Of a DNA stretch of 64,000 nucleotides, positions 1 to 64,000 are shown in pieces. Location: positions 511,079 through 575,078 of the forward strand of contig PEZS01000011.1 of assembly GCA_002778785.1 (NCBI GenBank), in the 5' to 3' direction. Every line of letters begins with the position of its first letter. The stretch's first letter is position 1. The notes below the pieces were generated by a model, which was given only the letters and a program-made list of their open reading frames with translations, made no database searches and was not told the origin of the DNA. Origin of the DNA: Bdellovibrionales bacterium CG10_big_fil_rev_8_21_14_0_10_45_34. Its GTDB lineage: Bacteria; Bdellovibrionota; Bdellovibrionia; Bdellovibrionales; 1-14-0-10-45-34. The translations under genes and the position numbers were made by a program.

Positions 1-2
1 CC

Positions 3-584
3 TCAAAAAGTTTGAGCTATATTTTCGAGCTAGCGGGCCTATCAAATATAAAGATTCTCAGTTCGCAATATGGCCTTGGCCTTGTTGCAACTGGGTCTCG
101 GCCCGTGGCAGATATATTAACGACATCGGAAGACAAGGCATTTCCGAAATCTAACGAACAACTGAGATCCACGAAAGAAATGAAGTCTCCTCGCATCGAG
201 GGTTTACATGATGGCTATTTTTCTCGAACAAATCAGTTTGTAAATCGCCTACAGAATCGTCTCATGAATTTAATGAATAAAAATCTCGCTATTATGGGCG
301 GAAACTTAGACACTGCAAACTTATTTGCTCTTTTGAATTTCGACAATGTTAATACAAGAATATTTGAACAAGATCACCAATACGTGGGTAAGTTTATACC
401 CGGTGTCTCCGAGCCAATATTTCATGACGATTTAATAGACGAATTTCAGCCAGATGAAGTCTGGATTATGCCCCTCGGTTTTTGTGATAAGATAGAAACT
501 AATCTTCGCAAAAAATACAGTATTCAAGTGCCAATGGTTAAGATGAACTCAGCGCCCTCATCAGAGGTATTAATTGAGTCTTAA
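3..584 (+). CDS. C-methyltransferase-like protein, C-terminal part (5' end outside window)
   Basis: The reading frame is open to the left edge, so only the C-terminal ~193 residues are visible; the in-frame TTG at 12 is probably internal. The end resembles the C-terminal domain of nucleotide-sugar C-methyltransferases (PF08484 type): a Rossmann-like strand (NLAIMGGN), then KFIPGVSEPI, then PDEVWIMPLGFCDKI, which matches the family pattern of GKY.PGT..PI followed by PD..LILPWN..DEI. The segment FELAGLSNIKILSSQ fits the tail of the preceding SAM-methyltransferase domain. Its stop overlaps the TTG start of the next gene by 11 bp, so the two are probably translationally coupled. A role in methylating a keto-sugar for the adjoining polysaccharide genes is inferred. 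Specific substrate cannot be told. Confidence 0.6.
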   Translation, partial: SKSLSYIFELAGLSNIKILSSQYGLGLVATGSRPVADILTTSEDKAFPKSNEQLRSTKEMKSPRIEGLHDGYFSRTNQFVNRLQNRLMNLMNKNLAIMGGNLDTANLFALLNFDNVNTRIFEQDHQYVGKFIPGVSEPIFHDDLIDEFQPDEVWIMPLGFCDKIETNLRKKYSIQVPMVKMNSAPSSEVLIES

Positions 585-1629
585 AGTTTTCAGCTTAAAC
601 GAGCGAGAACTGTGGACCGATGCTCTTAGTGAACTCGAGACGCACCTCAGGGATGTTTACTTTACCCCCGACTATTACCAACTTCACCAAAATTACGGGG
701 ATGGAGTCGCAGAGTGTGCCCTTTATAGCGGGGCATCCGGATGCCTAATTTATGCCTACTTAAAAAACCCCATCCGCCCCCTAGGGTACGATCTTCCTAG
801 CGAGCATTATGACATCCAGGGGGCCTATGGTTACAACGGGCTTGCGGGCTCCTTAAGCGACCACAATGAATTATCTAAGTTTCATTCAGAGTTTTCGAAC
901 TATTGTCGAGACTCTAACATTGTCGCAGAATTCACCCGATTTCATCCTCTCATTGAAAATGTAAATTACTCCCGCGACCATTTGTCTGTTCGCAAAAACA
1001 GGAGCACCGTCAAAGTCATCCTAGATCGATCATTTATTGAGATTCAAAAAGAATTTTCTGATAGTTGTAGAAGAGCCATCAGAAAGGCTGAGAAAAACGG
1101 AATAAAGATTACCACTCATACTAGCAGTTTTCATATTGCGGATTTTAAACGGCTTTACAAAGCGACTATGGATCGAACACGCTCTCGGCCCTACCTGTAC
1201 TTTAGCGACAGTTATTTTGAAGAGCTTTTTAGAGTGCCGAATCTCGTTCAATTTTGCGCATGGCTAGATGATAAGGTTGTAGCAACCTCTCTTTGTTTTT
1301 TAAGCACTCCATTCTTTCATTACCACCTTGGCGCGTCCGCCACGGAGCACTTATCAATGAGGCCGAACAACTTACTATTTCAAGAGATGATTTCGTTTGC
1401 GAACGCACGCGGTGCTAAACTACTGCACCTGGGTGGCGGCAATACAGCATCGCCGGACGACAGTCTATTCAAATACAAAACCAGCTATTCTCATGCCCTT
1501 TGTGATTTTTATGTGGGATACAAAATTCACGACGAAGAGACTTACAAGAATCTCTGCGACGAGTGGGATCGTAAAGCAAACTTACCTAAACTCAACACTG
1601 AAGTTCTCAGGTATCGTTCATCGATTTGA
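574..1629 (+). CDS. FemAB/GNAT-like acyltransferase
   Basis: A 351-residue protein resembling the GNAT acyltransferases of the FemAB group that are common in capsule and exopolysaccharide loci. Visible hallmarks are a basic stretch SCRRAIRKAEKNGI in mid-protein, the segment FKRLYKATMDRTRSRPYLYFSDSYFEEL cut by short loops, and a late LLHLGGGN motif followed by FKYKTSY, typical of the C-terminal GNAT fold. The family transfers amino acids or acyl groups to peptidoglycan precursors or sugar amines; here acylation of a sugar amine is the more natural guess. The start is TTG at 574 with AGAGG seven bases upstream; it overlaps the preceding gene by 11 bp. The 3' end overlaps the convergent flippase gene by 12 bp. 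Confidence 0.7.
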   Translation: MSLKVFSLNERELWTDALSELETHLRDVYFTPDYYQLHQNYGDGVAECALYSGASGCLIYAYLKNPIRPLGYDLPSEHYDIQGAYGYNGLAGSLSDHNELSKFHSEFSNYCRDSNIVAEFTRFHPLIENVNYSRDHLSVRKNRSTVKVILDRSFIEIQKEFSDSCRRAIRKAEKNGIKITTHTSSFHIADFKRLYKATMDRTRSRPYLYFSDSYFEELFRVPNLVQFCAWLDDKVVATSLCFLSTPFFHYHLGASATEHLSMRPNNLLFQEMISFANARGAKLLHLGGGNTASPDDSLFKYKTSYSHALCDFYVGYKIHDEETYKNLCDEWDRKANLPKLNTEVLRYRSSI

Positions 1630-2937
1630 CTTTTTTAATCGCGTTTTTACAAACGCGATGGCCTGAAGCGGCGAAAGATTCGGTACAGAAAGAATTCCAA
1701 ATTCTCTTTTGTATACCCACACTAGGACAGCTTTTAGTCCAACTAAGCTAATCCCTTGAGAAATCGCGGCACCGTAGATTCCCAAATTTGGTATAAGAGC
1801 CGCAGAAAGTGCTAGATTCAATCCCGCAAAACACCACATCCACTTGGCAACCGAGTTTTGCTTGCCGACCACATACATGATGACAATGATAAATCCAGAG
1901 AGACTACTTAAAAAGAATGACGTTGTGAGTATTCTTAATACACCAGAGGCCTCTACGTACTCGGATCCGAACAGCGACAATAACGGTTCTGCAAAAATTA
2001 AAATTGCAAGATAGGCTGGAGTCGTAAACCAAAATATGGCTGAAGCGACCTGAGAGACAAACTTCTGAATAGCCACTTTGTTGCCTTCAGAATGAAGCCG
2101 CGAGAATGTGGCGACTCCCACAATTGTCATTGCTTCGTATACGAACTGAATCATCTCCGCGCCGCGAGCGGCCGCTACGTAAATACCAACATCATGTGAA
2201 GGCCTGAGTTTTCCTAGAACTAACACTTCGCCTTTACTGAGCAAAATAAACCCCAAGCCGCTACCGACAAGTCCGATCGCAGGCGCAAACCACTGTTTGA
2301 TTTCAAATGTTGGCTTTGCTTCGTTTAAATGAAGTGGCTTTTCTACTTTGTAAAGAGCAACGTAACCAACAATGAGTGTTACAATCCAAGCTATTAAGTT
2401 GATGTATGCAGCTTCCTCTACGTTTACCGATTGATGCCATGTAACCCAACCCAGTAATAAAAGTAAGATACCACCCGGGTAGACAATGTTTTCTGGAATT
2501 TGCGCCCAGATCGGATGGTGCATCGATCTAATAATGGCCTGGCGCACTTGCCCCGCAATGATCAAGGGGAGAGTCAAGAACATGAGTGCAAAAACATAAT
2601 GATCAGATTGCGCAAAAAAAGTAGTCGCAAATATTGTGACGAGCGCGATAAGAAGTGAGCTAGTGGTGCTAGACACATGAGCAAAGCGAAGAATTCCTCG
2701 CAATCGACCCTTGTCATTTTCGTTTAAAAATTTTGGGATGAATCGCAAAAGAGTGTGGTCTAAGCCCAAAATTGCAGGCAGAGATATCACTGAAATGACT
2801 GTTATCGCATAAGAGTAGACGCCATATCCCTTCGCCCCTAAGATCCTTGCTAATAATAGGCCAACAAAAAATCTCAGCGCGTGCCCGCTACTTCGAACCA
2901 AGAAGGAATACGCACTACTTTTGTATATCCCGTTCAC
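1618..2937 (-). CDS. Oligosaccharide flippase, Wzx/PST family
   Basis: A 439-residue, very hydrophobic protein with about 12-14 predicted membrane spans, typical length for Wzx/PST transporters. The N-terminus shows the family features: a short basic stretch, then LARILGAKGYGVYSYAI, close to the usual R.LG...YG.......  pattern. It should flip an undecaprenyl-linked oligosaccharide across the inner membrane. The start is GTG at 2937, sharing a GTGA overlap with the stop of the HAD gene, so it is the last gene of a minus-strand operon. A second, fused flippase lies at 13436-16432, so this locus encodes two candidate flippases. Substrate unknown. Confidence 0.8.
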   Translation of the reverse strand: MNGIYKSSAYSFLVRSSGHALRFFVGLLLARILGAKGYGVYSYAITVISVISLPAILGLDHTLLRFIPKFLNENDKGRLRGILRFAHVSSTTSSLLIALVTIFATTFFAQSDHYVFALMFLTLPLIIAGQVRQAIIRSMHHPIWAQIPENIVYPGGILLLLLGWVTWHQSVNVEEAAYINLIAWIVTLIVGYVALYKVEKPLHLNEAKPTFEIKQWFAPAIGLVGSGLGFILLSKGEVLVLGKLRPSHDVGIYVAAARGAEMIQFVYEAMTIVGVATFSRLHSEGNKVAIQKFVSQVASAIFWFTTPAYLAILIFAEPLLSLFGSEYVEASGVLRILTTSFFLSSLSGFIIVIMYVVGKQNSVAKWMWCFAGLNLALSAALIPNLGIYGAAISQGISLVGLKAVLVWVYKREFGILSVPNLSPLQAIAFVKTRLKKSNR

Positions 2938-3716
2938 AGTTTTTCACTCGTTTGACTTTTGACCAACTGGCCATGAACACTCGCTTCATGCCAACTTGCA
3001 AGTTTTTGAGCAGTGACATCGCTGAGACTGCTAACAACCTTATCGGCTCCAGCTTCTTTAAGATTTTGGCCGATTCGGTCTAGGCCCAACGTTAAGCCAA
3101 CGTTGGCAGCCTTAGAAGCCTGCACACCGGATATGGCATCTTCAATAATAATAACGTCAGACGGACTACAAGAAAATTCTTTGATCAACTCCGAGAACAT
3201 ATCGGGATGTGGCTTGCCTCTTAAGTGCCTCTCCTTGATAGTGTTGCCATCGTAAATCTTTTTAAAGTATTTGGTTAGGCTGGCCCTTTCTAGCAAATAT
3301 CGGCAGTTTTTGCTTGAAGACGCCACCGCAAGGTCAATACTTACGCTACTTAAGTGATTGATTAAATTTTCACAATCTTTGAAAACTTCGACACCCAACT
3401 CGTCGATTAGATCCAAGAAGATTCTGTCTTTCTTGTTACCTATACCGACCACTGATTCAACTGACTGATCTGTATCTTCCCCGTGTGGCAGCTCAATATC
3501 TCGTGAGCGCAAGAAATTCCCGATTCCGACAAGCCTGGGTTTTCCATCGACATGTTCGTGATAGTCGGAGTCAATTCGAAACTCTTTAAAGGTCTCACCC
3601 TTTCTCTGCGATCTCTTGGCAAGCATCTCATCAAAGACACTCTTCCACGCTCTTGCGTGTACGACCGCTGTGTTTGTTATTACACCGTCCATATCAAAAA
3701 TAACCAGTTTAAACAT
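2934..3716 (-). CDS. HAD-superfamily phosphatase, beta-phosphoglucomutase-like
   Basis: A 260-residue HAD hydrolase. Motif I is FDMDGVITN at residues 7-15 (nucleophile D8, acid/base D10), motif II is ASSSKN, motif III lysine lies in GKPHPDMF, and motif IV is IIEDAISGVQASKAA. The cap insert DYHEHVDGKPRLVGIGNFL matches the subgroup of beta-phosphoglucomutase-like enzymes. The family either isomerises sugar phosphates or dephosphorylates them. I place the start at 3716, where ATG overlaps the upstream stop as TAATG; the frame is open a further 57 bp upstream but only inside the neighbouring gene. Its one-base coupling to a GT4-nucleotidylyltransferase fusion suggests it prepares a sugar phosphate for nucleotide activation by that protein (inference). 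Confidence 0.85.
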   Translation of the reverse strand: MFKLVIFDMDGVITNTAVVHARAWKSVFDEMLAKRSQRKGETFKEFRIDSDYHEHVDGKPRLVGIGNFLRSRDIELPHGEDTDQSVESVVGIGNKKDRIFLDLIDELGVEVFKDCENLINHLSSVSIDLAVASSSKNCRYLLERASLTKYFKKIYDGNTIKERHLRGKPHPDMFSELIKEFSCSPSDVIIIEDAISGVQASKAANVGLTLGLDRIGQNLKEAGADKVVSSLSDVTAQKLASWHEASVHGQLVKSQTSEKL

Positions 3717-5326
3717 TAGGGCGTAACGCCTATTCGCATGCGTTCGATGGCTTTGCTCGAGGAGGTTGTCCATTCGCGCGTAAAATAGACGCAGCCGCCA
3801 GCTTTTTCTACGGCCTGCTTTTCAAGCTGAAAGTTAGGATTAACTTGTTGATCTGGCGCTTCGTACTCGTCACCTTTTGCAAAATAGTTTGGCTTTAACA
3901 TCTCAATTGTTGGAACAGCAGATGGCCACTTATTGATTGCAACCCAACTTACTGCACCAAGCCCTGCAATCAACTCGGCACGCTGTTTCGCAGGAAAAAC
4001 AGGACGGTTTGGGCCTTTGTTAATGAACTCGTCTGGCGTAATGGTAGCAATGAGTACATCGGCTGCTTTTCTGGCTGATTCGAAGTGCCGCAAATGCCCG
4101 GCATGCAAAACATCGAAGCAACCGTGACACTGCACCACAGTTCTACCCTCAGATTTCACCTGCTCTACAATGGCAGCAAGTCTATCGAGAGTGACCACCC
4201 TGTCTCGTGAGCTGATTGGCAAGGTAGTGGTTGACGACTTAGGTAGTACTTCGAAGTAGAATTTGGCCATCTTAGCCATTTCATTATTGTAGTCGTTCTT
4301 ATCTTGAATAATTCTTCTCTCTCTTTCGCCTAGATTAGCGAGCTTCTCTTTTTCAGAAAACAGAGTCTCAATCTTAGTGACCAAATCCTCCGAATCGCTG
4401 GCTCGAAAAAGCTGATAAGGCTCACATATCCACTCTCGGTTTTCGCAAACATCTGAAACCACAACAGGCAGCTTCATAGCCATCGCCTCCGCGGTGCTTG
4501 CGGCTATTCCGGCGTCGGAGAGTGAGGCAGAAACGTATACGTCTGAAACTGTCAAAAACTCTTTGAGCTGTTTCATATTGTATCCGCCTAAAAAACTGAC
4601 TCTTTCAGCAATATTCAACTCTTGCACAAGGGCTTTGAGATTTTCCGTCTCTGGTCCTCGCCCAGCAACAAGCAGTTTTACAGATGGATGCTTTTTTTCA
4701 AGAAGCGGAATCGATTTAACGATCGTTGCAATATCGTAAACATCATAATGGTTCCGAGTACTAAGGATAACAGGGAACGCATCATTTAACTCGTAAGACT
4801 TTTGGAGTTCTCTTCGTTGACCTAAATCTGGTGTGAAGTCCACCGTATCAATACCAAAATTAATCCTCTTTATTTTTTTACGGTCGGCTCCCAGATCTAC
4901 CATAGCTTCTATCATGTGATCGGCGTCGGTTGTAACCATCAATGACTTTTCAAGAACCCTTTGGACCAATCTTTTCTTAGCTATGTTGTTTCGGTTCGTA
5001 AGAATATCGGAGCCCCAGGCTGTGCTTACAATAGGCGCCTTATCTTGAAGTAGTGCCAGCAAGCCGTAAAATCCAATGTAATGTACATGAATTAAATCTG
5101 GTTTCGTCTCTCTAACGACTGCGCGTATTTTTACAGCCGCCCTAGCGAAATTCCAGAGTTTACTTTTGGACCCTCCAAGCTCAATCACTTCTAAGCCCAT
5201 TTCTTGTCTTAACTTAGAATCAATTGTGTCAAAGGTTGCCCAAGCAACCTCAAATCCTGCTTTCTTAAAATACTTAATCCACTTGATGCTATGAATAGAG
5301 GATGAAGCTAAAAACAAAAGTTTCAC
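3716..5326 (-). CDS. GT4 glycosyltransferase fused to cytidylyltransferase-like domain
   Basis: A 536-residue two-domain protein. Residues about 1-370 form a GT-B glycosyltransferase of family 4: N-terminal MKLLFLASSSIHSIKW, mid-protein AWGSDIL, and the donor-site motif SDAGIAASTAEAMAMKLPVV. Residues about 394-530 form a nucleotidylyltransferase of the RfaE domain II/TagD type, with GCFDVLHAGH (HxGH motif at 408-411), then INKGPNRPVFPAKQRAELI and a late TTSSSKAIERM, equivalent to the ISTTKLI/R motif. The two activities are normally on separate proteins, so one chain may make and use an activated sugar or alditol. GTG start with GGGAG five bases upstream. It sits between an initiating sugar transferase and a HAD phosphatase in one operon. 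Confidence 0.85.
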   Translation of the reverse strand: MKLLFLASSSIHSIKWIKYFKKAGFEVAWATFDTIDSKLRQEMGLEVIELGGSKSKLWNFARAAVKIRAVVRETKPDLIHVHYIGFYGLLALLQDKAPIVSTAWGSDILTNRNNIAKKRLVQRVLEKSLMVTTDADHMIEAMVDLGADRKKIKRINFGIDTVDFTPDLGQRRELQKSYELNDAFPVILSTRNHYDVYDIATIVKSIPLLEKKHPSVKLLVAGRGPETENLKALVQELNIAERVSFLGGYNMKQLKEFLTVSDVYVSASLSDAGIAASTAEAMAMKLPVVVSDVCENREWICEPYQLFRASDSEDLVTKIETLFSEKEKLANLGERERRIIQDKNDYNNEMAKMAKFYFEVLPKSSTTTLPISSRDRVVTLDRLAAIVEQVKSEGRTVVQCHGCFDVLHAGHLRHFESARKAADVLIATITPDEFINKGPNRPVFPAKQRAELIAGLGAVSWVAINKWPSAVPTIEMLKPNYFAKGDEYEAPDQQVNPNFQLEKQAVEKAGGCVYFTREWTTSSSKAIERMRIGVTP

Positions 5327-5340
5327 AATGGTCTCCCAAA

Positions 5341-6081
5341 TTAAATCATTTCAACATTTCTATCAGTGACAACCTCGGTCGCACCCGGTGGCTTAGCCGG
5401 CAGAAGGGGTGCAGATCTACCAGAAACCGCAACAAGTTCCGCAGAGCCACCCAGTTTCTTCACCAACGACTGAACGCCTCGAAGTGCTAACGGTCGATTG
5501 ACAAAGGATAATACAGTTAACCAAATTACCTTTAAATCTAAAAAAAGGTTCTGATGTTCTACATAAAGCAGGCCCAGACGGCTCTTCCAAGGTCTTACTA
5601 GTTGATTGTAAGCGATATTAGCATCTTCGTAGCCCTCAAGAATGTTGGCTAAATCGAAAAACACAACAGAGGATAGATCCGTAACGCCCGGTTTAATTGT
5701 AAGAAGTTTTTTTTCTTCGTGGGTGTATATCTTGATTTCTCTTTGAACGTTTGGGCGAGGACCAACTACCGAAAGATCGCCCATTAAAACATTTAAGAAC
5801 TGTGTTAGCTCATCAACTTTAAATCGTCTTATTAAATGGCCTACACGAGTTATTCTGGGATCATCTTTTTTTGTCGAGTCCACTTGATTTGCGTGAGCGC
5901 CTACAACCATCGTGCGGATTTTGATCATTTTAAAAGGTAGAGCGTTCTTACCAACTCTCTCTGACAAAAAAAAGGGGCTTCTTCGGTCATGCCTATACAC
6001 GGCAAAAAGGGCTACTAATAACAATGGCGACGTTAAAATAAGTGCAAAAAATGAAAAGAAGATATCAAATAGCCGTTTCAT
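5341..6081 (-). CDS. Initiating sugar-phosphate transferase (bacterial sugar transferase family)
   Basis: A 246-residue member of the PF02397 family, which transfers a sugar-1-phosphate from a nucleotide sugar to undecaprenyl phosphate and so starts a lipid-linked glycan. It has one N-terminal hydrophobic segment (residues 4-28), the family motif PFKMIKIRTMV, the catalytic Asp-Glu pair in FKVDELTQFLNVLMGD, and SVVGPRP directly after it. It lacks the extra four-helix domain of WbaP/WcaJ-type enzymes, so it is the small monotopic form. The C-terminal 35 residues (rich in Pro, Ala, Val) extend beyond the family core. Its 5' end overlaps the aldo/keto reductase gene by 17 bp. The sugar transferred cannot be read from sequence. 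Confidence 0.9.
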   Translation of the reverse strand: MKRLFDIFFSFFALILTSPLLLVALFAVYRHDRRSPFFLSERVGKNALPFKMIKIRTMVVGAHANQVDSTKKDDPRITRVGHLIRRFKVDELTQFLNVLMGDLSVVGPRPNVQREIKIYTHEEKKLLTIKPGVTDLSSVVFFDLANILEGYEDANIAYNQLVRPWKSRLGLLYVEHQNLFLDLKVIWLTVLSFVNRPLALRGVQSLVKKLGGSAELVAVSGRSAPLLPAKPPGATEVVTDRNVEMI

Positions 6082-7045
6082 TTCTTACTCGCTCTTGGTT
6101 GGTATTAAATATGGAATCAATCTCTGATAGTTCCGCCGCTTCCAAACTGAAACATTCGGCTCCCCAATTTGACTCTAGCTGCTTGAGCGATTTCACTCCG
6201 GCAATACAAACGTCGATTGAAGATATCTGCTGGAGCCACCGAATTGCCACTGCAGAGACTGAAACGCCGTACTTGAGGGCATACTGTGTTAGCTTCGCAG
6301 CTCTTTCGACATTTCGCCTAAAATCCTCACCGATGAAGGCGGGCAGCCTGTGCCTGCGATCTGTTTGAGGGAACTGTATATCTTGGTTTTGAAACTTCCC
6401 CGAAAGCAGCCCTCGTTCTAAAACGCCATAAGCGAATGTTTTAATATTGTGGCCCCTTAAAAATCTCAGGTAAGAACCCTCAGCCTTTCGCTGTATCAGG
6501 CTGTATTGAAACTGCGCCGCTGAAATTGGATGGAGTTTTTGAATCTCTTCTAGATCTTTTAAGGCAAAATTCGAATAGCCGAACTCTCTTATTTTGCCGG
6601 TTTTTTGCAGGCCCACCAAGGTCTCAATCAAGAGCTCTTTTGGCACTTTCGGGTCAGGGTAGTGGACAAATAACAAAGGCACTGAATCTATTTGAAGCCT
6701 TCTAAGGCTGCCCTCAACGGAAGCTACGATGGCGCTAGGCTCAAGATTTACTTCCGTTACTGCACGCTCTTTGTCTTTTTGAAAGAAGTCGATTCCCACT
6801 TTTGTTCCAATGGTGACATCATGGCGCTTCGAGCCCAAATATTTTGAAAGGCGCTCTTCAGAAAGACCCAATCCATAGATGGGGGCCGTATCAAAGTACT
6901 TAACGCCAATCTCGACTGCTCTGACGATGGCCTCACCAATGTCTTGAATATCAACATCCCCCCAATCTGTGCCGCCAAGTGGCTCACAGCCAAATCCCAG
7001 AGTAGGAAACTCCAGATTTATCGAAGAGGGTTGTTGCTGCTTCAT
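6065..7045 (-). CDS. Aldo/keto reductase
   Basis: A 326-residue NAD(P)H-dependent oxidoreductase of the aldo/keto reductase superfamily (TIM barrel). Catalytic tetrad candidates are visible: D and Y in FDTAPIYGLGLSE, K in IGTKVGID and H in LLFVHYPDP. The C-terminal cofactor region is present (SSIDVCIAGVKSLKQLESN). Such enzymes in sugar clusters reduce keto-sugars or alditol precursors; substrate not determinable here. It starts with ATG at 7045 without a strong ribosome-binding site and lies 12 bp after the methyltransferase gene, with a 17-bp overlap into the sugar transferase gene, so it is embedded in the same operon. Confidence 0.85.
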   Translation of the reverse strand: MKQQQPSSINLEFPTLGFGCEPLGGTDWGDVDIQDIGEAIVRAVEIGVKYFDTAPIYGLGLSEERLSKYLGSKRHDVTIGTKVGIDFFQKDKERAVTEVNLEPSAIVASVEGSLRRLQIDSVPLLFVHYPDPKVPKELLIETLVGLQKTGKIREFGYSNFALKDLEEIQKLHPISAAQFQYSLIQRKAEGSYLRFLRGHNIKTFAYGVLERGLLSGKFQNQDIQFPQTDRRHRLPAFIGEDFRRNVERAAKLTQYALKYGVSVSAVAIRWLQQISSIDVCIAGVKSLKQLESNWGAECFSLEAAELSEIDSIFNTNQERVRNETAI

Positions 7046-7057
7046 AACTGTTATTCT

Positions 7058-7864
7058 TTAGTGAAGATTCTTTTTGGGCTCAGATAATATAAATACCATC
7101 TGCCAGGCCATAAGATTAAGAAGTGGAATTTTGAGCAAGATCTCGTCTATCTTCTCTGTTACTTTAAGAACTGGTTCAAAAACTTTTGTTCCGATAAACG
7201 GGATTGCACCCAAGGAAGCCAAATAGAAAAATTTCACTTCGACTTTGTTGAAATAGTTTTTTGCTAAATTCAGCTCGCGCAGAGTGAGAATATGATCGGT
7301 CTCCCACTCGGTTCTAAGCTTTGGTGTCATTTTGCGATAGAGCTGAATGACAGGATTGTAGCCCAGAGCCTCCATGGCCATAATCGAGCCGGTTGGCTTA
7401 ACAATTCGGGCCAGCTCCTTCCAGGCCTTTCGAATGTCTAGATGGTGCAATACGCCGTTACAGACGACAACATCAAATGTGTTATCTTCAAAGTCGGTGT
7501 TTTCGGCATCGCCAACTACGAATTTTGCATTGGTAAAACCGTTTGATTCAAGGAGCTCTTTCGCAGTTTCGACCTCTTTGCTAGAAATATCGATTCCTGT
7601 GACATTGGCCCCCATCTGGGCAAGATTCAAACTTGTTTGACCCAAGCCGCAACAATAATCGAGCACTTCTTTACCTTTGCAGTTCTTTCTGAGCCACTCG
7701 TTTTGGTAATCGACACTCTTTTTGACAATGCTGTAGAAGCGCTTATTAGAATATTTGGCCAAATACTCCTCTTCAGACATATTTTTTCGATCGGCCTCTC
7801 TTTGGTTATGAAAATTCGCCTCTTCCTTTTTGCGCTTTATTTCTGTTTGATCTGAATTCAGCAT
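7058..7864 (-). CDS. Class I SAM-dependent methyltransferase
   Basis: A 268-residue methyltransferase. Motif I is EVLDYCCGLGQTSLNLAQMG, followed by VTGIDISSKEVE (acidic residue binding the SAM ribose), VVGDAENTDFEDNTFDVVVCNGVLHHL and a late GSIMAMEAL strand: the standard Methyltransf_11 order. The N-terminal ~60 residues are charged and helical; the C-terminal ~80 residues are unassigned and partly hydrophobic (LKIPLLNLMAWQMVF). I place the start at 7864, where AGAGGA lies five bases before ATG, rather than the in-frame upstream codon at 7924. Target is unknown; a glycan or a lipid carrier is plausible from context. It heads a minus-strand operon leading to the flippase. Confidence 0.8.
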   Translation of the reverse strand: MLNSDQTEIKRKKEEANFHNQREADRKNMSEEEYLAKYSNKRFYSIVKKSVDYQNEWLRKNCKGKEVLDYCCGLGQTSLNLAQMGANVTGIDISSKEVETAKELLESNGFTNAKFVVGDAENTDFEDNTFDVVVCNGVLHHLDIRKAWKELARIVKPTGSIMAMEALGYNPVIQLYRKMTPKLRTEWETDHILTLRELNLAKNYFNKVEVKFFYLASLGAIPFIGTKVFEPVLKVTEKIDEILLKIPLLNLMAWQMVFILSEPKKNLH

Positions 7865-8075
7865 TGATTCCTCTTTTGTAAATGTTGTGGCCCTCAGAGT
7901 CTTTTCGTTTTTAGCCCCTACCAATACCGCCTCGAGCCTCTAAATTTTTGTCGCCTAATCATCGCCTCGTTTAAATGGGCAAACTACCAATTCATTCGAA
8001 TCTGCGTCAACGACTGCCGGGCCCCGCGCCTATTATCTTGCATATTTATTTGGCGGCTGTTACCTGAATTGATCA

Positions 8076-8891
8076 ATGGTCCAACCCTTTTTTTCACTCG
8101 TAATACTCTGCTATAAAGGCGGAAATGCGATAGTTCCATTTATTGAGAAGGCTCACCGTCTCCTTGGGGACTACAACTTCCCATGGGAAATAATACTCGT
8201 TGCCAATTATATGGAAGGAGTTGAAGACCCAACCCCGGAAGTAATGAGGAACATTGCAAAAAAGTTGAACAACTGCCGAGTATTAACCCTCTCGAAAAAG
8301 GGAATGATGGGCTGGGATCTTAGAAGCGGAATGTCGGTAGCTAGGGGCGAATACGTTGGGGTTATCGACGGCGACGGGCAGTTCCCTATAGAGGCCTTGG
8401 CATCTTGCTTAGCCAAGATTCGCCTCGAAGGCCTAGACTTGGTAAAAACATATAGAGTTCGGCGCGATGATGGTCTGTACAGAAAGCTTATATCAATTGT
8501 TTATAACTTTCTCTTTAGAATGCTCGGGTTCGGTGACCTCAAAGATGCCAACTCGAAACCTAAAGTGATCCGACGCGTCAAGTTTGAAGAGATGAGGCTT
8601 TGTGCCGACGACTGGTTTGTAGATGCGGAGATTATGATAAAAGCTCACCGGATGGGGCTGAAAGTAAAAGAGATACCGATTCATTTTAGTGCGCAAACTG
8701 ATAGATGTTCATATGTTAAGCCGTCCGCGATCTTCGAATTTATCAAAAATCTGTTGGCAGCTCGTAATGGCCGATTCGGTCGCCCAAACCACGACACTTT
8801 TGATGGGCTTGGTTTGAATAAGCTGCCACACAGCCTAAAAAGGGACGCTACCGAGTCAAATAGAAATGACGGAAAAAGCCTCTTCGAATAG
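8076..8891 (+). CDS. GT2 glycosyltransferase (dolichyl-phosphate-mannose-synthase-like)
   Basis: A 271-residue GT-A glycosyltransferase. It begins FFSLVILCYKGGNAIVPFIE (family 2 start), has the metal-binding motif VIDGDGQFP, and a downstream LRLCADDWFVDAEIMIKAHRMG-like region with the usual E..... I.A...G pattern before an IPIHF strand, as in DPM1-like enzymes that act on polyprenyl phosphate. It lacks the C-terminal membrane helices of larger polyprenyl-phosphate glycosyltransferases. It is a lone plus-strand gene between two minus-strand operons, with 150 bp of non-coding sequence upstream. No strong ribosome-binding site is seen before the ATG. Confidence 0.8.
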   Translation: MVQPFFSLVILCYKGGNAIVPFIEKAHRLLGDYNFPWEIILVANYMEGVEDPTPEVMRNIAKKLNNCRVLTLSKKGMMGWDLRSGMSVARGEYVGVIDGDGQFPIEALASCLAKIRLEGLDLVKTYRVRRDDGLYRKLISIVYNFLFRMLGFGDLKDANSKPKVIRRVKFEEMRLCADDWFVDAEIMIKAHRMGLKVKEIPIHFSAQTDRCSYVKPSAIFEFIKNLLAARNGRFGRPNHDTFDGLGLNKLPHSLKRDATESNRNDGKSLFE

Positions 8892-8974
8892 CTAATATGG
8901 GGAAACACCCTGACAGAGCCGATAACGAACTTCTTCTCACAAACTTATATAGAGCTCACGGCCCTATTGGCTAC

Positions 8975-10090
8975 CTAAGAATTCGCTTCAGTTTCTCTGA
9001 CAATTCCTAGAATTGTTTTTGAAAATACTAAGACAATTCCAAATATGAGTCCCAAAACAACGGCACTCGGGAATATGACAAGCACCTGTGGTTTAACTGG
9101 ATCTTTGTGTGTATACGGAGCTTGGTCAACGTGCAAAGCTATCAAATAGCTCGATTTAAAATCAAAGGCTTCAAGCATTTTTAGCTGGTTCATTAGCTTG
9201 CGTACGGAATGGTCAAAGGACGCCGGATCCTTTCTGGCTTTAATTGCATTTATCTCAGCCCGCAATGCCTGACTGCCCCTAAAATAACTCAAATTCTCTG
9301 GCGAAGATAAGTCCGACATTTCGTCTGAATTTGCACTACTAAGCTGGCCATTTTCGACCAGTACAGTCTGCCGTGAACTAAAGGCCACTTGATCTGGCTG
9401 AACGAAAACCGAACGCGAAAGGCTTAGCCTGTTGGCAATACTTTCAGACTCTGCAAGTCTCGTTGTAGCACTCTCCCACTCTCGCTTTATCAGTTCATTT
9501 TTTAACTGAATCTGTTTTTGTAATGTCGCTCTTTTGTTCTCAATAGATTTTTCCATAAACGAAACGGCCGAGCCCACGATCTGCTCATTGGCAAGGGTGG
9601 CTAATTCAAATAGCCACTTCTCAGTCATTTTAGGTTCGTGAAAATCCATTGAAACGACATAGGCCTTGATATCTGGCCCCTCCCCTATGGGCGACATCGA
9701 AATCTTTGAATCAAACCTTTGGTAGAAAACTTCAGTTACCTCCTCAGGTTCCACGTCAACAGGCAACTGACCGGTCAAATGGTGATACAGACCCTTTTTA
9801 TCAAAGTACTCTCTTCTAAGAGTTTTTGAACCAAGGGCACCTACAGCCTGCTGAAAGAGATTTCCATTAGGACGGAATTCATTTGGTACGCCAAGCATAG
9901 ACAATGTATCTAGCGAAGGAGCTCCTATTTGAAGTTCAGTGCGGTAGCGCCACTTAGTTAAGGATACATAAGCAGTTGCTAAAATTAAGGCCGCGGCTAC
10001 CGATATCCAAATAAGTTTTTGCTCTCTCTTAAAGAGAATCAACAACTCTACAAGACCAATTTCCTCAGATAGTCCTTTTGAATTACCCAT
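8975..10090 (-). CDS. Wzz-like chain-length determinant (polysaccharide co-polymerase)
   Basis: A 371-residue protein with the Wzz topology: one transmembrane segment near the N-terminus (about residues 29-47, IWISVAAALILATAYVSL), a long periplasmic part with coiled-coil-prone helices rich in Glu, Lys and Gln, and a second membrane segment near the C-terminus (about 337-360), preceded by PVKPQVLVIFP, the usual Pro-rich motif. It lacks a tyrosine-kinase domain, so it is the two-helix type associated with O-antigen chain-length control rather than the BY-kinase type. It is four bases downstream of the E1 beta gene. Confidence 0.85.
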   Translation of the reverse strand: MGNSKGLSEEIGLVELLILFKREQKLIWISVAAALILATAYVSLTKWRYRTELQIGAPSLDTLSMLGVPNEFRPNGNLFQQAVGALGSKTLRREYFDKKGLYHHLTGQLPVDVEPEEVTEVFYQRFDSKISMSPIGEGPDIKAYVVSMDFHEPKMTEKWLFELATLANEQIVGSAVSFMEKSIENKRATLQKQIQLKNELIKREWESATTRLAESESIANRLSLSRSVFVQPDQVAFSSRQTVLVENGQLSSANSDEMSDLSSPENLSYFRGSQALRAEINAIKARKDPASFDHSVRKLMNQLKMLEAFDFKSSYLIALHVDQAPYTHKDPVKPQVLVIFPSAVVLGLIFGIVLVFSKTILGIVRETEANS

Positions 10091-10094
10091 ATCC

Positions 10095-11111
10095 CTACCT
10101 AACAGCCTCTGCGAATAAAGTTTTCTCTATTCTGTTTGAAAAGAATTTTTGCCGGATTTGGGCGACAATCTTATCAGTGGTCGGATAGTATTCGGACTCT
10201 AAAAATTTACTGGTCGGAGCTGGTGCACTCGGTAGCGTGACCCGCAAAGGAGCGCATTTGAAATGGTCAGGCCCAAGTTTTTCAAAAACGCTTGCTATTA
10301 CCTCACCCGCTAGTCCGCAGTTCCCCCAACTTCCATCAATCGCGACGAGGCGACCTGTTTTCTTTACTGAACTCACAATTACATCTGTGTTGAGCGGATT
10401 AATCACCCGTAGATCTATAACTTCAGCAGATATTCCTTGTTTGGCTAGCTCAACACTTGCAAGTTCGCATAGCTGTGCCGAGTAACTGGCACCAACGAGA
10501 GTTACATCGCTTCCTGCTCTTCTCACCTTCGGGCCCACTTGCGAAAGATCCTGTTCGATCACAGGGCCGAGGTCATCTTTGAGGTCATACAGCCAACGAT
10601 CATCTATAAACACTACCGGATCTTCGCAAAGAACACTTGCGATCAAAAGGTCTCGAGCATCAGAGGCGGTAGCCGGCATCACAACTCGTAATCCTGGCAC
10701 ATGTGCGTACCACGAATGAAGCGCCTGTGAGTGTTGTGCCCCCTGCTCGCCCCCGCGATTGATGATCCCGCGAATGGTAACCGATGGCCTCGCCTGACCG
10801 CCTAGCATATGGGCCCATTTGGCGGCTTGATTAACAATGGGGTCGGTCGCAAGCACCATGAAGTCGATGCGAGGATGTACCACCACAGGTTTGTATCCGC
10901 AAAGTGAAGCGCCAATGGCGGCTCCCGTGCAAGCGTTTTCAGATACTGGCGAATCAAGCACACGATCCTTACCAAACTTTACGTCGAGATCGGTCATCGA
11001 GTTACCAACATACCAAGGACTCCAGAGGCCCTGCCCAATAACAAAAACTTCTGGATATTTTTCTAAAAGATACTCAAAGCCCTTACAAATTGCCTCACCG
11101 TAGGAAGTCAT
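10095..11111 (-). CDS. Thiamine-diphosphate E1 component, beta subunit (transketolase-like)
   Basis: A 338-residue protein of the 2-oxoacid dehydrogenase E1 beta family (pyrimidine-binding plus transketolase C-terminal domains). Conserved features include DSPVSENACTGAAIGASL (the E1 beta SE....G.A.G motif), GGQARPSVTIRG, and HSQALHSWYAHVPGLRVVMP (the usual S...E..F.H.PGL.VV.P). The C-terminal transketolase domain starts near DVTLVGASYSAQ and includes VIDLRVINPLNTD. Its ATG overlaps the alpha subunit stop by four bases, indicating a heterodimer made in fixed ratio. No E2 acyltransferase or E3 lipoamide dehydrogenase is present in the window. In glycan clusters such pairs may decarboxylate a 2-oxoacid and transfer the resulting unit to a sugar (inference). 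Confidence 0.85.
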   Translation of the reverse strand: MTSYGEAICKGFEYLLEKYPEVFVIGQGLWSPWYVGNSMTDLDVKFGKDRVLDSPVSENACTGAAIGASLCGYKPVVVHPRIDFMVLATDPIVNQAAKWAHMLGGQARPSVTIRGIINRGGEQGAQHSQALHSWYAHVPGLRVVMPATASDARDLLIASVLCEDPVVFIDDRWLYDLKDDLGPVIEQDLSQVGPKVRRAGSDVTLVGASYSAQLCELASVELAKQGISAEVIDLRVINPLNTDVIVSSVKKTGRLVAIDGSWGNCGLAGEVIASVFEKLGPDHFKCAPLRVTLPSAPAPTSKFLESEYYPTTDKIVAQIRQKFFSNRIEKTLFAEAVR

Positions 11112-12196
11112 ATTATCTGCTCCTGAGCTTTACTAGAATAAACAATATCTAAAAGCATACTCTTCGCCGGATATGTTCCTGTATTTGTCTTCGCCCAAGC
11201 TGTTTCCACCTGGTCTTTTACCTCGATTTGTAATTTATCAAATTCTGCGCTAGTAAATTTGCCGCCGGCTACCAGAGAGTCGACGAGTCTTCTAACGGGA
11301 TCGCGTCTCTTCCAAACATCAAGATCATCTTTGCGCCTAACTCCGACGTCTCGATCTTCACTTGGGCCAACATGCCCACGCCATCTATAGGTTATAGCTT
11401 CAAGAAAGACCGGCCCGCCGCCACTGCGACAATGCTCAATAAGTCTTCTACTGGCATCCGCAACAGCTACGATGTCATTACCATCGACGACTTCGCATTT
11501 TATACCAGCAGCCGCAGCGAACCGCGCCACTGTGTCTGTGGGCTGCCTTAGATCAATGTGCAAATGACTAGAAAACAGGTTGTTCTCGCACATAAATACA
11601 ACGGGCAGATTGTACACTTTAGCTAAATTCAAAGACTCTTGAACAACGCCCTCTTCTGTTGCGCCATCTCCGAAAAATGCAACACCCACATCGAGATTTG
11701 AAGAGTCTTTCTTTCTCTGGCCATCCATTTTTGCGGCAAGTGCCGCACCCACTGCCAACGGCACCGTGCCCGCAACAATAGGAACAGTCCCCTTGAGGCC
11801 CTGCTTCTCAGCATACAAGTGCATGGAGCCACCAAATCCTTTTGAACACCCTTCTAGCATGCCCCGCACTTCGTAAAATAGTTCATCTAAAGGCGCACCT
11901 GACGCCAAATAATGCGAATGTGATCTATGGGCGCCAAACATCCTGTCGGAAGGTCGTATGGACTCACAAAATCCCACGGCTACAGCCTCTTGGCCTATAG
12001 CTAAATGGCACGGACAACTGATTGTTCCATCAACTACTTTGTCTGCTATTTTTTCTTCTGCGTATCGAATCACTAGCATTTTCTTAAGCCAGTGAGCTAA
12101 TTGATTCGCTTCGTATGATTTTAGATCAATTGGACCCGAATATTCACCTGCTTGTGCAAGCCGGCCTAATCTTGGCAAATTTTCTGAGTTCTGCAC
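11108..12196 (-). CDS. Thiamine-diphosphate E1 component, alpha subunit
   Basis: A 362-residue E1 alpha subunit. The thiamine-diphosphate signature starts at GDG (176-178) in FFGDGATEEGVVQESLN and closes with NN at 205-206 (CENNLFSS). Earlier motifs include HLAIGQEAVAVG, AHRSHSHYLASG and GFGGSMHLY, all standard for PDH/acetoin dehydrogenase E1 alpha. The region FSSHLHIDLRQPTDTVARFA holds the substrate-loop positions but not the PDH phosphorylation loop. GTG start at 12196 with GAGGG just upstream. The gene follows a DegT aminotransferase by 18 bp and precedes the beta subunit with an ATGA overlap. Substrate is unknown; the context argues for sugar biosynthesis instead of central metabolism. 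Confidence 0.87.
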   Translation of the reverse strand: MQNSENLPRLGRLAQAGEYSGPIDLKSYEANQLAHWLKKMLVIRYAEEKIADKVVDGTISCPCHLAIGQEAVAVGFCESIRPSDRMFGAHRSHSHYLASGAPLDELFYEVRGMLEGCSKGFGGSMHLYAEKQGLKGTVPIVAGTVPLAVGAALAAKMDGQRKKDSSNLDVGVAFFGDGATEEGVVQESLNLAKVYNLPVVFMCENNLFSSHLHIDLRQPTDTVARFAAAAGIKCEVVDGNDIVAVADASRRLIEHCRSGGGPVFLEAITYRWRGHVGPSEDRDVGVRRKDDLDVWKRRDPVRRLVDSLVAGGKFTSAEFDKLQIEVKDQVETAWAKTNTGTYPAKSMLLDIVYSSKAQEQII

Positions 12197-12214
12197 ATCA
12201 CCCTCGTAATATTT

Positions 12215-13330
12215 CTATCGTTTATAAAAATTTCTGATGGTCTCGCTAACAAAGTCGACGTCGTCGTTACTGAGATACGGATGCATCGGAATCATCATGC
12301 AACGCTTAAACATTGCATCTGTATAAACTAAGTCAGACCCATCAAGGCCTAGCTTTTTCATATGGTGTACGGCCCGTCCGCCCCACTGAACAAGAGTGCC
12401 GACTCCCGCCTCGTTCAAGTAGTTTCGAAGTCCATCCCTGTCATCTGCTTCAAGTTCGTAATTTTGAAAAACATCATAGTGTTCTTTTTCAGATTCAGGT
12501 GCCGGTGGAAGCTGCAATTGTTTTAGCTCGCCCAACTGCGACTGATATCTAGATGCAATTTCTCTTCGTCTAGAAACATCTTCTTCATAATACTTTAGTT
12601 TTAGGTTTAAGATCGCCGCCTGAATATTATCTAAGCGAGAGTTGTAACCCCACATGACGATCTCGTTGTCTTCACCGCGACCGTGATCTCTCAGAGCACG
12701 CACCAATTTAGCTGTTTCATCATCGCTTGTCAGAACAGCCCCCGCGTCGCCAAAAGCACCCAATGTCTTGGCAGGATAAAAACTAATTGTTCCTGCTTTA
12801 CCAAAAGTACCCGCGCACTTTCCGTTGAATTTTGAGCCTAAGGCTTGGGCAGCATCTTCAACTATTAATAGGCCATGCTTATCGGCCAAAGATTGAAGCG
12901 CTGCCATGTTGCAGGTTCTGCCATTAAGCTGAACAGGCAATATAGCTCTTGTTTTACTGGTAATTTTTTTCTCTACAGATTTTGCATCTAACATGTGATC
13001 TGGGCCACAATCGGCAAGTATTGGTTTTGCGCCAACAAAATGCACTGAAGAGGCTGTTGCAATAAAAGTATGCGAAGGCAGAATCACTTCATCCCCAGGT
13101 TGAACACCGCTAGCTTTAAGTGCAATCACAATGGCGGCTGTGCCATCGGCGACACCGAACGCATATTTAGAGCTGGTGAACTTGGCGAGATTAGCCTCGA
13201 ACTCTTCGAGGTCCTTCTGCATAATGAAGGCGCCCCTCTCTGCAACGTCAGTAATTGTTGCGAGGATTTCAGCTTTGCGACTTTGAAAAACTGCTGGATA
13301 ATTGAAGAAAGGTACTTTTCTATAATTCAT
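12215..13330 (-). CDS. DegT/DnrJ/EryC1/StrS aminotransferase
   Basis: A 371-residue PLP-dependent sugar aminotransferase (fold type I). The PLP lysine is K188 in SFYPAKTLGAFGDAGAV, the aspartate pairing with the PLP nitrogen is D159 in VEDAAQALGS, and the phosphate-binding turn is ADGTAAI near residue 61. The C-terminal motif WGGRAVHHMKKLG is usual. The family converts a keto-sugar nucleotide to an amino sugar with glutamate as donor. It is first in an operon with the E1 alpha and beta genes and wzz. The amino group it installs could be the acceptor for the FemAB-like acyltransferase at 574-1629 (inference). Confidence 0.88.
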   Translation of the reverse strand: MNYRKVPFFNYPAVFQSRKAEILATITDVAERGAFIMQKDLEEFEANLAKFTSSKYAFGVADGTAAIVIALKASGVQPGDEVILPSHTFIATASSVHFVGAKPILADCGPDHMLDAKSVEKKITSKTRAILPVQLNGRTCNMAALQSLADKHGLLIVEDAAQALGSKFNGKCAGTFGKAGTISFYPAKTLGAFGDAGAVLTSDDETAKLVRALRDHGRGEDNEIVMWGYNSRLDNIQAAILNLKLKYYEEDVSRRREIASRYQSQLGELKQLQLPPAPESEKEHYDVFQNYELEADDRDGLRNYLNEAGVGTLVQWGGRAVHHMKKLGLDGSDLVYTDAMFKRCMMIPMHPYLSNDDVDFVSETIRNFYKR

Positions 13331-13435
13331 AAATTATTGCCGCTTGTTAACAAACGGTTCCTTATTGTTTATTGGGCCTAAAAGTAGCCAAGTAGAGGTA
13401 GCCCTTCAAAGGCTTTCCTGGCATGCCACGCCTTG

Positions 13436-16432
13436 TCAGGCCCGGCGCGACCGCCTAGTGCTTGGGTGTCGCGAGCCGAAGAGTTTGCCCATTGCCATGA
13501 TAGCGCTGACACGCGACAGGGGCGTATCCCTAAGTATGTTTGCAAATGCTTGAATAAATAAGCCCAACCCAAAATCCATACTGGAAAAGTAGAGAAGCCT
13601 AGTTCGCAGTGGCACACTGAGTCCGCTTTTTTGAGCTTCATCGACAATAAACTGAGTTCTCAGCCAGGAGGCGACAAACTTTTCTTTTAAAGGGGAGTCG
13701 GCTCTCTGCCGGGCGATTGGGAATAGACCCACAAATGGTCGAACGCCGACGACGTTGTGGTTGTGCTGGCGATAGGCATGCAGGGGTCGGTTGACGGAAA
13801 AGATTCCCCGGCTGCAAGAGGCCACCAGGGCAAACCAATGATCATGGTACTCAATTTGATCGGGGATATCTTGGAATCTTTCTGCCAAATCAGCGGCTAT
13901 TAAAGACGCTGCCCCGGTCACGACGTTTCGGGCCACCACATGAGAGGGCTTAACGCATTTGAGCCCTCTTCTCTCAACAGCCCAAACGGTTTCCTCTCTT
14001 TTTATAAACTGGCCGCTATCCCATTCTAAAAAATGCATGTCAGCGTGAACAAGGCAATTTGGCCCTCGCTTTTCTAATTCACGAACTAGCTCTTCAACTT
14101 TGTGTTCATACCAAACGTCATCTTGATCAGAAAATGCGACAGCGTCGATTTCAAAATCGAGAACGTCTTTTAGTACCGCTTCGAAGTTTTTCTTGTGCCC
14201 TAATCTTGCTGGGTTCTCTCTCCAGTGAAATCTGGAGTCTTGGAGGTATTCGTTAAAACGACTATCGTTCTCTATTTGAGCGAGCGGACTATCGAACCGA
14301 ACGACACAAAGCCAATTCTCGAACGATTGGCAGCGAATGGATGCAAGCTGCTCCAAAAAATACTCTGGATTGGGCGCGTGAGCCGCCATTGCGATGCCCA
14401 CTTTGCCAACTTGAAAACTTTTATTAGCCTTTAGCTTCACATAAGTAAGCTCAGCATCTGGTGAGCCAACCAATTCTTTTGACCCAGACCATTCAACGCC
14501 TCCCAGATCACCAAGCAATGCTTTTTCTAGCTGATGGGAGTGGCTGGAGCTAAATAAGAGGCGTAACTCTGCCCCCGGTTGTACGATAGGAGAAATTTTA
14601 TTTTTTAGTAGAGATCTAACCGCCTCTTCAAAGCCAAAATCATTGGCCGATAAAGCATTAAGATTGATTGCAACGGCATCGAACTTTTTAAATCCCTTCA
14701 AGTTTTCTATGTTAAGAAAGTTAGCGTCTGTTACTAACCAACCATTCTTTTTGAAATCGTCCGAAATTGCCCTGTCAATGTTCACAGATAGCAGGCGGCC
14801 CTTCGGAACAAACGGAATCTCAAACACTTTCTTCTTGATCCACGTTCTAACGATCGGGTTCATTCCGATAAGCCGCCCAAGAATTTCTTGCAGAATAGTG
14901 ACGTCTTTTGAGTAACCTAACCTTGCGGCTAAAAAACCTCTCTCTAGCCACTGGCAAAAACGCACTCCCGGTAGCGACTCGTCTTCGGCAGAAAGCAGTG
15001 GCACAACTAAAACTATGTTAAAGACGACAAATCCGAGTGCGAGAATAGCCCTTGCCCAAAGTGGTAATGGTATCCAAAAAAGAATCCCGCAGGCGACAAG
15101 CGGCAAGACCCAAGCAAGAATCTGCGAGAACTTGATTTTTGAAAATCTGCCAAGGCGCACAGACAAAGCAAATAGAGCAATCGCATCGATCGTTGTTCGA
15201 AGCATCCACGCAAGCGCCGCTCCGCTAACTCCCATTTTGTGAACTAAAAACCAAATACCTGAAACATAAAAAGGTAGCTCAATACAATGTAGCTTTGCTG
15301 TTAGATCCGCACGCCCCAACGCCTGCACGTGAGCAAATGGAATATGGGCAAGACTGTTCATCAAGATTCCAATTGTCAGCCACCTTACTATTGGCGTGCT
15401 TTCTGTCGCGAAATCCGCGCCCAACCAACCATGCAGCATCTCTGGCGCAAAGAAGCCAATGAATACAATGGCCGGAAAGACAAGAACGAATATCCAGTGC
15501 ACCGACTGCATAAAAATGGATTCATTGACTTGATTCTGATTGGAGCGCCCTCCTAGTTTTGAAAAAAGTGGAAACGCAGTTGTCATGACCGCTGAAGGGA
15601 CGATCCAAAGTCGTGTGAGAACTTCGTAGGGCGTAGTGTAATAGGCCACCATCGACATAGGTAGAATCACACCCAGTAAAAACCGATCGAAATACACCAT
15701 TAGCGGACTGATAATATTGCTGATGGTCATCCATGTGCCCACCCTAACTAATGGTATCAAGAGACCCGGCTTCCAATGATCGCGTAGCTTAAGACCTCCG
15801 ACTACAAATCGCACTTGCCACATATGAAGAAGAGCAAAAATGGCTCGCCCAATAACGAGCGCCATAACCACTTTGTCTAAAGAATTCGTCCATGGAAGCA
15901 CCACCCATGGACTCAGGTAGTTGTAGAGCCCCACTCCCATTCTTAGTTTGTTGCTTTGATCGAATCGCTCGTACGCCTCGAGAACCCCTCTAAACCCTGC
16001 CGTCGTTGTTAAAAAAGGTACCGAGATTGCTAGCCACAAAAATGTGCGATACGCCTCGAGATGAAGCTCTTCGGGTAGGTGAAACAATTCTCTTACTAAA
16101 GGTGAGGCGACGGCGGCCACGATGACGCCGCCGACGATTCCCATAACAAACATGATCCACAAGGTGGTGATGACGAGACTTGGGATGTCTTTTTCTTCTT
16201 CTCCCCCAAGCTTTCTTGCAATCCCATGAGTGAGGGCGCGGCCTAAACCAAAATCAAAGAGACTAAAATATCCTGCGACCATCCACGCAACAGTGAGAGT
16301 TCCAAACCGGTCGTTACCAAGTTCCGAAATCAACTTCGGAATTGCAAAAAGGGCTACGATCATTGGAAGCCCCTGCCCCAGCAGGTTCCAGAAACTATTT
16401 TTGGCTAGCCCCTTTGAATTTTTTGCGCTCAT
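13436..16432 (-). CDS. Flippase / methyltransferase-like / GT2 glycosyltransferase fusion protein
   Basis: A 998-residue protein with three parts. Residues 1-485 are a polytopic Wzx/PST-type flippase (N-terminal KNSFWNLLGQGLPMIVALF, then PKLISELGNDRFG). Residues about 540-670 look like a reduced methyltransferase fold: a strand GRLLSVNID, a fourth-strand segment KFDAVAINLNALSA and a late PGAELRLLFSS; the glycine-rich SAM motif is missing, so it may be non-catalytic. Residues 677-998 are a GT2 domain with VGIAMAAHAPNPEYFLEQL, RLGHKKNFEAVL, the DxD-like FSDQDDVW and AYRQHNHNVVG. The gene downstream in transcription is 105 bp away (aminotransferase); the gene upstream encodes a stand-alone paralogue of the GT2 part. 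Coupling of transfer and flipping in one chain is an inference. Confidence 0.85.
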   Translation of the reverse strand: MSAKNSKGLAKNSFWNLLGQGLPMIVALFAIPKLISELGNDRFGTLTVAWMVAGYFSLFDFGLGRALTHGIARKLGGEEEKDIPSLVITTLWIMFVMGIVGGVIVAAVASPLVRELFHLPEELHLEAYRTFLWLAISVPFLTTTAGFRGVLEAYERFDQSNKLRMGVGLYNYLSPWVVLPWTNSLDKVVMALVIGRAIFALLHMWQVRFVVGGLKLRDHWKPGLLIPLVRVGTWMTISNIISPLMVYFDRFLLGVILPMSMVAYYTTPYEVLTRLWIVPSAVMTTAFPLFSKLGGRSNQNQVNESIFMQSVHWIFVLVFPAIVFIGFFAPEMLHGWLGADFATESTPIVRWLTIGILMNSLAHIPFAHVQALGRADLTAKLHCIELPFYVSGIWFLVHKMGVSGAALAWMLRTTIDAIALFALSVRLGRFSKIKFSQILAWVLPLVACGILFWIPLPLWARAILALGFVVFNIVLVVPLLSAEDESLPGVRFCQWLERGFLAARLGYSKDVTILQEILGRLIGMNPIVRTWIKKKVFEIPFVPKGRLLSVNIDRAISDDFKKNGWLVTDANFLNIENLKGFKKFDAVAINLNALSANDFGFEEAVRSLLKNKISPIVQPGAELRLLFSSSHSHQLEKALLGDLGGVEWSGSKELVGSPDAELTYVKLKANKSFQVGKVGIAMAAHAPNPEYFLEQLASIRCQSFENWLCVVRFDSPLAQIENDSRFNEYLQDSRFHWRENPARLGHKKNFEAVLKDVLDFEIDAVAFSDQDDVWYEHKVEELVRELEKRGPNCLVHADMHFLEWDSGQFIKREETVWAVERRGLKCVKPSHVVARNVVTGAASLIAADLAERFQDIPDQIEYHDHWFALVASCSRGIFSVNRPLHAYRQHNHNVVGVRPFVGLFPIARQRADSPLKEKFVASWLRTQFIVDEAQKSGLSVPLRTRLLYFSSMDFGLGLFIQAFANILRDTPLSRVSAIMAMGKLFGSRHPSTRRSRRA

Positions 16433-16557
16433 AAAAACAAGTCTCTAAGTTTAGTTAAAGGTCTCAGAAGGCGAGTGGTAAATCTTCGGCCTCAAGGCTC
16501 TTAGGTTGTCAGTACAAAAAACTCCGGGAACTCTATCACAACAAAGCCTACTTCGGG

Positions 16558-17517
16558 CTAAAGATTTTTGTGATGAAGCCCTTTTGAAGAATTCAGTTTA
16601 CCCAAGGCTCTGGCAAATGAACTTCGTGCAAGAGGACGATCAACACAGAAGTACCGTAGGCCTTGAATTCCAAGACCCAGGCCAAGATCCTTGCGAAGAT
16701 AGGTTAAATCAAACTTTTTGTCCCGCGCCAATCCACTCTTTACGACGGCCTCGATCCTAAGCTTCGTTTGTATCCAGGCTTTCTCTGCAGTTTGCCAAAA
16801 CCCGTTTGCTTTGATGCGGGAGCTGGTATTAAAAAAACCAACAAAGGGGCTCGCTCCTACGACGTTCTCGTCGTGCTGCCTATAATAAAAAAGCGGCTCA
16901 CGAATAGGCCAAACTCCACCTTTTGTGCTTGCGACAACCGCGTACCACCAATCATGAAATTCAAAACCATCTGGTATTTCCAAATGGTTTCTAACAATCT
17001 CGGCATCCATTAAACTTGCTGCGCCGGCCGCGACGTTTCTTACCATAAGGGTGGTGAGGTTCGCATGGTTGACTCCTCTTTTTTCTAAAGCCCAGACAGA
17101 ATCATGAGTGGGCTTCCAGACGCCACTAATATTTTGCATCCAGTACATATCACAGTGAACTAACGAGCCAGGGCCACGTTTTTTGTACTCAGCAAAAGAT
17201 CGTTCTAGTTTGTGCGGCATCCAGATATCGTCTTGATCACTGAAGGCGATAAGATCGGCAGACTCACCAAGACAAAGCTCAGCTGCCTTTTGAAAGTTTT
17301 TTTTATGGCCTAGCCGGTGGGGGTTTTGAACAATGCGAAATCTTTTGTCGCTGAATTTCTGTAGAATTTGCGAAACTTCTGACGGATCGGAGTCGAAGGT
17401 AATGTAGCAAATCCAATTCTTGTAACTTTGCTCTTCAATGCTTTTTAACTGTACCTCGAAGTACTCAGGTTCGGGCTTGTAAGCAGCTAGGGCGATTCCG
17501 ATAAGCGGTTGTAGCAT
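16558..17517 (-). CDS. GT2 glycosyltransferase, paralogue of the fused GT2 domain next door
   Basis: A 319-residue family 2 glycosyltransferase. Key stretches: IGIALAAYKPEPEYFEVQLK at the N-terminus, NPHRLGHKKNFQKAAEL, the catalytic FSDQDDIWMPHKLER, GAASLMDAEIV and YYRQHDENVVGASPFVGFF. Every one of these has a matching counterpart in residues 677-998 of the protein encoded at 13436-16432, including the C-terminal LGLGLGIQ versus FGLGLFIQ segment, so the two arose by duplication. The start codon directly abuts the galE stop (17518), and the pair is probably co-transcribed. Closest functional class is the rhamnosyl/galactosyl-type GT2 of O-antigen clusters; sugar unknown. Confidence 0.85.
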   Translation of the reverse strand: MLQPLIGIALAAYKPEPEYFEVQLKSIEEQSYKNWICYITFDSDPSEVSQILQKFSDKRFRIVQNPHRLGHKKNFQKAAELCLGESADLIAFSDQDDIWMPHKLERSFAEYKKRGPGSLVHCDMYWMQNISGVWKPTHDSVWALEKRGVNHANLTTLMVRNVAAGAASLMDAEIVRNHLEIPDGFEFHDWWYAVVASTKGGVWPIREPLFYYRQHDENVVGASPFVGFFNTSSRIKANGFWQTAEKAWIQTKLRIEAVVKSGLARDKKFDLTYLRKDLGLGLGIQGLRYFCVDRPLARSSFARALGKLNSSKGLHHKNL

Positions 17518-18465
17518 TTAATTCCTAGGTCTTAGGGTTGCTATCATACTCGCAAGATCTTTCATTTCCTCGGTGTACCAGGTTCTAAAGAAAGTTGCAT
17601 CAGCTACAAGTCGGTCGGGGTCACCTTGACGCCTTGGCCCCACTATCACTTTAGGTTGTATCGCCAAAACGTCTTTTACTGCTTCGAAAACTTCTTTTAC
17701 CGAATAACCTTTACCCAAAGCGACATTTGAAACTAAGCAATTTTGCGTTTCTAGCTGAACCAGCGCTTTTAAATGTGCTTTCACTAAATCGCCAACGTAC
17801 ACATAATCCCTTATGCAAGAGCCATCGGGCGTATTGTAGTCATCGCCATTTACCGTGAATGGCCGGCCTTCTTTAGCTGCCAATAAAATGTTGGGAATTA
17901 TATGTGTCTCTGGCGAATGGTCTTCGTAGAGCTCACCGTCTTCATCTTGGCCCGCCACATTGAAATAGCGAAGCATGGCTACGCGAATACCGCAAAGGCG
18001 CTGATAGTCTTTTGCGATCTCTTCACTTTGTTTTTTTGAAACCCCATAAGGGTTAATTGGTTCTTGCAAGGTGGTTTCAGATATTTGAGAGACCTCTGGA
18101 GTACCGTAAGTGGCGCAGCTACTTGAAAAGACGACTTTGGTGATGTCGCAATTTTTAGCCGCCTCAAACACACTGGCAGTGCCCCACGTGTTGTTTGAGT
18201 AATACAGTTCGGGATATTTCATACTCTCACCGACAAGTGCTTTTGCCGCAAAATGCACGATCGCCTCGACCCTATGTTCTTTAAGCGCAGCGATGACTTT
18301 TTGGGTGTCGCGAATATCACCTTGTTCAAATGGGCCAAACTTTACGAATTTTTTATGGCCGGCTGAAAGGTTGTCGTAGACAACGACGTCGTGACCAACT
18401 TTTGTTGCTGCTTTACAAAAGTGACTCCCGATGTATCCCGCTCCGCCCGTGACGAGTAAGTTCAA
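17518..18465 (-). CDS. galE: UDP-glucose 4-epimerase
   Basis: A 315-residue extended short-chain dehydrogenase that interconverts UDP-glucose and UDP-galactose. It shows the NAD-binding TGGAGYIGSHFC at residues 6-17, YDNLSAG, HFAAKALVGES, the catalytic SSSCATYG and YGVSK (YxxxK), and the GalE-typical MLRYFNVAGQDEDGELYEDH followed by HIIPN and CIRDYVYVGDLV. It is about 15 residues shorter than most GalE proteins at the C-terminus. The start is TTG at 18465 with AAGGAGA five bases upstream. It is the first gene of the minus-strand run through the two GT2 genes and supplies galactose units for the glycan. Confidence 0.92.
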   Translation of the reverse strand: MNLLVTGGAGYIGSHFCKAATKVGHDVVVYDNLSAGHKKFVKFGPFEQGDIRDTQKVIAALKEHRVEAIVHFAAKALVGESMKYPELYYSNNTWGTASVFEAAKNCDITKVVFSSSCATYGTPEVSQISETTLQEPINPYGVSKKQSEEIAKDYQRLCGIRVAMLRYFNVAGQDEDGELYEDHSPETHIIPNILLAAKEGRPFTVNGDDYNTPDGSCIRDYVYVGDLVKAHLKALVQLETQNCLVSNVALGKGYSVKEVFEAVKDVLAIQPKVIVGPRRQGDPDRLVADATFFRTWYTEEMKDLASMIATLRPRN

Positions 18466-18612
18466 TGAGCTCTCCTTCTCTGTGCGCTAACCTAGTCGCA
18501 ATTTTTACTTGCAGCAATGCACACTATGCCAGCGGTAATGACATTTTTTGACATTTTTGGTATTGCGGCAAAATTAAGCGCTCGCCGCTGTTTAGGATTT
18601 CTACACCCTTGC

Positions 18613-18627
18613 GGGTAATCATTACCC
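18613..18627. promoter_or_regulatory. Perfect inverted repeat GGGTAAT-C-ATTACCC, candidate operator
   Basis: A 7-1-7 perfect palindrome lies directly upstream of the -35 region of the promoter at 18627-18656. It sits in the 281-bp divergent gap between galE and the exported-protein gene. Size and symmetry fit the half-sites of a dimeric repressor or activator; no matching regulator can be named. The rest of this gap carries no gene that I can see. Confidence 0.45.
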
Positions 18628-18656
18628 TCACACCCAGGCTGAGGTTCCAGTATAAT
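18627..18656 (+). promoter_or_regulatory. Sigma70-like promoter for the 18747 gene
   Basis: The -10 hexamer is a perfect TATAAT at 18651-18656. The best -35 is CTCACA (18627-18632, 4 of 6 matches to TTGACA) with an 18-bp spacer. Transcription would start near 18663 and give a leader of about 80 nucleotides that contains a small bulged hairpin (18691-18713). Confidence 0.55.
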
Positions 18657-18746
18657 CATCTCAACACAAACTATTAACAGGTGCCTTCACAGGGTTGTTT
18701 TTCAACAAACCTTGGGACGGTACCCTTTCTTTGAAGGATGTTCACT

Positions 18747-19295
18747 ATGTCAAAACGGTTACTACCCATATTGGTTGTAAGTCTTGCCTCGTTAAATGTT
18801 TATGCTTCCAACGTTTGCAATACGCTTTCTGAATGTCAAAATCTTCGCGCCTCAGTAGAACAAAGAATTCGACAACTTATGGCCGGCCAAGTCGCAAAGT
18901 TTGGTACCATCGTTAAAATCGAAAGTGATAACGCCCTATATGTGCGTCAAACCGAGGCTATAAAATATTGCAAAGAAAATGCGATGTCTCTGCCCACTGC
19001 AAGGGAGTTAGCGCGCCTAGCGACAAGCCTGGGTGCTGCCGGAATTTCAGAAACTCCAAGGGAAGGATATCACCTCATAAGTGCCAAAAACACTGATGGC
19101 GTGATTGATATTTTTTACTTTAATCCCACTGGCTACAGCAATCCAAGTGAAACTGAAAGCTTTCTTTGGTCGTCGTCTATACGTTCCGACAATTCCCGTT
19201 TCGGTTACGGTTTGAGCAAATCAGGCCAACTTGAATACCACCCCTATGACGTCTCTGCGCCCGAGGCTTTCAAATGCGTCCTCCGACTCAGGTGA
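18747..19295 (+). CDS. Exported protein of unknown function
   Basis: A 182-residue protein with a clear Sec signal peptide (SKRLLPILVVSLASLNVYAS, cleavage near residue 21). The mature part has Cys-rich start VCNTLSECQNL, then EAIKYCKENAMSLPTARELARLA, a pattern common in exported proteins of the Bdellovibrio group and reminiscent of DUF1566/Lcl-type or formylglycine-like folds (..A..YC......LPT..E), and ends with a Cys in FKCVLRL. Function unknown. I place the start at 18747 because AAGGA lies eight bases upstream; the in-frame ATG at 18738 overlaps that ribosome-binding site. It stands alone, with its own promoter. A run of nine G follows ten bases after the stop. Confidence 0.75.
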   Translation: MSKRLLPILVVSLASLNVYASNVCNTLSECQNLRASVEQRIRQLMAGQVAKFGTIVKIESDNALYVRQTEAIKYCKENAMSLPTARELARLATSLGAAGISETPREGYHLISAKNTDGVIDIFYFNPTGYSNPSETESFLWSSSIRSDNSRFGYGLSKSGQLEYHPYDVSAPEAFKCVLRLR

Positions 19296-19602
19296 AAGAA
19301 AACTGGGGGGGGGATAGCTTTGAGACCCTCCTAAATTCGTATTTAGAATGGTCGGACGTCAGCTTGGCGCAGGATGTGCTTCAGTTTTTCCTACGGGCTC
19401 TCTTTAAAGGAAAACTTTCTACTACACCCAGTACAGATCTCTGGGCGGAGGCGCACTAAAGCCCTAAATGTTTGAAAATATTGCTAAAAATGGCCCGGCT
19501 CGCGCTGCAGAGCTGTGCAAGTGACCTTAAATGAAGACGGGATTTCCTGCTATATGTGTAAGTCAATGTGTGGTAGACTGTGTAAGTAGTAGGAGATTTC
19601 AC
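19296..19602. other. Intergenic region with G9 tract and vapB upstream repeats
   Basis: 307 bp without a convincing gene. It begins with a nine-base G tract at 19305-19313. Its right half holds three copies of a TGTGYAAGT motif described separately. No terminator with a T tract is visible after the exported-protein gene. Confidence 0.6.
19514..19587 (+). repeat. Direct repeats TGTG(C/T)AAGT upstream of vapB, candidate autoregulation site
   Basis: Three copies of a 9-bp word precede vapB: TGTGCAAGT at 19514-19522, TGTGTAAGT at 19555-19563 and TGTGTAAGT at 19579-19587. The last two are exact and 24 bp apart, about two helical turns, and end 15 bp before the vapB ATG. VapBC complexes typically repress their own promoter, so these are plausible binding sites; this is inference. 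Confidence 0.4.
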
Positions 19603-19803
19603 ATGGCTACAAATTTGGCTCTGGATGACAAACTCATTGAGGAAGCAAAAGAGATTGGCAAGCACTCCTCAAAAAAGGAGGCGGTGACGGTAGCCTTGAA
19701 GGAGTATATACGCAATCGGCGGCAACGTGAAATTGTAAAACTTTTTGGCAAGATCGAGATTGACCCAAAATATAATTATAAAAAGCAACGAGCTAAAAAG
19801 TGA
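19603..19803 (+). CDS. vapB: VapB-family antitoxin
   Basis: A 66-residue protein starting MATNLALDDKLIEEAKEIGK, the typical VapB/PF09957 N-terminus (ribbon-helix-helix-like strand followed by helix), then SKKEAVTVALKEYIRNRRQ, the second helix, and a basic unstructured tail ending KKQRAKK that should bind and inhibit the toxin. The start ATG at 19603 has AGGAG seven bases upstream; the in-frame extension to 19531 has no ribosome-binding site. The stop overlaps the vapC GTG start (GTGA). The pair is a type II toxin-antitoxin module. Confidence 0.88.
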   Translation: MATNLALDDKLIEEAKEIGKHSSKKEAVTVALKEYIRNRRQREIVKLFGKIEIDPKYNYKKQRAKK

Positions 19804-20201
19804 TCCTCGTCGACACATGTGTATGGTCCGAGGCCTTGAGAAGATCTAAGCGCCCCGAAAGTGCGGTTGTGATTCAGTTCAGAAAATTAATTGAAGAGAA
19901 TCAAGCTTCAATTATTGGACCGATTCGACAAGAACTCCTATCGGGAATCAAAGATCCCAAGTTTTTTACATTGCTCAAGGATAAACTCCACAGTTTTCCC
20001 GACATCTCCATTCTCGAACATGACTATGAACTGGCGGCGGAGTTTTACAATCGTTGTCAAAGGGCTGGGGTTCAGGGCTCGAACACAGACTTTCTAATTT
20101 GTGCTGTGTCGTCTCGTTTGAATCTACCAATTTTTACCACAGATAAAGATTTTGTAAGATTTCAGAAGGTTCTTAAGGTCGAACTTTACAATCGACCGTA
20201 A
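19800..20201 (+). CDS. vapC: VapC-family PIN-domain toxin
   Basis: A 133-residue PIN-domain ribonuclease. The acidic active-site set is complete: D5 in MILVDTCVWSEA, E45 in IRQELLSGI, D97 in GSNTDFLICAVS, and D115/D117 in FTTDKDF. VapC toxins cleave tRNA or rRNA loops with Mg2+ or Mn2+ and are neutralised by the cognate VapB. GTG start overlapping the vapB stop by four bases, the usual arrangement that couples toxin synthesis to antitoxin synthesis. All catalytic residues are intact, so the toxin is predicted active. Confidence 0.92.
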   Translation: MILVDTCVWSEALRRSKRPESAVVIQFRKLIEENQASIIGPIRQELLSGIKDPKFFTLLKDKLHSFPDISILEHDYELAAEFYNRCQRAGVQGSNTDFLICAVSSRLNLPIFTTDKDFVRFQKVLKVELYNRP

Positions 20202-20225
20202 CGCTTTCTAACTTTTTCAATTCTA

Positions 20226-20297
20226 CTTCCTCCTAGCAGGAAGCACTCCACTTTTTAGTTCTAGCTTTTTCTAGCGGGAGGTACTCCACTTCCCGCT
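20226..20297. repeat. Two tandem hairpins with a 21-bp direct repeat, between convergent genes
   Basis: Hairpin one is CTTCCT/AGGAAG (20226-20243, 6-nt loop); hairpin two is AGCGGGA/TCCCGCT (20273-20297, 11-nt loop). The same sequence is also a direct repeat: 20233-20253 and 20271-20291 agree at 18 of 21 positions, 38 bp apart. The position between vapC and the convergent glycosyltransferase gene suggests transcription termination in both directions. Confidence 0.5.
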
Positions 20298-20306
20298 GAA
20301 GCACCT

Positions 20307-21527
20307 TTAGCGGAGAGGGTTAAGCAAATCCTGAACAGTAGCCATAAGAGTCTCTACTGAAAGCCCGGTCATGCAAGCATGTTGGTTTGAACATGGGGGG
20401 AATACCCCATTGTCTTTGTAGCAAGGTTGGCAGGGAACTTTGTAAGAAACCGTTTTGCTACTTGAGGATAGCACTCCCCACGAAAGTTCACTGGTGGGGC
20501 CGTAAATTCCCAGCGTAGGAACTCCCATAGCATCAGAGATGTGGATTGGCCCCGAGTCGGGTCCCAAAACAAGGTGCGCACCCCTGATAAGACCCACAAG
20601 CTCACGCAAGGTGGTTTTACCCACGTAATTGCTAATGCGGAGCTTTTGAGTTTCGCTGAGACCATTTAACAAATCACTTGCCTCTTCGGCTTCTGCGCGT
20701 GATCCAATCAACACAACTCTTTGTGGATAACTCTGTAAAAGCTGTGCAACTAGCTCACGCATATAGGGCCATCTTTTTAGTCTAAATTCAGTTTTTGAAT
20801 TTAACCCACCACCCAAATGCACAGCTATATAGGGATCGTCGACAGCTACACTTTCTTTGATATAACTTAAATCTGCCTTCACGAGCCAACTCTGTAGCTC
20901 TGCGGTTGTTTTAATCCGGTGCTTTGGTTCACCGCCAGTTGTGAACGGCTTAGCTTCGTTTTCTCTACCTGTTTCTTCGAGTATTTTACTAACAGATATC
21001 AAAGACCGTTTTATTCGCTCGTCGTGAACCTTCGTTCGATTGCTAAGGCTGTGGCCACCTGCCCTTAATTCATAACTTTGCCAAGCTAGCTCGAAAACCT
21101 TTCGAAACGCCGCTGACTCATGCATGCTGAGTGGGGGCGCAAGTGCTACCTTTCTGTCAGATTGTGTACGTGACAGTCTAAAGACTCTTTGGCCAGTAAT
21201 TAATGCAAGAAAGTAAGCAAAACCACGACTTCGACTCAGCACTATGACGTGCGTGTAGGATCGTCGCAATCGAGCCCTGATGTGCAAATACAGTTGATAA
21301 ATATGAAGGGGGTGCCTCTTTAACTCAAACAAAGACTCTTCTATTTTAATGACTTCAGAAATGTTTGGATTGCCCTCTAGTAGTGGTGCCAAACCCGTGC
21401 CCACCATCCAATCGATCTCTAATTCTGGGTACCTTCGCTTTGTTTCTTCAACGCTAGGAAGGGCATAGAGCAAATCCCCGATGGCTCCAAGCTTGACAAC
21501 AAGAATGCGGCTTCGAACTTTACTCAC
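20307..21527 (-). CDS. GT9 heptosyltransferase-like LPS core glycosyltransferase
   Basis: A 406-residue GT-B protein of family 9, the ADP-heptose:LPS heptosyltransferases (WaaC/WaaF/WaaQ). It starts ILVVKLGAIGDLLYALPSVEE (the family's hallmark K.GDi....P), and the C-terminal donor site reads VLGPDSGPIHISDAMGVPTLGIYGPT, matching the D[ST]GP.H.A.A.G.P....GPT motif. The Cys-rich end PCQPCYKDN with CSNQHACM is typical of GT9. It is somewhat longer than WaaF (about 350), with a charged insert near residues 150-210. Its start lies eight bases inside the ddl gene end. It probably adds heptose or a related sugar to the LPS inner core. Confidence 0.88.
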   Translation of the reverse strand: MSKVRSRILVVKLGAIGDLLYALPSVEETKRRYPELEIDWMVGTGLAPLLEGNPNISEVIKIEESLFELKRHPLHIYQLYLHIRARLRRSYTHVIVLSRSRGFAYFLALITGQRVFRLSRTQSDRKVALAPPLSMHESAAFRKVFELAWQSYELRAGGHSLSNRTKVHDERIKRSLISVSKILEETGRENEAKPFTTGGEPKHRIKTTAELQSWLVKADLSYIKESVAVDDPYIAVHLGGGLNSKTEFRLKRWPYMRELVAQLLQSYPQRVVLIGSRAEAEEASDLLNGLSETQKLRISNYVGKTTLRELVGLIRGAHLVLGPDSGPIHISDAMGVPTLGIYGPTSELSWGVLSSSSKTVSYKVPCQPCYKDNGVFPPCSNQHACMTGLSVETLMATVQDLLNPLR

Positions 21528-22596
21528 CCATATATTCCTGGGCTAGAGTGAATAATTTGTCTACAAGGTCTTTGTAAGAAAGCCCCGACGCTGCCCACAT
21601 TTTTGGATACATGCTTATCGGAGTAAAACCGGGCAAAGTGTTCACTTCATTCAAATGAATCAGCCCATTCTCAGTGAGCAAAAAATCAACACGAGCAAGC
21701 CCGCGAACCTCAAGTGCTTCGCAGGCCTTTATCGAATATTCTTGAATCTTCTTTTCAACTGTTTGACCTACCTCTGAGGGAATCACCAGCTTGGCCCCGT
21801 TCGGGTCGATGTACTTAGCTTCGTAGGAGTAAAATTCGTGCTGTGGAATTATCTCACCCGTTCTTGAAGCCTGAAACGGTCCATTGCCAAGAACAGAGCA
21901 TTCAATTTCTCTCGATGGGTAGAACTTTTCTATAAGCACTACCGAATCTTCTCTAAGGGCCTCGTGCAGTGCCTCCTCAAATTCTTCGGACTTCTTTACT
22001 TTACTCACACCTACGGAGGATCCAGAACGAGAGGGCTTAACAAAAACCGGAAGTCCGAATTCCGCTTGCGCCTTTTGAAAGGCCAAACGCAAGTCATCTC
22101 CTTTTTTATAGATTTGCCAAGGTACGACAGGAATGCCGTGGCTTTTCAGGATTCTTTTTGTCAGGTCTTTATCCATGCACAGACTTGATCCCGACGTGAG
22201 GCTTCCGACAAACGGAATGCCCAAAGTTTGCAAGAAGCCTTGCAATATTCCGTCTTCGCAGTTCGTTCCATGAACCAACGGAAAAATGCAACTAACGTCT
22301 TCTAATCTTTTGCGGCCGTCGACCTGAAAGGGTGCCCGATTCCCAGGAGTTACTGTAATCAAAGGGAGATTGTCTTTAAGCTTAATGCTCTTAGGATCAT
22401 CTGCATTCTCTAAAAAACCATTTTGCCCGCAGTAAACCCACTCCCCCGACCGACGAATACCCAATACATAGTACGCGCCAAGATGTGACCCAAGTTCACC
22501 AAGAAGACTTGAGATCGACATCAAAGAAACTTGGTGTTCGCTAGATTTTCCGCCGCAAATAAAGACTCGACTTCCCATAACATAAGTGGACCACAT
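21520..22596 (-). CDS. ddl: D-alanine--D-alanine ligase
   Basis: A 358-residue ATP-grasp ligase making the D-Ala-D-Ala dipeptide for peptidoglycan. Visible signatures: VFICGGKSSEHQVSLMS at the N-terminus (GG.S.EHeVS), FPLVHGTNCEDGILQGFLQ (the usual HG...EDG..QG), SLCMDKDLTKRILKSHGIP, VKPSRSGSSVGVSKV, and the metal site ARVDFLLTENGLIHLNEVNTLPGFTPISMYP. E17-like residues and the LNEVNTLPG loop are intact. The start at 22596 follows AGGCG only weakly; an in-frame ATG at 22578 (before the GSRVFICGG strand) is an alternative. It ends inside the start of the GT9 gene. Confidence 0.93.
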   Translation of the reverse strand: MWSTYVMGSRVFICGGKSSEHQVSLMSISSLLGELGSHLGAYYVLGIRRSGEWVYCGQNGFLENADDPKSIKLKDNLPLITVTPGNRAPFQVDGRKRLEDVSCIFPLVHGTNCEDGILQGFLQTLGIPFVGSLTSGSSLCMDKDLTKRILKSHGIPVVPWQIYKKGDDLRLAFQKAQAEFGLPVFVKPSRSGSSVGVSKVKKSEEFEEALHEALREDSVVLIEKFYPSREIECSVLGNGPFQASRTGEIIPQHEFYSYEAKYIDPNGAKLVIPSEVGQTVEKKIQEYSIKACEALEVRGLARVDFLLTENGLIHLNEVNTLPGFTPISMYPKMWAASGLSYKDLVDKLFTLAQEYMGE

Positions 22597-22615
22597 GTTC
22601 GCCTATTTGTATAAG

Positions 22616-22668
22616 GGTGCCAGGCCCTAGTCGTGGGCGCGCCGCGTCCGCAAATAGGACCTGACACC
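22616..22668. repeat. REP-like palindromic element with 14-bp imperfect arms
   Basis: The left arm GGTGCCAGGCCCTA (22616-22629) pairs with the right arm TAGGACCTGACACC (22655-22668) at 12 of 14 positions; on the minus-strand transcript the two mismatches become G-U pairs. The centre contains GGCGCGCC and a CGCGTCCGCAA word. It occupies the divergent leader between ddl and the SpoU methyltransferase. A partial copy of its right half is at 32398-32417, which suggests a dispersed element. Confidence 0.5.
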
Positions 22669-22682
22669 TGTAGGGAGCAAGA

Positions 22683-23201
22683 TTGAAATATAAAAAGGAT
22701 ATCGCGAGGAAATTTGTAGAAGAAAAGCGTCAAAACGCGGTGTACGCCAAAGCCGGAGTTTTTGAACTCGTTATTATTCTCGATAGCCTTAAAGAGACTT
22801 TTAACGCGGGTAAAATTTTTCGGTCTGCCGAAATCTTTTCAGTCAAAGAGGTTCACCTTATTCAGATTCCCTTTTTTGATCCATTTCCCGCTAAAGGAGC
22901 CGTTCGATACGTACCGATGAGGTGCTACGATTCTTTCTCGCAAAGCTACGAGCACCTAAAAAATGAGGGTTACGAGTTCTATGTTTTTGATGCCCAGTCA
23001 GACGTGGTGCTTGGGCAAACTCAACTTGCCAAAAAGGCGACGTTTGTTTTTGGCCCAGAGGCTGGTGGGTTTTCTTTCGCCCCGGAGAAGTACCCCGACC
23101 TGCACAAAATCAGGATTCAACAATTCGGAAAAATTGAAAGCCTCAACGTGAGTATTGCCGCCTCCATCGCCATGTATGAATACGTCAGGCAACATAGCTA
23201 A
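22683..23201 (+). CDS. SpoU/TrmH-family RNA methyltransferase
   Basis: A 172-residue SPOUT-class enzyme that methylates a ribose 2'-OH of tRNA or rRNA. The knotted SAM-binding site is clear: LKETFNAGKIFRSAEIF near the N-terminus (the N.G.i.Rta motif), then FVFGPEAGGFS and the closing ESLNVSIAASIAMYEY (SLNVS.A..i.lye). It is near minimal length, without the N-terminal L30-like substrate domain found in RlmB, so target choice is unclear; TrmH or TrmL-type tRNA modification is possible. TTG start at 22683 with AGGGAG five bases upstream. Single gene. Confidence 0.87.
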   Translation: MKYKKDIARKFVEEKRQNAVYAKAGVFELVIILDSLKETFNAGKIFRSAEIFSVKEVHLIQIPFFDPFPAKGAVRYVPMRCYDSFSQSYEHLKNEGYEFYVFDAQSDVVLGQTQLAKKATFVFGPEAGGFSFAPEKYPDLHKIRIQQFGKIESLNVSIAASIAMYEYVRQHS

Positions 23202-23229
23202 ATTAACAGCTTGGTTCGCCGGTGCCGGA

Positions 23230-23258
23230 TTGACCCTTCTACCATAACACTGTAGGCA
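23230..23258 (+). promoter_or_regulatory. Weak promoter candidate upstream of gpmA
   Basis: TTGACC (23230-23235) is followed after 17 bp by TAGGCA (23253-23258). The -35 matches 5 of 6 positions but the -10 is poor. It would drive gpmA and possibly the tyvelose genes behind it. Confidence 0.25.
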
Positions 23259-23334
23259 TTTAGATTACTACTCTAGCGCTTTGACCGTTGTTTTTCAGTT
23301 CGCGATTTGCACCTCGCATCAGAAAGGAATTTAA

Positions 23335-23961
23335 ATGGCACAGTTGATTTTGGTCCGGCATGGACAGTCTGATTACAATCTCAAAAATCTCTTCACGGGT
23401 TGGCTCGATGTCGACTTGACCGAACAGGGTATTCAAGAAGCCAAAAAAGCGGCCCAATCGATGAGTGACAAAAAGATGCGGCCTCATTTAGCTTTTACAT
23501 CGGCCCTAAAGAGAGCTCAGCACACACTTAAAATTATTTTAAAGGATCTCGAGCTAGAGAACATCCCTGTTATGAAAGATCAGGCGCTCAACGAGCGACA
23601 CTACGGAGAGCTTCAGGGTAAAAATAAGGCTGAAACCGCAGAACAGTTCGGTGAAGAACAAGTAAAAATATGGCGCCGAAGTTTTGACGTGCCTCCTCCG
23701 GGCGGCGAGAGCTTAAAAGATACAATGGAGCGAACACTCCCCTATTTTGATTCGCACATTAAGCCCGAGCTTTTGAGAGATCGCGACGTACTTGTAGTCG
23801 CTCATGGCAATAGTTTGCGCTCGATCGTGATGGCCGTTGAAAAAATGACTCCCGAGCAGATTTTAAAAACTGAACTAGCAACTGGCGAAGCGCGCATCTA
23901 CAATTTCGACACTCAAACAGAGCAGTTTTCTTTGGTAAATAACCCTAGTCCTAAAATGTGA
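23335..23961 (+). CDS. gpmA: 2,3-bisphosphoglycerate-dependent phosphoglycerate mutase
   Basis: A 208-residue histidine-phosphatase-fold enzyme interconverting 3- and 2-phosphoglycerate in glycolysis. The phosphohistidine is H9 in LVRHGQSDYN; the rest of the active site is SALKRAQHT, the acid E87 in LNERHYGELQG, and H157 in VVAHGNSLR. The NERHYGELQG stretch distinguishes dPGM from generic histidine phosphatases. AAGGAA lies seven bases before the ATG. The next gene (prt) begins only ten bases after the stop, so gpmA appears to head the operon of CDP-tyvelose genes, an unusual partner for a glycolytic gene. Confidence 0.93.
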   Translation: MAQLILVRHGQSDYNLKNLFTGWLDVDLTEQGIQEAKKAAQSMSDKKMRPHLAFTSALKRAQHTLKIILKDLELENIPVMKDQALNERHYGELQGKNKAETAEQFGEEQVKIWRRSFDVPPPGGESLKDTMERTLPYFDSHIKPELLRDRDVLVVAHGNSLRSIVMAVEKMTPEQILKTELATGEARIYNFDTQTEQFSLVNNPSPKM

Positions 23962-23971
23962 GTTTGACCGC

Positions 23972-24859
23972 ATGAAAATCCTTATCACTGGAGCTTCTGG
24001 CTTTTTGGGTTCTCATGTGGCGAAGGCTTGCCTTGCTCAGGGCCACAAAATCTTTGGGCTAACACGCTCACCCAAAAGTGCAAATGCTCTCCGTGACCTT
24101 GAGGTGCCATCGGGGAAAAAGCCAAACACTTTAAACTGGATTGGCGGGGATTTTTTGGGCTTACCCGACGAAATTGACGGCGTCATACATTGCGCCACAA
24201 GCTACGGCCGAAAAGGCGAAAACGAAAAGCAAATTTTTGAGGCAAATTTAGATTTTTCTGTGCGGATATTTGAACTCGCGCGTAAAAGGAAGGCTGAGTG
24301 GTTCATCAATATTCACACTTTGTTAGATCCAGAAACTAACCTCTATTCCGCCGCTAAACATGCCTTCAATAATATTCTCAAATCTCACACAAATGAGATT
24401 TCTTGCATTAGCCTAGCTTGCGAGAACTTCTATGGCCCGGGTGAGCCAAAGGATAGGTTTGTAACGTGGCTAATCGATGAATGCCTTATGGAAGGTGGAC
24501 CAATAAATCTTAGTTCGGGCGGTCAGTTTCGAGACTTCGTTTACATCGACGACGTCGTAGAGGCGATTCTTCGAGCCTTAGAATTAGCAAAGACCTCAGA
24601 GCTTAAACATCAAGAGTTCGCCATCTCCGGCGGAAAGCCTCTTTCTATTCGCGAAATCGCAGAGGCCATTTGTGAAATTGCAGCGCCACAAGCTGCCCAT
24701 AGACTCAAATTCGGTGCAAAACCCGATCGAAAGAGGGAGTTTGACGTCAACACAATTGACTTACCGACCCCAAAGAATCTAGGCTGGGAGCCTAAAACCG
24801 GGCTGATCGAAGGGCTTAAAAAGTCCGTAGAATTCGAAAGAAAGAGGTTAGGCTTATGA
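23972..24859 (+). CDS. prt: CDP-paratose synthase-like reductase (RfbS/Prt family)
   Basis: A 295-residue extended short-chain dehydrogenase: NAD(P) site ITGASGFLGSHVAKA, catalytic YSAAK (YxxxK, in LYSAAKHAFNN) and RDFVYIDDVVEAI. Family-level recognition as RfbS/Prt rests on matches I recall to the Salmonella enzyme: ATSYGRKGENE versus its CYGRHNE, NLYSAAKHAFNN versus its SLYAYTKQKANE, and the ENFYGP segment. This enzyme reduces CDP-3,6-dideoxy-4-ketoglucose to CDP-paratose. The gene is co-linear with tyv (ATGA overlap) and with ddhA, ddhB and ddhC. CDP-abequose synthase is the alternative, but the presence of tyv favours paratose. Confidence 0.72.
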   Translation: MKILITGASGFLGSHVAKACLAQGHKIFGLTRSPKSANALRDLEVPSGKKPNTLNWIGGDFLGLPDEIDGVIHCATSYGRKGENEKQIFEANLDFSVRIFELARKRKAEWFINIHTLLDPETNLYSAAKHAFNNILKSHTNEISCISLACENFYGPGEPKDRFVTWLIDECLMEGGPINLSSGGQFRDFVYIDDVVEAILRALELAKTSELKHQEFAISGGKPLSIREIAEAICEIAAPQAAHRLKFGAKPDRKREFDVNTIDLPTPKNLGWEPKTGLIEGLKKSVEFERKRLGL

Positions 24860-25890
24860 GGCTCTTGATAACCGGAGGATGCGGCTTTCTAGGCTCGAAT
24901 CTTGCGGCTCATGCTCTAGATAAAGGGTATGAGCTTGCAATTTTTGACAACCTTTCAAGAGCTGGTGCAACTCTCAATCTGGAGTGGCTCAAGTCAAAAG
25001 GTAAATTTCATTTTTTTGCATCCGACATTCGAAGTTTCAATGATGTTGAACGAGCCGTTAAAGAGTTTTCACCAGATGCAGTTTTTCATTTAGCGGGTCA
25101 AGTTGCCATGACAACCTCTATTGAAAACCCTAGAAAAGATTTTGAAATCAATGCCTTGGGCTCTTTTAACGTCCTAGAGGCTGTTCGAACTCACTCTCCG
25201 AAGGCCCAGATTGCCTATTCTTCTACTAACAAAGTTTACGGAGATCTCGGCGATATAGCATTTGTCGAGGAGCCAACAAGGTACCGCGCAAAAGACTTTC
25301 CGGGCGGTTTTGACGAGTCACTTCGACTTCACTTTGAATCGCCGTATGGCTGCTCAAAAGGTTCCGCCGATCAGTACATGCTAGATTATTCGAAAATCTT
25401 TGGCCTGAATACCGTCGTCTTTAGACACTCATCTATTTTTGGTGGTCGTCAGTTTTCGACATTTGATCAAGGCTGGGTGGGATGGTTTGTGCAAAAGGCG
25501 CTTGAAGCAAAGTCGGCAAAAAAACAAGATGGCTTCACGATCTCAGGAGATGGCAAACAAGTGCGCGATGTTCTATTTGCCTCAGATTTGGTAAACTTGT
25601 ACTTCTCTGTGCTCTCGCAACCCACTCCCTTGAAAGGAGAGGTTTTTAATATCGGCGGCGGTATAGAAAACAGTCTATCGCTACTCGAGTTATTCAGCTA
25701 TCTTGAAGAATCTCTTAATGTGAAATTGCAATACACAAAGCTCCCTTGGCGAGCGAGCGATCAGAGGGTATTTGTAGCAAACATAAGTAAGGCAAAAGAG
25801 ATACTGGGTTGGTCACCACAAGTGACTGCCCACCAAGGCCTTGATGCCATGATCGAGTGGCAGAAATCGCAGTTAGATCTTCAAAAGTAA
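24856..25890 (+). CDS. tyv: CDP-paratose 2-epimerase (CDP-tyvelose epimerase)
   Basis: A 344-residue NAD-dependent epimerase converting CDP-paratose to CDP-tyvelose by inversion at C2. It is a strong match to Salmonella RfbE/Tyv: LLITGGCGFLGSNLA, FDNLSRAGAT, HLAGQVAMTTSIENP, SSTNKVYGDL, SPYGCSKGSADQYMLDY (catalytic Y and K), GLNTVVFRHSSIFGGRQFS, QGWVGWF and SGDGKQVRDVL are near-identical to the characterised enzyme as I remember it. Length is right (Salmonella protein 338). Start ATG overlaps the prt stop by four bases. With prt, ddhA, ddhB and ddhC this defines a CDP-D-tyvelose route. Confidence 0.9.
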   Translation: MRLLITGGCGFLGSNLAAHALDKGYELAIFDNLSRAGATLNLEWLKSKGKFHFFASDIRSFNDVERAVKEFSPDAVFHLAGQVAMTTSIENPRKDFEINALGSFNVLEAVRTHSPKAQIAYSSTNKVYGDLGDIAFVEEPTRYRAKDFPGGFDESLRLHFESPYGCSKGSADQYMLDYSKIFGLNTVVFRHSSIFGGRQFSTFDQGWVGWFVQKALEAKSAKKQDGFTISGDGKQVRDVLFASDLVNLYFSVLSQPTPLKGEVFNIGGGIENSLSLLELFSYLEESLNVKLQYTKLPWRASDQRVFVANISKAKEILGWSPQVTAHQGLDAMIEWQKSQLDLQK

Positions 25891-25896
25891 ATTTGA

Positions 25897-26703
25897 ATGA
25901 GTACTTTTGAAGTGGAGAGGATAGAATTGGAGCCAATGACAGATTTAAGTCCAAAAAAAGCCGGCGACTCTAAGCTCTCGCCTGAGGAGTTTAGAGTGGC
26001 TCCCGCCACTCAGTCTCAATTAGAACTTTCTATTGTTATACCGAGCTACCTTGAAGAAGAGAATTTACGAATTCTCATTCCCAGGGTTAAAGAGACAGCT
26101 GCAAAACTTTCTCCAAAGTATGAAGTTCTTGTCGTTGATACGTCTCGAGCGATGGATAACACCGAAGAAGTTTGTGCCAACCTCGATGTGCGCTTTGTAA
26201 GACGCTCACCAACGGACAGCTTCGGTGACGCCGTTCGAACAGGCATCAAAGAGTGTCGTGGGCATTACGCACTCTTTATGGACGCGGATGGGTCACATCC
26301 ACCAGAATTTGCAGAGAGAATTTTTAACGCCAAAGAAGGTTACGACGTCGTTATAGCCTCTAGATATACTTCGGGCGGAGAAACGGAGAACCCGTTTTTA
26401 TTAAAGTTAATGAGTCGTGTGTTGAATATGTCTTATGCATTGGTCCTTGGGCTTAAGTGCCGAGATGTCTCAAATAGCTTTAAGCTTTATAAGAGTGAAG
26501 ATCTTAAGAGGTTAACTCTACGATGCGACAACTTTGATATTATTGAAGAGATTCTCTACAAAATGAATCGCGCAAAAAAATTAAAGATTCTTGAGATTCC
26601 GTTTACCTTTAAAAAGAGAATGTTTGGCGAAAGCAAAAGAAGTTTGCTGGCATTTATCTTTACTTATGTTGTTACTTTGTTTCGCTTAAGACTATCAAAG
26701 TAA
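25897..26703 (+). CDS. GT2 glycosyltransferase in the CDP-tyvelose operon
   Basis: A 268-residue GT-A enzyme. After a charged, probably flexible N-terminus of about 45 residues it shows [36 protein letters not shown] (where DPM1-like enzymes have D..S.D.T), the metal site [25 protein letters not shown] and the late [16 protein letters not shown]. This is the dolichyl-phosphate-mannose-synthase-like subgroup, which acts on polyprenyl phosphate. It has no C-terminal membrane helices but ends with a hydrophobic segment [12 protein letters not shown]. Placed between tyv and ddhA; it could transfer tyvelose, though this is inference from location. Confidence 0.8.
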
Positions 26704-26716
26704 ATTTGGAGGCTTT

Positions 26717-27490
26717 ATGAAAGCTGTTATTCTTGCCGGCGGAAAGGGCACTCGCATTAGCGAGGAGAGCCACCTTAAGCCAAAGCCCATGATCGAGATC
26801 GGCGGACGACCTATTTTGTGGCACATAATGAAAATTTATTCGCATTACGGGATCAACGATTTCGTCATCTGCTGTGGCTACAAAGGGTATGTCATTAAAG
26901 AATACTTCGCGAATTACTTTTTGCACAGCTCTGACGTTACGTTCGATATGACAAGCAACTCTATGCAGGTTCATCAAAATAGTGCCGAGCCCTGGCGAGT
27001 AACTGTCGTTGATACTGGCGAAGAAACGCTAACTGGGGGACGCCTCAAACGGGTAAAACAATATCTTGGTGCCGAAGATTTTTGTTTCACTTACGGCGAT
27101 GGCGTTGGCAATGTGGACATTGCCGAGCTCATCTCTTTTCACAAAAAAAACGGGCGACTTGCTACTTTAACTGCTACCCAGCCACCTGGAAGATTTGGAA
27201 GTTTGCATTTTGATGGCCCACTCATTACATCGTTTAAAGAGAAACCTCGTGGAGACGGCGGCTACATTAACGGTGGCTTCTTTATACTAAACCCAAAAGT
27301 GATCGACTACATTAGCGACGACACAACAATTTGGGAGCGTGAACCGCTAGAGAACCTCGCTAAAAATAAAGAATTAGTTGCCTACCATCACAATGGTTTT
27401 TGGCTACCCATGGATACTTTAAGAGACAAACAGACTCTTGAAGAAATGTGGGATTCTGGTTCTGCCCCCTGGAAAGTATGGTCCAATTAA
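26717..27490 (+). CDS. ddhA: Glucose-1-phosphate cytidylyltransferase
   Basis: A 257-residue nucleotidyltransferase (RfbF/DdhA) that makes CDP-glucose from CTP and glucose-1-phosphate, the first step to CDP-3,6-dideoxyhexoses. Family features: [54 protein letters not shown] (nearly diagnostic for this enzyme), [11 protein letters not shown] and [11 protein letters not shown]. Length equals the Salmonella and Yersinia enzymes. GGAGG six bases before the ATG. The ddhB gene follows three bases after the stop. Confidence 0.94.
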
Positions 27491-27493
27491 TTT

Positions 27494-28675
27494 ATGAATA
27501 AGAGTTTTTGGAAGGGCAAAAGCGTATTTTTAACAGGGCACACGGGCTTTAAGGGTGCCTGGATGTCTATGTGGCTGAGCAAAATGGGCGCTAACGTCAC
27601 GGGGTACGCGTTGGATCCAAACACGACGCCTTCACTTTATGAGCTCGCATGTGTTGCAGGTTATCTAAAAAGCGACATCAGAAGTGATGTGAGAAACCTT
27701 AACGTGCTTACAGACTCGATGGCTGCTGCTCAGCCCGACGTCGTATTTCATTTAGCCGCGCAGCCGCTTGTTCGCTTAAGTTACCAAGAGCCAGTTTCTA
27801 CTTTTGAAACTAACGTTATGGGAACTGTCAATCTGCTCGAGGCCTGCAGAAAAGTTACTTCAGTTAAAGTCGTTGTGGTTGTAACAACTGACAAGTGTTA
27901 CGAGAACCGTGAGTGGGTATGGCCCTACCGAGAGAATGAAGCTATGGGAGGGCGTGACCCCTACTCTGGAAGCAAGGGTGCGGCCGAGATTGTTGTATCG
28001 AGCTACAGAAGATCATTTTTTGAGTTTATAGAGTCTAACGGGCATATCTTGCGTGAAGGAGCAGCGCGTGTCGCTTCTGCAAGGGCTGGTAACGTTATCG
28101 GCGGGGGGGATTGGGCGGAAGATCGCTTAATACCTGACTTTTTTAGAGCGCAAAGTGCGAGTAGAAAACTTGTCGTAAGAAATCCGCAGTCGGTACGTCC
28201 GTGGCAACACGTTCTTGAGCCTCTATCTGGGTATATAAACCTGGCGGAAAAAATGTACGATTCGAGCGACAACTCAGATGCTTGGAACTTCGGGCCCAAC
28301 GAGACGGACTGCCAGACCGTGAGAGAAGTATTAGATTTGATCGAGAGGCATATGGGTGAGTCAGACCTTTGGGTTCACGAGCCTGAGAAAAACAAAACGC
28401 TCCATGAAGCAAATCTCCTAAAGCTAGATATATCAAAGGCTCGCTCTCAGCTTGGATGGTCCCCCCAGTGGGATCTTGCCACCGCAACAAAAATGACGGC
28501 CGATTGGTATTCGCTGTACTTGAAGCTACTGAAGAGCCAAAACTTTGAAGAGCTTCGGATGCTCACCGAAAATCAGATCGATCTGTACAGTGACACAAGA
28601 GAGCAACTAGCTAATGGATACTTGGATCGAACTCGCAGAGCTAGAAGCGGGCTAAGAACAAGAGGGAATTCATGA
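27494..28675 (+). CDS. ddhB: CDP-glucose 4,6-dehydratase
   Basis: A 393-residue NAD-dependent dehydratase (RfbG/DdhB) converting CDP-glucose to CDP-4-keto-6-deoxyglucose. Signatures: [60 protein letters not shown] (catalytic Y and K) and [22 protein letters not shown]. It is about 25-30 residues longer than most homologues because of a C-terminal extension rich in Arg ([17 protein letters not shown]). The GNVIGGGDW motif is encoded by a run of seven G (near 28103-28109), a possible slippage site. The stop overlaps the ddhC start. Confidence 0.94.
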
Positions 28676-30012
28676 AAACAGAACAGCAATTGAGAACTGA
28701 GATAAAAAGTTTGGTTGGCGAGTATTTTGAAGTGGCCCACAGGCCAAAATTAGAAGCACCTTTTGTAGCCGGTGAAACACGAGTCAATTATGCGGGCCGA
28801 ATGTTTGGCGCAGAGGAGATGCTGAATCTTGTTGATTCGTCCCTTGATTTTTGGCTCACTTCAGGCCGCTACTGCGACCAATTTGAAAGAAGTTTTTCGC
28901 AGAAATTGGGGGTCAAGTACACAGCACTCGTTAACTCAGGCTCAAGTGCCAACCTTGTCGCCTTTTACTCTTTAACCTCACCGCTTTTAAAAGACAGAAG
29001 AATTCGAAAAGGCGATGAAGTCATCACTGTCGCCGCGGGATTTCCGACTACGGTTGCCCCTATCATTCAGTTTGGTGCGGTGCCAGTTTTCGTTGATGTG
29101 AAAGTCGACGACGGTACATATAACATTGATGTTACGCAACTCGAAGCTGCTCGGACAGATCGAACTAAGGCTGTTATGGTGGCGCACACTCTGGGCAACC
29201 CTTTCGATTTAGATGCTGTTAAGGCTTTTTGCGAAAAACATGAACTTTGGCTTGTTGAAGACAATTGCGATGCACTTGGTTCAACTTACAAAGGTAAACT
29301 CACCGGTACGTTCGGAGACATCGCTACTTCGAGTTTTTATCCACCTCATCATCTTACAATGGGTGAAGGTGGCGCTGTTTATACAAGCAAACCCTTGCTG
29401 AAAAGATCCGTCGAATCGTTTAGAGATTGGGGCCGAGACTGTTGGTGTCCGTCTGGAAAAGACAACACATGTAACAAACGGTTCGGTTGGAAGTTAGGCC
29501 AACTACCTGAGGGCTACGACCACAAATACATCTATAGACATCTGGGTTTCAATCTAAAAGTCACAGATATGCAAGCGGCTATTGGATGCGCTCAGCTTGA
29601 GCGCCTTGATAGCTTTACAGAAGCACGTAGAAGCAACTGGCTACGACTTCGAGAGGGGTTGTCAAACTTAAAGGATCAGCTCGTGCTGCCTGAACCTACT
29701 GAAGGTGCAAGCCCCAGTTGGTTTGGCTTTGCGATGACTGTTCGAGAAAGCGCAAGCTTCACACGAAACGAGATTTGTGAGTACTTAGAGGAGAACAAGA
29801 TACAGACGCGAATGCTTTTTGGAGGCAATCTGCTTCGTCACCCTGCCTTTGATGAACTTCGTGATCAGCCGGGCGCTCTAAGAGTTGTTGGAGAGCTCCC
29901 TCAAACCGATCGCATCATGATGAACACGTTTTGGGTTGGCGTTTACCCTGGCATGATTCCCAATAAACTTGATTACATCATCGATAAGATCCAAAGCTTC
30001 GCCCGCAAGTGA
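28672..30012 (+). CDS. ddhC: CDP-4-keto-6-deoxyglucose-3-dehydrase (E1, iron-sulfur PMP enzyme)
   Basis: A 446-residue DegT-fold enzyme that uses pyridoxamine phosphate and a [2Fe-2S] cluster to remove the C3 hydroxyl. Instead of the PLP lysine it has histidine, in [15 protein letters not shown] (residues 220-234), as in RfbH/AscC. The cluster motif is perfect: C199, C257, C259 and C267, that is C-X57-C-X-C-X7-C. The phosphate turn [11 protein letters not shown] is present. Its partner reductase (DdhD/AscD), which delivers electrons from NADH, is not in this window. Start ATG overlaps the ddhB stop. It is the last gene of the operon; no T-rich terminator is seen after it. Confidence 0.94.
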
Positions 30013-30105
30013 GTGAGCAACAGATCGGCGTCATCCTCGACCAGGGTGATTATAAATAAAAAGTAATAAATGAAAGCGTAGCTCGCCTCGAAGTAGATCG
30101 ACCTG

Positions 30106-31026
30106 CTAAACGTTATTTTTCGAAGCCGAGAAGTTGGACAAAATATTGTACATGCAAAACTGAACCCGCACAATATTGTCGGCTTCAGGATCATTTGAAA
30201 GTTCCTCGTTTAAATCCCTGATCATAGCCCGCAAGCGACTCTTGATTAGAGGGAGTTGCTTCTTTGAAACCGCGATCGTCAATCCTTGATATTCTCTTTG
30301 ATCTAGCGGCTCGCTCAATCGATCCTTTGCTAGATCCAGAAATTTCATATGCGTCATTTGCAGATTAAGATTCTCCACATCGTTTTTTGATTCAAATGCA
30401 ATGTTCGCTTGCTTAAATTTTGTGTTTTCTTGGTTGATCGGCACCAAGTAACCCTTAGAAATCAAAAAGCTAAGTGATTTTACAATGGTGTCCCTGTCTG
30501 CGATTCCCGGTAAACGCTTCATTATAGAATCTGGAGACATTTCGACATCCTTGAGAAGTGTCATTTCCCAAAGTATTAAATTTATCCACGATGAGTGCAG
30601 TGATTCATCTGCGACTTTGTCTGCTTGGTTCATCTGAGCCATGATCTTAAGCCGCTTCATGACCTCCAGCTTGCTCTTGGTATCTTTCGCGATTTCTAGT
30701 TCTACCAACCCTAGAAAGTACTTTCGCTCTGCGCCTTTGAGGCCAAGGCCGCGTGACACTTTAGACGCAGAAGTAGCCGTCAAGTTTCGTCGTCCCTTTA
30801 TTATTAACTGGAGGTAGTTAGGGCAATTCACACCTGAACGACGGGCAAAGGCTCTATAGCTAGAGCCCGTGAATTTAAGTTTGAAATCTACAAACTCAGT
30901 TAAAAAATGACGATAACTCGTATATCCAAATATATTAGGCCCGCTAACCACTTCTTTTTTACTCGAATTCAAAGATTTGGCCATTGAACCTATTTCATCT
31001 TTTTGCTTGAGTATTTCTCGTTGCAC
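30106..31026 (-). CDS. TIGR02147-family protein, probable DNA-binding regulator
   Basis: A 306-residue protein matching the TIGR02147 family, numerous in Bdellovibrio, Fibrobacter and relatives. The N-terminal core reads IFGYTSYRHFLTEFVDFK, then SYRAFARRSGVNCPNYLQLIIKGRRNLTATSA, a helix-turn-helix-like region, then RKYFLGLVELE (the family's F..Lv.f). The C-terminal half ends with the usual LT.AVS-like strand (GLTIAVSKKQLP) and a SNDPEADNIVRVQFCMYNI segment. Function in the family is not established; many members lie next to genes for exported proteins, as here (30 bp downstream of one). It is the second gene of that two-gene unit. Confidence 0.82.
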   Translation of the reverse strand: MQREILKQKDEIGSMAKSLNSSKKEVVSGPNIFGYTSYRHFLTEFVDFKLKFTGSSYRAFARRSGVNCPNYLQLIIKGRRNLTATSASKVSRGLGLKGAERKYFLGLVELEIAKDTKSKLEVMKRLKIMAQMNQADKVADESLHSSWINLILWEMTLLKDVEMSPDSIMKRLPGIADRDTIVKSLSFLISKGYLVPINQENTKFKQANIAFESKNDVENLNLQMTHMKFLDLAKDRLSEPLDQREYQGLTIAVSKKQLPLIKSRLRAMIRDLNEELSNDPEADNIVRVQFCMYNILSNFSASKNNV

Positions 31027-31056
31027 AAAGTATGTCCCTATCGGATACGAATTTAT

Positions 31057-32136
31057 TCAATCAACAAAAACGTAGACACGGTCATTCGGGCATTTGCCAT
31101 TGAGGCAATGGTTGGCATCGCGAATCGCGCCGACAGTCCTGATCCAAGAGAAATCTAGTTCGCCTGAAGTGACTCTCTTTCTAAACTCATCCGAAAGATC
31201 AGTTCTTTTAACTGCTATTGGTTTAAGGGGAGCATAGTAAAAACCTCCGCTACGAATCCGACTGGGAGTTGCAAATTTGACTTGCCACTCGTGGGTGAAG
31301 GTACCCCTTTCTACAGTCAAAAACTTCATACTCCAAATAGCGTCATTGGACGGGAATGCATCCGCGTACGGATTGGGATCAAGCAAGCTCATGTCTTTGG
31401 CCGAAAACGAGCTCTCGCTTGTCCAAAGCTTGTGTAGGTTAAACTCCAAAAAATGCGGCCGGATATAATCTCTGCTGCCCATGCCCCGGGGCACAGGGTA
31501 TCGGACTCTCGATTCCTCACTATTCAATACTAATATGGAATCAAAATCTGGAACGACTTCAGCTGGACTCGAAAAGAGCACCAGATTCTCTAAGTGTTTA
31601 TCAAGCAAGTCTCTAAACTTAAAGATAGCGGATTCATAAGCAGAGAAATTTGCCGCATCGTACATGGCGCCATACCAATACTCCATCTGCTGAACGACAA
31701 CTTCTTCGCCTTCCCCTAAGTTAGCGCCAATTCTGGCGAGGGCAAAGTGACTCAGTTCGTGTAGAAAGGTTAAGACCTGTTTCCGCTGGTCAAGATCGTA
31801 AAACGCTTTACAGAAAGTGATAGTTCCACTCGTGTTTTCGTAGGCAGCTCTTACTTCACTTTGAGGACTGCTAGAAAGAAAACATCGCTCATCGGTTTTT
31901 AAAAAAGTGAGCTCGGCTGGACCAGAAAATGCCTCTTGAATTATGCCGACCCAAGTTGGCTCGGGCGCGTTCAATTTCTTTAGAAACGCATTAACTTTAT
32001 CTAAGTTTGGCGGCTCAGTAGGCTCAACGTAAAGTAGACCCCCACCATTGCCGGAAATGATACCCGCAAAGCCCGGTACGGTCGCGACGAAAATAGCAAA
32101 CGCTGCGCTCATCAGAGCTGTCTTAAGTGAATACAC
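31057..32136 (-). CDS. Exported HExxH protein, possible zinc-binding hydrolase
   Basis: A 359-residue protein with a signal peptide (LMSAAFAIFVATVPGFAG, cleavage near residue 25), and a GNGGG motif right after it that recurs in exported proteins of the Bdellovibrio group. Residues 126-130 are HELSH in FLHELSHFALARIG, followed 12 residues later by an acidic stretch GEGEE, a plausible third zinc ligand; this is the pattern of gluzincin peptidases but the rest of the protein matches nothing that I recognise. Cysteines in ERCFLSS and ITFCKAFYDL could form a disulfide. The gene precedes the TIGR02147 regulator by 30 bp. Confidence 0.7.
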   Translation of the reverse strand: MYSLKTALMSAAFAIFVATVPGFAGIISGNGGGLLYVEPTEPPNLDKVNAFLKKLNAPEPTWVGIIQEAFSGPAELTFLKTDERCFLSSSPQSEVRAAYENTSGTITFCKAFYDLDQRKQVLTFLHELSHFALARIGANLGEGEEVVVQQMEYWYGAMYDAANFSAYESAIFKFRDLLDKHLENLVLFSSPAEVVPDFDSILVLNSEESRVRYPVPRGMGSRDYIRPHFLEFNLHKLWTSESSFSAKDMSLLDPNPYADAFPSNDAIWSMKFLTVERGTFTHEWQVKFATPSRIRSGGFYYAPLKPIAVKRTDLSDEFRKRVTSGELDFSWIRTVGAIRDANHCLNGKCPNDRVYVFVD

Positions 32137-32421
32137 AAATTACCCCCTTCGTGTCATAGTTGAGAAATTGTAGCCCCTTATACGCTCTGTTACGAGGTTA
32201 TCTATGTCAACGCCATCGTAAAAATAGTGAATACAAAGTATTCAGGGGAAGAGTTTGAGACGCGTGATTGGGTGAACATTCGGAGTTCAGTTTTCTGGCG
32301 AGAGAAAGCTCTGGGCTTTCTAAAATACATAAGAGAGATTGGGCTAACACTCTATAAGTGGTCTTCTGAAATGTTTACCTCTGCCAGTCGAACGCTGCGC
32401 GTCCGCAACAGGACCTGGCGA
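32137..32421. other. Intergenic region before the GT-C-like gene
   Basis: 285 bp between the exported-protein gene and the end of the membrane-protein gene. An open plus-strand frame beginning at a GTG (32227) runs through it into antisense sequence, but lacks a ribosome-binding site and family resemblance. The right end contains the CGCGTCCGCAACAGGACCTG repeat word (32398-32417). Confidence 0.5.
32398..32417. repeat. Partial second copy of the REP-like element
   Basis: CGCGTCCGCAACAGGACCTG matches the right half of the palindromic element at 22616-22668 (CGCGTCCGCAAATAGGACCTG at 22643-22663) except for one small insertion/substitution. No matching left arm is preserved here. Confidence 0.45.
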
Positions 32422-33783
32422 CTATTTTTTAAGGAGGAGCCACGTTTTGTAGGTTTCGAGGGCCCAGTCAGGGAGGACCCAATCATTGCCTACGGCGCTT
32501 CGTGGGTCAAAATCGATTTCATCAATTCGACTTTCCCCTTTTAGCGCCAGTTGCTCATAGAACTTTTCTTCAAATGCTCGAAGTGATCGAGAGTTATCAA
32601 ATTTCACCTTAAGCACTCTGCCTTGGCCTACTGTAATTGCTAGCAAAAATAAAATAAGGATGGCTTTCGTTGGTACAAAAGCCAGAAGACTTAAACATTT
32701 TTGACCTGTTGGCCTATTGTTACCTGCGGGTCTCTTTGCATCGAGTGCAGCAAACAAATAAATGCTCGCAACTATCAAACTCACGTAGAGTATCTGCATT
32801 CCATAAGCGGCGCGAGAAGCCGAATAGAGGAGCAAAAGCAAATAACTTGCCGGTAAAAAAGCGGCGACAATAAAACCGATTAATCTAAACTTTCGATCCC
32901 AAAATCGATAGGCCCATTTGCTAAGTAAGAACAGTGAAGCTAACCAAAGTAGTGCAGTTGCTACCCAATTAACCTTATAAAACTCAATGCTAAATATATG
33001 AAAAAATGACCGCTCCGCGCGATCTAAGAATTCGATCCAAGTAAAATCAATTTTACTTGGGAAGTGGTCATACCAAATTGCCAACACCTGCCTAACTACG
33101 AAAAACAAACCGCCACTTGCAACGATGTAAAAGAAGTCTTTAGGGGCGAATTTTTTAAGCGCAATACCGATAATCAGTAAACTCATGCTGAGAAATATAA
33201 ACGACTCCGTTGTTAAAAATGCTAAGGTTAAACAAAGAATCTTGATCGCTGAAACTCGGCTGTATAAAAACCCAGATACCAGTAAGCCGCCAATGCCGTA
33301 GGGGCTAGCTGCAGTCCAATAAATAATCTCATAAAATCCTGGCCAGAAGGGGGCAACAATTGCCAACAACCAAGACCACTTAATCATTCGATTGAAATCG
33401 GTTTGCTTTGTGCCGGCTGGAGCTGCTTTGCCAGAGATGCCTTCAAGCCTTTCTTTATCTACACCTAACCCACAGAAAGCCTCAAACAGCCATCTCGAGA
33501 TAAGAAGTATCCCTAAGCAGCGAAAGAAGAACATGAGAGACATTGCAAGATAAACCAGGTATGGCTTCTGCAGAGAGTAAATCAGATACAGCATAGGCAC
33601 TGTTACCGGCATTCTTGAAAAAAGCGCGCCAAATGAATCAATTCCGAAGTTTTCTTTATAGCTCAACCCAAGATACAGATAGTCATCTACGAGAAATGTC
33701 GGTTGTATCCATAATACTAACCCCATAAATAAAAGAGCTGAAATCAGGGCCGGCCAAACAGGCTGAGGAATCTGCTTTACCAT
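32422..33783 (-). CDS. Polytopic membrane protein, GT-C-glycosyltransferase-like
   Basis: A 453-residue protein with about ten hydrophobic segments. After the first one comes LVDDYLYLGLSYKENFG, acidic residues in the first outer loop as in GT-C enzymes that use polyprenyl-phosphate sugars. The C-terminus is a soluble tail of about 60 residues. I do not recognise a named family; DUF-type mannosyl/arabinosyltransferase-like proteins are the nearest idea. I place the start at 33783, where GGGAG lies seven bases upstream; the in-frame frame extends 51 bp further. It is divergent from another GT-C-like gene at 34004, from which it is separated by 220 bp. Confidence 0.6.
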   Translation of the reverse strand: MVKQIPQPVWPALISALLFMGLVLWIQPTFLVDDYLYLGLSYKENFGIDSFGALFSRMPVTVPMLYLIYSLQKPYLVYLAMSLMFFFRCLGILLISRWLFEAFCGLGVDKERLEGISGKAAPAGTKQTDFNRMIKWSWLLAIVAPFWPGFYEIIYWTAASPYGIGGLLVSGFLYSRVSAIKILCLTLAFLTTESFIFLSMSLLIIGIALKKFAPKDFFYIVASGGLFFVVRQVLAIWYDHFPSKIDFTWIEFLDRAERSFFHIFSIEFYKVNWVATALLWLASLFLLSKWAYRFWDRKFRLIGFIVAAFLPASYLLLLLYSASRAAYGMQILYVSLIVASIYLFAALDAKRPAGNNRPTGQKCLSLLAFVPTKAILILFLLAITVGQGRVLKVKFDNSRSLRAFEEKFYEQLALKGESRIDEIDFDPRSAVGNDWVLPDWALETYKTWLLLKK

Positions 33784-34003
33784 CGATAAACTCCCATAAA
33801 ATTCCGCATTAACTTTATCTTTTCTTGCCGGCAAACTTCAAAAAAACTATCGTACCTTTCAGCTTTATTTACCATATGTCATGTTGCGGGCATAGATTCA
33901 ATTTTGAAGTGTAGCACATGGTTTTTTAGCAGCTGAGCGCTAAAGTAGAAGCAAGTGCTCGGGTAATAGCGAAAACTTTAAAGGAGTTTCACTGAGATTC
34001 GAA

Positions 34004-35365
34004 ATGCGCTTACAGCACTATTTGATTGTTACGTTTCCGATATTTTGGCTGGGAGTTGGCAAGAAATATCCTTTCGCTTTACTGGGCGAGAGTGGCCCAC
34101 TTATCGGGATAGTTTTTTGGAGCTTAGTAAGCCTTGTGTGGCTGCTTGCCCTCTTCAACATTTTATCAAACAGTCGCTCGCAGGTTAAATTAGAGAATTC
34201 GTCGAGCAAGGTATTTCCAGTTTGGTTGTTGCTCGGTGGGTTGGCCGCTTTAGTCTTTGATTTGATTCAGTGGGTTCAGTTTCGCTCGATTGGCTATCCA
34301 GTCCCGTGGGCACTCTTTGCCGTAGATATTTTGTGGATCACCTATGCAAGTATCGGCTTTAAAGGCAAACAGGTTCCGCCGAAGAAGTGGTTGGTACCCG
34401 CTATAGGATATGGAGTCATTCATCGTGCTCTTAGCATTCTTGTGCTTCCATTGACTGCGGCGCGATCGGATATGTTGCCAGCTATCCAGCAAGCTATCGG
34501 CAGATTTTGGAGCGGACTCCCCGCTTATGCCCCCTCGACTGGAGGCATAGGTCAAATGCTCTATCTGCCTGGCACTTGGATGAGCTATATCCCGGCGGAG
34601 TTTGGCCCACTAGGTATCTCGTTTGATCCGAGGTGGATTGGCCTTTCGTACTTCATCATGCTGAGCCTTTTGATTGTCTATTTGCAACCGAGGCTCAAAA
34701 CGACTTCTATAATGTTGGCAGTCTTATGGTTCACCAATCCCTATCTCGCGTTCAGACATGAGCTCTATTTAGATTTCTTTTGGCTAGTCCTAGCGGTGAC
34801 GACAGTCATCGCTCAACATCGTCGACCCTTGTTAACCGGAGTGATGGCTGGTTTTTCGATGCTCACACTTCACTGGGCACTTATACTTACACCGCTTTGG
34901 TTGTTAGTCGCTACACCTAAAGGTAACTGGAAAAAACTTCTAGCGAGCGCACTCATCGCTGTGACCATTTTTTGCTTTGGCATAGGCGCGTTTCTTAATC
35001 GAGAAGGAAGTTACCTCGTCGAAGGAATTCTTATGCCAATGAAGTGGATCCGCGAGGGTTACCGCGGTGAACTCTGCCTTGGACTCCCGCCTTTATTTTA
35101 TAAATTAGGCCTTAAAGACTTTCTACAACCCCTACAGCTGATCATGCTTTTTACGATTGGACTCTACACTCTCATTCAGTGGCTTCCTAAAAAACCAAAG
35201 TTTCTGTCGTCTTGGAGCAGAGAAGGTTCGCAATTTGGACCAGGCCCTGCCGTGATTCCCTTAGCGCTAACGCTTTTTATTTTTCTAAATCCGTTCTTAG
35301 AAAATTACTTCTACCTCGCCCCTTTATTGCTTTTTTCGTTGATAATCGAGAATCCGGATCTTTAA
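34004..35365 (+). CDS. Polytopic membrane protein, GT-C/GT87-like
   Basis: A 453-residue protein with about 10-12 membrane segments. The loop DMLPAIQQAIGRFWSGLPAY followed by LYLPGTWMSYIPAEF resembles the D..P...A......G..PY...YLPG....Y.P pattern of GT87/GT39-type mannosyltransferases, which take sugars from polyprenyl-phosphate donors. The start is uncertain: ATG at 34004 is the first ATG, but AAGGAG at 33981-33986 would suit a CTG codon at 33992 (five-base spacing), four codons upstream in frame. The 3' end overlaps the convergent TIGR02757 gene by 89 bp. Exact substrate unknown. Confidence 0.65.
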   Translation: MRLQHYLIVTFPIFWLGVGKKYPFALLGESGPLIGIVFWSLVSLVWLLALFNILSNSRSQVKLENSSSKVFPVWLLLGGLAALVFDLIQWVQFRSIGYPVPWALFAVDILWITYASIGFKGKQVPPKKWLVPAIGYGVIHRALSILVLPLTAARSDMLPAIQQAIGRFWSGLPAYAPSTGGIGQMLYLPGTWMSYIPAEFGPLGISFDPRWIGLSYFIMLSLLIVYLQPRLKTTSIMLAVLWFTNPYLAFRHELYLDFFWLVLAVTTVIAQHRRPLLTGVMAGFSMLTLHWALILTPLWLLVATPKGNWKKLLASALIAVTIFCFGIGAFLNREGSYLVEGILMPMKWIREGYRGELCLGLPPLFYKLGLKDFLQPLQLIMLFTIGLYTLIQWLPKKPKFLSSWSREGSQFGPGPAVIPLALTLFIFLNPFLENYFYLAPLLLFSLIIENPDL

Positions 35366-36203
35366 GATCTTTCCAACCGTTGGGCATTTCTCCGCGGATT
35401 CCTAAATGACAAACAACGAAGTCGAATCGGATGGGATCATCAGGATCGAGTTTTTTGAAGAACTCTGTCACTTCAATAGCAGTCGCATGATTCGGAGTCT
35501 TACGCTTCGTTAATAGAAACCTTCGAGCAAATTCAAAAGTGTGGGTATCAATCGGCATGATGAGACTACGCTTGTGCTGGGTTCCCCAGAGATTCAAATC
35601 GTTTTCGGTATCGCCAACACACCACCTAAAAAACAGGTAAAGCCTCTTGCAGGTGCTTCCGCGTGAAGGCTTTGGAAGCATAAACCGAAATGATCGCCAA
35701 TCTAGTGCAAGTCGTTCACTCTTTTCTAAAAAGACAGCTTTGTTCTCAAAGTAAATCGACAAATCTTCTGCCCAAGAACTAGCAGTCGTCGAAAGGCCGG
35801 GATTCACCAAGCTATAAATAGGCAGGGCCCCCTTGCCTGAGCTTCTACAAAGATCACCTAGGCCAGATAACAGAACGAATAGGTCCTTTTCGTCATTGAA
35901 TCGGTGCTTCCAGCCTCGAGAGACTTCTCGAATATCGCGATTACTCATTAGGGCAAGCTCTCTGGCTGGCTCTGAAAAGTTTGAAAGTATTGATCTAACG
36001 GATCTCTGAATTTGCTTTACGTTTCCGTAGGCAAATGAAGAACAAATAAACGCCGCAATTTCTCTGTCTTGCGGTCTCTTAAAGTCTAGTGCCGGAGCAA
36101 TAGCATCGTTTGAAACTTGATTGATTGCCGCGAAACGCTTCGACTCACTCTCAAGCAACGCTTTTAATGCAGTGATTTTCTCGCCAGAAGGACGTTTAGA
36201 CAT
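35277..36203 (-). CDS. TIGR02757 family protein (DUF2400)
   Basis: A 308-residue protein with the conserved motifs of TIGR02757: REIAAFICSSFAYGNVKQIQ, WKHRFNDEKDLF, GSTCKRLYLFFRWCVGDTEND, MPIDTHTFEFARRFLL, and the closing LDPDDPIRFDFVVCHLGI. The family is distantly related to HhH-GPD DNA-repair glycosylase folds; its biochemical role is not established. The C-terminal ~30 residues after this core (MPNGWKDLKDPDSRLS and on) are basic, and are encoded antisense to the end of the GT-C-like gene. The gene lies four bases after ctaA's start-side neighbour in the same direction, so it may be co-transcribed ahead of ctaA. Confidence 0.87.
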   Translation of the reverse strand: MSKRPSGEKITALKALLESESKRFAAINQVSNDAIAPALDFKRPQDREIAAFICSSFAYGNVKQIQRSVRSILSNFSEPARELALMSNRDIREVSRGWKHRFNDEKDLFVLLSGLGDLCRSSGKGALPIYSLVNPGLSTTASSWAEDLSIYFENKAVFLEKSERLALDWRSFRFMLPKPSRGSTCKRLYLFFRWCVGDTENDLNLWGTQHKRSLIMPIDTHTFEFARRFLLTKRKTPNHATAIEVTEFFKKLDPDDPIRFDFVVCHLGIRGEMPNGWKDLKDPDSRLSTKKAIKGRGRSNFLRTDLEK

Positions 36204-36207
36204 AGGT

Positions 36208-37173
36208 TCACTGGGCTTTGGCGCGAGCCCCCAAAAAGAATATTCTCAACATCAAACCATAGAGTGTTGCGGCTATTGCCAAATGTAACACCGTCACTAC
36301 CGGCGGAACCTTAAACAGAACATTTACCGCTCCCACGCCAATTTGACCCAGCACTAAGAGCAAAAGATAAAGTGATATCTTTTTGATCTCAGGAGTCATC
36401 CACTCTTCGTGTTTCACTTTTTGTGTAAGTCTAAAGAGAGCAAATATCAAAAACGTCAGTATGTAGGCGCCCACTCGGTGCACCGCTTGGAACGCCACCA
36501 ATCGAGTGCCAAGCTCGGCTGAAAAAATATTTACCTCTGGGAGCAATGAACCATTGCAAAGCGGAAAGTCTTCGCAGGCAACGCCAGCGTAGTTACTCGA
36601 AACCAATCCACCTAAAATGATCTGTATATAAAGCGCTCCAAACACCACCGCTAACACCGCGGTAAATGAACGAGGAATAGGCCGTGATTGAGAAGTCGAA
36701 CTGAAAAGTTCAAAATACACCCACAGCAAGCATCCAAAGAAAGACATTCCAAAAAACAAATGAAGCGTTACGAAGCTAAAGTGCAGCAATTTTATAACCG
36801 TTAAAGCCCCCATGATAATCTGAATGATCAAAATGGCGACGCCAGCTACGGAGGCTACAATGGCTCCTTTTTGAACAACATCTCGCTTATAAATCAAAAA
36901 TGCTGTGAGGGCTAAAAACGCCAAACCAACAAAGCCAGCCACCGCTCGGTGAATAAACTCGTAGTAAACTTGCAAATCGTACGGCGGTATAACGTATCCA
37001 AAACAGAGTGGCCAATCAGGGCAAGCAAGACCCGCATCCATGGCTCGTACCGCGCCACCTAGGGCAATGAGAAAAAAGGTGATGCCTATAAGGATCTTTA
37101 TCGGAAGTTTAAGCCCGTTAAGCTGACTCTTCATCTCTTGAGTTGTTCTCAAAGTGCCTTTGGTTGTGTTCAT
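36208..37173 (-). CDS. ctaA: Heme A synthase (COX15/CtaA family)
   Basis: A 321-residue integral membrane protein that oxidises the C8 methyl of heme O to make heme A for the cytochrome oxidase encoded nearby. It has eight predicted spans. Conserved segments: GGAVRAMDAGLACPDWPLCFG with the Cys pair in the first outer loop, EFIHRAVAGFVG and HRVGAYILTFLIF with heme-binding histidines, GGLVSSNYAGVACEDFPLCNG, and HLAIAATLYGLML. GGGAG lies seven bases before the ATG. Together with ctaB and the cox genes it forms a biogenesis set. Confidence 0.92.
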   Translation of the reverse strand: MNTTKGTLRTTQEMKSQLNGLKLPIKILIGITFFLIALGGAVRAMDAGLACPDWPLCFGYVIPPYDLQVYYEFIHRAVAGFVGLAFLALTAFLIYKRDVVQKGAIVASVAGVAILIIQIIMGALTVIKLLHFSFVTLHLFFGMSFFGCLLWVYFELFSSTSQSRPIPRSFTAVLAVVFGALYIQIILGGLVSSNYAGVACEDFPLCNGSLLPEVNIFSAELGTRLVAFQAVHRVGAYILTFLIFALFRLTQKVKHEEWMTPEIKKISLYLLLLVLGQIGVGAVNVLFKVPPVVTVLHLAIAATLYGLMLRIFFLGARAKAQ

Positions 37174-37231
37174 TGATTTACTCCCATCACTTCTTTACAA
37201 GACTACCCGACTTTTTTTGCCTGAATTTTCG

Positions 37232-37258
37232 CATTTTAAAGTTTTCACATTTTAAAGT
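37232..37258. repeat. Direct repeat CATTTTAAAGT, 16-bp period, between ctaA and ctaB
   Basis: Two exact copies of an 11-bp word, at 37232-37242 and 37248-37258, lie in the 166-bp space between ctaA and ctaB. They could be regulator half-sites or remains of local duplication. Nothing else is recognisable in that gap. Confidence 0.3.
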
Positions 37259-37339
37259 CTCGCCTCTTAATCTGCCTATCTCATGTCTTCGGGCTTTCCC
37301 GCTTTCGCTATTTGTTTCTTATATCTGGCTTCAAAAACT

Positions 37340-38350
37340 TTATGTCTTAAGAAAGAGAAACAGCCACCGGTCAAGCAAGGGCTGGAGTAAAAAAACGAGC
37401 AGACTCAAGCTCACGGCAAGAAAAAACCCGAGCCATCGACGCTTGTAAGTAAGAATCTTGTCTGTTGCCTCAGCGGAAAAGTCCTCAGATGAGGAAGATT
37501 TTGGGTGAAGCAACGGGCTATTCAAAACTCGATAGTACTTGAAGTAAGTAAGAATTAGCCACGAAGTCATAGGGATCGACGCCAAGTAAAAAACCCAATA
37601 AGTAAAGGTAAACAGCGGAGCACAAAGTGCAAAAACAACATACACAAACAAGTAGGCTCCGATATGAATCAAAGCTCTTTTGTCGCCCACAACAACCGGA
37701 AGTACTGGAATGCCTCCATCTGCATAGTCGTTTTTGTATTTGATAGCGAGGGCCCAAAAATGTGGCATCTGCCACAAGAACAAAATCATGAATAAATACA
37801 CTGATTCTGCGTTAATAACCGTGTTGCTAGATCCGGCATAACCCATAACAACAGGAAGCGCGCCAGGCACTGCACCAGGCACCGCTGCGAATGCCATTTT
37901 CGGCTTCCAGTTCAATGTGTAGAGGCCGTTGTAAAGCAATACCGTGATCAAACCAAGAACAGCAACCTTCACAGAAACAGTCAGCAAAAAGGCCGTTCCG
38001 ATCATCATCGGAAATACCGACAATAGAAACCCTGTCAGCAATGAGATTTGACCAGAGGCGATGGGCCGATTCTGGGTTCTCTTCATTTTGGAATCTACCT
38101 GGAGCTCTTGAACCTGATTCAAAGCAAGGCTCCCACTACTGAGAAGAGAGAGTCCGGTCAGGAAAATTGACAAACTCAATAAATCAAACGGTCTGTCTGC
38201 CCCCAATCCGGTTAACCATCCAATCAGAGCGCATATAACGACGAGAATGACGATTTTGAATTTTGCTAGAGCCAACCAATGAGAACCCAACACACGCAAT
38301 CTGGAAGCGAATGTAAAAGGGTTGTTCGTGGCGCTCGGTAAGTGACTCAA
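37340..38350 (-). CDS. ctaB: Heme O synthase (protoheme IX farnesyltransferase)
   Basis: A 336-residue UbiA-superfamily prenyltransferase that attaches farnesyl to heme B to make heme O, the precursor for heme A. The first Asp-rich motif reads LNQVQELQVDSKMKRTQNRPIASG (normally ND..D...D..M.RT..RP; here with Gln and Glu at two Asp positions), and the second is KNDYADGGIPVLPVVVGDKR. About nine membrane spans. The N-terminal ~30 residues are extra. The changes in the first motif relative to the canonical N..E.DiD.lM pattern are modest and also seen in other CtaB proteins (LQV DSKM keeps the essential D and RT). Confidence 0.9.
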   Translation of the reverse strand: MSHLPSATNNPFTFASRLRVLGSHWLALAKFKIVILVVICALIGWLTGLGADRPFDLLSLSIFLTGLSLLSSGSLALNQVQELQVDSKMKRTQNRPIASGQISLLTGFLLSVFPMMIGTAFLLTVSVKVAVLGLITVLLYNGLYTLNWKPKMAFAAVPGAVPGALPVVMGYAGSSNTVINAESVYLFMILFLWQMPHFWALAIKYKNDYADGGIPVLPVVVGDKRALIHIGAYLFVYVVFALCAPLFTFTYWVFYLASIPMTSWLILTYFKYYRVLNSPLLHPKSSSSEDFSAEATDKILTYKRRWLGFFLAVSLSLLVFLLQPLLDRWLFLFLKT

Positions 38351-38433
38351 AAAATCTCCTATTTAGAACAAAAGATGAACAAAAATTATGAGCTAAAAGT
38401 TATCTTCTTTATTTAATGAAGCAAACGCCGGCC

Positions 38434-38907
38434 TCAGCCAATTATCCGCTTAGCTTCATCAAGTACTTCTTTGGCATGACCCTCTGCTTTTACTTTTCGC
38501 CACTCCTTTAGTAACTTGCCATCCTCGCCAATCAAAAAAGTCGATCTCTCAATGCCTATGACTTTTTTGCCGTACATGTTCTTCTCTTTTAAGACACCAA
38601 AAAGATTGCAAACCGTTTCATCTTCATCACTGAGTAAATCAATTGAGTAGCATTGCTTTTCTTTGAATTTTTCGTGCGACTTAAGAGTGTCTCTCGAAAC
38701 TCCATACACCCTTGCGTTGAGTTTACTGAATTGGCTTTTTAGTTTTGTGAACTCATGGCCCTCAAGCGTGCAACCTGGGGTTGCATCTTTGGGATAGAAA
38801 TAAAGAACAAGCACTTCGCCCTTATGCTTTGAAAGCTTAAACGGCTCACCTTCGGTAGAGGGCATTTCGAAATCAGGAACTTTTTTACCAACTGCAATAG
38901 AAGACAT
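38434..38907 (-). CDS. bcp: Peroxiredoxin, BCP/PrxQ type
   Basis: A 157-residue thioredoxin-fold peroxidase reducing H2O2 and organic peroxides with thioredoxin. The peroxidatic cysteine is C46 in PKDATPGCTLEGHEF. The usual resolving cysteine five residues later is absent (H51), so this is either 1-Cys or uses C86 (KEKQCYSIDLLSD), the alternative position seen in some PrxQ. The C-terminus is canonical (ERSTFLIGEDGKL). The ribosome-binding site AAGGAGC lies in the stem of a hairpin just upstream of the ATG (described separately). Alone between ctaB and the palindrome. Confidence 0.9.
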   Translation of the reverse strand: MSSIAVGKKVPDFEMPSTEGEPFKLSKHKGEVLVLYFYPKDATPGCTLEGHEFTKLKSQFSKLNARVYGVSRDTLKSHEKFKEKQCYSIDLLSDEDETVCNLFGVLKEKNMYGKKVIGIERSTFLIGEDGKLLKEWRKVKAEGHAKEVLDEAKRIIG

Positions 38908-38913
38908 GAGACT

Positions 38914-38928
38914 GCTCCTTTTAGGAGC
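38914..38928 (-). promoter_or_regulatory. Hairpin covering the bcp ribosome-binding site
   Basis: On the minus strand the leader reads GCTCCTAAAAGGAGC, a perfect 6-bp stem with a three-base loop, ending six bases before the bcp ATG. The right arm is itself the Shine-Dalgarno (AGGAGC). Pairing would hide it, so translation may depend on melting or on a protein; inference from sequence only. Confidence 0.5.
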
Positions 38929-38992
38929 CTTCTACCACAAAAGGCTGGCGCTTCCCTTTTAGTAAACGCCGCATCAAGCTAGTTGATGATGA

Positions 38993-39149
38993 GGGCGTGT
39001 CCTCATTTGGACGAGCGTCTCGAGAAAGCCAATTTAATGTGAAATCAAGGCGCGAGGAGAAGTCATAGCACCGCTATGGCGCCGACGAGCAACGCTGAGG
39101 TCACTTTAAATTGGCTTTTGCAGTAGTTCGACCAAATGAGAACGCGCCC
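38993..39149. repeat. 157-bp near-symmetric palindrome (MITE-like or large hairpin)
   Basis: Centre of symmetry at 39071. Outer arms 38993-39014 and 39128-39149 match at 19 of 22 positions (GGGCG...CATTTGG). Inner arms 39025-39042 and 39101-39118 match at 17 of 18 (AAAGCCAATTT...GTGA). The tip is CATAGC-ACC-GCTATG (39064-39078). The segments between arms are only partly complementary. It fills most of the 280-bp gap between bcp and the oxidase genes and contains no gene. It may be a non-autonomous mobile element, a bidirectional terminator, or a structured RNA. Confidence 0.75.
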
Positions 39150-39187
39150 CAGGGCCGGGTCAGTAGTCTGCGCATTCCTTCGCCCTA

Positions 39188-39508
39188 CTAAAGCTGGATA
39201 AAAGACTTTCGAGTGAATACATCGATTGCAGTGAGGATAAAAAACAAAAACAGAAAAAAGAAACTTGAGAAGAAGGCGAGTCTATTTAAAGAGGTCTCGT
39301 ACTTTTGATGCATGAAATACCAGATAACCAGTGCCGCCTTCACAGTTGCTATGAGCATGGCAAGTGCCAGGTTAAAAGATCCAAAATCAACCTTGATTGC
39401 CCCAACCGTCATCACTGTTAATACAAGCAAAACGAAGTAGACATTAAAAAATACTTTTGGCTGAGTAACATGTATCTCTGAAGGATGATCTGAATTGCCG
39501 CTTGCCAT
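39188..39508 (-). CDS. Cytochrome c oxidase subunit IV
   Basis: A 106-residue small membrane protein with three predicted spans and the family segment LAMLIATVKAALVIWYFMHQKYE, the hallmark of prokaryotic caa3-type oxidase subunit IV (CoxD/CtaF-like). It starts 24 bases after the subunit III gene stop. The subunit probably stabilises the oxidase core. It is the last gene of the oxidase operon, next to the long palindrome. Confidence 0.88.
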   Translation of the reverse strand: MASGNSDHPSEIHVTQPKVFFNVYFVLLVLTVMTVGAIKVDFGSFNLALAMLIATVKAALVIWYFMHQKYETSLNRLAFFSSFFFLFLFFILTAIDVFTRKSFIQL

Positions 39509-39532
39509 ATTTCACCTCGTTGTAAAAAAGCC

Positions 39533-40186
39533 CTAGTGGATAAGATAGAACATCGGGAACAAAAAGATCCAAACCAAGTCGACAATGTGCCAGAAAATTC
39601 CAACTCCCTCTACAGGAGTAAAATATTTTGGATTAAAATGCCCCTTGTAGAGCTTTATTAAAAGCCAACTGATCAAGACAATACCGGCAGTCACGTGAAC
39701 TCCGTGAAGGCCCGTCATCATAAAATAGATCCCAAAAAACATCCCAATTTTCTCTGGATGATCCCCTGCATGGGTAAAGAAGTGTCCTGGCAATAGTCCG
39801 TCATGAATTTTGTGGGAGTATTCAAAGTACTTGATGATCAAAAACACAAAGGCGCAAGCAAATGTTAGCCACAAGTTAAGGGCCGCCTTTTTGTTTTGCC
39901 CCGTTTGAATGTAAGAGATCGAAAGTGCCATGGTCAGTGAACTTGTCAAAAGCACGATCGTGTTTGTAGCGCCCATTGTTACATCAAGATACTTATGACC
40001 ATCAAAAAATATTTCAGGATAAAGACTTCTTAAAAACGCATATCCAACAAAGAGACCGCCAAACATCACGATCTCTGTCAGCATAAATAGCCAAATTCCT
40101 AGTTTGGCCGCCGAATACTGATGCTCGCGACTTTCAAAGTGATGAGCGTGGTCATGGGCTGTGTCTGCTGGAACTGAAGTACTCAT
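39533..40186 (-). CDS. coxC: Cytochrome c oxidase subunit III
   Basis: A 217-residue membrane protein, caa3-type subunit III with five predicted spans. Conserved pieces are SAAKLGIWLFMLTEIVMFGGLFVGYAFLR, TSSLTMALSISYIQ, FFGIYFMMTGLHGVHVTAGIVLISWLL and GIFWHIVDLVWIFLFPMFYLI. It has the GLHG.HV..G. motif with the histidines that mark this subunit. His-rich N-terminus (AHDHAHHFESREHQ). It follows subunit I by seven bases. Confidence 0.93.
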   Translation of the reverse strand: MSTSVPADTAHDHAHHFESREHQYSAAKLGIWLFMLTEIVMFGGLFVGYAFLRSLYPEIFFDGHKYLDVTMGATNTIVLLTSSLTMALSISYIQTGQNKKAALNLWLTFACAFVFLIIKYFEYSHKIHDGLLPGHFFTHAGDHPEKIGMFFGIYFMMTGLHGVHVTAGIVLISWLLIKLYKGHFNPKYFTPVEGVGIFWHIVDLVWIFLFPMFYLIH

Positions 40187-40193
40187 AAATTGA

Positions 40194-41801
40194 TCACCTG
40201 TAGTCGTAAGGACCTGTTGTTACTGTTGGTATTACTGGAAAGTTTTCATGTGGAGGCGGTGATGGAGTTGTCCACTCTAAAGTTGTTGCTCCCCAAGGGT
40301 TGGCTGGCGCCTTGGTTTTTGACCGGAGCGCCTGAATTATCGAAATGAAAGCAACAAGAAATCCGAGCCCAATCATCCATGAACCATATGTGGAGATTTC
40401 ATTCAGGCGTGCGTATTCCGGTATATAATCATGGTACCGCCTGGGCATACCCAAGTTGCCCAATATAAACTGCGGAAAGAACGTAACATTGAAACCCACG
40501 AAAATGAAAAACCAAGATATGCGAGCCATCGTCTCGTTGTAGACCTTGCCAAACATTTTCGGGAACCAATAGTAAGTTCCCCCCATTAGTGCCATGAGAG
40601 TGCCGCCCACCATAACATAGTGAAAGTGTGCTACCACAAAGTAAGTATCATGAAGGTGCACATTAGTAGCCAACGTCGCCAAAAATATCCCCGTAAGTCC
40701 GCCAATGGAGAAGATAAACATAAAGCCCAGCCCGTAAAGCATAGGTGAATCAACGCTGATCGAGCCTCGGTAGAGCGTGGCCACCCAGTTGAAAAGCTTG
40801 ATCGCGGTGGGAACTCCCACCAACATTGTCAGCAACGAAAACACGAGGCCGGCAATCTCAGACTGCCCACTCACAAACATATGGTGACCCCAAACCAAAA
40901 AACTCACCGCTGCAATTGCGAGGCTTGAGTAGGCAATGGCCGTGTAACCAAAGATTGTCTTTCGAGAAAAGGCCGCAACAATCTCACTCACCACGCCCAT
41001 CGCAGGTAACACCATGATGTAAACAGCTGGGTGAGAGTAAAACCAAAAAAAGTGCTGAAACAGTACGGGGTCACCGCCAAGTTCCGGGTTGAAAATTCCT
41101 ACGCCAAGGACCCTTTCAATAATCAAAAGCAGCAAAGTGATTGCCAAGATGGGCGTGGCTACCACTTGAAGAATAGCTGTTGAATAGAGCGCCCAAACGA
41201 ACAACGGCATTCGCTTCATGGTCATACCGGGGGCTCGCAGCTTGTGCACTGTTGTTATAAAATTGATGCCAGTAAGTATTGAGGAAAAGCCCATCGTAAA
41301 CACACCGGCGACAACCAACACGACAGCACCAGAAGATTTGATGCTATACGGAGTGTAAAACGTCCACCCAGTGTCTACTCCGCCAAAAAATACAGAGGAG
41401 ATGGTAAAGATGGCACCCGCCATGAATATGTACCAACTAGCGAGATTCAGCCGCGGGAACGCGACATCCTTTGCCCCCAAGTGCATCGGTAAAAAGAAGT
41501 TGCCCAAATAGGCCGGTATGCCTGGAACAACAACCATGAACACCATGATGGATCCATGAAACGTCAGAAATCGATTGTAAACGTCTGGTGAGAAATACTG
41601 CTGACCTGGTGCCATCAACTCTAGGCGCATCAATAGAGCAAAAATGCCTCCTACAAAAAAGAACAGCATGACTGATATGAAATACATGACACCGATCTTC
41701 TTGTGATCAAGTGTAGTTAACCAAGATTTGAGTCCTGTACCGTGGTGTAAATAATCGTGTTCAGTTGTTGCGCTTCCTGTGGCGGCATTGGCCATATCCA
41801 C
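40194..41801 (-). CDS. coxA: Cytochrome c oxidase subunit I
   Basis: A 535-residue, 12-span heme-copper oxidase catalytic subunit. Metal ligands are readable: heme a histidine in [17 protein letters not shown], CuB histidine-tyrosine in [13 protein letters not shown], the HH pair in [10 protein letters not shown], and heme histidines in [14 protein letters not shown]. It belongs to the A-type oxidases with K- and D-channel residues (for example [13 protein letters not shown]). It reduces oxygen to water and pumps protons. Between coxB (six bases upstream) and coxC. Confidence 0.96.
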
Positions 41802-41807
41802 TACTCC

Positions 41808-42779
41808 TTATAAACTCTTTATGTATTCGATGATGAAACCAATTTCTTCTTCTGTAATCTGCCCTTGGAACGGAGGCATGATCACGCCTTGATATCCTTG
41901 AACGACTTTTGCCTGAGGATTCAAAATAGATTCAACGATATAATTTGCGTCTGCTTTATCGATATTTCCTCCGCCAACAAAGGATCTAGGGCTGTCAAAC
42001 AAACCCTTAAAAGATGGCCCCACACGAGCTTCTCCGTCAGTTGTATGGCAGGCGTTGCAACCTTTGTTTTTGTAGAGAGTCTCGCCTTTTTGCGCTAGAC
42101 TCATTCCGGCGGAATCATCCGTTTCTAACCATTTCTGATACTCGTCTTGGGGAATAACTTTAACAGAACCGATCATTTGTGAATGGGCGGTACCGCAAAA
42201 CTCCGTGCAGAAGATCCTATAGTTGCCAACTGCGTTCGCCTCAAACCAAAGCTTAGACATTCTACCCGGAACAGCGTCTTGTTTGATTCGAAAGCTCGGC
42301 ACAAAGAAACTGTGCAAGACGTCGGATGCGGTAATGTTGAGAACAACCGGCGTGTCCACGGGAACAACCATGTCGTTAGTGACTTTTTTGCCGTTTTTGT
42401 AATGCATTTCCCAAAGCCATTGTTTACCTACTACCTGAACCTCAATGGCATTATCAGGAAAGGTTCTCATTTTGTGGTAAACGACCCAGCCCCAATAAAA
42501 CACTCCCAAAAGAAGAACTAACGGAATAAAGCTCCAAAGAAATTCGAGAAAGTAATTATGTGTAATATGAGGTGTTTTGTCGGTATGAGTTTTTCTTTTG
42601 TATTTGACCACAAAGATGGTCATCCCCCCCATAAGCACCACAAAGAAAAAGATACTCACCCATAGCATGAAGTTGTAAACAGCATCGACATCGCCGGCAA
42701 ACGTTGATGCCTGAACTGGCAAATACGAGTTGGCATTTGCTGAATCTACTAAGAGCGATAACCAAGCCTTGATAAACAT
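41808..42779 (-). CDS. coxB: Cytochrome c oxidase subunit II with fused cytochrome c
   Basis: A 323-residue caa3-type subunit II: two N-terminal membrane helices, then the CuA cupredoxin domain with EFCGTAHSQM carrying the CuA cysteines and histidine (FCTEFCG), then a C-terminal cytochrome c domain with CNACHTTDGEARVGPS (heme-binding CxxCH) and the axial methionine in IMPPFQGQ. Electrons pass from the fused heme c to CuA and on to coxA. The presence of a separate cytochrome c (43629-44147) adds a second heme c to the operon. Confidence 0.95.
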   Translation of the reverse strand: MFIKAWLSLLVDSANANSYLPVQASTFAGDVDAVYNFMLWVSIFFFVVLMGGMTIFVVKYKRKTHTDKTPHITHNYFLEFLWSFIPLVLLLGVFYWGWVVYHKMRTFPDNAIEVQVVGKQWLWEMHYKNGKKVTNDMVVPVDTPVVLNITASDVLHSFFVPSFRIKQDAVPGRMSKLWFEANAVGNYRIFCTEFCGTAHSQMIGSVKVIPQDEYQKWLETDDSAGMSLAQKGETLYKNKGCNACHTTDGEARVGPSFKGLFDSPRSFVGGGNIDKADANYIVESILNPQAKVVQGYQGVIMPPFQGQITEEEIGFIIEYIKSL

Positions 42780-42788
42780 TCGATCTCC

Positions 42789-43610
42789 CTACGCCTGCGC
42801 AACCTTCTGTTTGCGCCAAAATCCCACTAAAAAAAATCCCAAGACCAATACAGTAACAGCCCCGGCCGCTCTCATAATATTGAAAGCATAAAAGGCATAC
42901 CCTCTTTGCGCAGGATCATAATGAAAACAAAACAAGAGTATTTTGTCAGCAACTGATCCCACCTTCCCTTCGGAGGCCTCTACGAGCGAAAGCCTTAACA
43001 AAGTCTCAGGAAAAGCGATCCCAAAAAGCGTTCTTGAAATCACACCACTTGGAGTGACAACAAATGCCGCGGCCCCGTGAGCCCATTGCTGCCCGATAGG
43101 GTCCCACTTGTACTTGAATCCGACCTGAGAGGCTAGAGCTTTAACGTGATCCTCTTTGCCAACGAGAAAGTTCCAGCCCTCCGCTGAGTCGGCTCGTCCG
43201 TAGGCCTTCAAGTAGTTCTCTTTTTTCTTTGCTGCAAGCTCGGGTGTTTCATTCGGATCAATGCTCACAGTCACTAAATTAAACTGCTCGCCAACGTTCC
43301 ATTTCAGTTCTTTAAGGCCCTCAAGTAGGCCATTGAGATGAAAGTTACACAAGTTAGGACAAGAATAATATACGAGAGACAAAAGCGTCGGTTTGGTGCC
43401 ATCAAAGTACTGTCCTAATGTCACCTGGCGGCCGCGGTCGTCGGTAAACTGGAGATTGCGATCAATTGTTTCTCCAAGACGCTCTTCGATTCCGATATCT
43501 TCGATCGCAGCCGGCTTTTCGCTCGCAGCTTTTTGTCCTGACCATGGCAAACCCTGAGCAAAACTCGTGGTCGCCGGAAGCATGAACATAAAAGCCATAA
43601 GTTGGAGCAT
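42789..43610 (-). CDS. SCO1/SenC-type copper chaperone
   Basis: A 273-residue thioredoxin-fold copper-binding protein for CuA assembly. The motif CPNLC (CxxxC) is in YSCPNLCNFHLNGLLEG, and a histidine ligand is available in QWAHGAAAFVVTP. N-terminal signal anchor (LMAFMFMLPATTSF) and a C-terminal membrane helix (MRAAGAVTVLVLGFFLVGFWR), which most SCO proteins lack, so it appears anchored at both ends or cleaved at the first. It lies between a cytochrome c gene and coxB, with nine bases before coxB. Confidence 0.9.
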   Translation of the reverse strand: MLQLMAFMFMLPATTSFAQGLPWSGQKAASEKPAAIEDIGIEERLGETIDRNLQFTDDRGRQVTLGQYFDGTKPTLLSLVYYSCPNLCNFHLNGLLEGLKELKWNVGEQFNLVTVSIDPNETPELAAKKKENYLKAYGRADSAEGWNFLVGKEDHVKALASQVGFKYKWDPIGQQWAHGAAAFVVTPSGVISRTLFGIAFPETLLRLSLVEASEGKVGSVADKILLFCFHYDPAQRGYAFYAFNIMRAAGAVTVLVLGFFLVGFWRKQKVAQA

Positions 43611-43628
43611 GCAGATTCCTAAGGAAGT

Positions 43629-44147
43629 TTAGTACATTCCAGATTTCATAAATTGTTTTACATCACCGGGCGATACTTTTTCGGACGGCACTTTGCCATC
43701 AATATAGTTCCCCTTGAGATAATGTGTCAGTGCCCACTTCGCTTCAAATGAAAATCGGTCAAATCGGTGCTCAGGCACACTCGCTAGGCCGCGAGGATTT
43801 GCGATGAGCCAGTATGTGTCTAGCAGAGGTAAGCCGCCCTCTGCTCCGCCGCTCAGAAACTTCTGCCTGACAGCATCGACTCCCGCGCCACTTACCGTAT
43901 GACAGTTCTGACAGTTAACCTGGTAAAGACCCGATCCCAAATCCGTGAGTTCTTTTGAGCCACCCGCCCAAATCACAAAACGATCTAAAGATTCACCTTT
44001 TGGAAACTTTGCCTGCGCCTCGAGCCTTTCGATATCGATTGGGCCCGGATTGCTGCCAATCACAAAAATGAAGAAGATTGGCGTGATAATCAGACTAAGT
44101 AGGAAGATGAGCTTCCCGGTAGCGTTACTGAGATCTTTGGTGGGCAT
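43629..44147 (-). CDS. Membrane-anchored cytochrome c
   Basis: A 172-residue protein with one N-terminal membrane helix (about residues 12-32) and a single heme-binding site CQNCHTVSGAG (CxxCH near residue 79). A likely axial methionine lies in the late FMKSGMY end, though others exist. It is the first gene of the minus-strand oxidase operon, suggesting that it donates electrons to the oxidase or takes part in its assembly. AGGAAAGAG precedes the ATG by several bases. It is not a familiar named family. Confidence 0.8.
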   Translation of the reverse strand: MPTKDLSNATGKLIFLLSLIITPIFFIFVIGSNPGPIDIERLEAQAKFPKGESLDRFVIWAGGSKELTDLGSGLYQVNCQNCHTVSGAGVDAVRQKFLSGGAEGGLPLLDTYWLIANPRGLASVPEHRFDRFSFEAKWALTHYLKGNYIDGKVPSEKVSPGDVKQFMKSGMY

Positions 44148-44189
44148 GTTTTGCTCTTTCCTAGTTGTCGAAAGCTAATTGATACTGAC

Positions 44190-44948
44190 TTAAAATTCTT
44201 TATTTTCGGTCAAAAAGTCAAAAAATAATTGGTTGTCTTTTAACCACTGCTTACTTTGACGAAAATTCGGACAGTGCTGTTCTACCAGATTCCAGAAATT
44301 TCTGGAGTGATTCATTTCTTTAAGGTGGGCAAGTTCGTGAACAATTACGTAGTCCGAGACGCTGGGATGGGCCGCCACCAACCGCCAATTAAGCTCTACC
44401 TGACCCTTCGACGAACAGCTTCCCCATCTCGTCTTATAATCACGAAACTTCAAGGTCGCAGGTTCTAGGCCTGTCTTCTCAGAAATTGTTGATGCGCGCA
44501 GCGATAAATAATTTGATCCAGCCTCTTTATAGTAGGAGCGCAGAAGTTTTCTCAAAGAATCTTCATCGAAACGCGACGTGTGAATCGTAAAACCTTCACT
44601 CGAACACTTTTGCATTTGTCCGCGCGCGAATTTATGTGGCACAATTCGCACAGGCAATTCTTCGCCCAACCAAGGGAGGGTTGTCAAATCTGTCAGTGAA
44701 AACCTTTTTAGCTGAGAAATTCTCACAGCAGACTCGATGAGCTTTTTCTGTATCCAAGACCTGCTTTCTTCAAGAAATTGCACTATCTCGGCGCTCGTGG
44801 TTCTTTGGGCCACATTTACCGAGACATTTCCTGTATGATGCACAGTAACAAAAAGCCTCGGGCGGCGCCGTCTTCGGCTGACCTTAACCTTTTGGTTGCT
44901 CCACTCGATGATTTCAAGGTTCGCCATATATTTAGTCATTGAACCCAT
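44190..44948 (-). CDS. YgjP/DUF45-family metal-dependent hydrolase
   Basis: A 252-residue zinc-peptidase-like protein of the YgjP (M48/DUF45, SprT-related) group. The zinc motif is HELAHLKEMNHS (HExxH) near residues 200-211, followed by FWNLVEQHCPNF, and the upstream region WGSCSSKGQVELNWRL is the family hallmark. I place the start at 44948, where AAGGCGG is five bases upstream of an ATG; the frame is open 18 bp further to a TTG. It is divergent from the SRP RNA gene. Physiological substrate unknown. Confidence 0.85.
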   Translation of the reverse strand: MGSMTKYMANLEIIEWSNQKVKVSRRRRRPRLFVTVHHTGNVSVNVAQRTTSAEIVQFLEESRSWIQKKLIESAVRISQLKRFSLTDLTTLPWLGEELPVRIVPHKFARGQMQKCSSEGFTIHTSRFDEDSLRKLLRSYYKEAGSNYLSLRASTISEKTGLEPATLKFRDYKTRWGSCSSKGQVELNWRLVAAHPSVSDYVIVHELAHLKEMNHSRNFWNLVEQHCPNFRQSKQWLKDNQLFFDFLTENKEF

Positions 44949-44958
44949 AAAATCCGCC

Positions 44959-44987
44959 TTGATCAAGCATCTGCGAGTGTTTATCGT
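44959..44987 (+). promoter_or_regulatory. Promoter candidate for the SRP RNA gene
   Basis: TTGATC (44959-44964) and TATCGT (44982-44987), each matching the sigma70 consensus at 4 of 6 positions, are exactly 17 bp apart. The predicted start at about 44994 agrees with the 5' end expected for the SRP RNA. Confidence 0.5.
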
Positions 44988-44995
44988 TCAGTCCT

Positions 44996-45097
44996 TGAGG
45001 TCAGGCCCCATACGAGAGCGTGGGTAATTAATCCCGCCAGGTCTGAAAAGAAGCAACGGTCGTTATCGACCTCTGCGTTATGGGTTTCCTGGCCACC
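44996..45097 (+). ncRNA. ffs: Small bacterial SRP RNA (4.5S RNA)
   Basis: The conserved domain IV hairpin is GCCAGGTCTGAAAAGAAGCA (from 45036) followed by ACGG, matching the canonical GTCAGGTCCGGAAGGAAGCAGC with a GAAA tetraloop closed by U-A. The long helix is supported: GGTCAGG (44999-45005) pairs with CCTGGCC (45088-45094), CCCATA with TATGGG, and CGAGAG with CTCTGCG on the way down. A T6 run at 45098-45103 ends it, consistent with intrinsic termination. The RNA binds Ffh for membrane-protein targeting. Placement directly before dnaX is a known arrangement for this RNA in other bacteria. Confidence 0.93.
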
Positions 45098-45114
45098 TTT
45101 TTTGGGGAACCAAC

Positions 45115-46854
45115 ATGGCCTACCAAGTGATCGCCAGAAAATGGCGTCCGAAAAATTTTAGCCAGCTCGTAGGTCACGAATCTATCCGAACGACTCTCAT
45201 CAATTCACTCAAAAACGATCGGCTGCCGCACGCTCTACTATTTTCTGGATCAAGAGGTGTCGGAAAAACATCCACCGCGCGCATCCTCGCCAAAATTTTA
45301 AGGTGCACAGATCTTCACGATTACACTCCTTGTGAAAATTGCCAAAACTGCAAAGAGATTACAAGTGGTTCTAGTCTTGACGTGGTTGAGCTTGATGGCG
45401 CAAGCAACAATGGTGTGGATGCTATTCGAGAGCTTATCGAGACATCTCGATTTATGCCCTCAAGTGGCTCTCGAAAAGTTTATATAATTGACGAAGTTCA
45501 TATGCTCTCAACAAGTGCATTTAATGCACTTTTAAAAACGCTCGAAGAGCCGCCCGCACATGTTGTTTTTATTTTTGCCACAACAGAGCCTCACAAAATT
45601 CCGCTCACGATACTCTCGCGCTGCCAACGCTTTGAATTCGGCAGGATTCGTGTCAAAGAAACTTATGAACACCTAAAAGAAATCGCCAAGCAAGAAGGCA
45701 TTCAGTTTGAAGAGTCTGCCCTTTGGAGCATTGCCCAGGCCGGAGACGGCTCTATGAGAGACAGTCAAAGCCTGCTTGATCAAGCCGCCTCTTTTAGTGA
45801 GAGCCAGCTAACTACAAAGCTTGTATCAGACATGTTGGGTGTTGCGCCCCGCGAGCAGATTCGCGCCCTTATTTCGGCGATCCTCAACAGAGACGTAAAT
45901 GCAGGCATAAGCCTCATTGCGCAATTTGACCGCCAGGCCTTTGATAACAAACGTATCGTTGATGAGCTACTAGTAAACCTTCGCGACATGGCAGTCTTAA
46001 AGATATCACCTCATTCGGATTGGCTTGATCTGTCTGATGAAGACCAAGCTTGCTTGACACAAATGTCGTCATTGGTGAGCTCCGAAGAAATTCAGTTTTT
46101 ATTCGATGTTGCTCTTAAAGGGGCACAAGATATTGCTCGCACTCATGTTCCGCGCATGGCGTTTGAAATGCTCTTATTAAAAATGATAAGCGCTCCAAAG
46201 GTTGCCGACATCGGAGCCTTGCTCAGAGGTGCTCAAACATTAGCCATATCTCAAGATCCCGTGACTATAGCCGATTCTCAGAAACAAGAGGCTAATTTTA
46301 CAAGCCCACCTCCTTTGCATGACGACAAGAACAGCTTTAGGAAACCATCTCCTTCAATTTTAAACAAAAACCCCGTGAGCTCTCAGAACGCGCCTACAAG
46401 TAAAAGTCATAACTCTCGCCCAACACCAAAGCAGATATCTTTAGATGGTCATCTTGAAGAAGGATGGTTTTCTTTAGTTGCCGAAATAAAAAGAGACCAC
46501 CCATTTTGGGCTGCGAAGTTAGAACACCTGAGCGCTTTAGAACTTTTGGATGGCCGTTTAAAGCTGGGCGCTAAAGCTAGCCACTCATTTTTGTCTCAGC
46601 AGCTTTCGACACCCAAAACCACTCAGGCCCTTAGAGACTTACTGAAAACTTACGGAATTGTTGTAAGCCATATCGAGATCGCTACGGTATCGGCACATAC
46701 GCAGACTCCCGTAAAAGCCCCTAAAGAAGTTCAACGGGGTCAGGCTCAAAAACAAGAGGCTGAAATCTTAGAAAAAATTAACCAGGATCCACTAGTGAAA
46801 AAATCAAAGGCATTATTTAATGGTGAAATTCAAATTACAAAGGAGAACCGATGA
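45115..46854 (+). CDS. dnaX: DNA polymerase III subunit gamma/tau
   Basis: A 579-residue clamp-loader ATPase. It starts AYQVIARKWRPKNFSQLVGHE, and has Walker A (SGSRGVGKTSTARI), the four-Cys zinc site C..C..C..C in CTDLHDYTPCENCQNCKEI, Walker B and sensor region YIIDEVHMLSTSAFNALLKT, the SRC motif in LSRCQRFEF, and a Pro/Ser/Lys-rich linker before a C-terminal tau-like domain (ERLK LGAKASHSFLSQQL-like). I saw no canonical A6G frameshift site, so whether a short gamma form is made is open. It begins directly after the SRP RNA and is followed by ybaB with an ATGA overlap. Confidence 0.95.
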   Translation: MAYQVIARKWRPKNFSQLVGHESIRTTLINSLKNDRLPHALLFSGSRGVGKTSTARILAKILRCTDLHDYTPCENCQNCKEITSGSSLDVVELDGASNNGVDAIRELIETSRFMPSSGSRKVYIIDEVHMLSTSAFNALLKTLEEPPAHVVFIFATTEPHKIPLTILSRCQRFEFGRIRVKETYEHLKEIAKQEGIQFEESALWSIAQAGDGSMRDSQSLLDQAASFSESQLTTKLVSDMLGVAPREQIRALISAILNRDVNAGISLIAQFDRQAFDNKRIVDELLVNLRDMAVLKISPHSDWLDLSDEDQACLTQMSSLVSSEEIQFLFDVALKGAQDIARTHVPRMAFEMLLLKMISAPKVADIGALLRGAQTLAISQDPVTIADSQKQEANFTSPPPLHDDKNSFRKPSPSILNKNPVSSQNAPTSKSHNSRPTPKQISLDGHLEEGWFSLVAEIKRDHPFWAAKLEHLSALELLDGRLKLGAKASHSFLSQQLSTPKTTQALRDLLKTYGIVVSHIEIATVSAHTQTPVKAPKEVQRGQAQKQEAEILEKINQDPLVKKSKALFNGEIQITKENR

Positions 46855-47174
46855 AAGGCTTTCCCGGCGGAATGCAGCAGTTCATCAAGCAAGCAAACCA
46901 AATGCAAAGTCGCATTCAGAAGCTGCAGGAGCAGCTGGAGACGAAAGAGTACGCGGGAACGGCGGGAGGAGGCTCTGTTTCGGCCATTGCCACCGGTAAG
47001 CTTGATGTCAAAAGCATAACAATTAAACCCGAGGTCCTCGAAGCAGCAGATACGGAAATGGTTCAAGATCTTGTGATGATCGCTGTTAATGAGGCCCTCA
47101 AACTGGCCAAAGCTGAGCGAGATGCAGAAATGCAGAAAACCACTGGCGGAATGGGGATCCCAGGGATTTTCTAG
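46851..47174 (+). CDS. ybaB: YbaB/EbfC-family nucleoid-associated protein
   Basis: A 107-residue small DNA-binding protein. Its helix MQQFIKQANQMQSRIQKLQEQL, the GGGSVSAIATGKLDVKSITI strand pattern and the LVMIAVNEALKLAKAE helix are typical of the family, which forms dimeric tweezers on DNA. AAGGAG lies five bases before the ATG, which overlaps the dnaX stop. The order dnaX-ybaB-recR is a widely conserved operon. Confidence 0.93.
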   Translation: MKGFPGGMQQFIKQANQMQSRIQKLQEQLETKEYAGTAGGGSVSAIATGKLDVKSITIKPEVLEAADTEMVQDLVMIAVNEALKLAKAERDAEMQKTTGGMGIPGIF

Positions 47175-47204
47175 TCGTTTTTTTGCGATGAGAATCCCCA
47201 TCAT

Positions 47205-47822
47205 ATGAGCCAACAAATACCTACTCTTCAAAGACTTATTAGTGAACTCTCGAGGCTGCCGGGCATTGGTGAGAAAACCGCTGAGCGGCTTTGCTATTTT
47301 ATCTTAAAGACTGGATCTGAATATTCAGATCGTCTCAAGCAAGCTCTTAGCGATGTTCAAATCAACGTAAAGACCTGTCAAATATGTTACTCGTACACGG
47401 ACCTTGAGGAGATATGCCATATCTGCCGAAACCCCGACCGCGACCTCCACTCAATTTGCGTCGTCGAGCAAGCCTCTGATATTTTTCGAATTGAGTCTGC
47501 GGGAGCCTTCAAAGGGCAGTATCATGTTCTTCAGGGCGCGCTCTCTCCACTTGATGGCGTTTTAGCTGAGGACCTTCGAGTAAAGGAACTTTTTGAAAGA
47601 CTCGATGAAGCTATCGTTGCCGAAGCACCTATTAAAGAGATTATTCTTGCGCTAGATGCCGATATTGAGGGCGACACAACGGCTCTCTACTTGGCGAAAA
47701 TGCTTGAAGGTAGAGGCGTGCGCTTAACAAGAATTGCGCATGGTGTTCCATTTGGAACGAATATAGATTATATTGATCAACGAACACTTTGTCGGGCTCT
47801 TGAAAATAGGGTGGAGATTTAA
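47205..47822 (+). CDS. recR: Recombination mediator RecR
   Basis: A 205-residue protein with a helix-hairpin-helix near the N-terminus (LSRLPGIGEKTAERLCYFIL), a C4 zinc site C..C....C..C in CQICYSYTDLEEICHICRNP, then a Toprim domain (ICVVEQASDIFRIE to LALDADIEGDTTALYLAKML) and the C-terminal RIAHGVPFGTNIDYIDQRTL. RecR with RecF/RecO loads RecA on gapped DNA. It follows ybaB by 30 bases. Length and motif set are standard. Confidence 0.96.
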   Translation: MSQQIPTLQRLISELSRLPGIGEKTAERLCYFILKTGSEYSDRLKQALSDVQINVKTCQICYSYTDLEEICHICRNPDRDLHSICVVEQASDIFRIESAGAFKGQYHVLQGALSPLDGVLAEDLRVKELFERLDEAIVAEAPIKEIILALDADIEGDTTALYLAKMLEGRGVRLTRIAHGVPFGTNIDYIDQRTLCRALENRVEI

Positions 47823-47883
47823 GCCCCTCTAGCGCCACCAAGAATCATTTGCACGATTGCCTATTGAATGAAAGTCTAAAGCC

Positions 47884-48474
47884 ATGTCTGTCGTGAATTA
47901 CAACGCCAAAGAAATCCACTGCAAAATAGTTTATTACGGTCCTTCATTGGGCGGCAAAACTACGAATGTTCAGTGGATTTACCAAAAAACCAATCCCGAC
48001 AAAAAAAGCGAGATGCGGTTTTTACCTACAGAAAACGAACGAACTCTTTTTTTTGATTTCTTGCCTTTAGAAATTGGTAAGGTTCAAGATTTTACAACTC
48101 GGTTTCATTTGTACTCTGTGCCTGGGCAAATCGTTTATGACTCTAGCCGAAAGCTAGTCATGAAAGGCCTAGACGGTGTGATCTTTGTAGCTGACTCGCA
48201 AAGAGAGCGCATGGATGAAAATGTTGAGGCTCTAAAAAATCTTGAAACAAATTTGAAGCAGCAAGGATACGACATTCACCAAATTCCGTTGGTGTTCCAA
48301 TACAACAAGCGAGACCTACCAAATGCGCTTCCGATTAGTGAGCTACGCTCAAAGCTAAACCGTTTCAATGCCCCGGAACTTGAGGCCGTCGCCAGCGAAG
48401 GCAGCGGCGTGTTTGACACCCTCAAGATCATTTCAAAGAAAATATTAAATGTCCTTAAGGGCGGCGAAATCTAG
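47884..48474 (+). CDS. mglA: MglA-type small GTPase
   Basis: A 196-residue Ras-like GTPase of the MglA family, which sets polarity for gliding motility in Myxococcus and prey invasion or polarity in Bdellovibrio. P-loop YYGPSLGGKTTN, Switch region with the family's FFDFLPLEIG, G3 in VPGQIVYDSSRK (Gln in the usual place), G4 NKRD in FQYNKRDLP. Length matches MglA. No mglB gene is adjacent in the window, so its GAP partner must lie elsewhere. 61 bases after recR. Confidence 0.92.
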   Translation: MSVVNYNAKEIHCKIVYYGPSLGGKTTNVQWIYQKTNPDKKSEMRFLPTENERTLFFDFLPLEIGKVQDFTTRFHLYSVPGQIVYDSSRKLVMKGLDGVIFVADSQRERMDENVEALKNLETNLKQQGYDIHQIPLVFQYNKRDLPNALPISELRSKLNRFNAPELEAVASEGSGVFDTLKIISKKILNVLKGGEI

Positions 48475-48509
48475 GATCTTTTGCTTTTGCGGGGATTTGA
48501 TCTTAAAAC

Positions 48510-49508
48510 GTGATTACTATGGGCGTAGTCGAAGAAATTCTCCTATATAAAAAGCAAAATGGCTTTCAGATCTTGGCGCACTACTATGAAGAGGGTGATA
48601 TCCAAGACATCGCCGATGAGATTGGCGATAGCTTGTTTTTAGCCCAAAAAGGCTCTCAGTCTGACAAGCAAAACATCATTTTGGCTGGCGTTGTTTTCAT
48701 GGGCGAAAGCGTGAAGCTGTTGGCCCCCCACAAGCGAGTCTTTGTGCCCGATGTGAATGCGGGGTGCAGCCTAGTTCATGGATCGCCAGAAGTTAAGTTT
48801 CGGAAGTGGCGCGAAAGTTTTGAAGATGCGATTTGTGTTACCTACATTAATAGCAGCGTTAAGGTAAAGGCTTTATCAGACATCATCTGTACCTCTAGTA
48901 ACGCAGAAAAAATCATCGCAAGCATTCCATCAGGTAAAAAAGTGCTATTTGCTCCTGATCAAAACTTGGGCCGTTATCTTATTAAAAAAACAGGTCGTGA
49001 AATGGAGCTTTGGCCGGGCAGCTGCGAAGTTCACGTTCTTTTTCACGCAAAAGAACTCGATAAACTTATAAGGCAGAATCCGGAGGCCGTCGTGATTGCT
49101 CATCCGGAGTGCAATGACGGAATTCTTTCTCTTTCGCATGTAATTGGCTCGACGTCACGACTCCTTGAAGAGGTTCGGTCCAATCCTGCAAAGAAGTTTA
49201 TAGTTGCTACAGAAGAAGGCATTCTACATCAAATGAAAAAGGTTCGCCCAGATGCTGAGCTGATACAGGCGCCTACTGAGGCGGGCTGTGGCTGCAATCA
49301 GTGCCCTTATATGAAGCTCAATACCTTAGAGAAAATCCTGAGAATACTGAAAGAGGGTGTTTCGAGTGCTGCCGGCACTCAAAAGTTGCTTCCCGAAGAG
49401 ATCTTTATAGAGACTGAATATTTTGAAAAGGCGAATTTGGCACTTGAGCGAATGATGAAAGTTTCTCGCGGCGAGCCGATTGATTGGAACTCTGGTATCT
49501 CAATTTGA
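48510..49508 (+). CDS. nadA: Quinolinate synthase
   Basis: A 332-residue [4Fe-4S] enzyme that condenses iminoaspartate with DHAP for NAD synthesis. Cluster cysteines: C86 in DVNAGCSLV, C172 in WPGSCEVHV, and C265 in AGCGCNQCPYMKLN. Other motifs: AHYYEEGDIQDIADEIGDS, VTYINSSVKVKALSD, APDQNLGRYL and IAHPECNDGILSLSHVIGSTSRLL. GTG start at 48510; an in-frame ATG at 48519 is an alternative, and neither has a strong ribosome-binding site. No nadB or nadC is adjacent. Confidence 0.95.
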   Translation: MITMGVVEEILLYKKQNGFQILAHYYEEGDIQDIADEIGDSLFLAQKGSQSDKQNIILAGVVFMGESVKLLAPHKRVFVPDVNAGCSLVHGSPEVKFRKWRESFEDAICVTYINSSVKVKALSDIICTSSNAEKIIASIPSGKKVLFAPDQNLGRYLIKKTGREMELWPGSCEVHVLFHAKELDKLIRQNPEAVVIAHPECNDGILSLSHVIGSTSRLLEEVRSNPAKKFIVATEEGILHQMKKVRPDAELIQAPTEAGCGCNQCPYMKLNTLEKILRILKEGVSSAAGTQKLLPEEIFIETEYFEKANLALERMMKVSRGEPIDWNSGISI

Positions 49509-49701
49509 TACTGACGCGGAGTTCAGGAATTCCCTTAAACTTTGGTCCCGCCAGACCGAAACAACCTTAACACGTTCTTTTGCTACAAGCTTTAGGCCAG
49601 CAGTCTCTTTGAGTGCGTGCTTAAATGTGAATACTTAAAGAACTATGGCCGACCCGTACGCTGTTGAATGGATATGTAAGAGGTTTTAGAAGGAGCGTAG
49701 A

Positions 49702-50082
49702 ATGATAAAGAAGTCCAATCGAGTTTCTACACGAAAAGAAATCGAAGGAATAAACGTAAGCAATCTAACAGCACTTGATAAGTTTGCAGTCATTTCAAGA
49801 AAGGCTAAACTTGTCGATGCTTCGTCGACGGGATTTCTACTTTTGGTGGACAGAAAAGACATCGTTCCAAAAGCTCTCAGGCAAACCCTCACCTTAGAAT
49901 CTATTGAGGGTGAACCTATTATGCTGACCATTTCAGAAATGGATCTAGAAATTGACGGGCTCGTTACTCGAACTAAATTCCTAGGAAAAGGCATTTTTGA
50001 AGTAGCCATTGATTTTTCGTTTGATGCTCCTGAGTATTGGCGTGAATGCCTATTGGATCTATTACCCTCTCCTCAAAGATAG
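49702..50082 (+). CDS. PilZ-like domain protein
   Basis: A 126-residue protein with a pattern like PilZ: an N-terminal basic stretch with R in NRVSTRKE, later KLVDASSTGFLLLV (the D.S..G motif), a beta-rich body LTLESIEGEPIMLTISEMDLEI, and IFEVAIDFSFD at the end. The full RxxxR is not cleanly present, so c-di-GMP binding is uncertain. GGAG lies several bases before the ATG (AGAAGGAGCGTAGA at 49687-49700). A solitary gene following a 193-bp gap after nadA. The family assignment is tentative. Confidence 0.5.
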   Translation: MIKKSNRVSTRKEIEGINVSNLTALDKFAVISRKAKLVDASSTGFLLLVDRKDIVPKALRQTLTLESIEGEPIMLTISEMDLEIDGLVTRTKFLGKGIFEVAIDFSFDAPEYWRECLLDLLPSPQR

Positions 50083-50144
50083 GATTTTAAATTTCAAACA
50101 TGCGCTTGATTTGACGCCCTTGAGCATCTACATTCGGCTGCATT

Positions 50145-50840
50145 GTGGTGGATTTACTAGAAATATTTAAAACTCCGATCGAGCTGAGGCCTGACCACTG
50201 GGAAGACGTTGTCTTGAAGGCCCTCCCCTCACGACTTTACCACCTGTTAGATCAAACTGCCGCTCAAGGCCCTGATGGATGGCCCTACTTGAGAGTCGGC
50301 TTTGTGGAGAGCTCTGGCGTCTCAGCATCTGGAAGCACGCAGACTGGTGAATCAGCAACTCAACTTTTTGAATGGCTTTCAGCAAGAGGCATAGGTCTTT
50401 GGGTCGACCCGCTGAACAGCAATACTGCAGATACTTCTTATCTCATCACTTACGGTATGGTCTTAAACTTTTGCCTTAATGGCGAACTAAAACTGAAAGA
50501 CTCGTCAGCCCCGTTGGCTGAAGAGTTTACCCTCGATGGTGGAGCCCCAATTCATTGTGGCCCCCCATCACATGAGTACCTACCAAAGACAGCTCAAAAG
50601 ATTTTGCGTGCGTTTTTGCAAGATCAGGGCGTTCTTATGCCTAAAATACTTATGATAAGTGAGAATAAGAAAGACTACGATTTGTGTTTTTCGCTCGAGT
50701 CTTTAGGGAGCCCTCCGAAAACTGAACATCAGGGAATTTTAGAAGCTATTTCGTGGTTTCTACCCACGCACTATCGGCTAGCACTCATATCGGAGCAGGG
50801 GCTGCCTCGGTTTTTTACTTTGGGTGACGACGCCAATTGA
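50145..50840 (+). CDS. Conserved hypothetical protein
   Basis: A 231-residue protein with no recognised domain from sequence. The first part has a basic-free, Gly/Ser-rich segment; the C-terminal region from about 150 (KILRAFLQDQGVLMPKILMISEN to YDLCFSLESLG) faintly resembles the SseB C-terminal fold. It starts with GTG GTG and no clear ribosome-binding site, so the true start could be within the first 30 codons. No signal peptide or membrane helix. Convergent with the YceI gene; a weak hairpin (50857-50872) lies between them. Confidence 0.45.
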   Translation: MVDLLEIFKTPIELRPDHWEDVVLKALPSRLYHLLDQTAAQGPDGWPYLRVGFVESSGVSASGSTQTGESATQLFEWLSARGIGLWVDPLNSNTADTSYLITYGMVLNFCLNGELKLKDSSAPLAEEFTLDGGAPIHCGPPSHEYLPKTAQKILRAFLQDQGVLMPKILMISENKKDYDLCFSLESLGSPPKTEHQGILEAISWFLPTHYRLALISEQGLPRFFTLGDDAN

Positions 50841-50963
50841 GTGCAACAGTGAATAGAGGTCAATAGAGACCTGGCCGTAATTACGAAAATCTCAGTCTCA
50901 AGAGCCGCTATCACTTAGGACACTGAAGATTCAAGCTAGGAGCAATCGGACATCTAAATGCCT

Positions 50964-51710
50964 CTATATCTCTGAAAACAGAAGCTTCAAACTAACGGTA
51001 ATCGGGCTTTTTACACGAATTTTAAAGAGAAGCAGATTCGCCTCCTTCACAATAATCCCAAAGTCTGAGAAATCCATCTTAGTAGCTCCTACTGCAGTGA
51101 GCTTCGAGGGTGATTCGCCTGTTTTCGAAAGTACCAACTCGATGGCATCAGTTTTTTGCGCTCCTCTTATGTTCCAGGCTCCAGAAGCCAAAGCCTTTGC
51201 GGGCTTCCCCGCAGCTACAAGCGCTTGCCAGTCAGGTTCTATCTCTATCTTACTGATTTCAAATGACACCGTCTCAAACTTGATTGCACCCCTTTGATCA
51301 TCTCGGATCTCGTCTTCAGCGGTGCAAATATGTTCATCGGGGAATTTACTCTGAGAATAATCGAGCATGAGTGACTCTTTGACATGACAGTCTCGTTCGT
51401 CATCACCGGTCTTCATGGATGCCACATCGACCGACAATTTGCCAATGGGCGCAAGTGGCTCTGTGTTTATTAGTTCTTTATCAAAGGCGAAGTCGTTGAG
51501 CCTCGCCTCGCCTCTAACTTTGCCTAGTGTGAAAGCAAATTCAAAATTCACTGTTGATTTAGCTGTGTCTAACACCAACCTATCGCTTTTTTCAGTCTTC
51601 TCTGCTTGCGCGACAATCGCCTCATTAAAAAAGAAGATAGATAGAAAACACGTCGCTGAAATTAACAAAGTGAAATTTCTCAACGTCTGTCCTTCTGGAT
51701 AAAACCGCAA
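50964..51710 (-). CDS. YceI-family periplasmic protein
   Basis: A 248-residue protein with an N-terminal signal segment (LISATCFLSIFFFNEAIVAQA) and the YceI core: DTAKSTVNFEFAFTLGKVRGEARL, KLSVDVASMKTGDDERDCHV, and the closing LLLFKIRVKSPITVSLKLLF. YceI proteins form a lipocalin-like barrel that binds polyprenoid or amphipathic molecules, often in stress or respiration contexts. It has two Cys in the mature part (C and CTAEDE). It is the last gene of the minus-strand run below. Confidence 0.8.
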   Translation of the reverse strand: MRFYPEGQTLRNFTLLISATCFLSIFFFNEAIVAQAEKTEKSDRLVLDTAKSTVNFEFAFTLGKVRGEARLNDFAFDKELINTEPLAPIGKLSVDVASMKTGDDERDCHVKESLMLDYSQSKFPDEHICTAEDEIRDDQRGAIKFETVSFEISKIEIEPDWQALVAAGKPAKALASGAWNIRGAQKTDAIELVLSKTGESPSKLTAVGATKMDFSDFGIIVKEANLLLFKIRVKSPITVSLKLLFSEI

Positions 51711-51713
51711 GAT

Positions 51714-52304
51714 TTAAAAAGTAAGAATGTCAGCATTGAGTATAGCGGCCCAAGATCGCACGTAGAGCTTGTCAGAGCTAGTGGCGACGTCGGTAATGCC
51801 GTGTTGGTAATGAATTGCCAGTTGAAGCGGAATACCAATATCTATTCCGGCGCCAAACCCAAGAAGTAGGGATGTGTTTGAAGACTCAATCTGCGGATCA
51901 CCGGTTGAAGGGGTAACTGCGGCAGAGGATTTAGACCCTAAAACTAAACCACCATCTAAAAATAGACTTACCATATCTGTCGGTAGCAGATGAAACCTAA
52001 CGAACGCCGGTATTTCAACATACTTGATGCTTAATGTGTATTCCTGTCCCAAGGCCGTCGTACTGCCTTGAAATTCATTCATTCTTAGCCCGACAATAAA
52101 ATCTAAAACCGGGAGTAAATCAAAATTCAGCTGAGCCCCGTAGAGCATAGAATTCTTCTGACTGTAGGCTTGTGTGCTGCCGGGACTTTCATAGGCGAAT
52201 TTGTTCTGGTTCATACCCGCATTCACACCAAGTTTCATGATCGCGTGAGAAGTCGACGTAATAGCCAAGAAACTGAAAAAAACAATAGCTACAAATTTTT
52301 TCAC
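51714..52304 (-). CDS. Outer-membrane beta-barrel protein
   Basis: A 196-residue protein with a signal peptide (KKFVAIVFFSFLAITSTSHA), alternating hydrophobic strands such as YGAQLNFDLLPVLDFIVGLRM, YTLSIKYVEIPAFVRFHLLP and VSLFLDGGLVLGS, and a C-terminal phenylalanine, the usual OMP signal. It resembles the OmpA-like/PorT-type small barrel proteins (OMP_b-brl). Cargo unknown. It lies three bases upstream of the YceI gene and co-directional, so both are probably one envelope unit. Confidence 0.82.
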   Translation of the reverse strand: MKKFVAIVFFSFLAITSTSHAIMKLGVNAGMNQNKFAYESPGSTQAYSQKNSMLYGAQLNFDLLPVLDFIVGLRMNEFQGSTTALGQEYTLSIKYVEIPAFVRFHLLPTDMVSLFLDGGLVLGSKSSAAVTPSTGDPQIESSNTSLLLGFGAGIDIGIPLQLAIHYQHGITDVATSSDKLYVRSWAAILNADILTF

Positions 52305-52413
52305 AAAGCTTTCCCCCGGTAAGTTTTAAGTGGCCTAAAACTTACTATACGATTTACGAGACGGTCAATCGGGTTCAGAATTCTCATTCGGGCCCGCCAT
52401 GAAGTGTATAATT

Positions 52414-53529
52414 TTAAATTTCTGTCTGGGTCGTAAATCCCTTTAATGTCGTGCTGAGCTCGTCTTTGTCGCGCGAAGCTGTAGGTTCGCTTTGGCAATA
52501 AAGAGCTACGAGTTTTGCTAAAGCTTCCAGGGATTCGATATGAGTTCTCTCGTAACCATGCGAAGAGTCGCAACCAAAGCAGACCAACGCTGTTCGAATA
52601 TCATTTCCGGCTTCGATCGCTGAGGCAGCATCACATCGATACCATCTAAAAACATCCCTCTCGTGTTGAATGCCATTGCTTTCACAAAGACCCAGCAGCT
52701 TATGAGTCAAATGATAATCAAAAGGACCCGTCGAGTCTTTCATACAAACTGTCACGCCAGCCTCAGTAGAGTTTTGCCCTGGCGCAACTGTGGAATTGTC
52801 AATACTCACCATTTCGGATACGTCGCCATGCAGGACCGCCGAGGCTCCTGAGCCAACCTCTTCTGAGATCGTAAAGAGTAAATGACAATCAAGAGGCAAA
52901 TCGGCTTTGCTATCAGACAAATACTTTGCCGCAGCTAAAAGTGTGGCGACGCCTGCTTTGTTGTCGAGGTGTCTTGAAGAAATGTATTTGTCATCAATGA
53001 TTTCGAAGACTGGATCGATGGCAATAAAATCTCCTATTTTATACCCAGCACTCTGAAGCGTAGCCTTGTTGAAAACAGGAGAGTCTACTCGAACCTCTAC
53101 CGTGTCCCAAGAAATCGGAAGTGTGTCGATTTCTTTGTTGTATGTATGACCAGAGCTCTTGAGCGGTAAAATGCTACCTCGCTTAACCCCATCATCACAG
53201 AAAATTGTGACTCGGGCTCCTTCAGCAAATCGAGAAGACCATGTGCCAATAGGAACTATCTGCAATCTTCCGTTGTCCTTTAAAGATTTGGTCATTGCAC
53301 CTAGAGTATCTAGGTGAGCTACGATCGCCCTACCCGGATTGGCCTGCCGTCCTTTTAAGTTTGCGCGAATGGCTCCTCTTCGAGTCATCTCAAAGCCGAT
53401 CCCCATTTTCTCCAGTGATCTACATGTGTATCTAACGATTTGATCTGTATAGCCGGTTGGCGAAGGTATACTGATCATCTCCTTGAGTGTTGAAAGTAAA
53501 AATTCAGTGTCTATCTTGGGGGTTTTCAA
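52414..53529 (-). CDS. M42-family peptidase of the NAGGN osmoprotectant system
   Basis: A 371-residue zinc aminopeptidase-fold protein matching the osmoprotectant NAGGN-system M42 hydrolase (TIGR03106). It has MISIPSPTGYTD, VAHLDTLGAMT, HLDNKAGVATLLAA, FTISEEVGSGAS and DAASAIEAG, supplying the two-metal ligands H, D, E, E, D. It is 26 bp overlapped with the ligase gene stop. Its role in NAGGN metabolism (turnover of the dipeptide or its precursors) is not fully established in the literature as I know it. Confidence 0.9.
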   Translation of the reverse strand: MKTPKIDTEFLLSTLKEMISIPSPTGYTDQIVRYTCRSLEKMGIGFEMTRRGAIRANLKGRQANPGRAIVAHLDTLGAMTKSLKDNGRLQIVPIGTWSSRFAEGARVTIFCDDGVKRGSILPLKSSGHTYNKEIDTLPISWDTVEVRVDSPVFNKATLQSAGYKIGDFIAIDPVFEIIDDKYISSRHLDNKAGVATLLAAAKYLSDSKADLPLDCHLLFTISEEVGSGASAVLHGDVSEMVSIDNSTVAPGQNSTEAGVTVCMKDSTGPFDYHLTHKLLGLCESNGIQHERDVFRWYRCDAASAIEAGNDIRTALVCFGCDSSHGYERTHIESLEALAKLVALYCQSEPTASRDKDELSTTLKGFTTQTEI

Positions 53530-55309
53530 TCAAGGCCTCCTCGATTTGTTGATCTCTTGCCGCGTTGTTTGTAGCGTACGCTGTTTCAGGAAACAGGAGA
53601 TCAATATATTTTTCAACCACGGGCTGGGGCTCGTGATTCGCAAGCCCCGGGCGTTCATTGGCTTCAATGATGACGTAGTGGTTGCCCGAAATCGCTTTCA
53701 TCATAAAATCAAAGCCCACTACCGGGATATCTAGCGCTTGCGCTGCGCGCTCTGCCTCTCTCTGAATAAATGGAGAAATCAACGGTGTGACATCCTTTAT
53801 AGTGCCGCCCTGATGTACGTTACTCGCTTTTCTTACAACAAGGGTCTGCCCCACATCTAAAACGTCATCCAGACCAACTTTGTTTTCATGCAGACATCGC
53901 AGCATTTCTTCGTCAATAGGAATTTTAGACTCCCCGCCAGTTGCCTGACTTCTCCTGCGGCTTTGCTTTTCGATAAGCTCTCGCAAGGATGTGCGGCCGT
54001 CACCGGTAACTTGAGGCGGCTCGCGAACTGCCGCAGCCACAAACTTTTTACCAATAACGATGATTCGAACATCAAATCCCTTAACCATTTGCTCTACGAT
54101 AACTGATCGGTGCCCTGTACTGATCAACTGAGCTATGGCTAGCTCAACACTTTGTATGCTCTCAAGGCCAACGTATACTCCGCGACCCTGCTCTCCTGAT
54201 ATTGGCTTTACTACTACTTTCGAGTACCGATCGAGTAACCTCAGCCAACCTTTTTTATCTCGAGCATCTACTTGTTCAGGAACTTGCAAGCTTGCCTCTG
54301 CCAGAACTTTGTTTGTGAGTGTCTTGTTGTCGCAGAGTAAAAAGGAATACGCAGAGGTAAGATCGGACAACGACTCCCGCATCCTCAGTTTTCGTGCGCC
54401 CGAGCTAATCGTAAATAGAGACAATTTGGGATCGACGATATCCACTTGCAAACCACGCCGGATAGCTTCGCGAACAATAATTTCAGCGTAGGGGTTTAGA
54501 CTCTCTACCGGAGCCTGAGTATATAATGGTTCATTGAAAGTGTTGCGTATTTTTACCGCGAACACAGGGACTCTTTGAAAACCCAACTTCTCGTAAAGTT
54601 TAATTGCCGATTCATTGTCGTGCATGACAGACAGATCCAAAAAAGAGTTACCCGTAGCTTGAAAATACTCTATGAGATATCTGGTCAACGCCTCTCCCAC
54701 TCCTGGCAAACTAGCTGTTGGGCTTACCGCTAACGACCAAAGACTCGAGCCTTTCTCAAAATCGTCAAAGGTCTCGACGTGGTTCAAACCAATAACAAAT
54801 CCTACAATCTGATTGTCCACTAACGATTCTGCCACGAGAGGGAATACATCTTTTGAGCGACGCTTCTTCCAAAGATATAGCGGATCGATTGGGACCATGT
54901 TGCGAGCTCTCAAAATAGTCTCAATCTCTGGAATATCTGTTTTACTTTGAATCCTTCTTATTAAAAGATTTCTTTTAGGTGTTTTTGCCGGTCGATAATT
55001 TTCAAACCAAATTCGAAAAGTGTGAGATGGATCTAAGAACAAGTGTGCTGGTGAGTGATTAAGAACAATGTGGGGATCTTTGATATAGAAGGCGATATCT
55101 CGCGTTCCTGACTCTTCTTTCAAAAGTTGACTAACCATTTTTTCCGTAGAAGAAAAAGTTTGTCCAAAAATAAGCCTTCCCCATCCGCAGTTCACAACAC
55201 AGTCAGGCGCTTTACTCGCTGACAAAAGGTTGTGCTGGCTTGCCAAGAGATTCTCGCTTCGAGCCTTTTGGTATCGATGCTGCTGATGCTTGCGTTTTAT
55301 TTTTGGCAT
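53504..55309 (-). CDS. ngg: N-acetylglutaminylglutamine synthetase (GNAT plus ATP-grasp)
   Basis: A 601-residue bifunctional enzyme (TIGR03103). The N-terminal half is a GNAT domain (LLIRRIQSKTDIPEIETILRAR, VSPTASLPGVGEALTRYLIEYF, SAIKLYEKLGFQ); the C-terminal half is ATP-grasp (VVVKPISGEQGRGVYVGLESI, VIVEQMVKGFDVRIIVIG, VVGFDFMMKA, ANERPGLANHEPQP). It acetylates and links two glutamines to give N-acetylglutaminylglutamine. I place the start at 55309, where the ATG overlaps the amidotransferase stop as TAATG. Confidence 0.93.
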   Translation of the reverse strand: MPKIKRKHQQHRYQKARSENLLASQHNLLSASKAPDCVVNCGWGRLIFGQTFSSTEKMVSQLLKEESGTRDIAFYIKDPHIVLNHSPAHLFLDPSHTFRIWFENYRPAKTPKRNLLIRRIQSKTDIPEIETILRARNMVPIDPLYLWKKRRSKDVFPLVAESLVDNQIVGFVIGLNHVETFDDFEKGSSLWSLAVSPTASLPGVGEALTRYLIEYFQATGNSFLDLSVMHDNESAIKLYEKLGFQRVPVFAVKIRNTFNEPLYTQAPVESLNPYAEIIVREAIRRGLQVDIVDPKLSLFTISSGARKLRMRESLSDLTSAYSFLLCDNKTLTNKVLAEASLQVPEQVDARDKKGWLRLLDRYSKVVVKPISGEQGRGVYVGLESIQSVELAIAQLISTGHRSVIVEQMVKGFDVRIIVIGKKFVAAAVREPPQVTGDGRTSLRELIEKQSRRRSQATGGESKIPIDEEMLRCLHENKVGLDDVLDVGQTLVVRKASNVHQGGTIKDVTPLISPFIQREAERAAQALDIPVVGFDFMMKAISGNHYVIIEANERPGLANHEPQPVVEKYIDLLFPETAYATNNAARDQQIEEALIENPQDRH

Positions 55310-57132
55310 TAGCAAACCTCGATTTGGTGAATTTGAAGCCACTTCTCTAAGACAGTTATCTGCCAAAGCATAGAGCCGCCAAGTGGCGTGATGTTGGATT
55401 TAGGTGAATCCATGAGATTTTTTATAAACTCTTGCCTAAATATATTCGATGAATACCGCCCGACAAGTTTATTGTCTTGATTTGAAAAGGTTCTTTGTGC
55501 GTATTTCAGAAATGGGCCTTGTACATACTTGAGCTCCGGCACCGGAAAGTAGCCTTTCGGTCTATCGATCACTTCATGCGGAAGCATTCTATACCCCAAC
55601 TCTCGAAGAATGTGCTTGCCATGTTTTTGGATCTTCATTTCTGGAGGCATGCGCGCCGCGAGTTCGATAACTTCGTGATCCAAAAACGGCACTCTTGCTT
55701 CGAGCCCAAAAGCCATTGTCATGTTATCCACACGCTTAACCGGGTCGTCCACAAGCATCACCGAGGTGTCCAAATGAAGCACGCGATCAAGGGGGCCTTC
55801 ACTTTGATATTTTGAAAAGAATTGCTCCACAAACTTTGTACTAAAATCTTTATCAACAAAAGCTTTACTGAGAGTGTTTGAGAGCTCTTCGTGAGATCTA
55901 TCAAAAAAATGCTTTTTGTACTCCGCTAAAGCATCCGAAGTCTTGAGCATCGGCGGATACCACTTATACCCTGCAAAGACTTCATCCGCTCCTTGGCCAC
56001 TTTGTACCACTTTGACTCTTTGTTTTGCAAATTGCGAGAGAAGATAAAAACCCACATTGTCATGCGATACCATCGGCTCTTCCATAGCAGCTATGCAGCT
56101 GTCGAGCTCTGGCAAAAGTTCGCTGGTTGCTACATTGATCTTATGGTGGATTGTCTCGAATTTTCTGGCGACAAGATCAGAATACTCAAACTCATTCCCC
56201 TTTTCATTTTCTGCACCGCTAAAGCCAATTGAAAAGGTGTGAAGCTCTCCAGGGCTTTGCTCCCTTACAAGCGCTGTTATAAGACTTGAATCTAATCCAC
56301 CTGACAAAAATATTCCCACCGGAACATCAGCTACCAGCCTTCGCTCTACTGATTTTGAAAGCTTTTCGTAAACCAAGTGCAACCAATCACTTTGCTGAAG
56401 ATGAGCGTCTTCCGCCCTTCTAGAGTTTTGAAAACTCCAGTAAGTCGATTTTGTAAGTTTTCCCTGTGAGTCTATTTTTAAAAAACATCCTGGATTCAGC
56501 TTCTGGATAGGGCTAAGTATGGTCGCTGGAGCAGGGACTACTGAGTGAAACGTCATGTAGTAATGAAGGGCCTCTCGGTTGAGACTTACTTTGACATCGT
56601 CATGATACGTAAGGGCTACGAGCGAAGATGAGAACAAAAAACGCTTGGCATCAGAGACGTAATAATATGGCTTAATACCTAACCGATCTCTTGCAGCGAA
56701 GAGTTCGTTATTCTTAAAATCCCAAATGCTAAAGGCAAACATTCCGTTGAAACGATTTAGAGCTTTCTCTTTCCAATGATGATAAGCCTTCAAGATAATT
56801 TCTGTGTCGCCTGAAGATCTAAATTTATAGCCGAGCTGGCACAACTCCTCTTTTATCTGTTTGTAGTTATAAATCTCACCATTAAATACGATGGCCAGGC
56901 CTAACTCGTGATCCACAAAAGGCTGCGAAGAATGATCAGAAAGATCAATGATAGAGAGTCTCTGATGTCCAAAAAGGACTTTTGGAGAATTACTAATCGG
57001 ACGGTCTTTAAAATTGTCCCAGATTCCGCGCGCATCTGGGCCCCTTGGGGCCAAGCGGCGCAAAGCCCTTTCATGGTTTTCGGAAGATGGCAATTTGCCA
57101 TCAAATCTTAGCTCACCGTGAATGCCGCACAT
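55309..57132 (-). CDS. asnO: N-acetylglutaminylglutamine amidotransferase (asparagine-synthase-like)
   Basis: A 607-residue class II glutamine amidotransferase (TIGR03104). It begins MCGIHGELRF with catalytic Cys2; the glutaminase domain includes GPDARGIW, FGHQRLSIIDLS and FNGEIYNYKQIKEEL. The synthetase half has the PPi-loop SGGLDSSLITALV and VKVVQSGQGADEVFAGYKW. It amidates the C-terminus of the NAG-Gln dipeptide to yield NAGGN. First gene of the three-gene minus-strand operon; the P-loop ATPase gene further upstream (57250) is co-directional but 117 bp away. Confidence 0.93.
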   Translation of the reverse strand: MCGIHGELRFDGKLPSSENHERALRRLAPRGPDARGIWDNFKDRPISNSPKVLFGHQRLSIIDLSDHSSQPFVDHELGLAIVFNGEIYNYKQIKEELCQLGYKFRSSGDTEIILKAYHHWKEKALNRFNGMFAFSIWDFKNNELFAARDRLGIKPYYYVSDAKRFLFSSSLVALTYHDDVKVSLNREALHYYMTFHSVVPAPATILSPIQKLNPGCFLKIDSQGKLTKSTYWSFQNSRRAEDAHLQQSDWLHLVYEKLSKSVERRLVADVPVGIFLSGGLDSSLITALVREQSPGELHTFSIGFSGAENEKGNEFEYSDLVARKFETIHHKINVATSELLPELDSCIAAMEEPMVSHDNVGFYLLSQFAKQRVKVVQSGQGADEVFAGYKWYPPMLKTSDALAEYKKHFFDRSHEELSNTLSKAFVDKDFSTKFVEQFFSKYQSEGPLDRVLHLDTSVMLVDDPVKRVDNMTMAFGLEARVPFLDHEVIELAARMPPEMKIQKHGKHILRELGYRMLPHEVIDRPKGYFPVPELKYVQGPFLKYAQRTFSNQDNKLVGRYSSNIFRQEFIKNLMDSPKSNITPLGGSMLWQITVLEKWLQIHQIEVC

Positions 57133-57249
57133 GTCGTTTAAAACTAAAAATCCTGAAGCGCTAAGTAAAGACTCATCGACCCTTGACAGGATATCGAGCT
57201 CAGAATCTTTACTGATATTTTACTTAAGTGTCTTCGCTTGATTTTCGGC

Positions 57250-57831
57250 TTATTTTTTACAAATCGAGCAGCGCCCCACGAACTCCTCAACAAGGCCCGA
57301 AGCTTCTACCATTTTTTCGATGAAGGATTCTCTACTGAGTACTTGTTTGTAATTAGAATGAGCCCTCCATATATTTGCGATTTTCTCGTCAATTGCTTTG
57401 GACTCCTCAGCCGTTTCAATTCTCAGCGGATTTTGATGGTTGTACCCCTGCTCACTGTCGGGAGTGCGCAAATGAATGACAAGATCGTACTTAGAATACT
57501 CAGAGGTGTAGCTTGACTGAAATGTGCGAAAAAATGTTTCCTCATCTTCTGGCCAGTAGGCAAGCCCGTCCAAAGTGCCTCGATCACATAGCGCCACAAA
57601 ATACTTTGCTTGGCTGTCGACGAGGTTCTCCATCTCTTTTTGCACCTGGTAAATAGCGCGCTGAGAGCAAAGTTTTGCCTCTTGGTTTGGTAGTCTCCAA
57701 AACCCACCGCTGAAGAGTATTCCAGCAGATTCGGGTAGAATTGCCACGTGCTTGCAAAGCCTTCTCTTGAGAGCCTCTAAAACAGCCGTCTTCCCAGCAC
57801 CAGGTCCACCTGTTAATACTAACTTACGCAT
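57250..57831 (-). CDS. AAA_28-type P-loop ATPase
   Basis: A 193-residue single-domain ATPase. Walker A is TGGPGAGKTAVLEALK, Walker B-like CDRGTLDGLAYW, and a long helical segment follows (LRTPDSEQGYNHQNPLRIETAEESKAIDEKI). AAA_28 (NadR/Zeta-toxin-like kinases) members often phosphorylate small molecules. Substrate unknown; two Cys at the C-terminus (GRCSICKK). Upstream of ldhA in transcription by a short gap (29 bp) in reverse orientation sense; operon membership with the NAGGN genes is uncertain. Confidence 0.75.
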   Translation of the reverse strand: MRKLVLTGGPGAGKTAVLEALKRRLCKHVAILPESAGILFSGGFWRLPNQEAKLCSQRAIYQVQKEMENLVDSQAKYFVALCDRGTLDGLAYWPEDEETFFRTFQSSYTSEYSKYDLVIHLRTPDSEQGYNHQNPLRIETAEESKAIDEKIANIWRAHSNYKQVLSRESFIEKMVEASGLVEEFVGRCSICKK

Positions 57832-57860
57832 ACGCCCCCCCGCTATTTTGAATTAGACTT

Positions 57861-58859
57861 TTATTTTCTCACTTCATTATCTAGATGGTGCCCTTTTGAA
57901 AAAGCCAAAATGTTACTGAGGGTCGTGGTAGCGATATTTCCTAGAGCTTCGTTGGTAAGAAAAGCCTGATGCGATGTAATTAAGACATTCGGAAAAGTAA
58001 GAAGGCGTGCCAAAATGTCATCTTCAATTCCTGTCTCCGACAAGTCCTGAAAGAACACATTCTCTTCTTCTTCATAAACGTCTAATCCCGCGGCTCCCAC
58101 TTTATGCTTTTTTAAAGCGTCAATGAGTGCTTCAGTATTGATGAGTTTTCCGCGGCTTGTGTTGATCACTACAACGCCGCTTTTCATCTTTGCGAACTGG
58201 TCAAAGTCGAGCATATGAAGAGTTTGCGGTACGAGTGGCGCGTGGAGCGAAATAATATCTGACCCAAGAAGTAGCTCATCAAAAGATACATATTGAAAAT
58301 TTACTTGCCCCACGAGGGACTCGTTGATTTGAGGATCAAAGGCAATAACTTTACAACCAAAACCCAACATAATTTTGCAAAAAACCTCTCCGATTTTGCC
58401 CGTCCCGATCACCCCAACTGTTTTGCCGTGCAAGTCGAAACCCACCAAGCCGTCTAAAGAGAAGTTCAACTCTCTTACTCGAGCGAAAGAGCGATGAATT
58501 TTTCGGTTGAGAGCCAGTATTAGACAAACCGCATGTTCGGCAACTGCGTAAGGGGAGTATGCCGGAACCCGAACAACTTTTATTCCCGCTGCACCTGCCG
58601 CATTGAGATCCACATGGTTGAATCCTGCAGACCTCAGAGCGATCAACTTGACTCCATACTCTTTGAGTTGAGTAATTACCTCGGCATCCAACTTATCGTT
58701 TACAAACGAACAAACAACATCGTAGCCGTTCGCCAGTGCGACTGTCTTAAGTGATAATCTGGCTTCTATCATTTCTATGGTAAAGCCGTACTCTTTGTTC
58801 GCGTCATTAAATGGTGCTCGCTCGAACTTGTGGGCATCGAACAGGGCTATTCTTAACAT
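57861..58859 (-). CDS. ldhA: Fermentative D-lactate dehydrogenase (2-hydroxyacid dehydrogenase)
   Basis: A 332-residue D-isomer-specific 2-hydroxyacid dehydrogenase reducing pyruvate to D-lactate. NAD site VGVIGTGKIGEVFCKIML and FDPQINES; catalytic R in INTSRGKL, E in DVYEEEENVF, H in TSHQAFLT. The N-terminal LRIALFDAHKFERAPF matches LdhA. Start at 58859: AAAGG lies nine bases upstream; the frame's GTG at 58868 is an alternative. It is eleven bases after the end of ndh in the same direction, so both NADH-oxidising enzymes are probably co-expressed. Confidence 0.9.
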   Translation of the reverse strand: MLRIALFDAHKFERAPFNDANKEYGFTIEMIEARLSLKTVALANGYDVVCSFVNDKLDAEVITQLKEYGVKLIALRSAGFNHVDLNAAGAAGIKVVRVPAYSPYAVAEHAVCLILALNRKIHRSFARVRELNFSLDGLVGFDLHGKTVGVIGTGKIGEVFCKIMLGFGCKVIAFDPQINESLVGQVNFQYVSFDELLLGSDIISLHAPLVPQTLHMLDFDQFAKMKSGVVVINTSRGKLINTEALIDALKKHKVGAAGLDVYEEEENVFFQDLSETGIEDDILARLLTFPNVLITSHQAFLTNEALGNIATTTLSNILAFSKGHHLDNEVRK

Positions 58860-58879
58860 TTGCTGCACCTTTCATCGGG

Positions 58880-60163
58880 TCATTTTTTTCTCAATACCAT
58901 ACTGATGGGTTCACCGCTATAAAACTTCCAAGAGTTATACGTGATTAGTCGCGCTCCGCGCCCAAATGTAAAGTAAGCCCATACCCACTGCATGAAAACA
59001 AAGAACTTATTGCGAAATCTCATCAAATAAACAATATGGACTAAAACCCACGCCGCCCAAGCGAGAAATCCACCAAACTTGAATCTGTCTACATGAGCAA
59101 CCGCTTTTGTCCGGCCCACTGTGGCCATTATGCCTTTATCAAAGTAACGAAACTGCGGCCTCGGCAATTGATTTAGATCAGCCCTGATAACTTTTGCTAA
59201 AAACGCCCCCTGTTGATTGGCCACCGGAGCTATTCCCGGCAGTGCCCTTTGGTCTTCTCCAATAAAAGCGCCTTGATCGCCAATAACGAAAACATTCGGT
59301 GAGCCGGGTAAACTCAAATCCTTTTCGACAATAGCCCGCCCTGATTGTTCCTTTGGCGTGGCAATCTTTTCATTCAGACTAGAAGGCTTAACACCTGCTG
59401 CCCATATTATCGTCGAAGCATTTACAAAGTTATCGCCCACCCTTAGCCCTTCTGAACTTAGGCCATCCGCTCTACAGTTTTCGATAACCTCAACCCCGAG
59501 TTTTTCTAAGTACCCGCTTGCCTTCAAAGAGAGAGACTCTGGAAAAGAACTAAGTATTCGAGGGCCTGCTTCAACCAAGATCACACGAGTGCGTTTTAAC
59601 TGTGCGTGACGATAATCTCTGTAAAGAGTCCGAGAAGCCATTTCTGCGATGGCTCCGGCAAGCTCCACTCCTGTTGGTCCGCCGCCCACGACGACAAAGG
59701 TTAAAAGTCGAGTTTGAACTTCAAAGGAAGGTTCTTTTTCAGCCAGCTCGAATGCCATCAAGACTCGCCTTCTAATCTCGGTGGCTTGTTCAATATTCTT
59801 TAAGCCAGGAGCAAATTCCTCCCATTCCTTTTTGCCGAAGTAAAAGTGCTTCGCTCCACAGGCTAGTACCAAATAATCGAACCGGTGCCAGGCGCCATCA
59901 AATTTGATTTTTATTTGAGCAACATCGACGCCATCGACTTCAGCAAGAATAACATTTACGTTTCGCTGCTTTCGAAAAATAGCTCGGAGGGGGACTGCAA
60001 TATCTGCAGGATTAAGCCCTGCCATCGCAACTTGATACAGCAGCGGCTGAAACAAATGAAAGTTTCTTCTGTCAATGAGGCTTACCTGGCAACCATTAAT
60101 TTTGCTGATCGCTTGGGCGGCTGAAAGACCGCCAAAACCACCGCCGACAACTGCTACTCTCAT
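58880..60163 (-). CDS. ndh: Type II NADH dehydrogenase
   Basis: A 427-residue flavoprotein (NDH-2): FAD site VAVVGGGFGGLSAAQAIS at the N-terminus, DRRNFHLFQPLLYQVAMAGLNPADIAVPLR, NAD site TFVVVGGGPTGVELAGAIAEMA, and VFVIGDQGAFI for FAD ribityl contact. C-terminal hydrophobic segments (LAWAAWVLVHIVYLMRF, FVFMQWVWAYFTFGRGARL) attach it to the membrane. It oxidises NADH and reduces quinone without pumping. Catalytic set is intact. Confidence 0.93.
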   Translation of the reverse strand: MRVAVVGGGFGGLSAAQAISKINGCQVSLIDRRNFHLFQPLLYQVAMAGLNPADIAVPLRAIFRKQRNVNVILAEVDGVDVAQIKIKFDGAWHRFDYLVLACGAKHFYFGKKEWEEFAPGLKNIEQATEIRRRVLMAFELAEKEPSFEVQTRLLTFVVVGGGPTGVELAGAIAEMASRTLYRDYRHAQLKRTRVILVEAGPRILSSFPESLSLKASGYLEKLGVEVIENCRADGLSSEGLRVGDNFVNASTIIWAAGVKPSSLNEKIATPKEQSGRAIVEKDLSLPGSPNVFVIGDQGAFIGEDQRALPGIAPVANQQGAFLAKVIRADLNQLPRPQFRYFDKGIMATVGRTKAVAHVDRFKFGGFLAWAAWVLVHIVYLMRFRNKFFVFMQWVWAYFTFGRGARLITYNSWKFYSGEPISMVLRKK

Positions 60164-60193
60164 ACCATCCTCGACACGTTAGACTCGAATATA

Positions 60194-60406
60194 TTACGAA
60201 CCTTCAGGCTTATTGGGTGAGGTCGACTCGATGGCGCCCGCATCTTTGTGATTGGCAAACGGTAGGTGGGCATCCCAGCAGGGTATACAACAAAACGCCA
60301 ATCCCGTTCGCTTTCTGTTACAAGTTGAAACACTGCATTTGTAGTAAATCGAGTCTGTCTGAATTTCCTTTTTGCATGTGCTGCACTTTCGCCAAGCAAC
60401 TTTCAT
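60194..60406 (-). CDS. Small zinc-ribbon-type protein
   Basis: A 70-residue protein with the start at ATG 60406 preceded by GGGAGGGG (four-base spacing). It has seven cysteines in two CxxC-like clusters: KCSTCKKEI, YYKCSVSTCNRK and FCCIPCWDAHLPF with a histidine, which suggests a B-box or RING-like zinc site. The tail is short and acidic. It sits just upstream of ndh on the same strand and 30 bp apart, so they may be co-transcribed. Function unknown; a metal-dependent protein or nucleic-acid contact is plausible. Confidence 0.6.
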   Translation of the reverse strand: MKVAWRKCSTCKKEIQTDSIYYKCSVSTCNRKRTGLAFCCIPCWDAHLPFANHKDAGAIESTSPNKPEGS

Positions 60407-60518
60407 TTTACCCCTCCCTAAAAACTTATGACCTATTATTCTTACAATAGAAGCTTCGATCAATGACTCATTTGGGTCCTGGCCATACCTTGTTGATCAT
60501 TTGTGGCAAATTAAAGCT

Positions 60519-61238
60519 CTAGTGCAAGTCCTCAGGAGATTTTTTGTGATCGCTCTCGGGTAAGTCGTGAGCTTCAGTAGTGTCTTTGGCGGTCTTGGTT
60601 GCTTTAGCTTCTTTAGTCTTGTTGCGCTTTTTATCCGGTTTGTTATTGGGCTGTTTGGTTTTTTGCTCTGCTTGAAGGTTTGACTCGATGACTGCGCGTG
60701 CCAGCTCATTGAATCTTTTTTCGAAGTATCGATGCATAAGATCCTCAAGCGATTCATTTGAAGGGGAGCTCTCGCGATAAGACTCTTCAAGTTTCTTCCA
60801 CTGGCTCCTGTATAGATCACTAGCGAGCGCTCGACCCGCTCGGACTTCGTTTGCAATCTTGGATTTTGACTGGTTTGTATCAACTTGCTCGATGACCGCA
60901 TCAAAACCGAGAGCATCTATCCAGCGCTGTTCACTCACGCTCCACCAAAACAAAAGGGCGCCGAGAGCAAATAGAATTAGGCCGCCCACTATGATTGGAT
61001 CTACATCAACGAAACCCGTAGTCTGATATTGCATCACAAAAGATATAGCTATCGCAAAAAGTCCCACTATCGTCAGAAAACTCGCCATCAAGGCAAGATA
61101 CTGAAGCATCATGAGTTTTCTTGCCGCTTTGAAACCTTCTAACGCAAAAGATAGCATTTTGATAGAAGCAAGCCTTTTCGCTTCAGAAATAAGACTAGGC
61201 ACGTAGAAGCCGAAAAGCTGTTCTAGCAATGCAGTCAC
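60519..61238 (-). CDS. Membrane protein with two helices and a charged tail (YqjE-like)
   Basis: A 239-residue protein. I place the start at GTG 61238, two bases after the stop of the gene before it. Two membrane segments lie near residues 44-65 (LMASFLTIVGLFAIAISFVM) and 82-100 (GGLILFALGALLFWW). The C-terminal half is soluble with a helix (SKSKIANEVRAGRALASDLYR) and a Lys/Thr-rich tail (KTKQPNNKPDKKRNKTKEAK). The arrangement with a DUF883 protein resembles yqjD-yqjE of enterics (membrane stress genes), but sequence evidence for YqjE is weak. Confidence 0.55.
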   Translation of the reverse strand: MTALLEQLFGFYVPSLISEAKRLASIKMLSFALEGFKAARKLMMLQYLALMASFLTIVGLFAIAISFVMQYQTTGFVDVDPIIVGGLILFALGALLFWWSVSEQRWIDALGFDAVIEQVDTNQSKSKIANEVRAGRALASDLYRSQWKKLEESYRESSPSNESLEDLMHRYFEKRFNELARAVIESNLQAEQKTKQPNNKPDKKRNKTKEAKATKTAKDTTEAHDLPESDHKKSPEDLH

Positions 61239-61240
61239 GG

Positions 61241-61621
61241 CTAGTCTCTTGATTTTCTTAATAAAGAGTAGGTAAAGATTGCAGAGAGTGCAGCTACGCC
61301 GCCTACGAAATACCATGGATGGTCGTGAGCAGACTTATCTATCGCCCGAGCCGCCTCTTTTGTAGTGTCCACTACTTGGTCTCTCATGTGACTCACGGAT
61401 TCGCTTGTTACTTCTGCAATTTCGTTGAATGACTTTTTCATGGTTGGTTTAGCCTCCGCTAAAAGATTTTTTAGGACGCTAAAGTCCTTCGACAACATTG
61501 TCTTTATTTCATCTGAGCTGTCTCCAGCTGCCTTGTTGAGCAGTCGAAGTGCGTGATTTACCGATTTAACCTGTGTTTTTTTTAGTGGACGACTTTCAAC
61601 GCCCGAGTTTCTGCGATCCAT
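61241..61621 (-). CDS. ElaB/YqjD/DUF883-family membrane-anchored protein
   Basis: A 126-residue protein. I place the start at 61621, where TAGGAGG is seven bases upstream of the ATG; the open frame further upstream to 61867 has no ribosome-binding site. It contains a long helix (IKTMLSKDFSVLKNLLAEAKPTMKK) rich in Lys and Glu and a C-terminal transmembrane segment DHPWYFVGGVAALSAIFTYSLLRK, with the HPW..vG.a motif of DUF883. In E. coli the family associates with ribosomes in stationary phase. Role here is inferred. Confidence 0.7.
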   Translation of the reverse strand: MDRRNSGVESRPLKKTQVKSVNHALRLLNKAAGDSSDEIKTMLSKDFSVLKNLLAEAKPTMKKSFNEIAEVTSESVSHMRDQVVDTTKEAARAIDKSAHDHPWYFVGGVAALSAIFTYSLLRKSRD

Positions 61622-61972
61622 ATTCTGGCCTCCTACTGAATGGGTAAAGCAAGATACGCGCCGACGCTCAGTAAAAATGAGAACGGTTTCACTAGATTTC
61701 GCGCCGGTTTTGCAAAAGTAGCGAGGCCTTTTGCCCCAGGCACCTGTGCCTATTAAATAATGAGCCCTCGTGTGAGGAACTTCAGCCGGAAGGTTTTTGC
61801 GATGACTTCGCTGCTCGCGGCTTAAGACTTTTCTTTTAAACCTCAGGTTTAGTGTTCTTGTGAACAATTGATTTGCCGGCCAGGCGCTCTTGTTTCAGCC
61901 CACCCGACACAAAGAGAAGCGCACAGATTTATCTTCCGTACCGAACGGATGTATACTGGTGTGAGAGGTTAT
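61622..61972. other. 351-bp intergenic region with small palindromes
   Basis: No gene is evident. Two small palindromes are visible: AGGCAC-CT-GTGCCT (61738-61751) and AAACCT-C-AGGTTT (61838-61850), either of which could bind a dimeric regulator or form a weak hairpin. The region separates the DUF883 gene from the SBBP lipoprotein gene, both transcribed leftward, so it should hold the DUF883 promoter, but no good hexamers were recognised. Confidence 0.5.
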
Positions 61973-63655
61973 CTACTGAGGCGTGAGGTCAGCATCTAGC
62001 TTAATCAAGAATCCATCGAACGAACCTTGATTCGCTTCAGTTGAAAGGTCGAAAGTGCCGGCAGTTGATCCCACAGCGTAAATCTTGTCTTGAACGACAT
62101 CTAGTGAATAAATTGCGTCGCTGCCTGAGCTACCATTTTGATAGGTCGACAAAACGACTCCTGTTTCAGCAGATATTTTCCAAAGTGCAACGTCTTCACC
62201 TCCGGCGGAAGTAAATCCACTCAGAGCGCCTTCTGTTGCTCCTACGACAACGATTTCGCCTGTAGAAAGTTGTGCAATACCTGTGGTGGCATCATTTGCC
62301 GCGGTACCGTACTGCCAAATATTAACGATCGTGCCGTCAGAGGCTTTCAGCTTGGCCAGATACGCGTCCTGACCTCCAAAAGAGGTTTGGCCCGCGAATG
62401 TACCAGTTGTTCGCCCGCCAGCAAACACTGAGTCGGTTGCGGCGTCATACACCATTTTGCCATGGATAAAATCAGAACCAGCAGTGCCATATTGTCGCTT
62501 CCAAAGTATATTAAGATCTTTGTCGAGAGCTACAACAAACGCATCCGTACCGCCAGCAGAGGTAAAGCCGGGCATCGAGCCATTAATACCGCCGCCGGCA
62601 AAGATTTTTGATCCATCCTCCGAGACGACTAACCCTCGAGGCGTTGAACCGCCTCCTGCGTGGCCTATGGAAACATGTGCAATAAAGTCGCCACTGCTGT
62701 CGTATTTACCAACATATCCCGAAGGATCGCCTAAGTTGGCCACACCTCCGATGGTTGCTTTGGTCCATCCAGAAAGATATATAAAATCATCCTTATCAAC
62801 GATCGTTTGATATATAATAGTGTCGTTCAAGTGCGCATACTGCTTCAGCCACACGAGTTCACCTTCAGAGCTAATCCTATATAGAACATGGTCGTAACCT
62901 GACCAGCCTCCGCCCAAATTGGCGTAGCCGCTGTAGGCTCCGGTGGTAAATCCACCTAACAAAACGTCACCATTTGAAAACAGTCCCATGCTAAAGGATT
63001 CATACACCTCGTGCCCAGCCGTTCCATACTGCCGAGTCCACTGGTGCTCTCCGTATTTATTATATTTTGAGAGATAATGTTGTTGCCCGGCCCCTAAAAT
63101 TCCGGTTCCCAAGATAGATCTGGTGGAGCCAGCCAGATATATGTCTCCCGTCTCGGGATGAACTTTTACAGATCTACCGCGATCATCATCGTCACCGCCG
63201 AACTGGAGAATCTTTGCACCAGCAATTCTAATTGCTGCCTGCGTGTTGTTGCCAAGCGCGTCTGTGAGGATAAGTTTGACGTCATCGGATTGAATCCAAG
63301 GAACTTTAAATTTGAACAGTTCATCTAGTTCGCAGAAATCACAGTTTAAAAAGGAGAAAGAGTAGTTAGGAACTCCTCCTGAAAATGAAAACGTTTCAGG
63401 AGCACTGCCTTTTGACAAATCTAATTCTGCTGGTTGAATTGCAAGGGGTACGCTTTGTTCAACTGTTGGCGCTAGCGCACTTTCCTTATTTAAAAATTCT
63501 TCATGAAGATATCCACATGAAGAGGCCATAAATAACATGCTAAAAAGACCAACGCGCACGAAAGTGAAATGCCCCAGTGGGTTGAGCCTGCAGTTCTTGA
63601 TGGCGAGCGCAAACTCGGCGTGCACCTTCTTCAATTTGACGTAATTCGTAACCAC
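61973..63655 (-). CDS. SBBP-repeat lipoprotein, beta-propeller-like
   Basis: A 560-residue protein. A signal peptide ends in the lipobox FMASSCGYL with C47; the N-region before it is unusually long (30 residues). The mature part is made of repeats of about 50-60 residues built from GGxDAFVVALDKDLNILWKRQYGTAGSD-type units with SAGG, FTSAGG or TSFGGQDAYLAKL cores: SBBP repeats, predicted to form a multi-blade beta-propeller on the outer surface. Two Cys in an N-terminal domain (NCDFCELDELF). GTG start with AAGGAG six bases upstream. Binding partner unknown; adhesion or envelope ligand binding is inference. Confidence 0.85.
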   Translation of the reverse strand: MVTNYVKLKKVHAEFALAIKNCRLNPLGHFTFVRVGLFSMLFMASSCGYLHEEFLNKESALAPTVEQSVPLAIQPAELDLSKGSAPETFSFSGGVPNYSFSFLNCDFCELDELFKFKVPWIQSDDVKLILTDALGNNTQAAIRIAGAKILQFGGDDDDRGRSVKVHPETGDIYLAGSTRSILGTGILGAGQQHYLSKYNKYGEHQWTRQYGTAGHEVYESFSMGLFSNGDVLLGGFTTGAYSGYANLGGGWSGYDHVLYRISSEGELVWLKQYAHLNDTIIYQTIVDKDDFIYLSGWTKATIGGVANLGDPSGYVGKYDSSGDFIAHVSIGHAGGGSTPRGLVVSEDGSKIFAGGGINGSMPGFTSAGGTDAFVVALDKDLNILWKRQYGTAGSDFIHGKMVYDAATDSVFAGGRTTGTFAGQTSFGGQDAYLAKLKASDGTIVNIWQYGTAANDATTGIAQLSTGEIVVVGATEGALSGFTSAGGEDVALWKISAETGVVLSTYQNGSSGSDAIYSLDVVQDKIYAVGSTAGTFDLSTEANQGSFDGFLIKLDADLTPQ

Positions 63656-64000
63656 AAAGAGCTCCTTTTACGTACAGCTATGTTCCTGAGTAGATCGTTT
63701 CGTAATGAAGACGGATACAAACCACTCAATGGATACAATTAATCCCAGACTCTACAGCTTTATCGGCTTTTTCAAAGCAGGACTTAAGAACGGCAAAAGC
63801 GTGCACTGTCTCAGTTTGGAGCGAGTGTCTTGGTGTGCCGAAGGCTCTTGGGTTTGTCCTTCCTGAGTCTCCGGATGATACTGTCAACGAGTTATCGGGG
63901 AGCAGTATACGATGACTGCCTCTGGCAAGTTAGTTTTATGGATTATGAAATGGGATATTTTGATGAAAAGAGCAAAAGATTTGAGCCAGGGCCAAATCCC
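63656..64000. other. 345-bp region at the right end, no confident gene
   Basis: Contains a 45-codon plus-strand frame (63729-63866) with no ribosome-binding site, and two frames starting at 63938 and 63945 that are open to the window edge, so a gene may begin here. A TTGACA hexamer on the minus strand (63887-63882) lacks a partner -10. None of these can be assigned. Confidence 0.4.

Follow-up and report, generated by a model that had tools for sequence, protein, structure and literature searches.

E1-type thiamine diphosphate enzymes in surface-glycan gene clusters as candidate sugar-branching carboligases

Enzymes of the alphaKADH2 group are E1-type pairs that add a pyruvate-derived C2 unit to keto-sugars in the pathways of aldgamycin, kosinostatin, kibdelomycin, paulomycin, avilamycin and others (PMC12247030). 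Members include AviB1/AviB2 (avilamycin) and Pau11/12 (= Plm8/9, paulomycin), described in PMC4425429, PMC4802897 and PMC8234114, together with the aldgamycin and kosinostatin enzymes and KbDH-alpha/beta (kibdelomycin), which joins pyruvate to ketones in vitro (PMC12247030). In a later step the ketone of the branch undergoes reduction, as for paulomycin F and trioxacarcin, or transamination, as for kibdelomycin (PMC12247030); Pau7, of the aldo-keto reductase (AKR) superfamily, has been shown to reduce it (PMC4753412). Sugar-branching E1-type carboligases are known mainly from antibiotic clusters, and branching in LPS is credited to YerE-like enzymes (PMC12247030). In the formation of yersiniose A for the Yersinia O-antigen, YerE attaches two carbons derived from pyruvate to a nucleotide sugar at its C4 ketone.

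The window considered here is a 64-kb stretch of the genome of Bdellovibrionales bacterium CG10_big_fil_rev_8_21_14_0_10_45_34 (PEZS01000011.1, positions 511,079 to 575,078). It encodes an E1 alpha/beta pair (Table 1) which, judging from its sequence and its neighbours, is probably a thiamine diphosphate (ThDP)-dependent carboligase of surface-glycan biosynthesis making a C-branched sugar, and not a dehydrogenase subunit. The pair resembles alphaKADH2 in having separate alpha and beta subunits with intact ThDP and catalytic residues, in lacking E2/E3 and in being surrounded by sugar genes; as in that group, pyruvate is the expected donor, with reduction of the branch ketone by an AKR-superfamily enzyme of the Pau7 type, or transamination, as the expected next step. 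Known alphaKADH2 members belong to actinobacterial specialised metabolites and dTDP/GDP-type deoxysugars, whereas the family of the window pair occurs in surface-polysaccharide clusters of at least 14 phyla with a PglC-like phosphoglycosyl transferase (PGT) and often a PglF-like dehydratase; its likeness to AviB, Pau and KbDH is one of gene content and published description. The reaction proposed here is of the kind carried out by YerE. The latter, however, is a flavoprotein of the decarboxylase superfamily that consists of one chain (TPP_enzyme_N/M/C domains) and uses CDP-4-keto-3,6-dideoxyglucose, whereas the window enzyme is a two-subunit protein of the PDH-E1 type (Pfam E1_dh and Transket_pyr/C). 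In the literature, no paper was found on E1 genes in O-antigen clusters with DegT.

The E1 operon and the other E1, E2 and E3 genes of the genome

The original prediction described a complete, translationally coupled E1 alpha/beta pair beside a DegT aminotransferase gene. Both open reading frames are indeed complete and lie exactly where predicted, the stop codon of E1 alpha overlapping the start codon of E1 beta (ATGA). Since the DegT gene ends 18 bp before E1 alpha, and 4 bp separate E1 beta from the Wzz-like gene downstream, these genes form one operon.

Table 1. Features of the window and their coordinates
Feature	Position	Strand	Support
PglC-like phosphoglycosyl transferase (initiating sugar-1-P transferase)	5341-6081	-	PF02397 5e-49; PglC 8g1n 4.5e-24
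Aldo-keto reductase (AKR), whose relatives take the place of DegT next to E1 (17 loci)	6065-7045	-	PF00248 8e-58
Class I methyltransferase	7058-7924	-	PF08241 3.5e-26
Wzz-like chain-length protein, same operon as E1	8975-10090	-	PF02706 2.3e-6
E1 beta subunit	10095-11111	-	338 aa; PF02779/PF02780 (Transket_pyr + Transketolase_C) about 1e-24
E1 beta second signature NRGGEQGAQHSQ, residues 118-129, including catalytic His127	10725-10760	-	80/81 family members
E1 beta family signature GQGLWSPWYVGNSM, residues 26-39	10995-11036	-	unlike all E2-linked E1s compared
E1 alpha subunit, ThDP enzyme of PDH-E1 type	11108-12196	-	362 aa; GTG start; PF00676 (E1_dh) 2.7e-58
ThDP/Mg motif GDG...ENN in E1 alpha, residues 176-206	11579-11671	-	alignment
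DegT-family PLP aminotransferase, first gene of the DegT-E1 alpha-E1 beta unit	12215-13330	-	PF01041 1.1e-96
CDP-3,6-dideoxyhexose genes RfbF, RfbG, RfbH, CDP-tyvelose 2-epimerase and a further NAD-dependent epimerase-like gene	23972-30012	+	epimerase vs PDB 9rl0 3e-147

In Pfam and NCBIfam domain searches the two E1 genes score best against PDH E1 models, and the closest solved structures are human PDH E1 alpha (2.7e-46) and human PDH E1 beta (1.9e-50). Fold, ThDP motif and catalytic Glu and His are shared with PDH E1 alpha/beta and with AcoA/AcoB, and E1 alpha carries an AcoA-like HR.H motif. The pair differs from both in the absence of E2 from every locus of its family (with one weak E3-like match), in the E1 beta signatures GQGLWSPWYVG and NRGGEQGAQHSQ, and in its glycan context. 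The catalytic residues are intact in alignments (GDG...ENN motif, E1 beta Glu58, histidine of QHS).

The same features would also suit an ordinary E1 of the PDH/BCKDH type that uses a distant E2/E3, all catalytic residues being kept at 35-38% identity to E2-linked E1s. As predicted, tblastn searches with three E2s, one E3 and one ACP found none of these in the window. The suggested check of the whole genome (3.06 Mb in 16 contigs) for a lack of E2 showed that E2 is present: an E2-E3 cluster adjoining lipoyl synthase lies at 258.8-262.5 kb on the same contig (C11), which favours this explanation, and SucB is found at C16:246 kb. The genome nevertheless offers its E2/E3 other candidates, namely an AceE-like protein of 947 aa encoded 13 kb away (129 bits, vs a curated AceE cut-off of 860 bits) and another E1 alpha/beta pair (C10:149 kb); a match at C11:144 kb was rejected as a PDH E1, being a split transketolase. 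As SucA is present besides these two, the idea that the window pair is the only PDH/BCKDH E1 of the genome, which would have spoken against a carboligase, was discarded. By sequence, several proteins could serve the PDH E2, the window pair being one candidate among them. Within the order, a match at 1e-50 was obtained in 9/140 genomes and a close match in 4/140, the own genome included, which argues that the pair is accessory and not housekeeping. It is an extra E1 of the genome, and the 0/80 loci with E2 described below, in addition to the glycan genes in the operon and around it, make an ordinary PDH E1 very improbable. The C-terminal docking motif (D/E)VP(I/M)PY of PDH-type E1 beta is replaced by xAPAPTS in the family; this loss of the docking acid was dropped as proof of E2 independence, since the E2-linked AcoB lacks the acidic residue too.

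A distinct E1 family in surface-glycan clusters

Relatives were collected by one scan of one-per-species genomes with an E1 beta alignment, which yielded 80 loci from 14 phyla (E1 beta identity 48-70%), mostly in surface-glycan clusters; three of the 80 were duplicates of order relatives and were replaced by longer stretches of the same genomes, neighbourhood counts being made over 80. E1 alpha relatives showed 42-58% identity. Cultured members include Povalibacter uvarum (L036, with DegT) and Polaromonas eurypsychrophila (L067, with AKR). The members include marine lineages (Prochlorococcus, SAR86, Pelagibacteraceae) besides Bdellovibrionota, and three close relatives within the order, from three different families, carry the unit DegT-E1 alpha-E1 beta-PGT. 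The signature GQGLWSPWYVG formed part of the scan pattern, so that its invariance is partly due to ascertainment and was down-weighted as evidence; the signature NRGG(E/Q)QGAQHSQ lies outside the pattern and is present in 80/81 sequences. In the tree, E2-linked PDH E1 and AcoAB group together, apart from the family of the window pair (midpoint root, for drawing only). Neither E2 nor ACP was found by tblastn in the 1.09 Mb covering the 80 loci, with one weak E3-like match.

Sequence comparison thus places the window pair in a distinct and widespread E1 family. The original term "orphan" fits the locus, in which E2 and E3 are lacking, and is less apt for the pair itself, given its many relatives. 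Other clusters with E1, DegT and glycosyltransferase neighbours, which were to be looked for, are numerous among these loci. The prediction that an E1 without E2 would more likely be a carboligase than a PDH component is, on this comparative basis, the best-supported reading. Automatic annotation is likely to label genes of this family as pyruvate dehydrogenase, and metabolic reconstructions may be misled as a result.

Glycan loci L026, L027, L028 and L123 hold a second group of E1 alpha/beta pairs lacking E2 (36-43% identity), which is probably another sugar-acting E1 family. Its neighbours are two NAD-dependent epimerases, SIS-type isomerases or HldE-like proteins, and, in L123 (Solidesulfovibrio plasmid pDMC1), GDP-fucose synthase and DegT. 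In a genome of the same order (L030 8097-10166), E1 alpha and E1 beta are naturally fused into one protein of 689 aa, and a class III-aminotransferase-like gene lies next to it. E1 pairs of Streptomyces plasmids do not adjoin sugar genes and were of no help.

Exchange of DegT and AKR partners and the proposed pathway

Neighbourhood genes were scored by tblastn over the 80 loci. Of the two possible partners, DegT alone was found near E1 in 52 loci and AKR alone in 17; 2 loci had both, to which the window adds a further case, and 9 had neither (Fisher p 4e-9), 4 of these 9 being cut by contig ends. DegT relatives stand beside E1 in 54/80 loci (46-61% identity), a PglC-like PGT within 6 kb of E1 in 67/80, and a PglF/WbpM-like dehydratase within the examined stretch in 33/80. 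A class I methyltransferase recurs beside the module in 19/80 loci. In 42-46 of the 80 loci (e.g. L071 5590-6858) the E1 module is accompanied by a GT4 family with M.(I/V)WL...GEPLP at its N terminus, which possibly transfers the second sugar onto the branched first one. A PIG-L-like gene was noted beside E1 in L049 and L069.

Over 60 loci (13 with AKR), the DegT/AKR label changes 12 times on the E1 tree, where the labels are mixed almost as at random, and twice on the PGT tree. Both trees were built by a fast search and are poorly supported at many nodes; the identities given next do not rest on them. E1 beta identity is 61.3% for DegT-DegT comparisons, 62.2% for AKR-AKR and 61.6% across types, and PGT identity is 58.3%, 47.8% and 44.0%, respectively. 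For instance, L050 (DegT) and L067 (AKR) share 83% identity in E1 alpha and 86% in E1 beta, vs 43% in PGT. E1 is the constant part, exchanged freely between settings, and DegT or AKR is swapped together with the PGT.

Given an E1 shared across types and a PGT that goes with one partner or the other, it is simplest to suppose that E1 forms one carbonyl product, which DegT aminates or AKR reduces, and that the PGT recognises the sugar in its final form. Such a shared product, modified afterwards by either partner, fits the constant E1 and the variable PGT, and the two alternative partners match the two known fates of the branch, transaminated or reduced. In the proposed pathway, a PglF/WbpM-type dehydratase, encoded in the same cluster, would form UDP-2-acetamido-2,6-dideoxy-4-keto-hexose; the E1 alpha2beta2 enzyme would decarboxylate pyruvate and pass the hydroxyethyl/acetyl carbanion on to the ketone of the sugar, so that a tertiary alcohol carrying a C-acetyl branch is formed; the branch ketone would be converted to 1-aminoethyl by DegT transamination or to 1-hydroxyethyl by AKR reduction; and the matching PglC-like PGT would transfer the sugar phosphate to the lipid carrier, where it would be the first sugar of the repeat unit. 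The substrate may be other than pyruvate, and the branch may be at C3 instead of C4. For the product, predicted as a branched or acyl-modified sugar, a C-branched one is favoured by these comparisons and an acyl-modified one appears less likely.

The alternation of DegT and AKR requires only a shared carbonyl product, and ThDP enzymes tolerate many acceptors, so that the E1 pair could also be a carboligase or decarboxylase with a non-sugar-ketone acceptor (a small acyloin or another aldehyde), DegT or AKR completing a substituent before its attachment to the glycan. Some loci have neither PglF nor RfbG in the stretch examined, in keeping with such an acceptor. It is considered unlikely, as the PGT acts on nucleotide sugars and follows the DegT/AKR type, so that the product is probably on a sugar before lipid loading, and as characterised E1-like pairs beyond primary metabolism act on keto-sugars (PMC12247030).

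A further possibility comes from the Campylobacter PglF-PglE-PglD-PglC set (UDP-diNAcBac pathway), in which a PglF-like dehydratase, a DegT aminotransferase and a PglC-like PGT are likewise encoded together. The gene set here resembles pglC-pglE-pglF with E1 in place of the acetyltransferase PglD; the C4 ketone of the PglF product might then be the direct substrate of DegT or AKR, yielding a sugar similar to bacillosamine or to QuiNAc/FucNAc, while the E1 pair does separate tailoring. Unlike the Campylobacter set, however, the family loci have E1 alpha/beta, a DegT nearer to C3-type aminotransferases, and often AKR in place of DegT. The PLP lysine of the window DegT (FYPAK) is kept and is invariant in 4 orthologues, which argues for an aminotransferase rather than a dehydratase; its best solved relatives are 7b0d, QdtB, DesV and WbpE, with 264-298 bits for the C3-type QdtB, DesV and WbpE vs 219 for the C4-type perosamine synthase and 164 for ArnB. 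This closeness to C3-type sugar aminotransferases over C4 enzymes of the PglE/ArnB type speaks against a plain bacillosamine step, and by itself would neither define the ketone of DegT nor point to an exocyclic one. Direct action at C4 is made quite improbable by the equal association of E1 with amine- and alcohol-forming partners at up to 86-90% E1 identity, which implies independence of their product; moreover, N- or O-acylation is not done by ThDP chemistry without E2 or an oxidant.

Returning to the branching of a keto-sugar, we tentatively suggest, with somewhat less confidence than even, a widespread and previously undescribed class of surface glycans whose starting sugar is a UDP-activated 6-deoxy-HexNAc, branched at C4 by an E1-type carboligase, and in which interchangeable DegT + PGT or AKR + PGT halves convert one and the same C-acetyl intermediate to the 1-aminoethyl or the 1-hydroxyethyl sugar. 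What is new is the spread in surface glycans and the exchangeable halves; the chemistry itself has its precedent in antibiotic sugars. If this holds true, the envelopes of many bacteria would carry C-branched amino or hydroxy sugars, maybe missed by compositional analysis, and the family would represent a large natural set of ketone-accepting carboligases.

Acceptor sugar and surrounding glycan region

A PglF-like protein was found in 57/73 E1-carrying genomes vs 49/140 genomes of the order of the window, an enrichment that is suggestive. Many of the 16/73 E1 genomes without a match at the threshold are incomplete, and the 35% base rate is that of one order and of an unmatched set. PglF is a common glycan gene, and in the own genome it lies outside the window, at C11:492.2-494.2 kb in the same glycan cluster, 17-19 kb upstream. 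From these occurrences, the acceptor is probably the PglF/WbpM product, UDP-4-keto-6-deoxy-HexNAc. CDP-glucose genes RfbF/RfbG occur near or between the E1 genes in two loci (L049 and L087). In the window, the CDP-dideoxyhexose genes likely represent a CDP-tyvelose pathway in a Bdellovibrionota-related genome; they were considered as a possible source of the acceptor, and PglF was preferred, as they form a tyvelose set including an epimerase.

The window has both partners, DegT next to E1 and a methyltransferase-AKR-PGT set (Table 1), and both likewise occur in L064. The window PGT groups with the AKR-type PGTs (SH-aLRT 94 in the tree). Either both fates of the branch are used here, or one of DegT and AKR serves another sugar.

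At 3716-5326 (- strand), the window encodes a glycosyltransferase fused to an RfaE/HldE-domain-II-like nucleotidyltransferase; the nucleotidyltransferase domain of a kinase-like protein in L027 is 41% similar to it. The glycan region that holds the PglF-like gene also contains a GEPLP-type GT4 (L121 11692-12960), both genes lying 14-19 kb ahead of the window. This region (C11:484-503 kb) also holds further sugar sets (L121 754-3501 and 16208-18986), consisting of a WbpE/WbpB/WbpD-like trio and of a LegC-family aminotransferase with a sugar formyltransferase and a PIG-L-like deacetylase.
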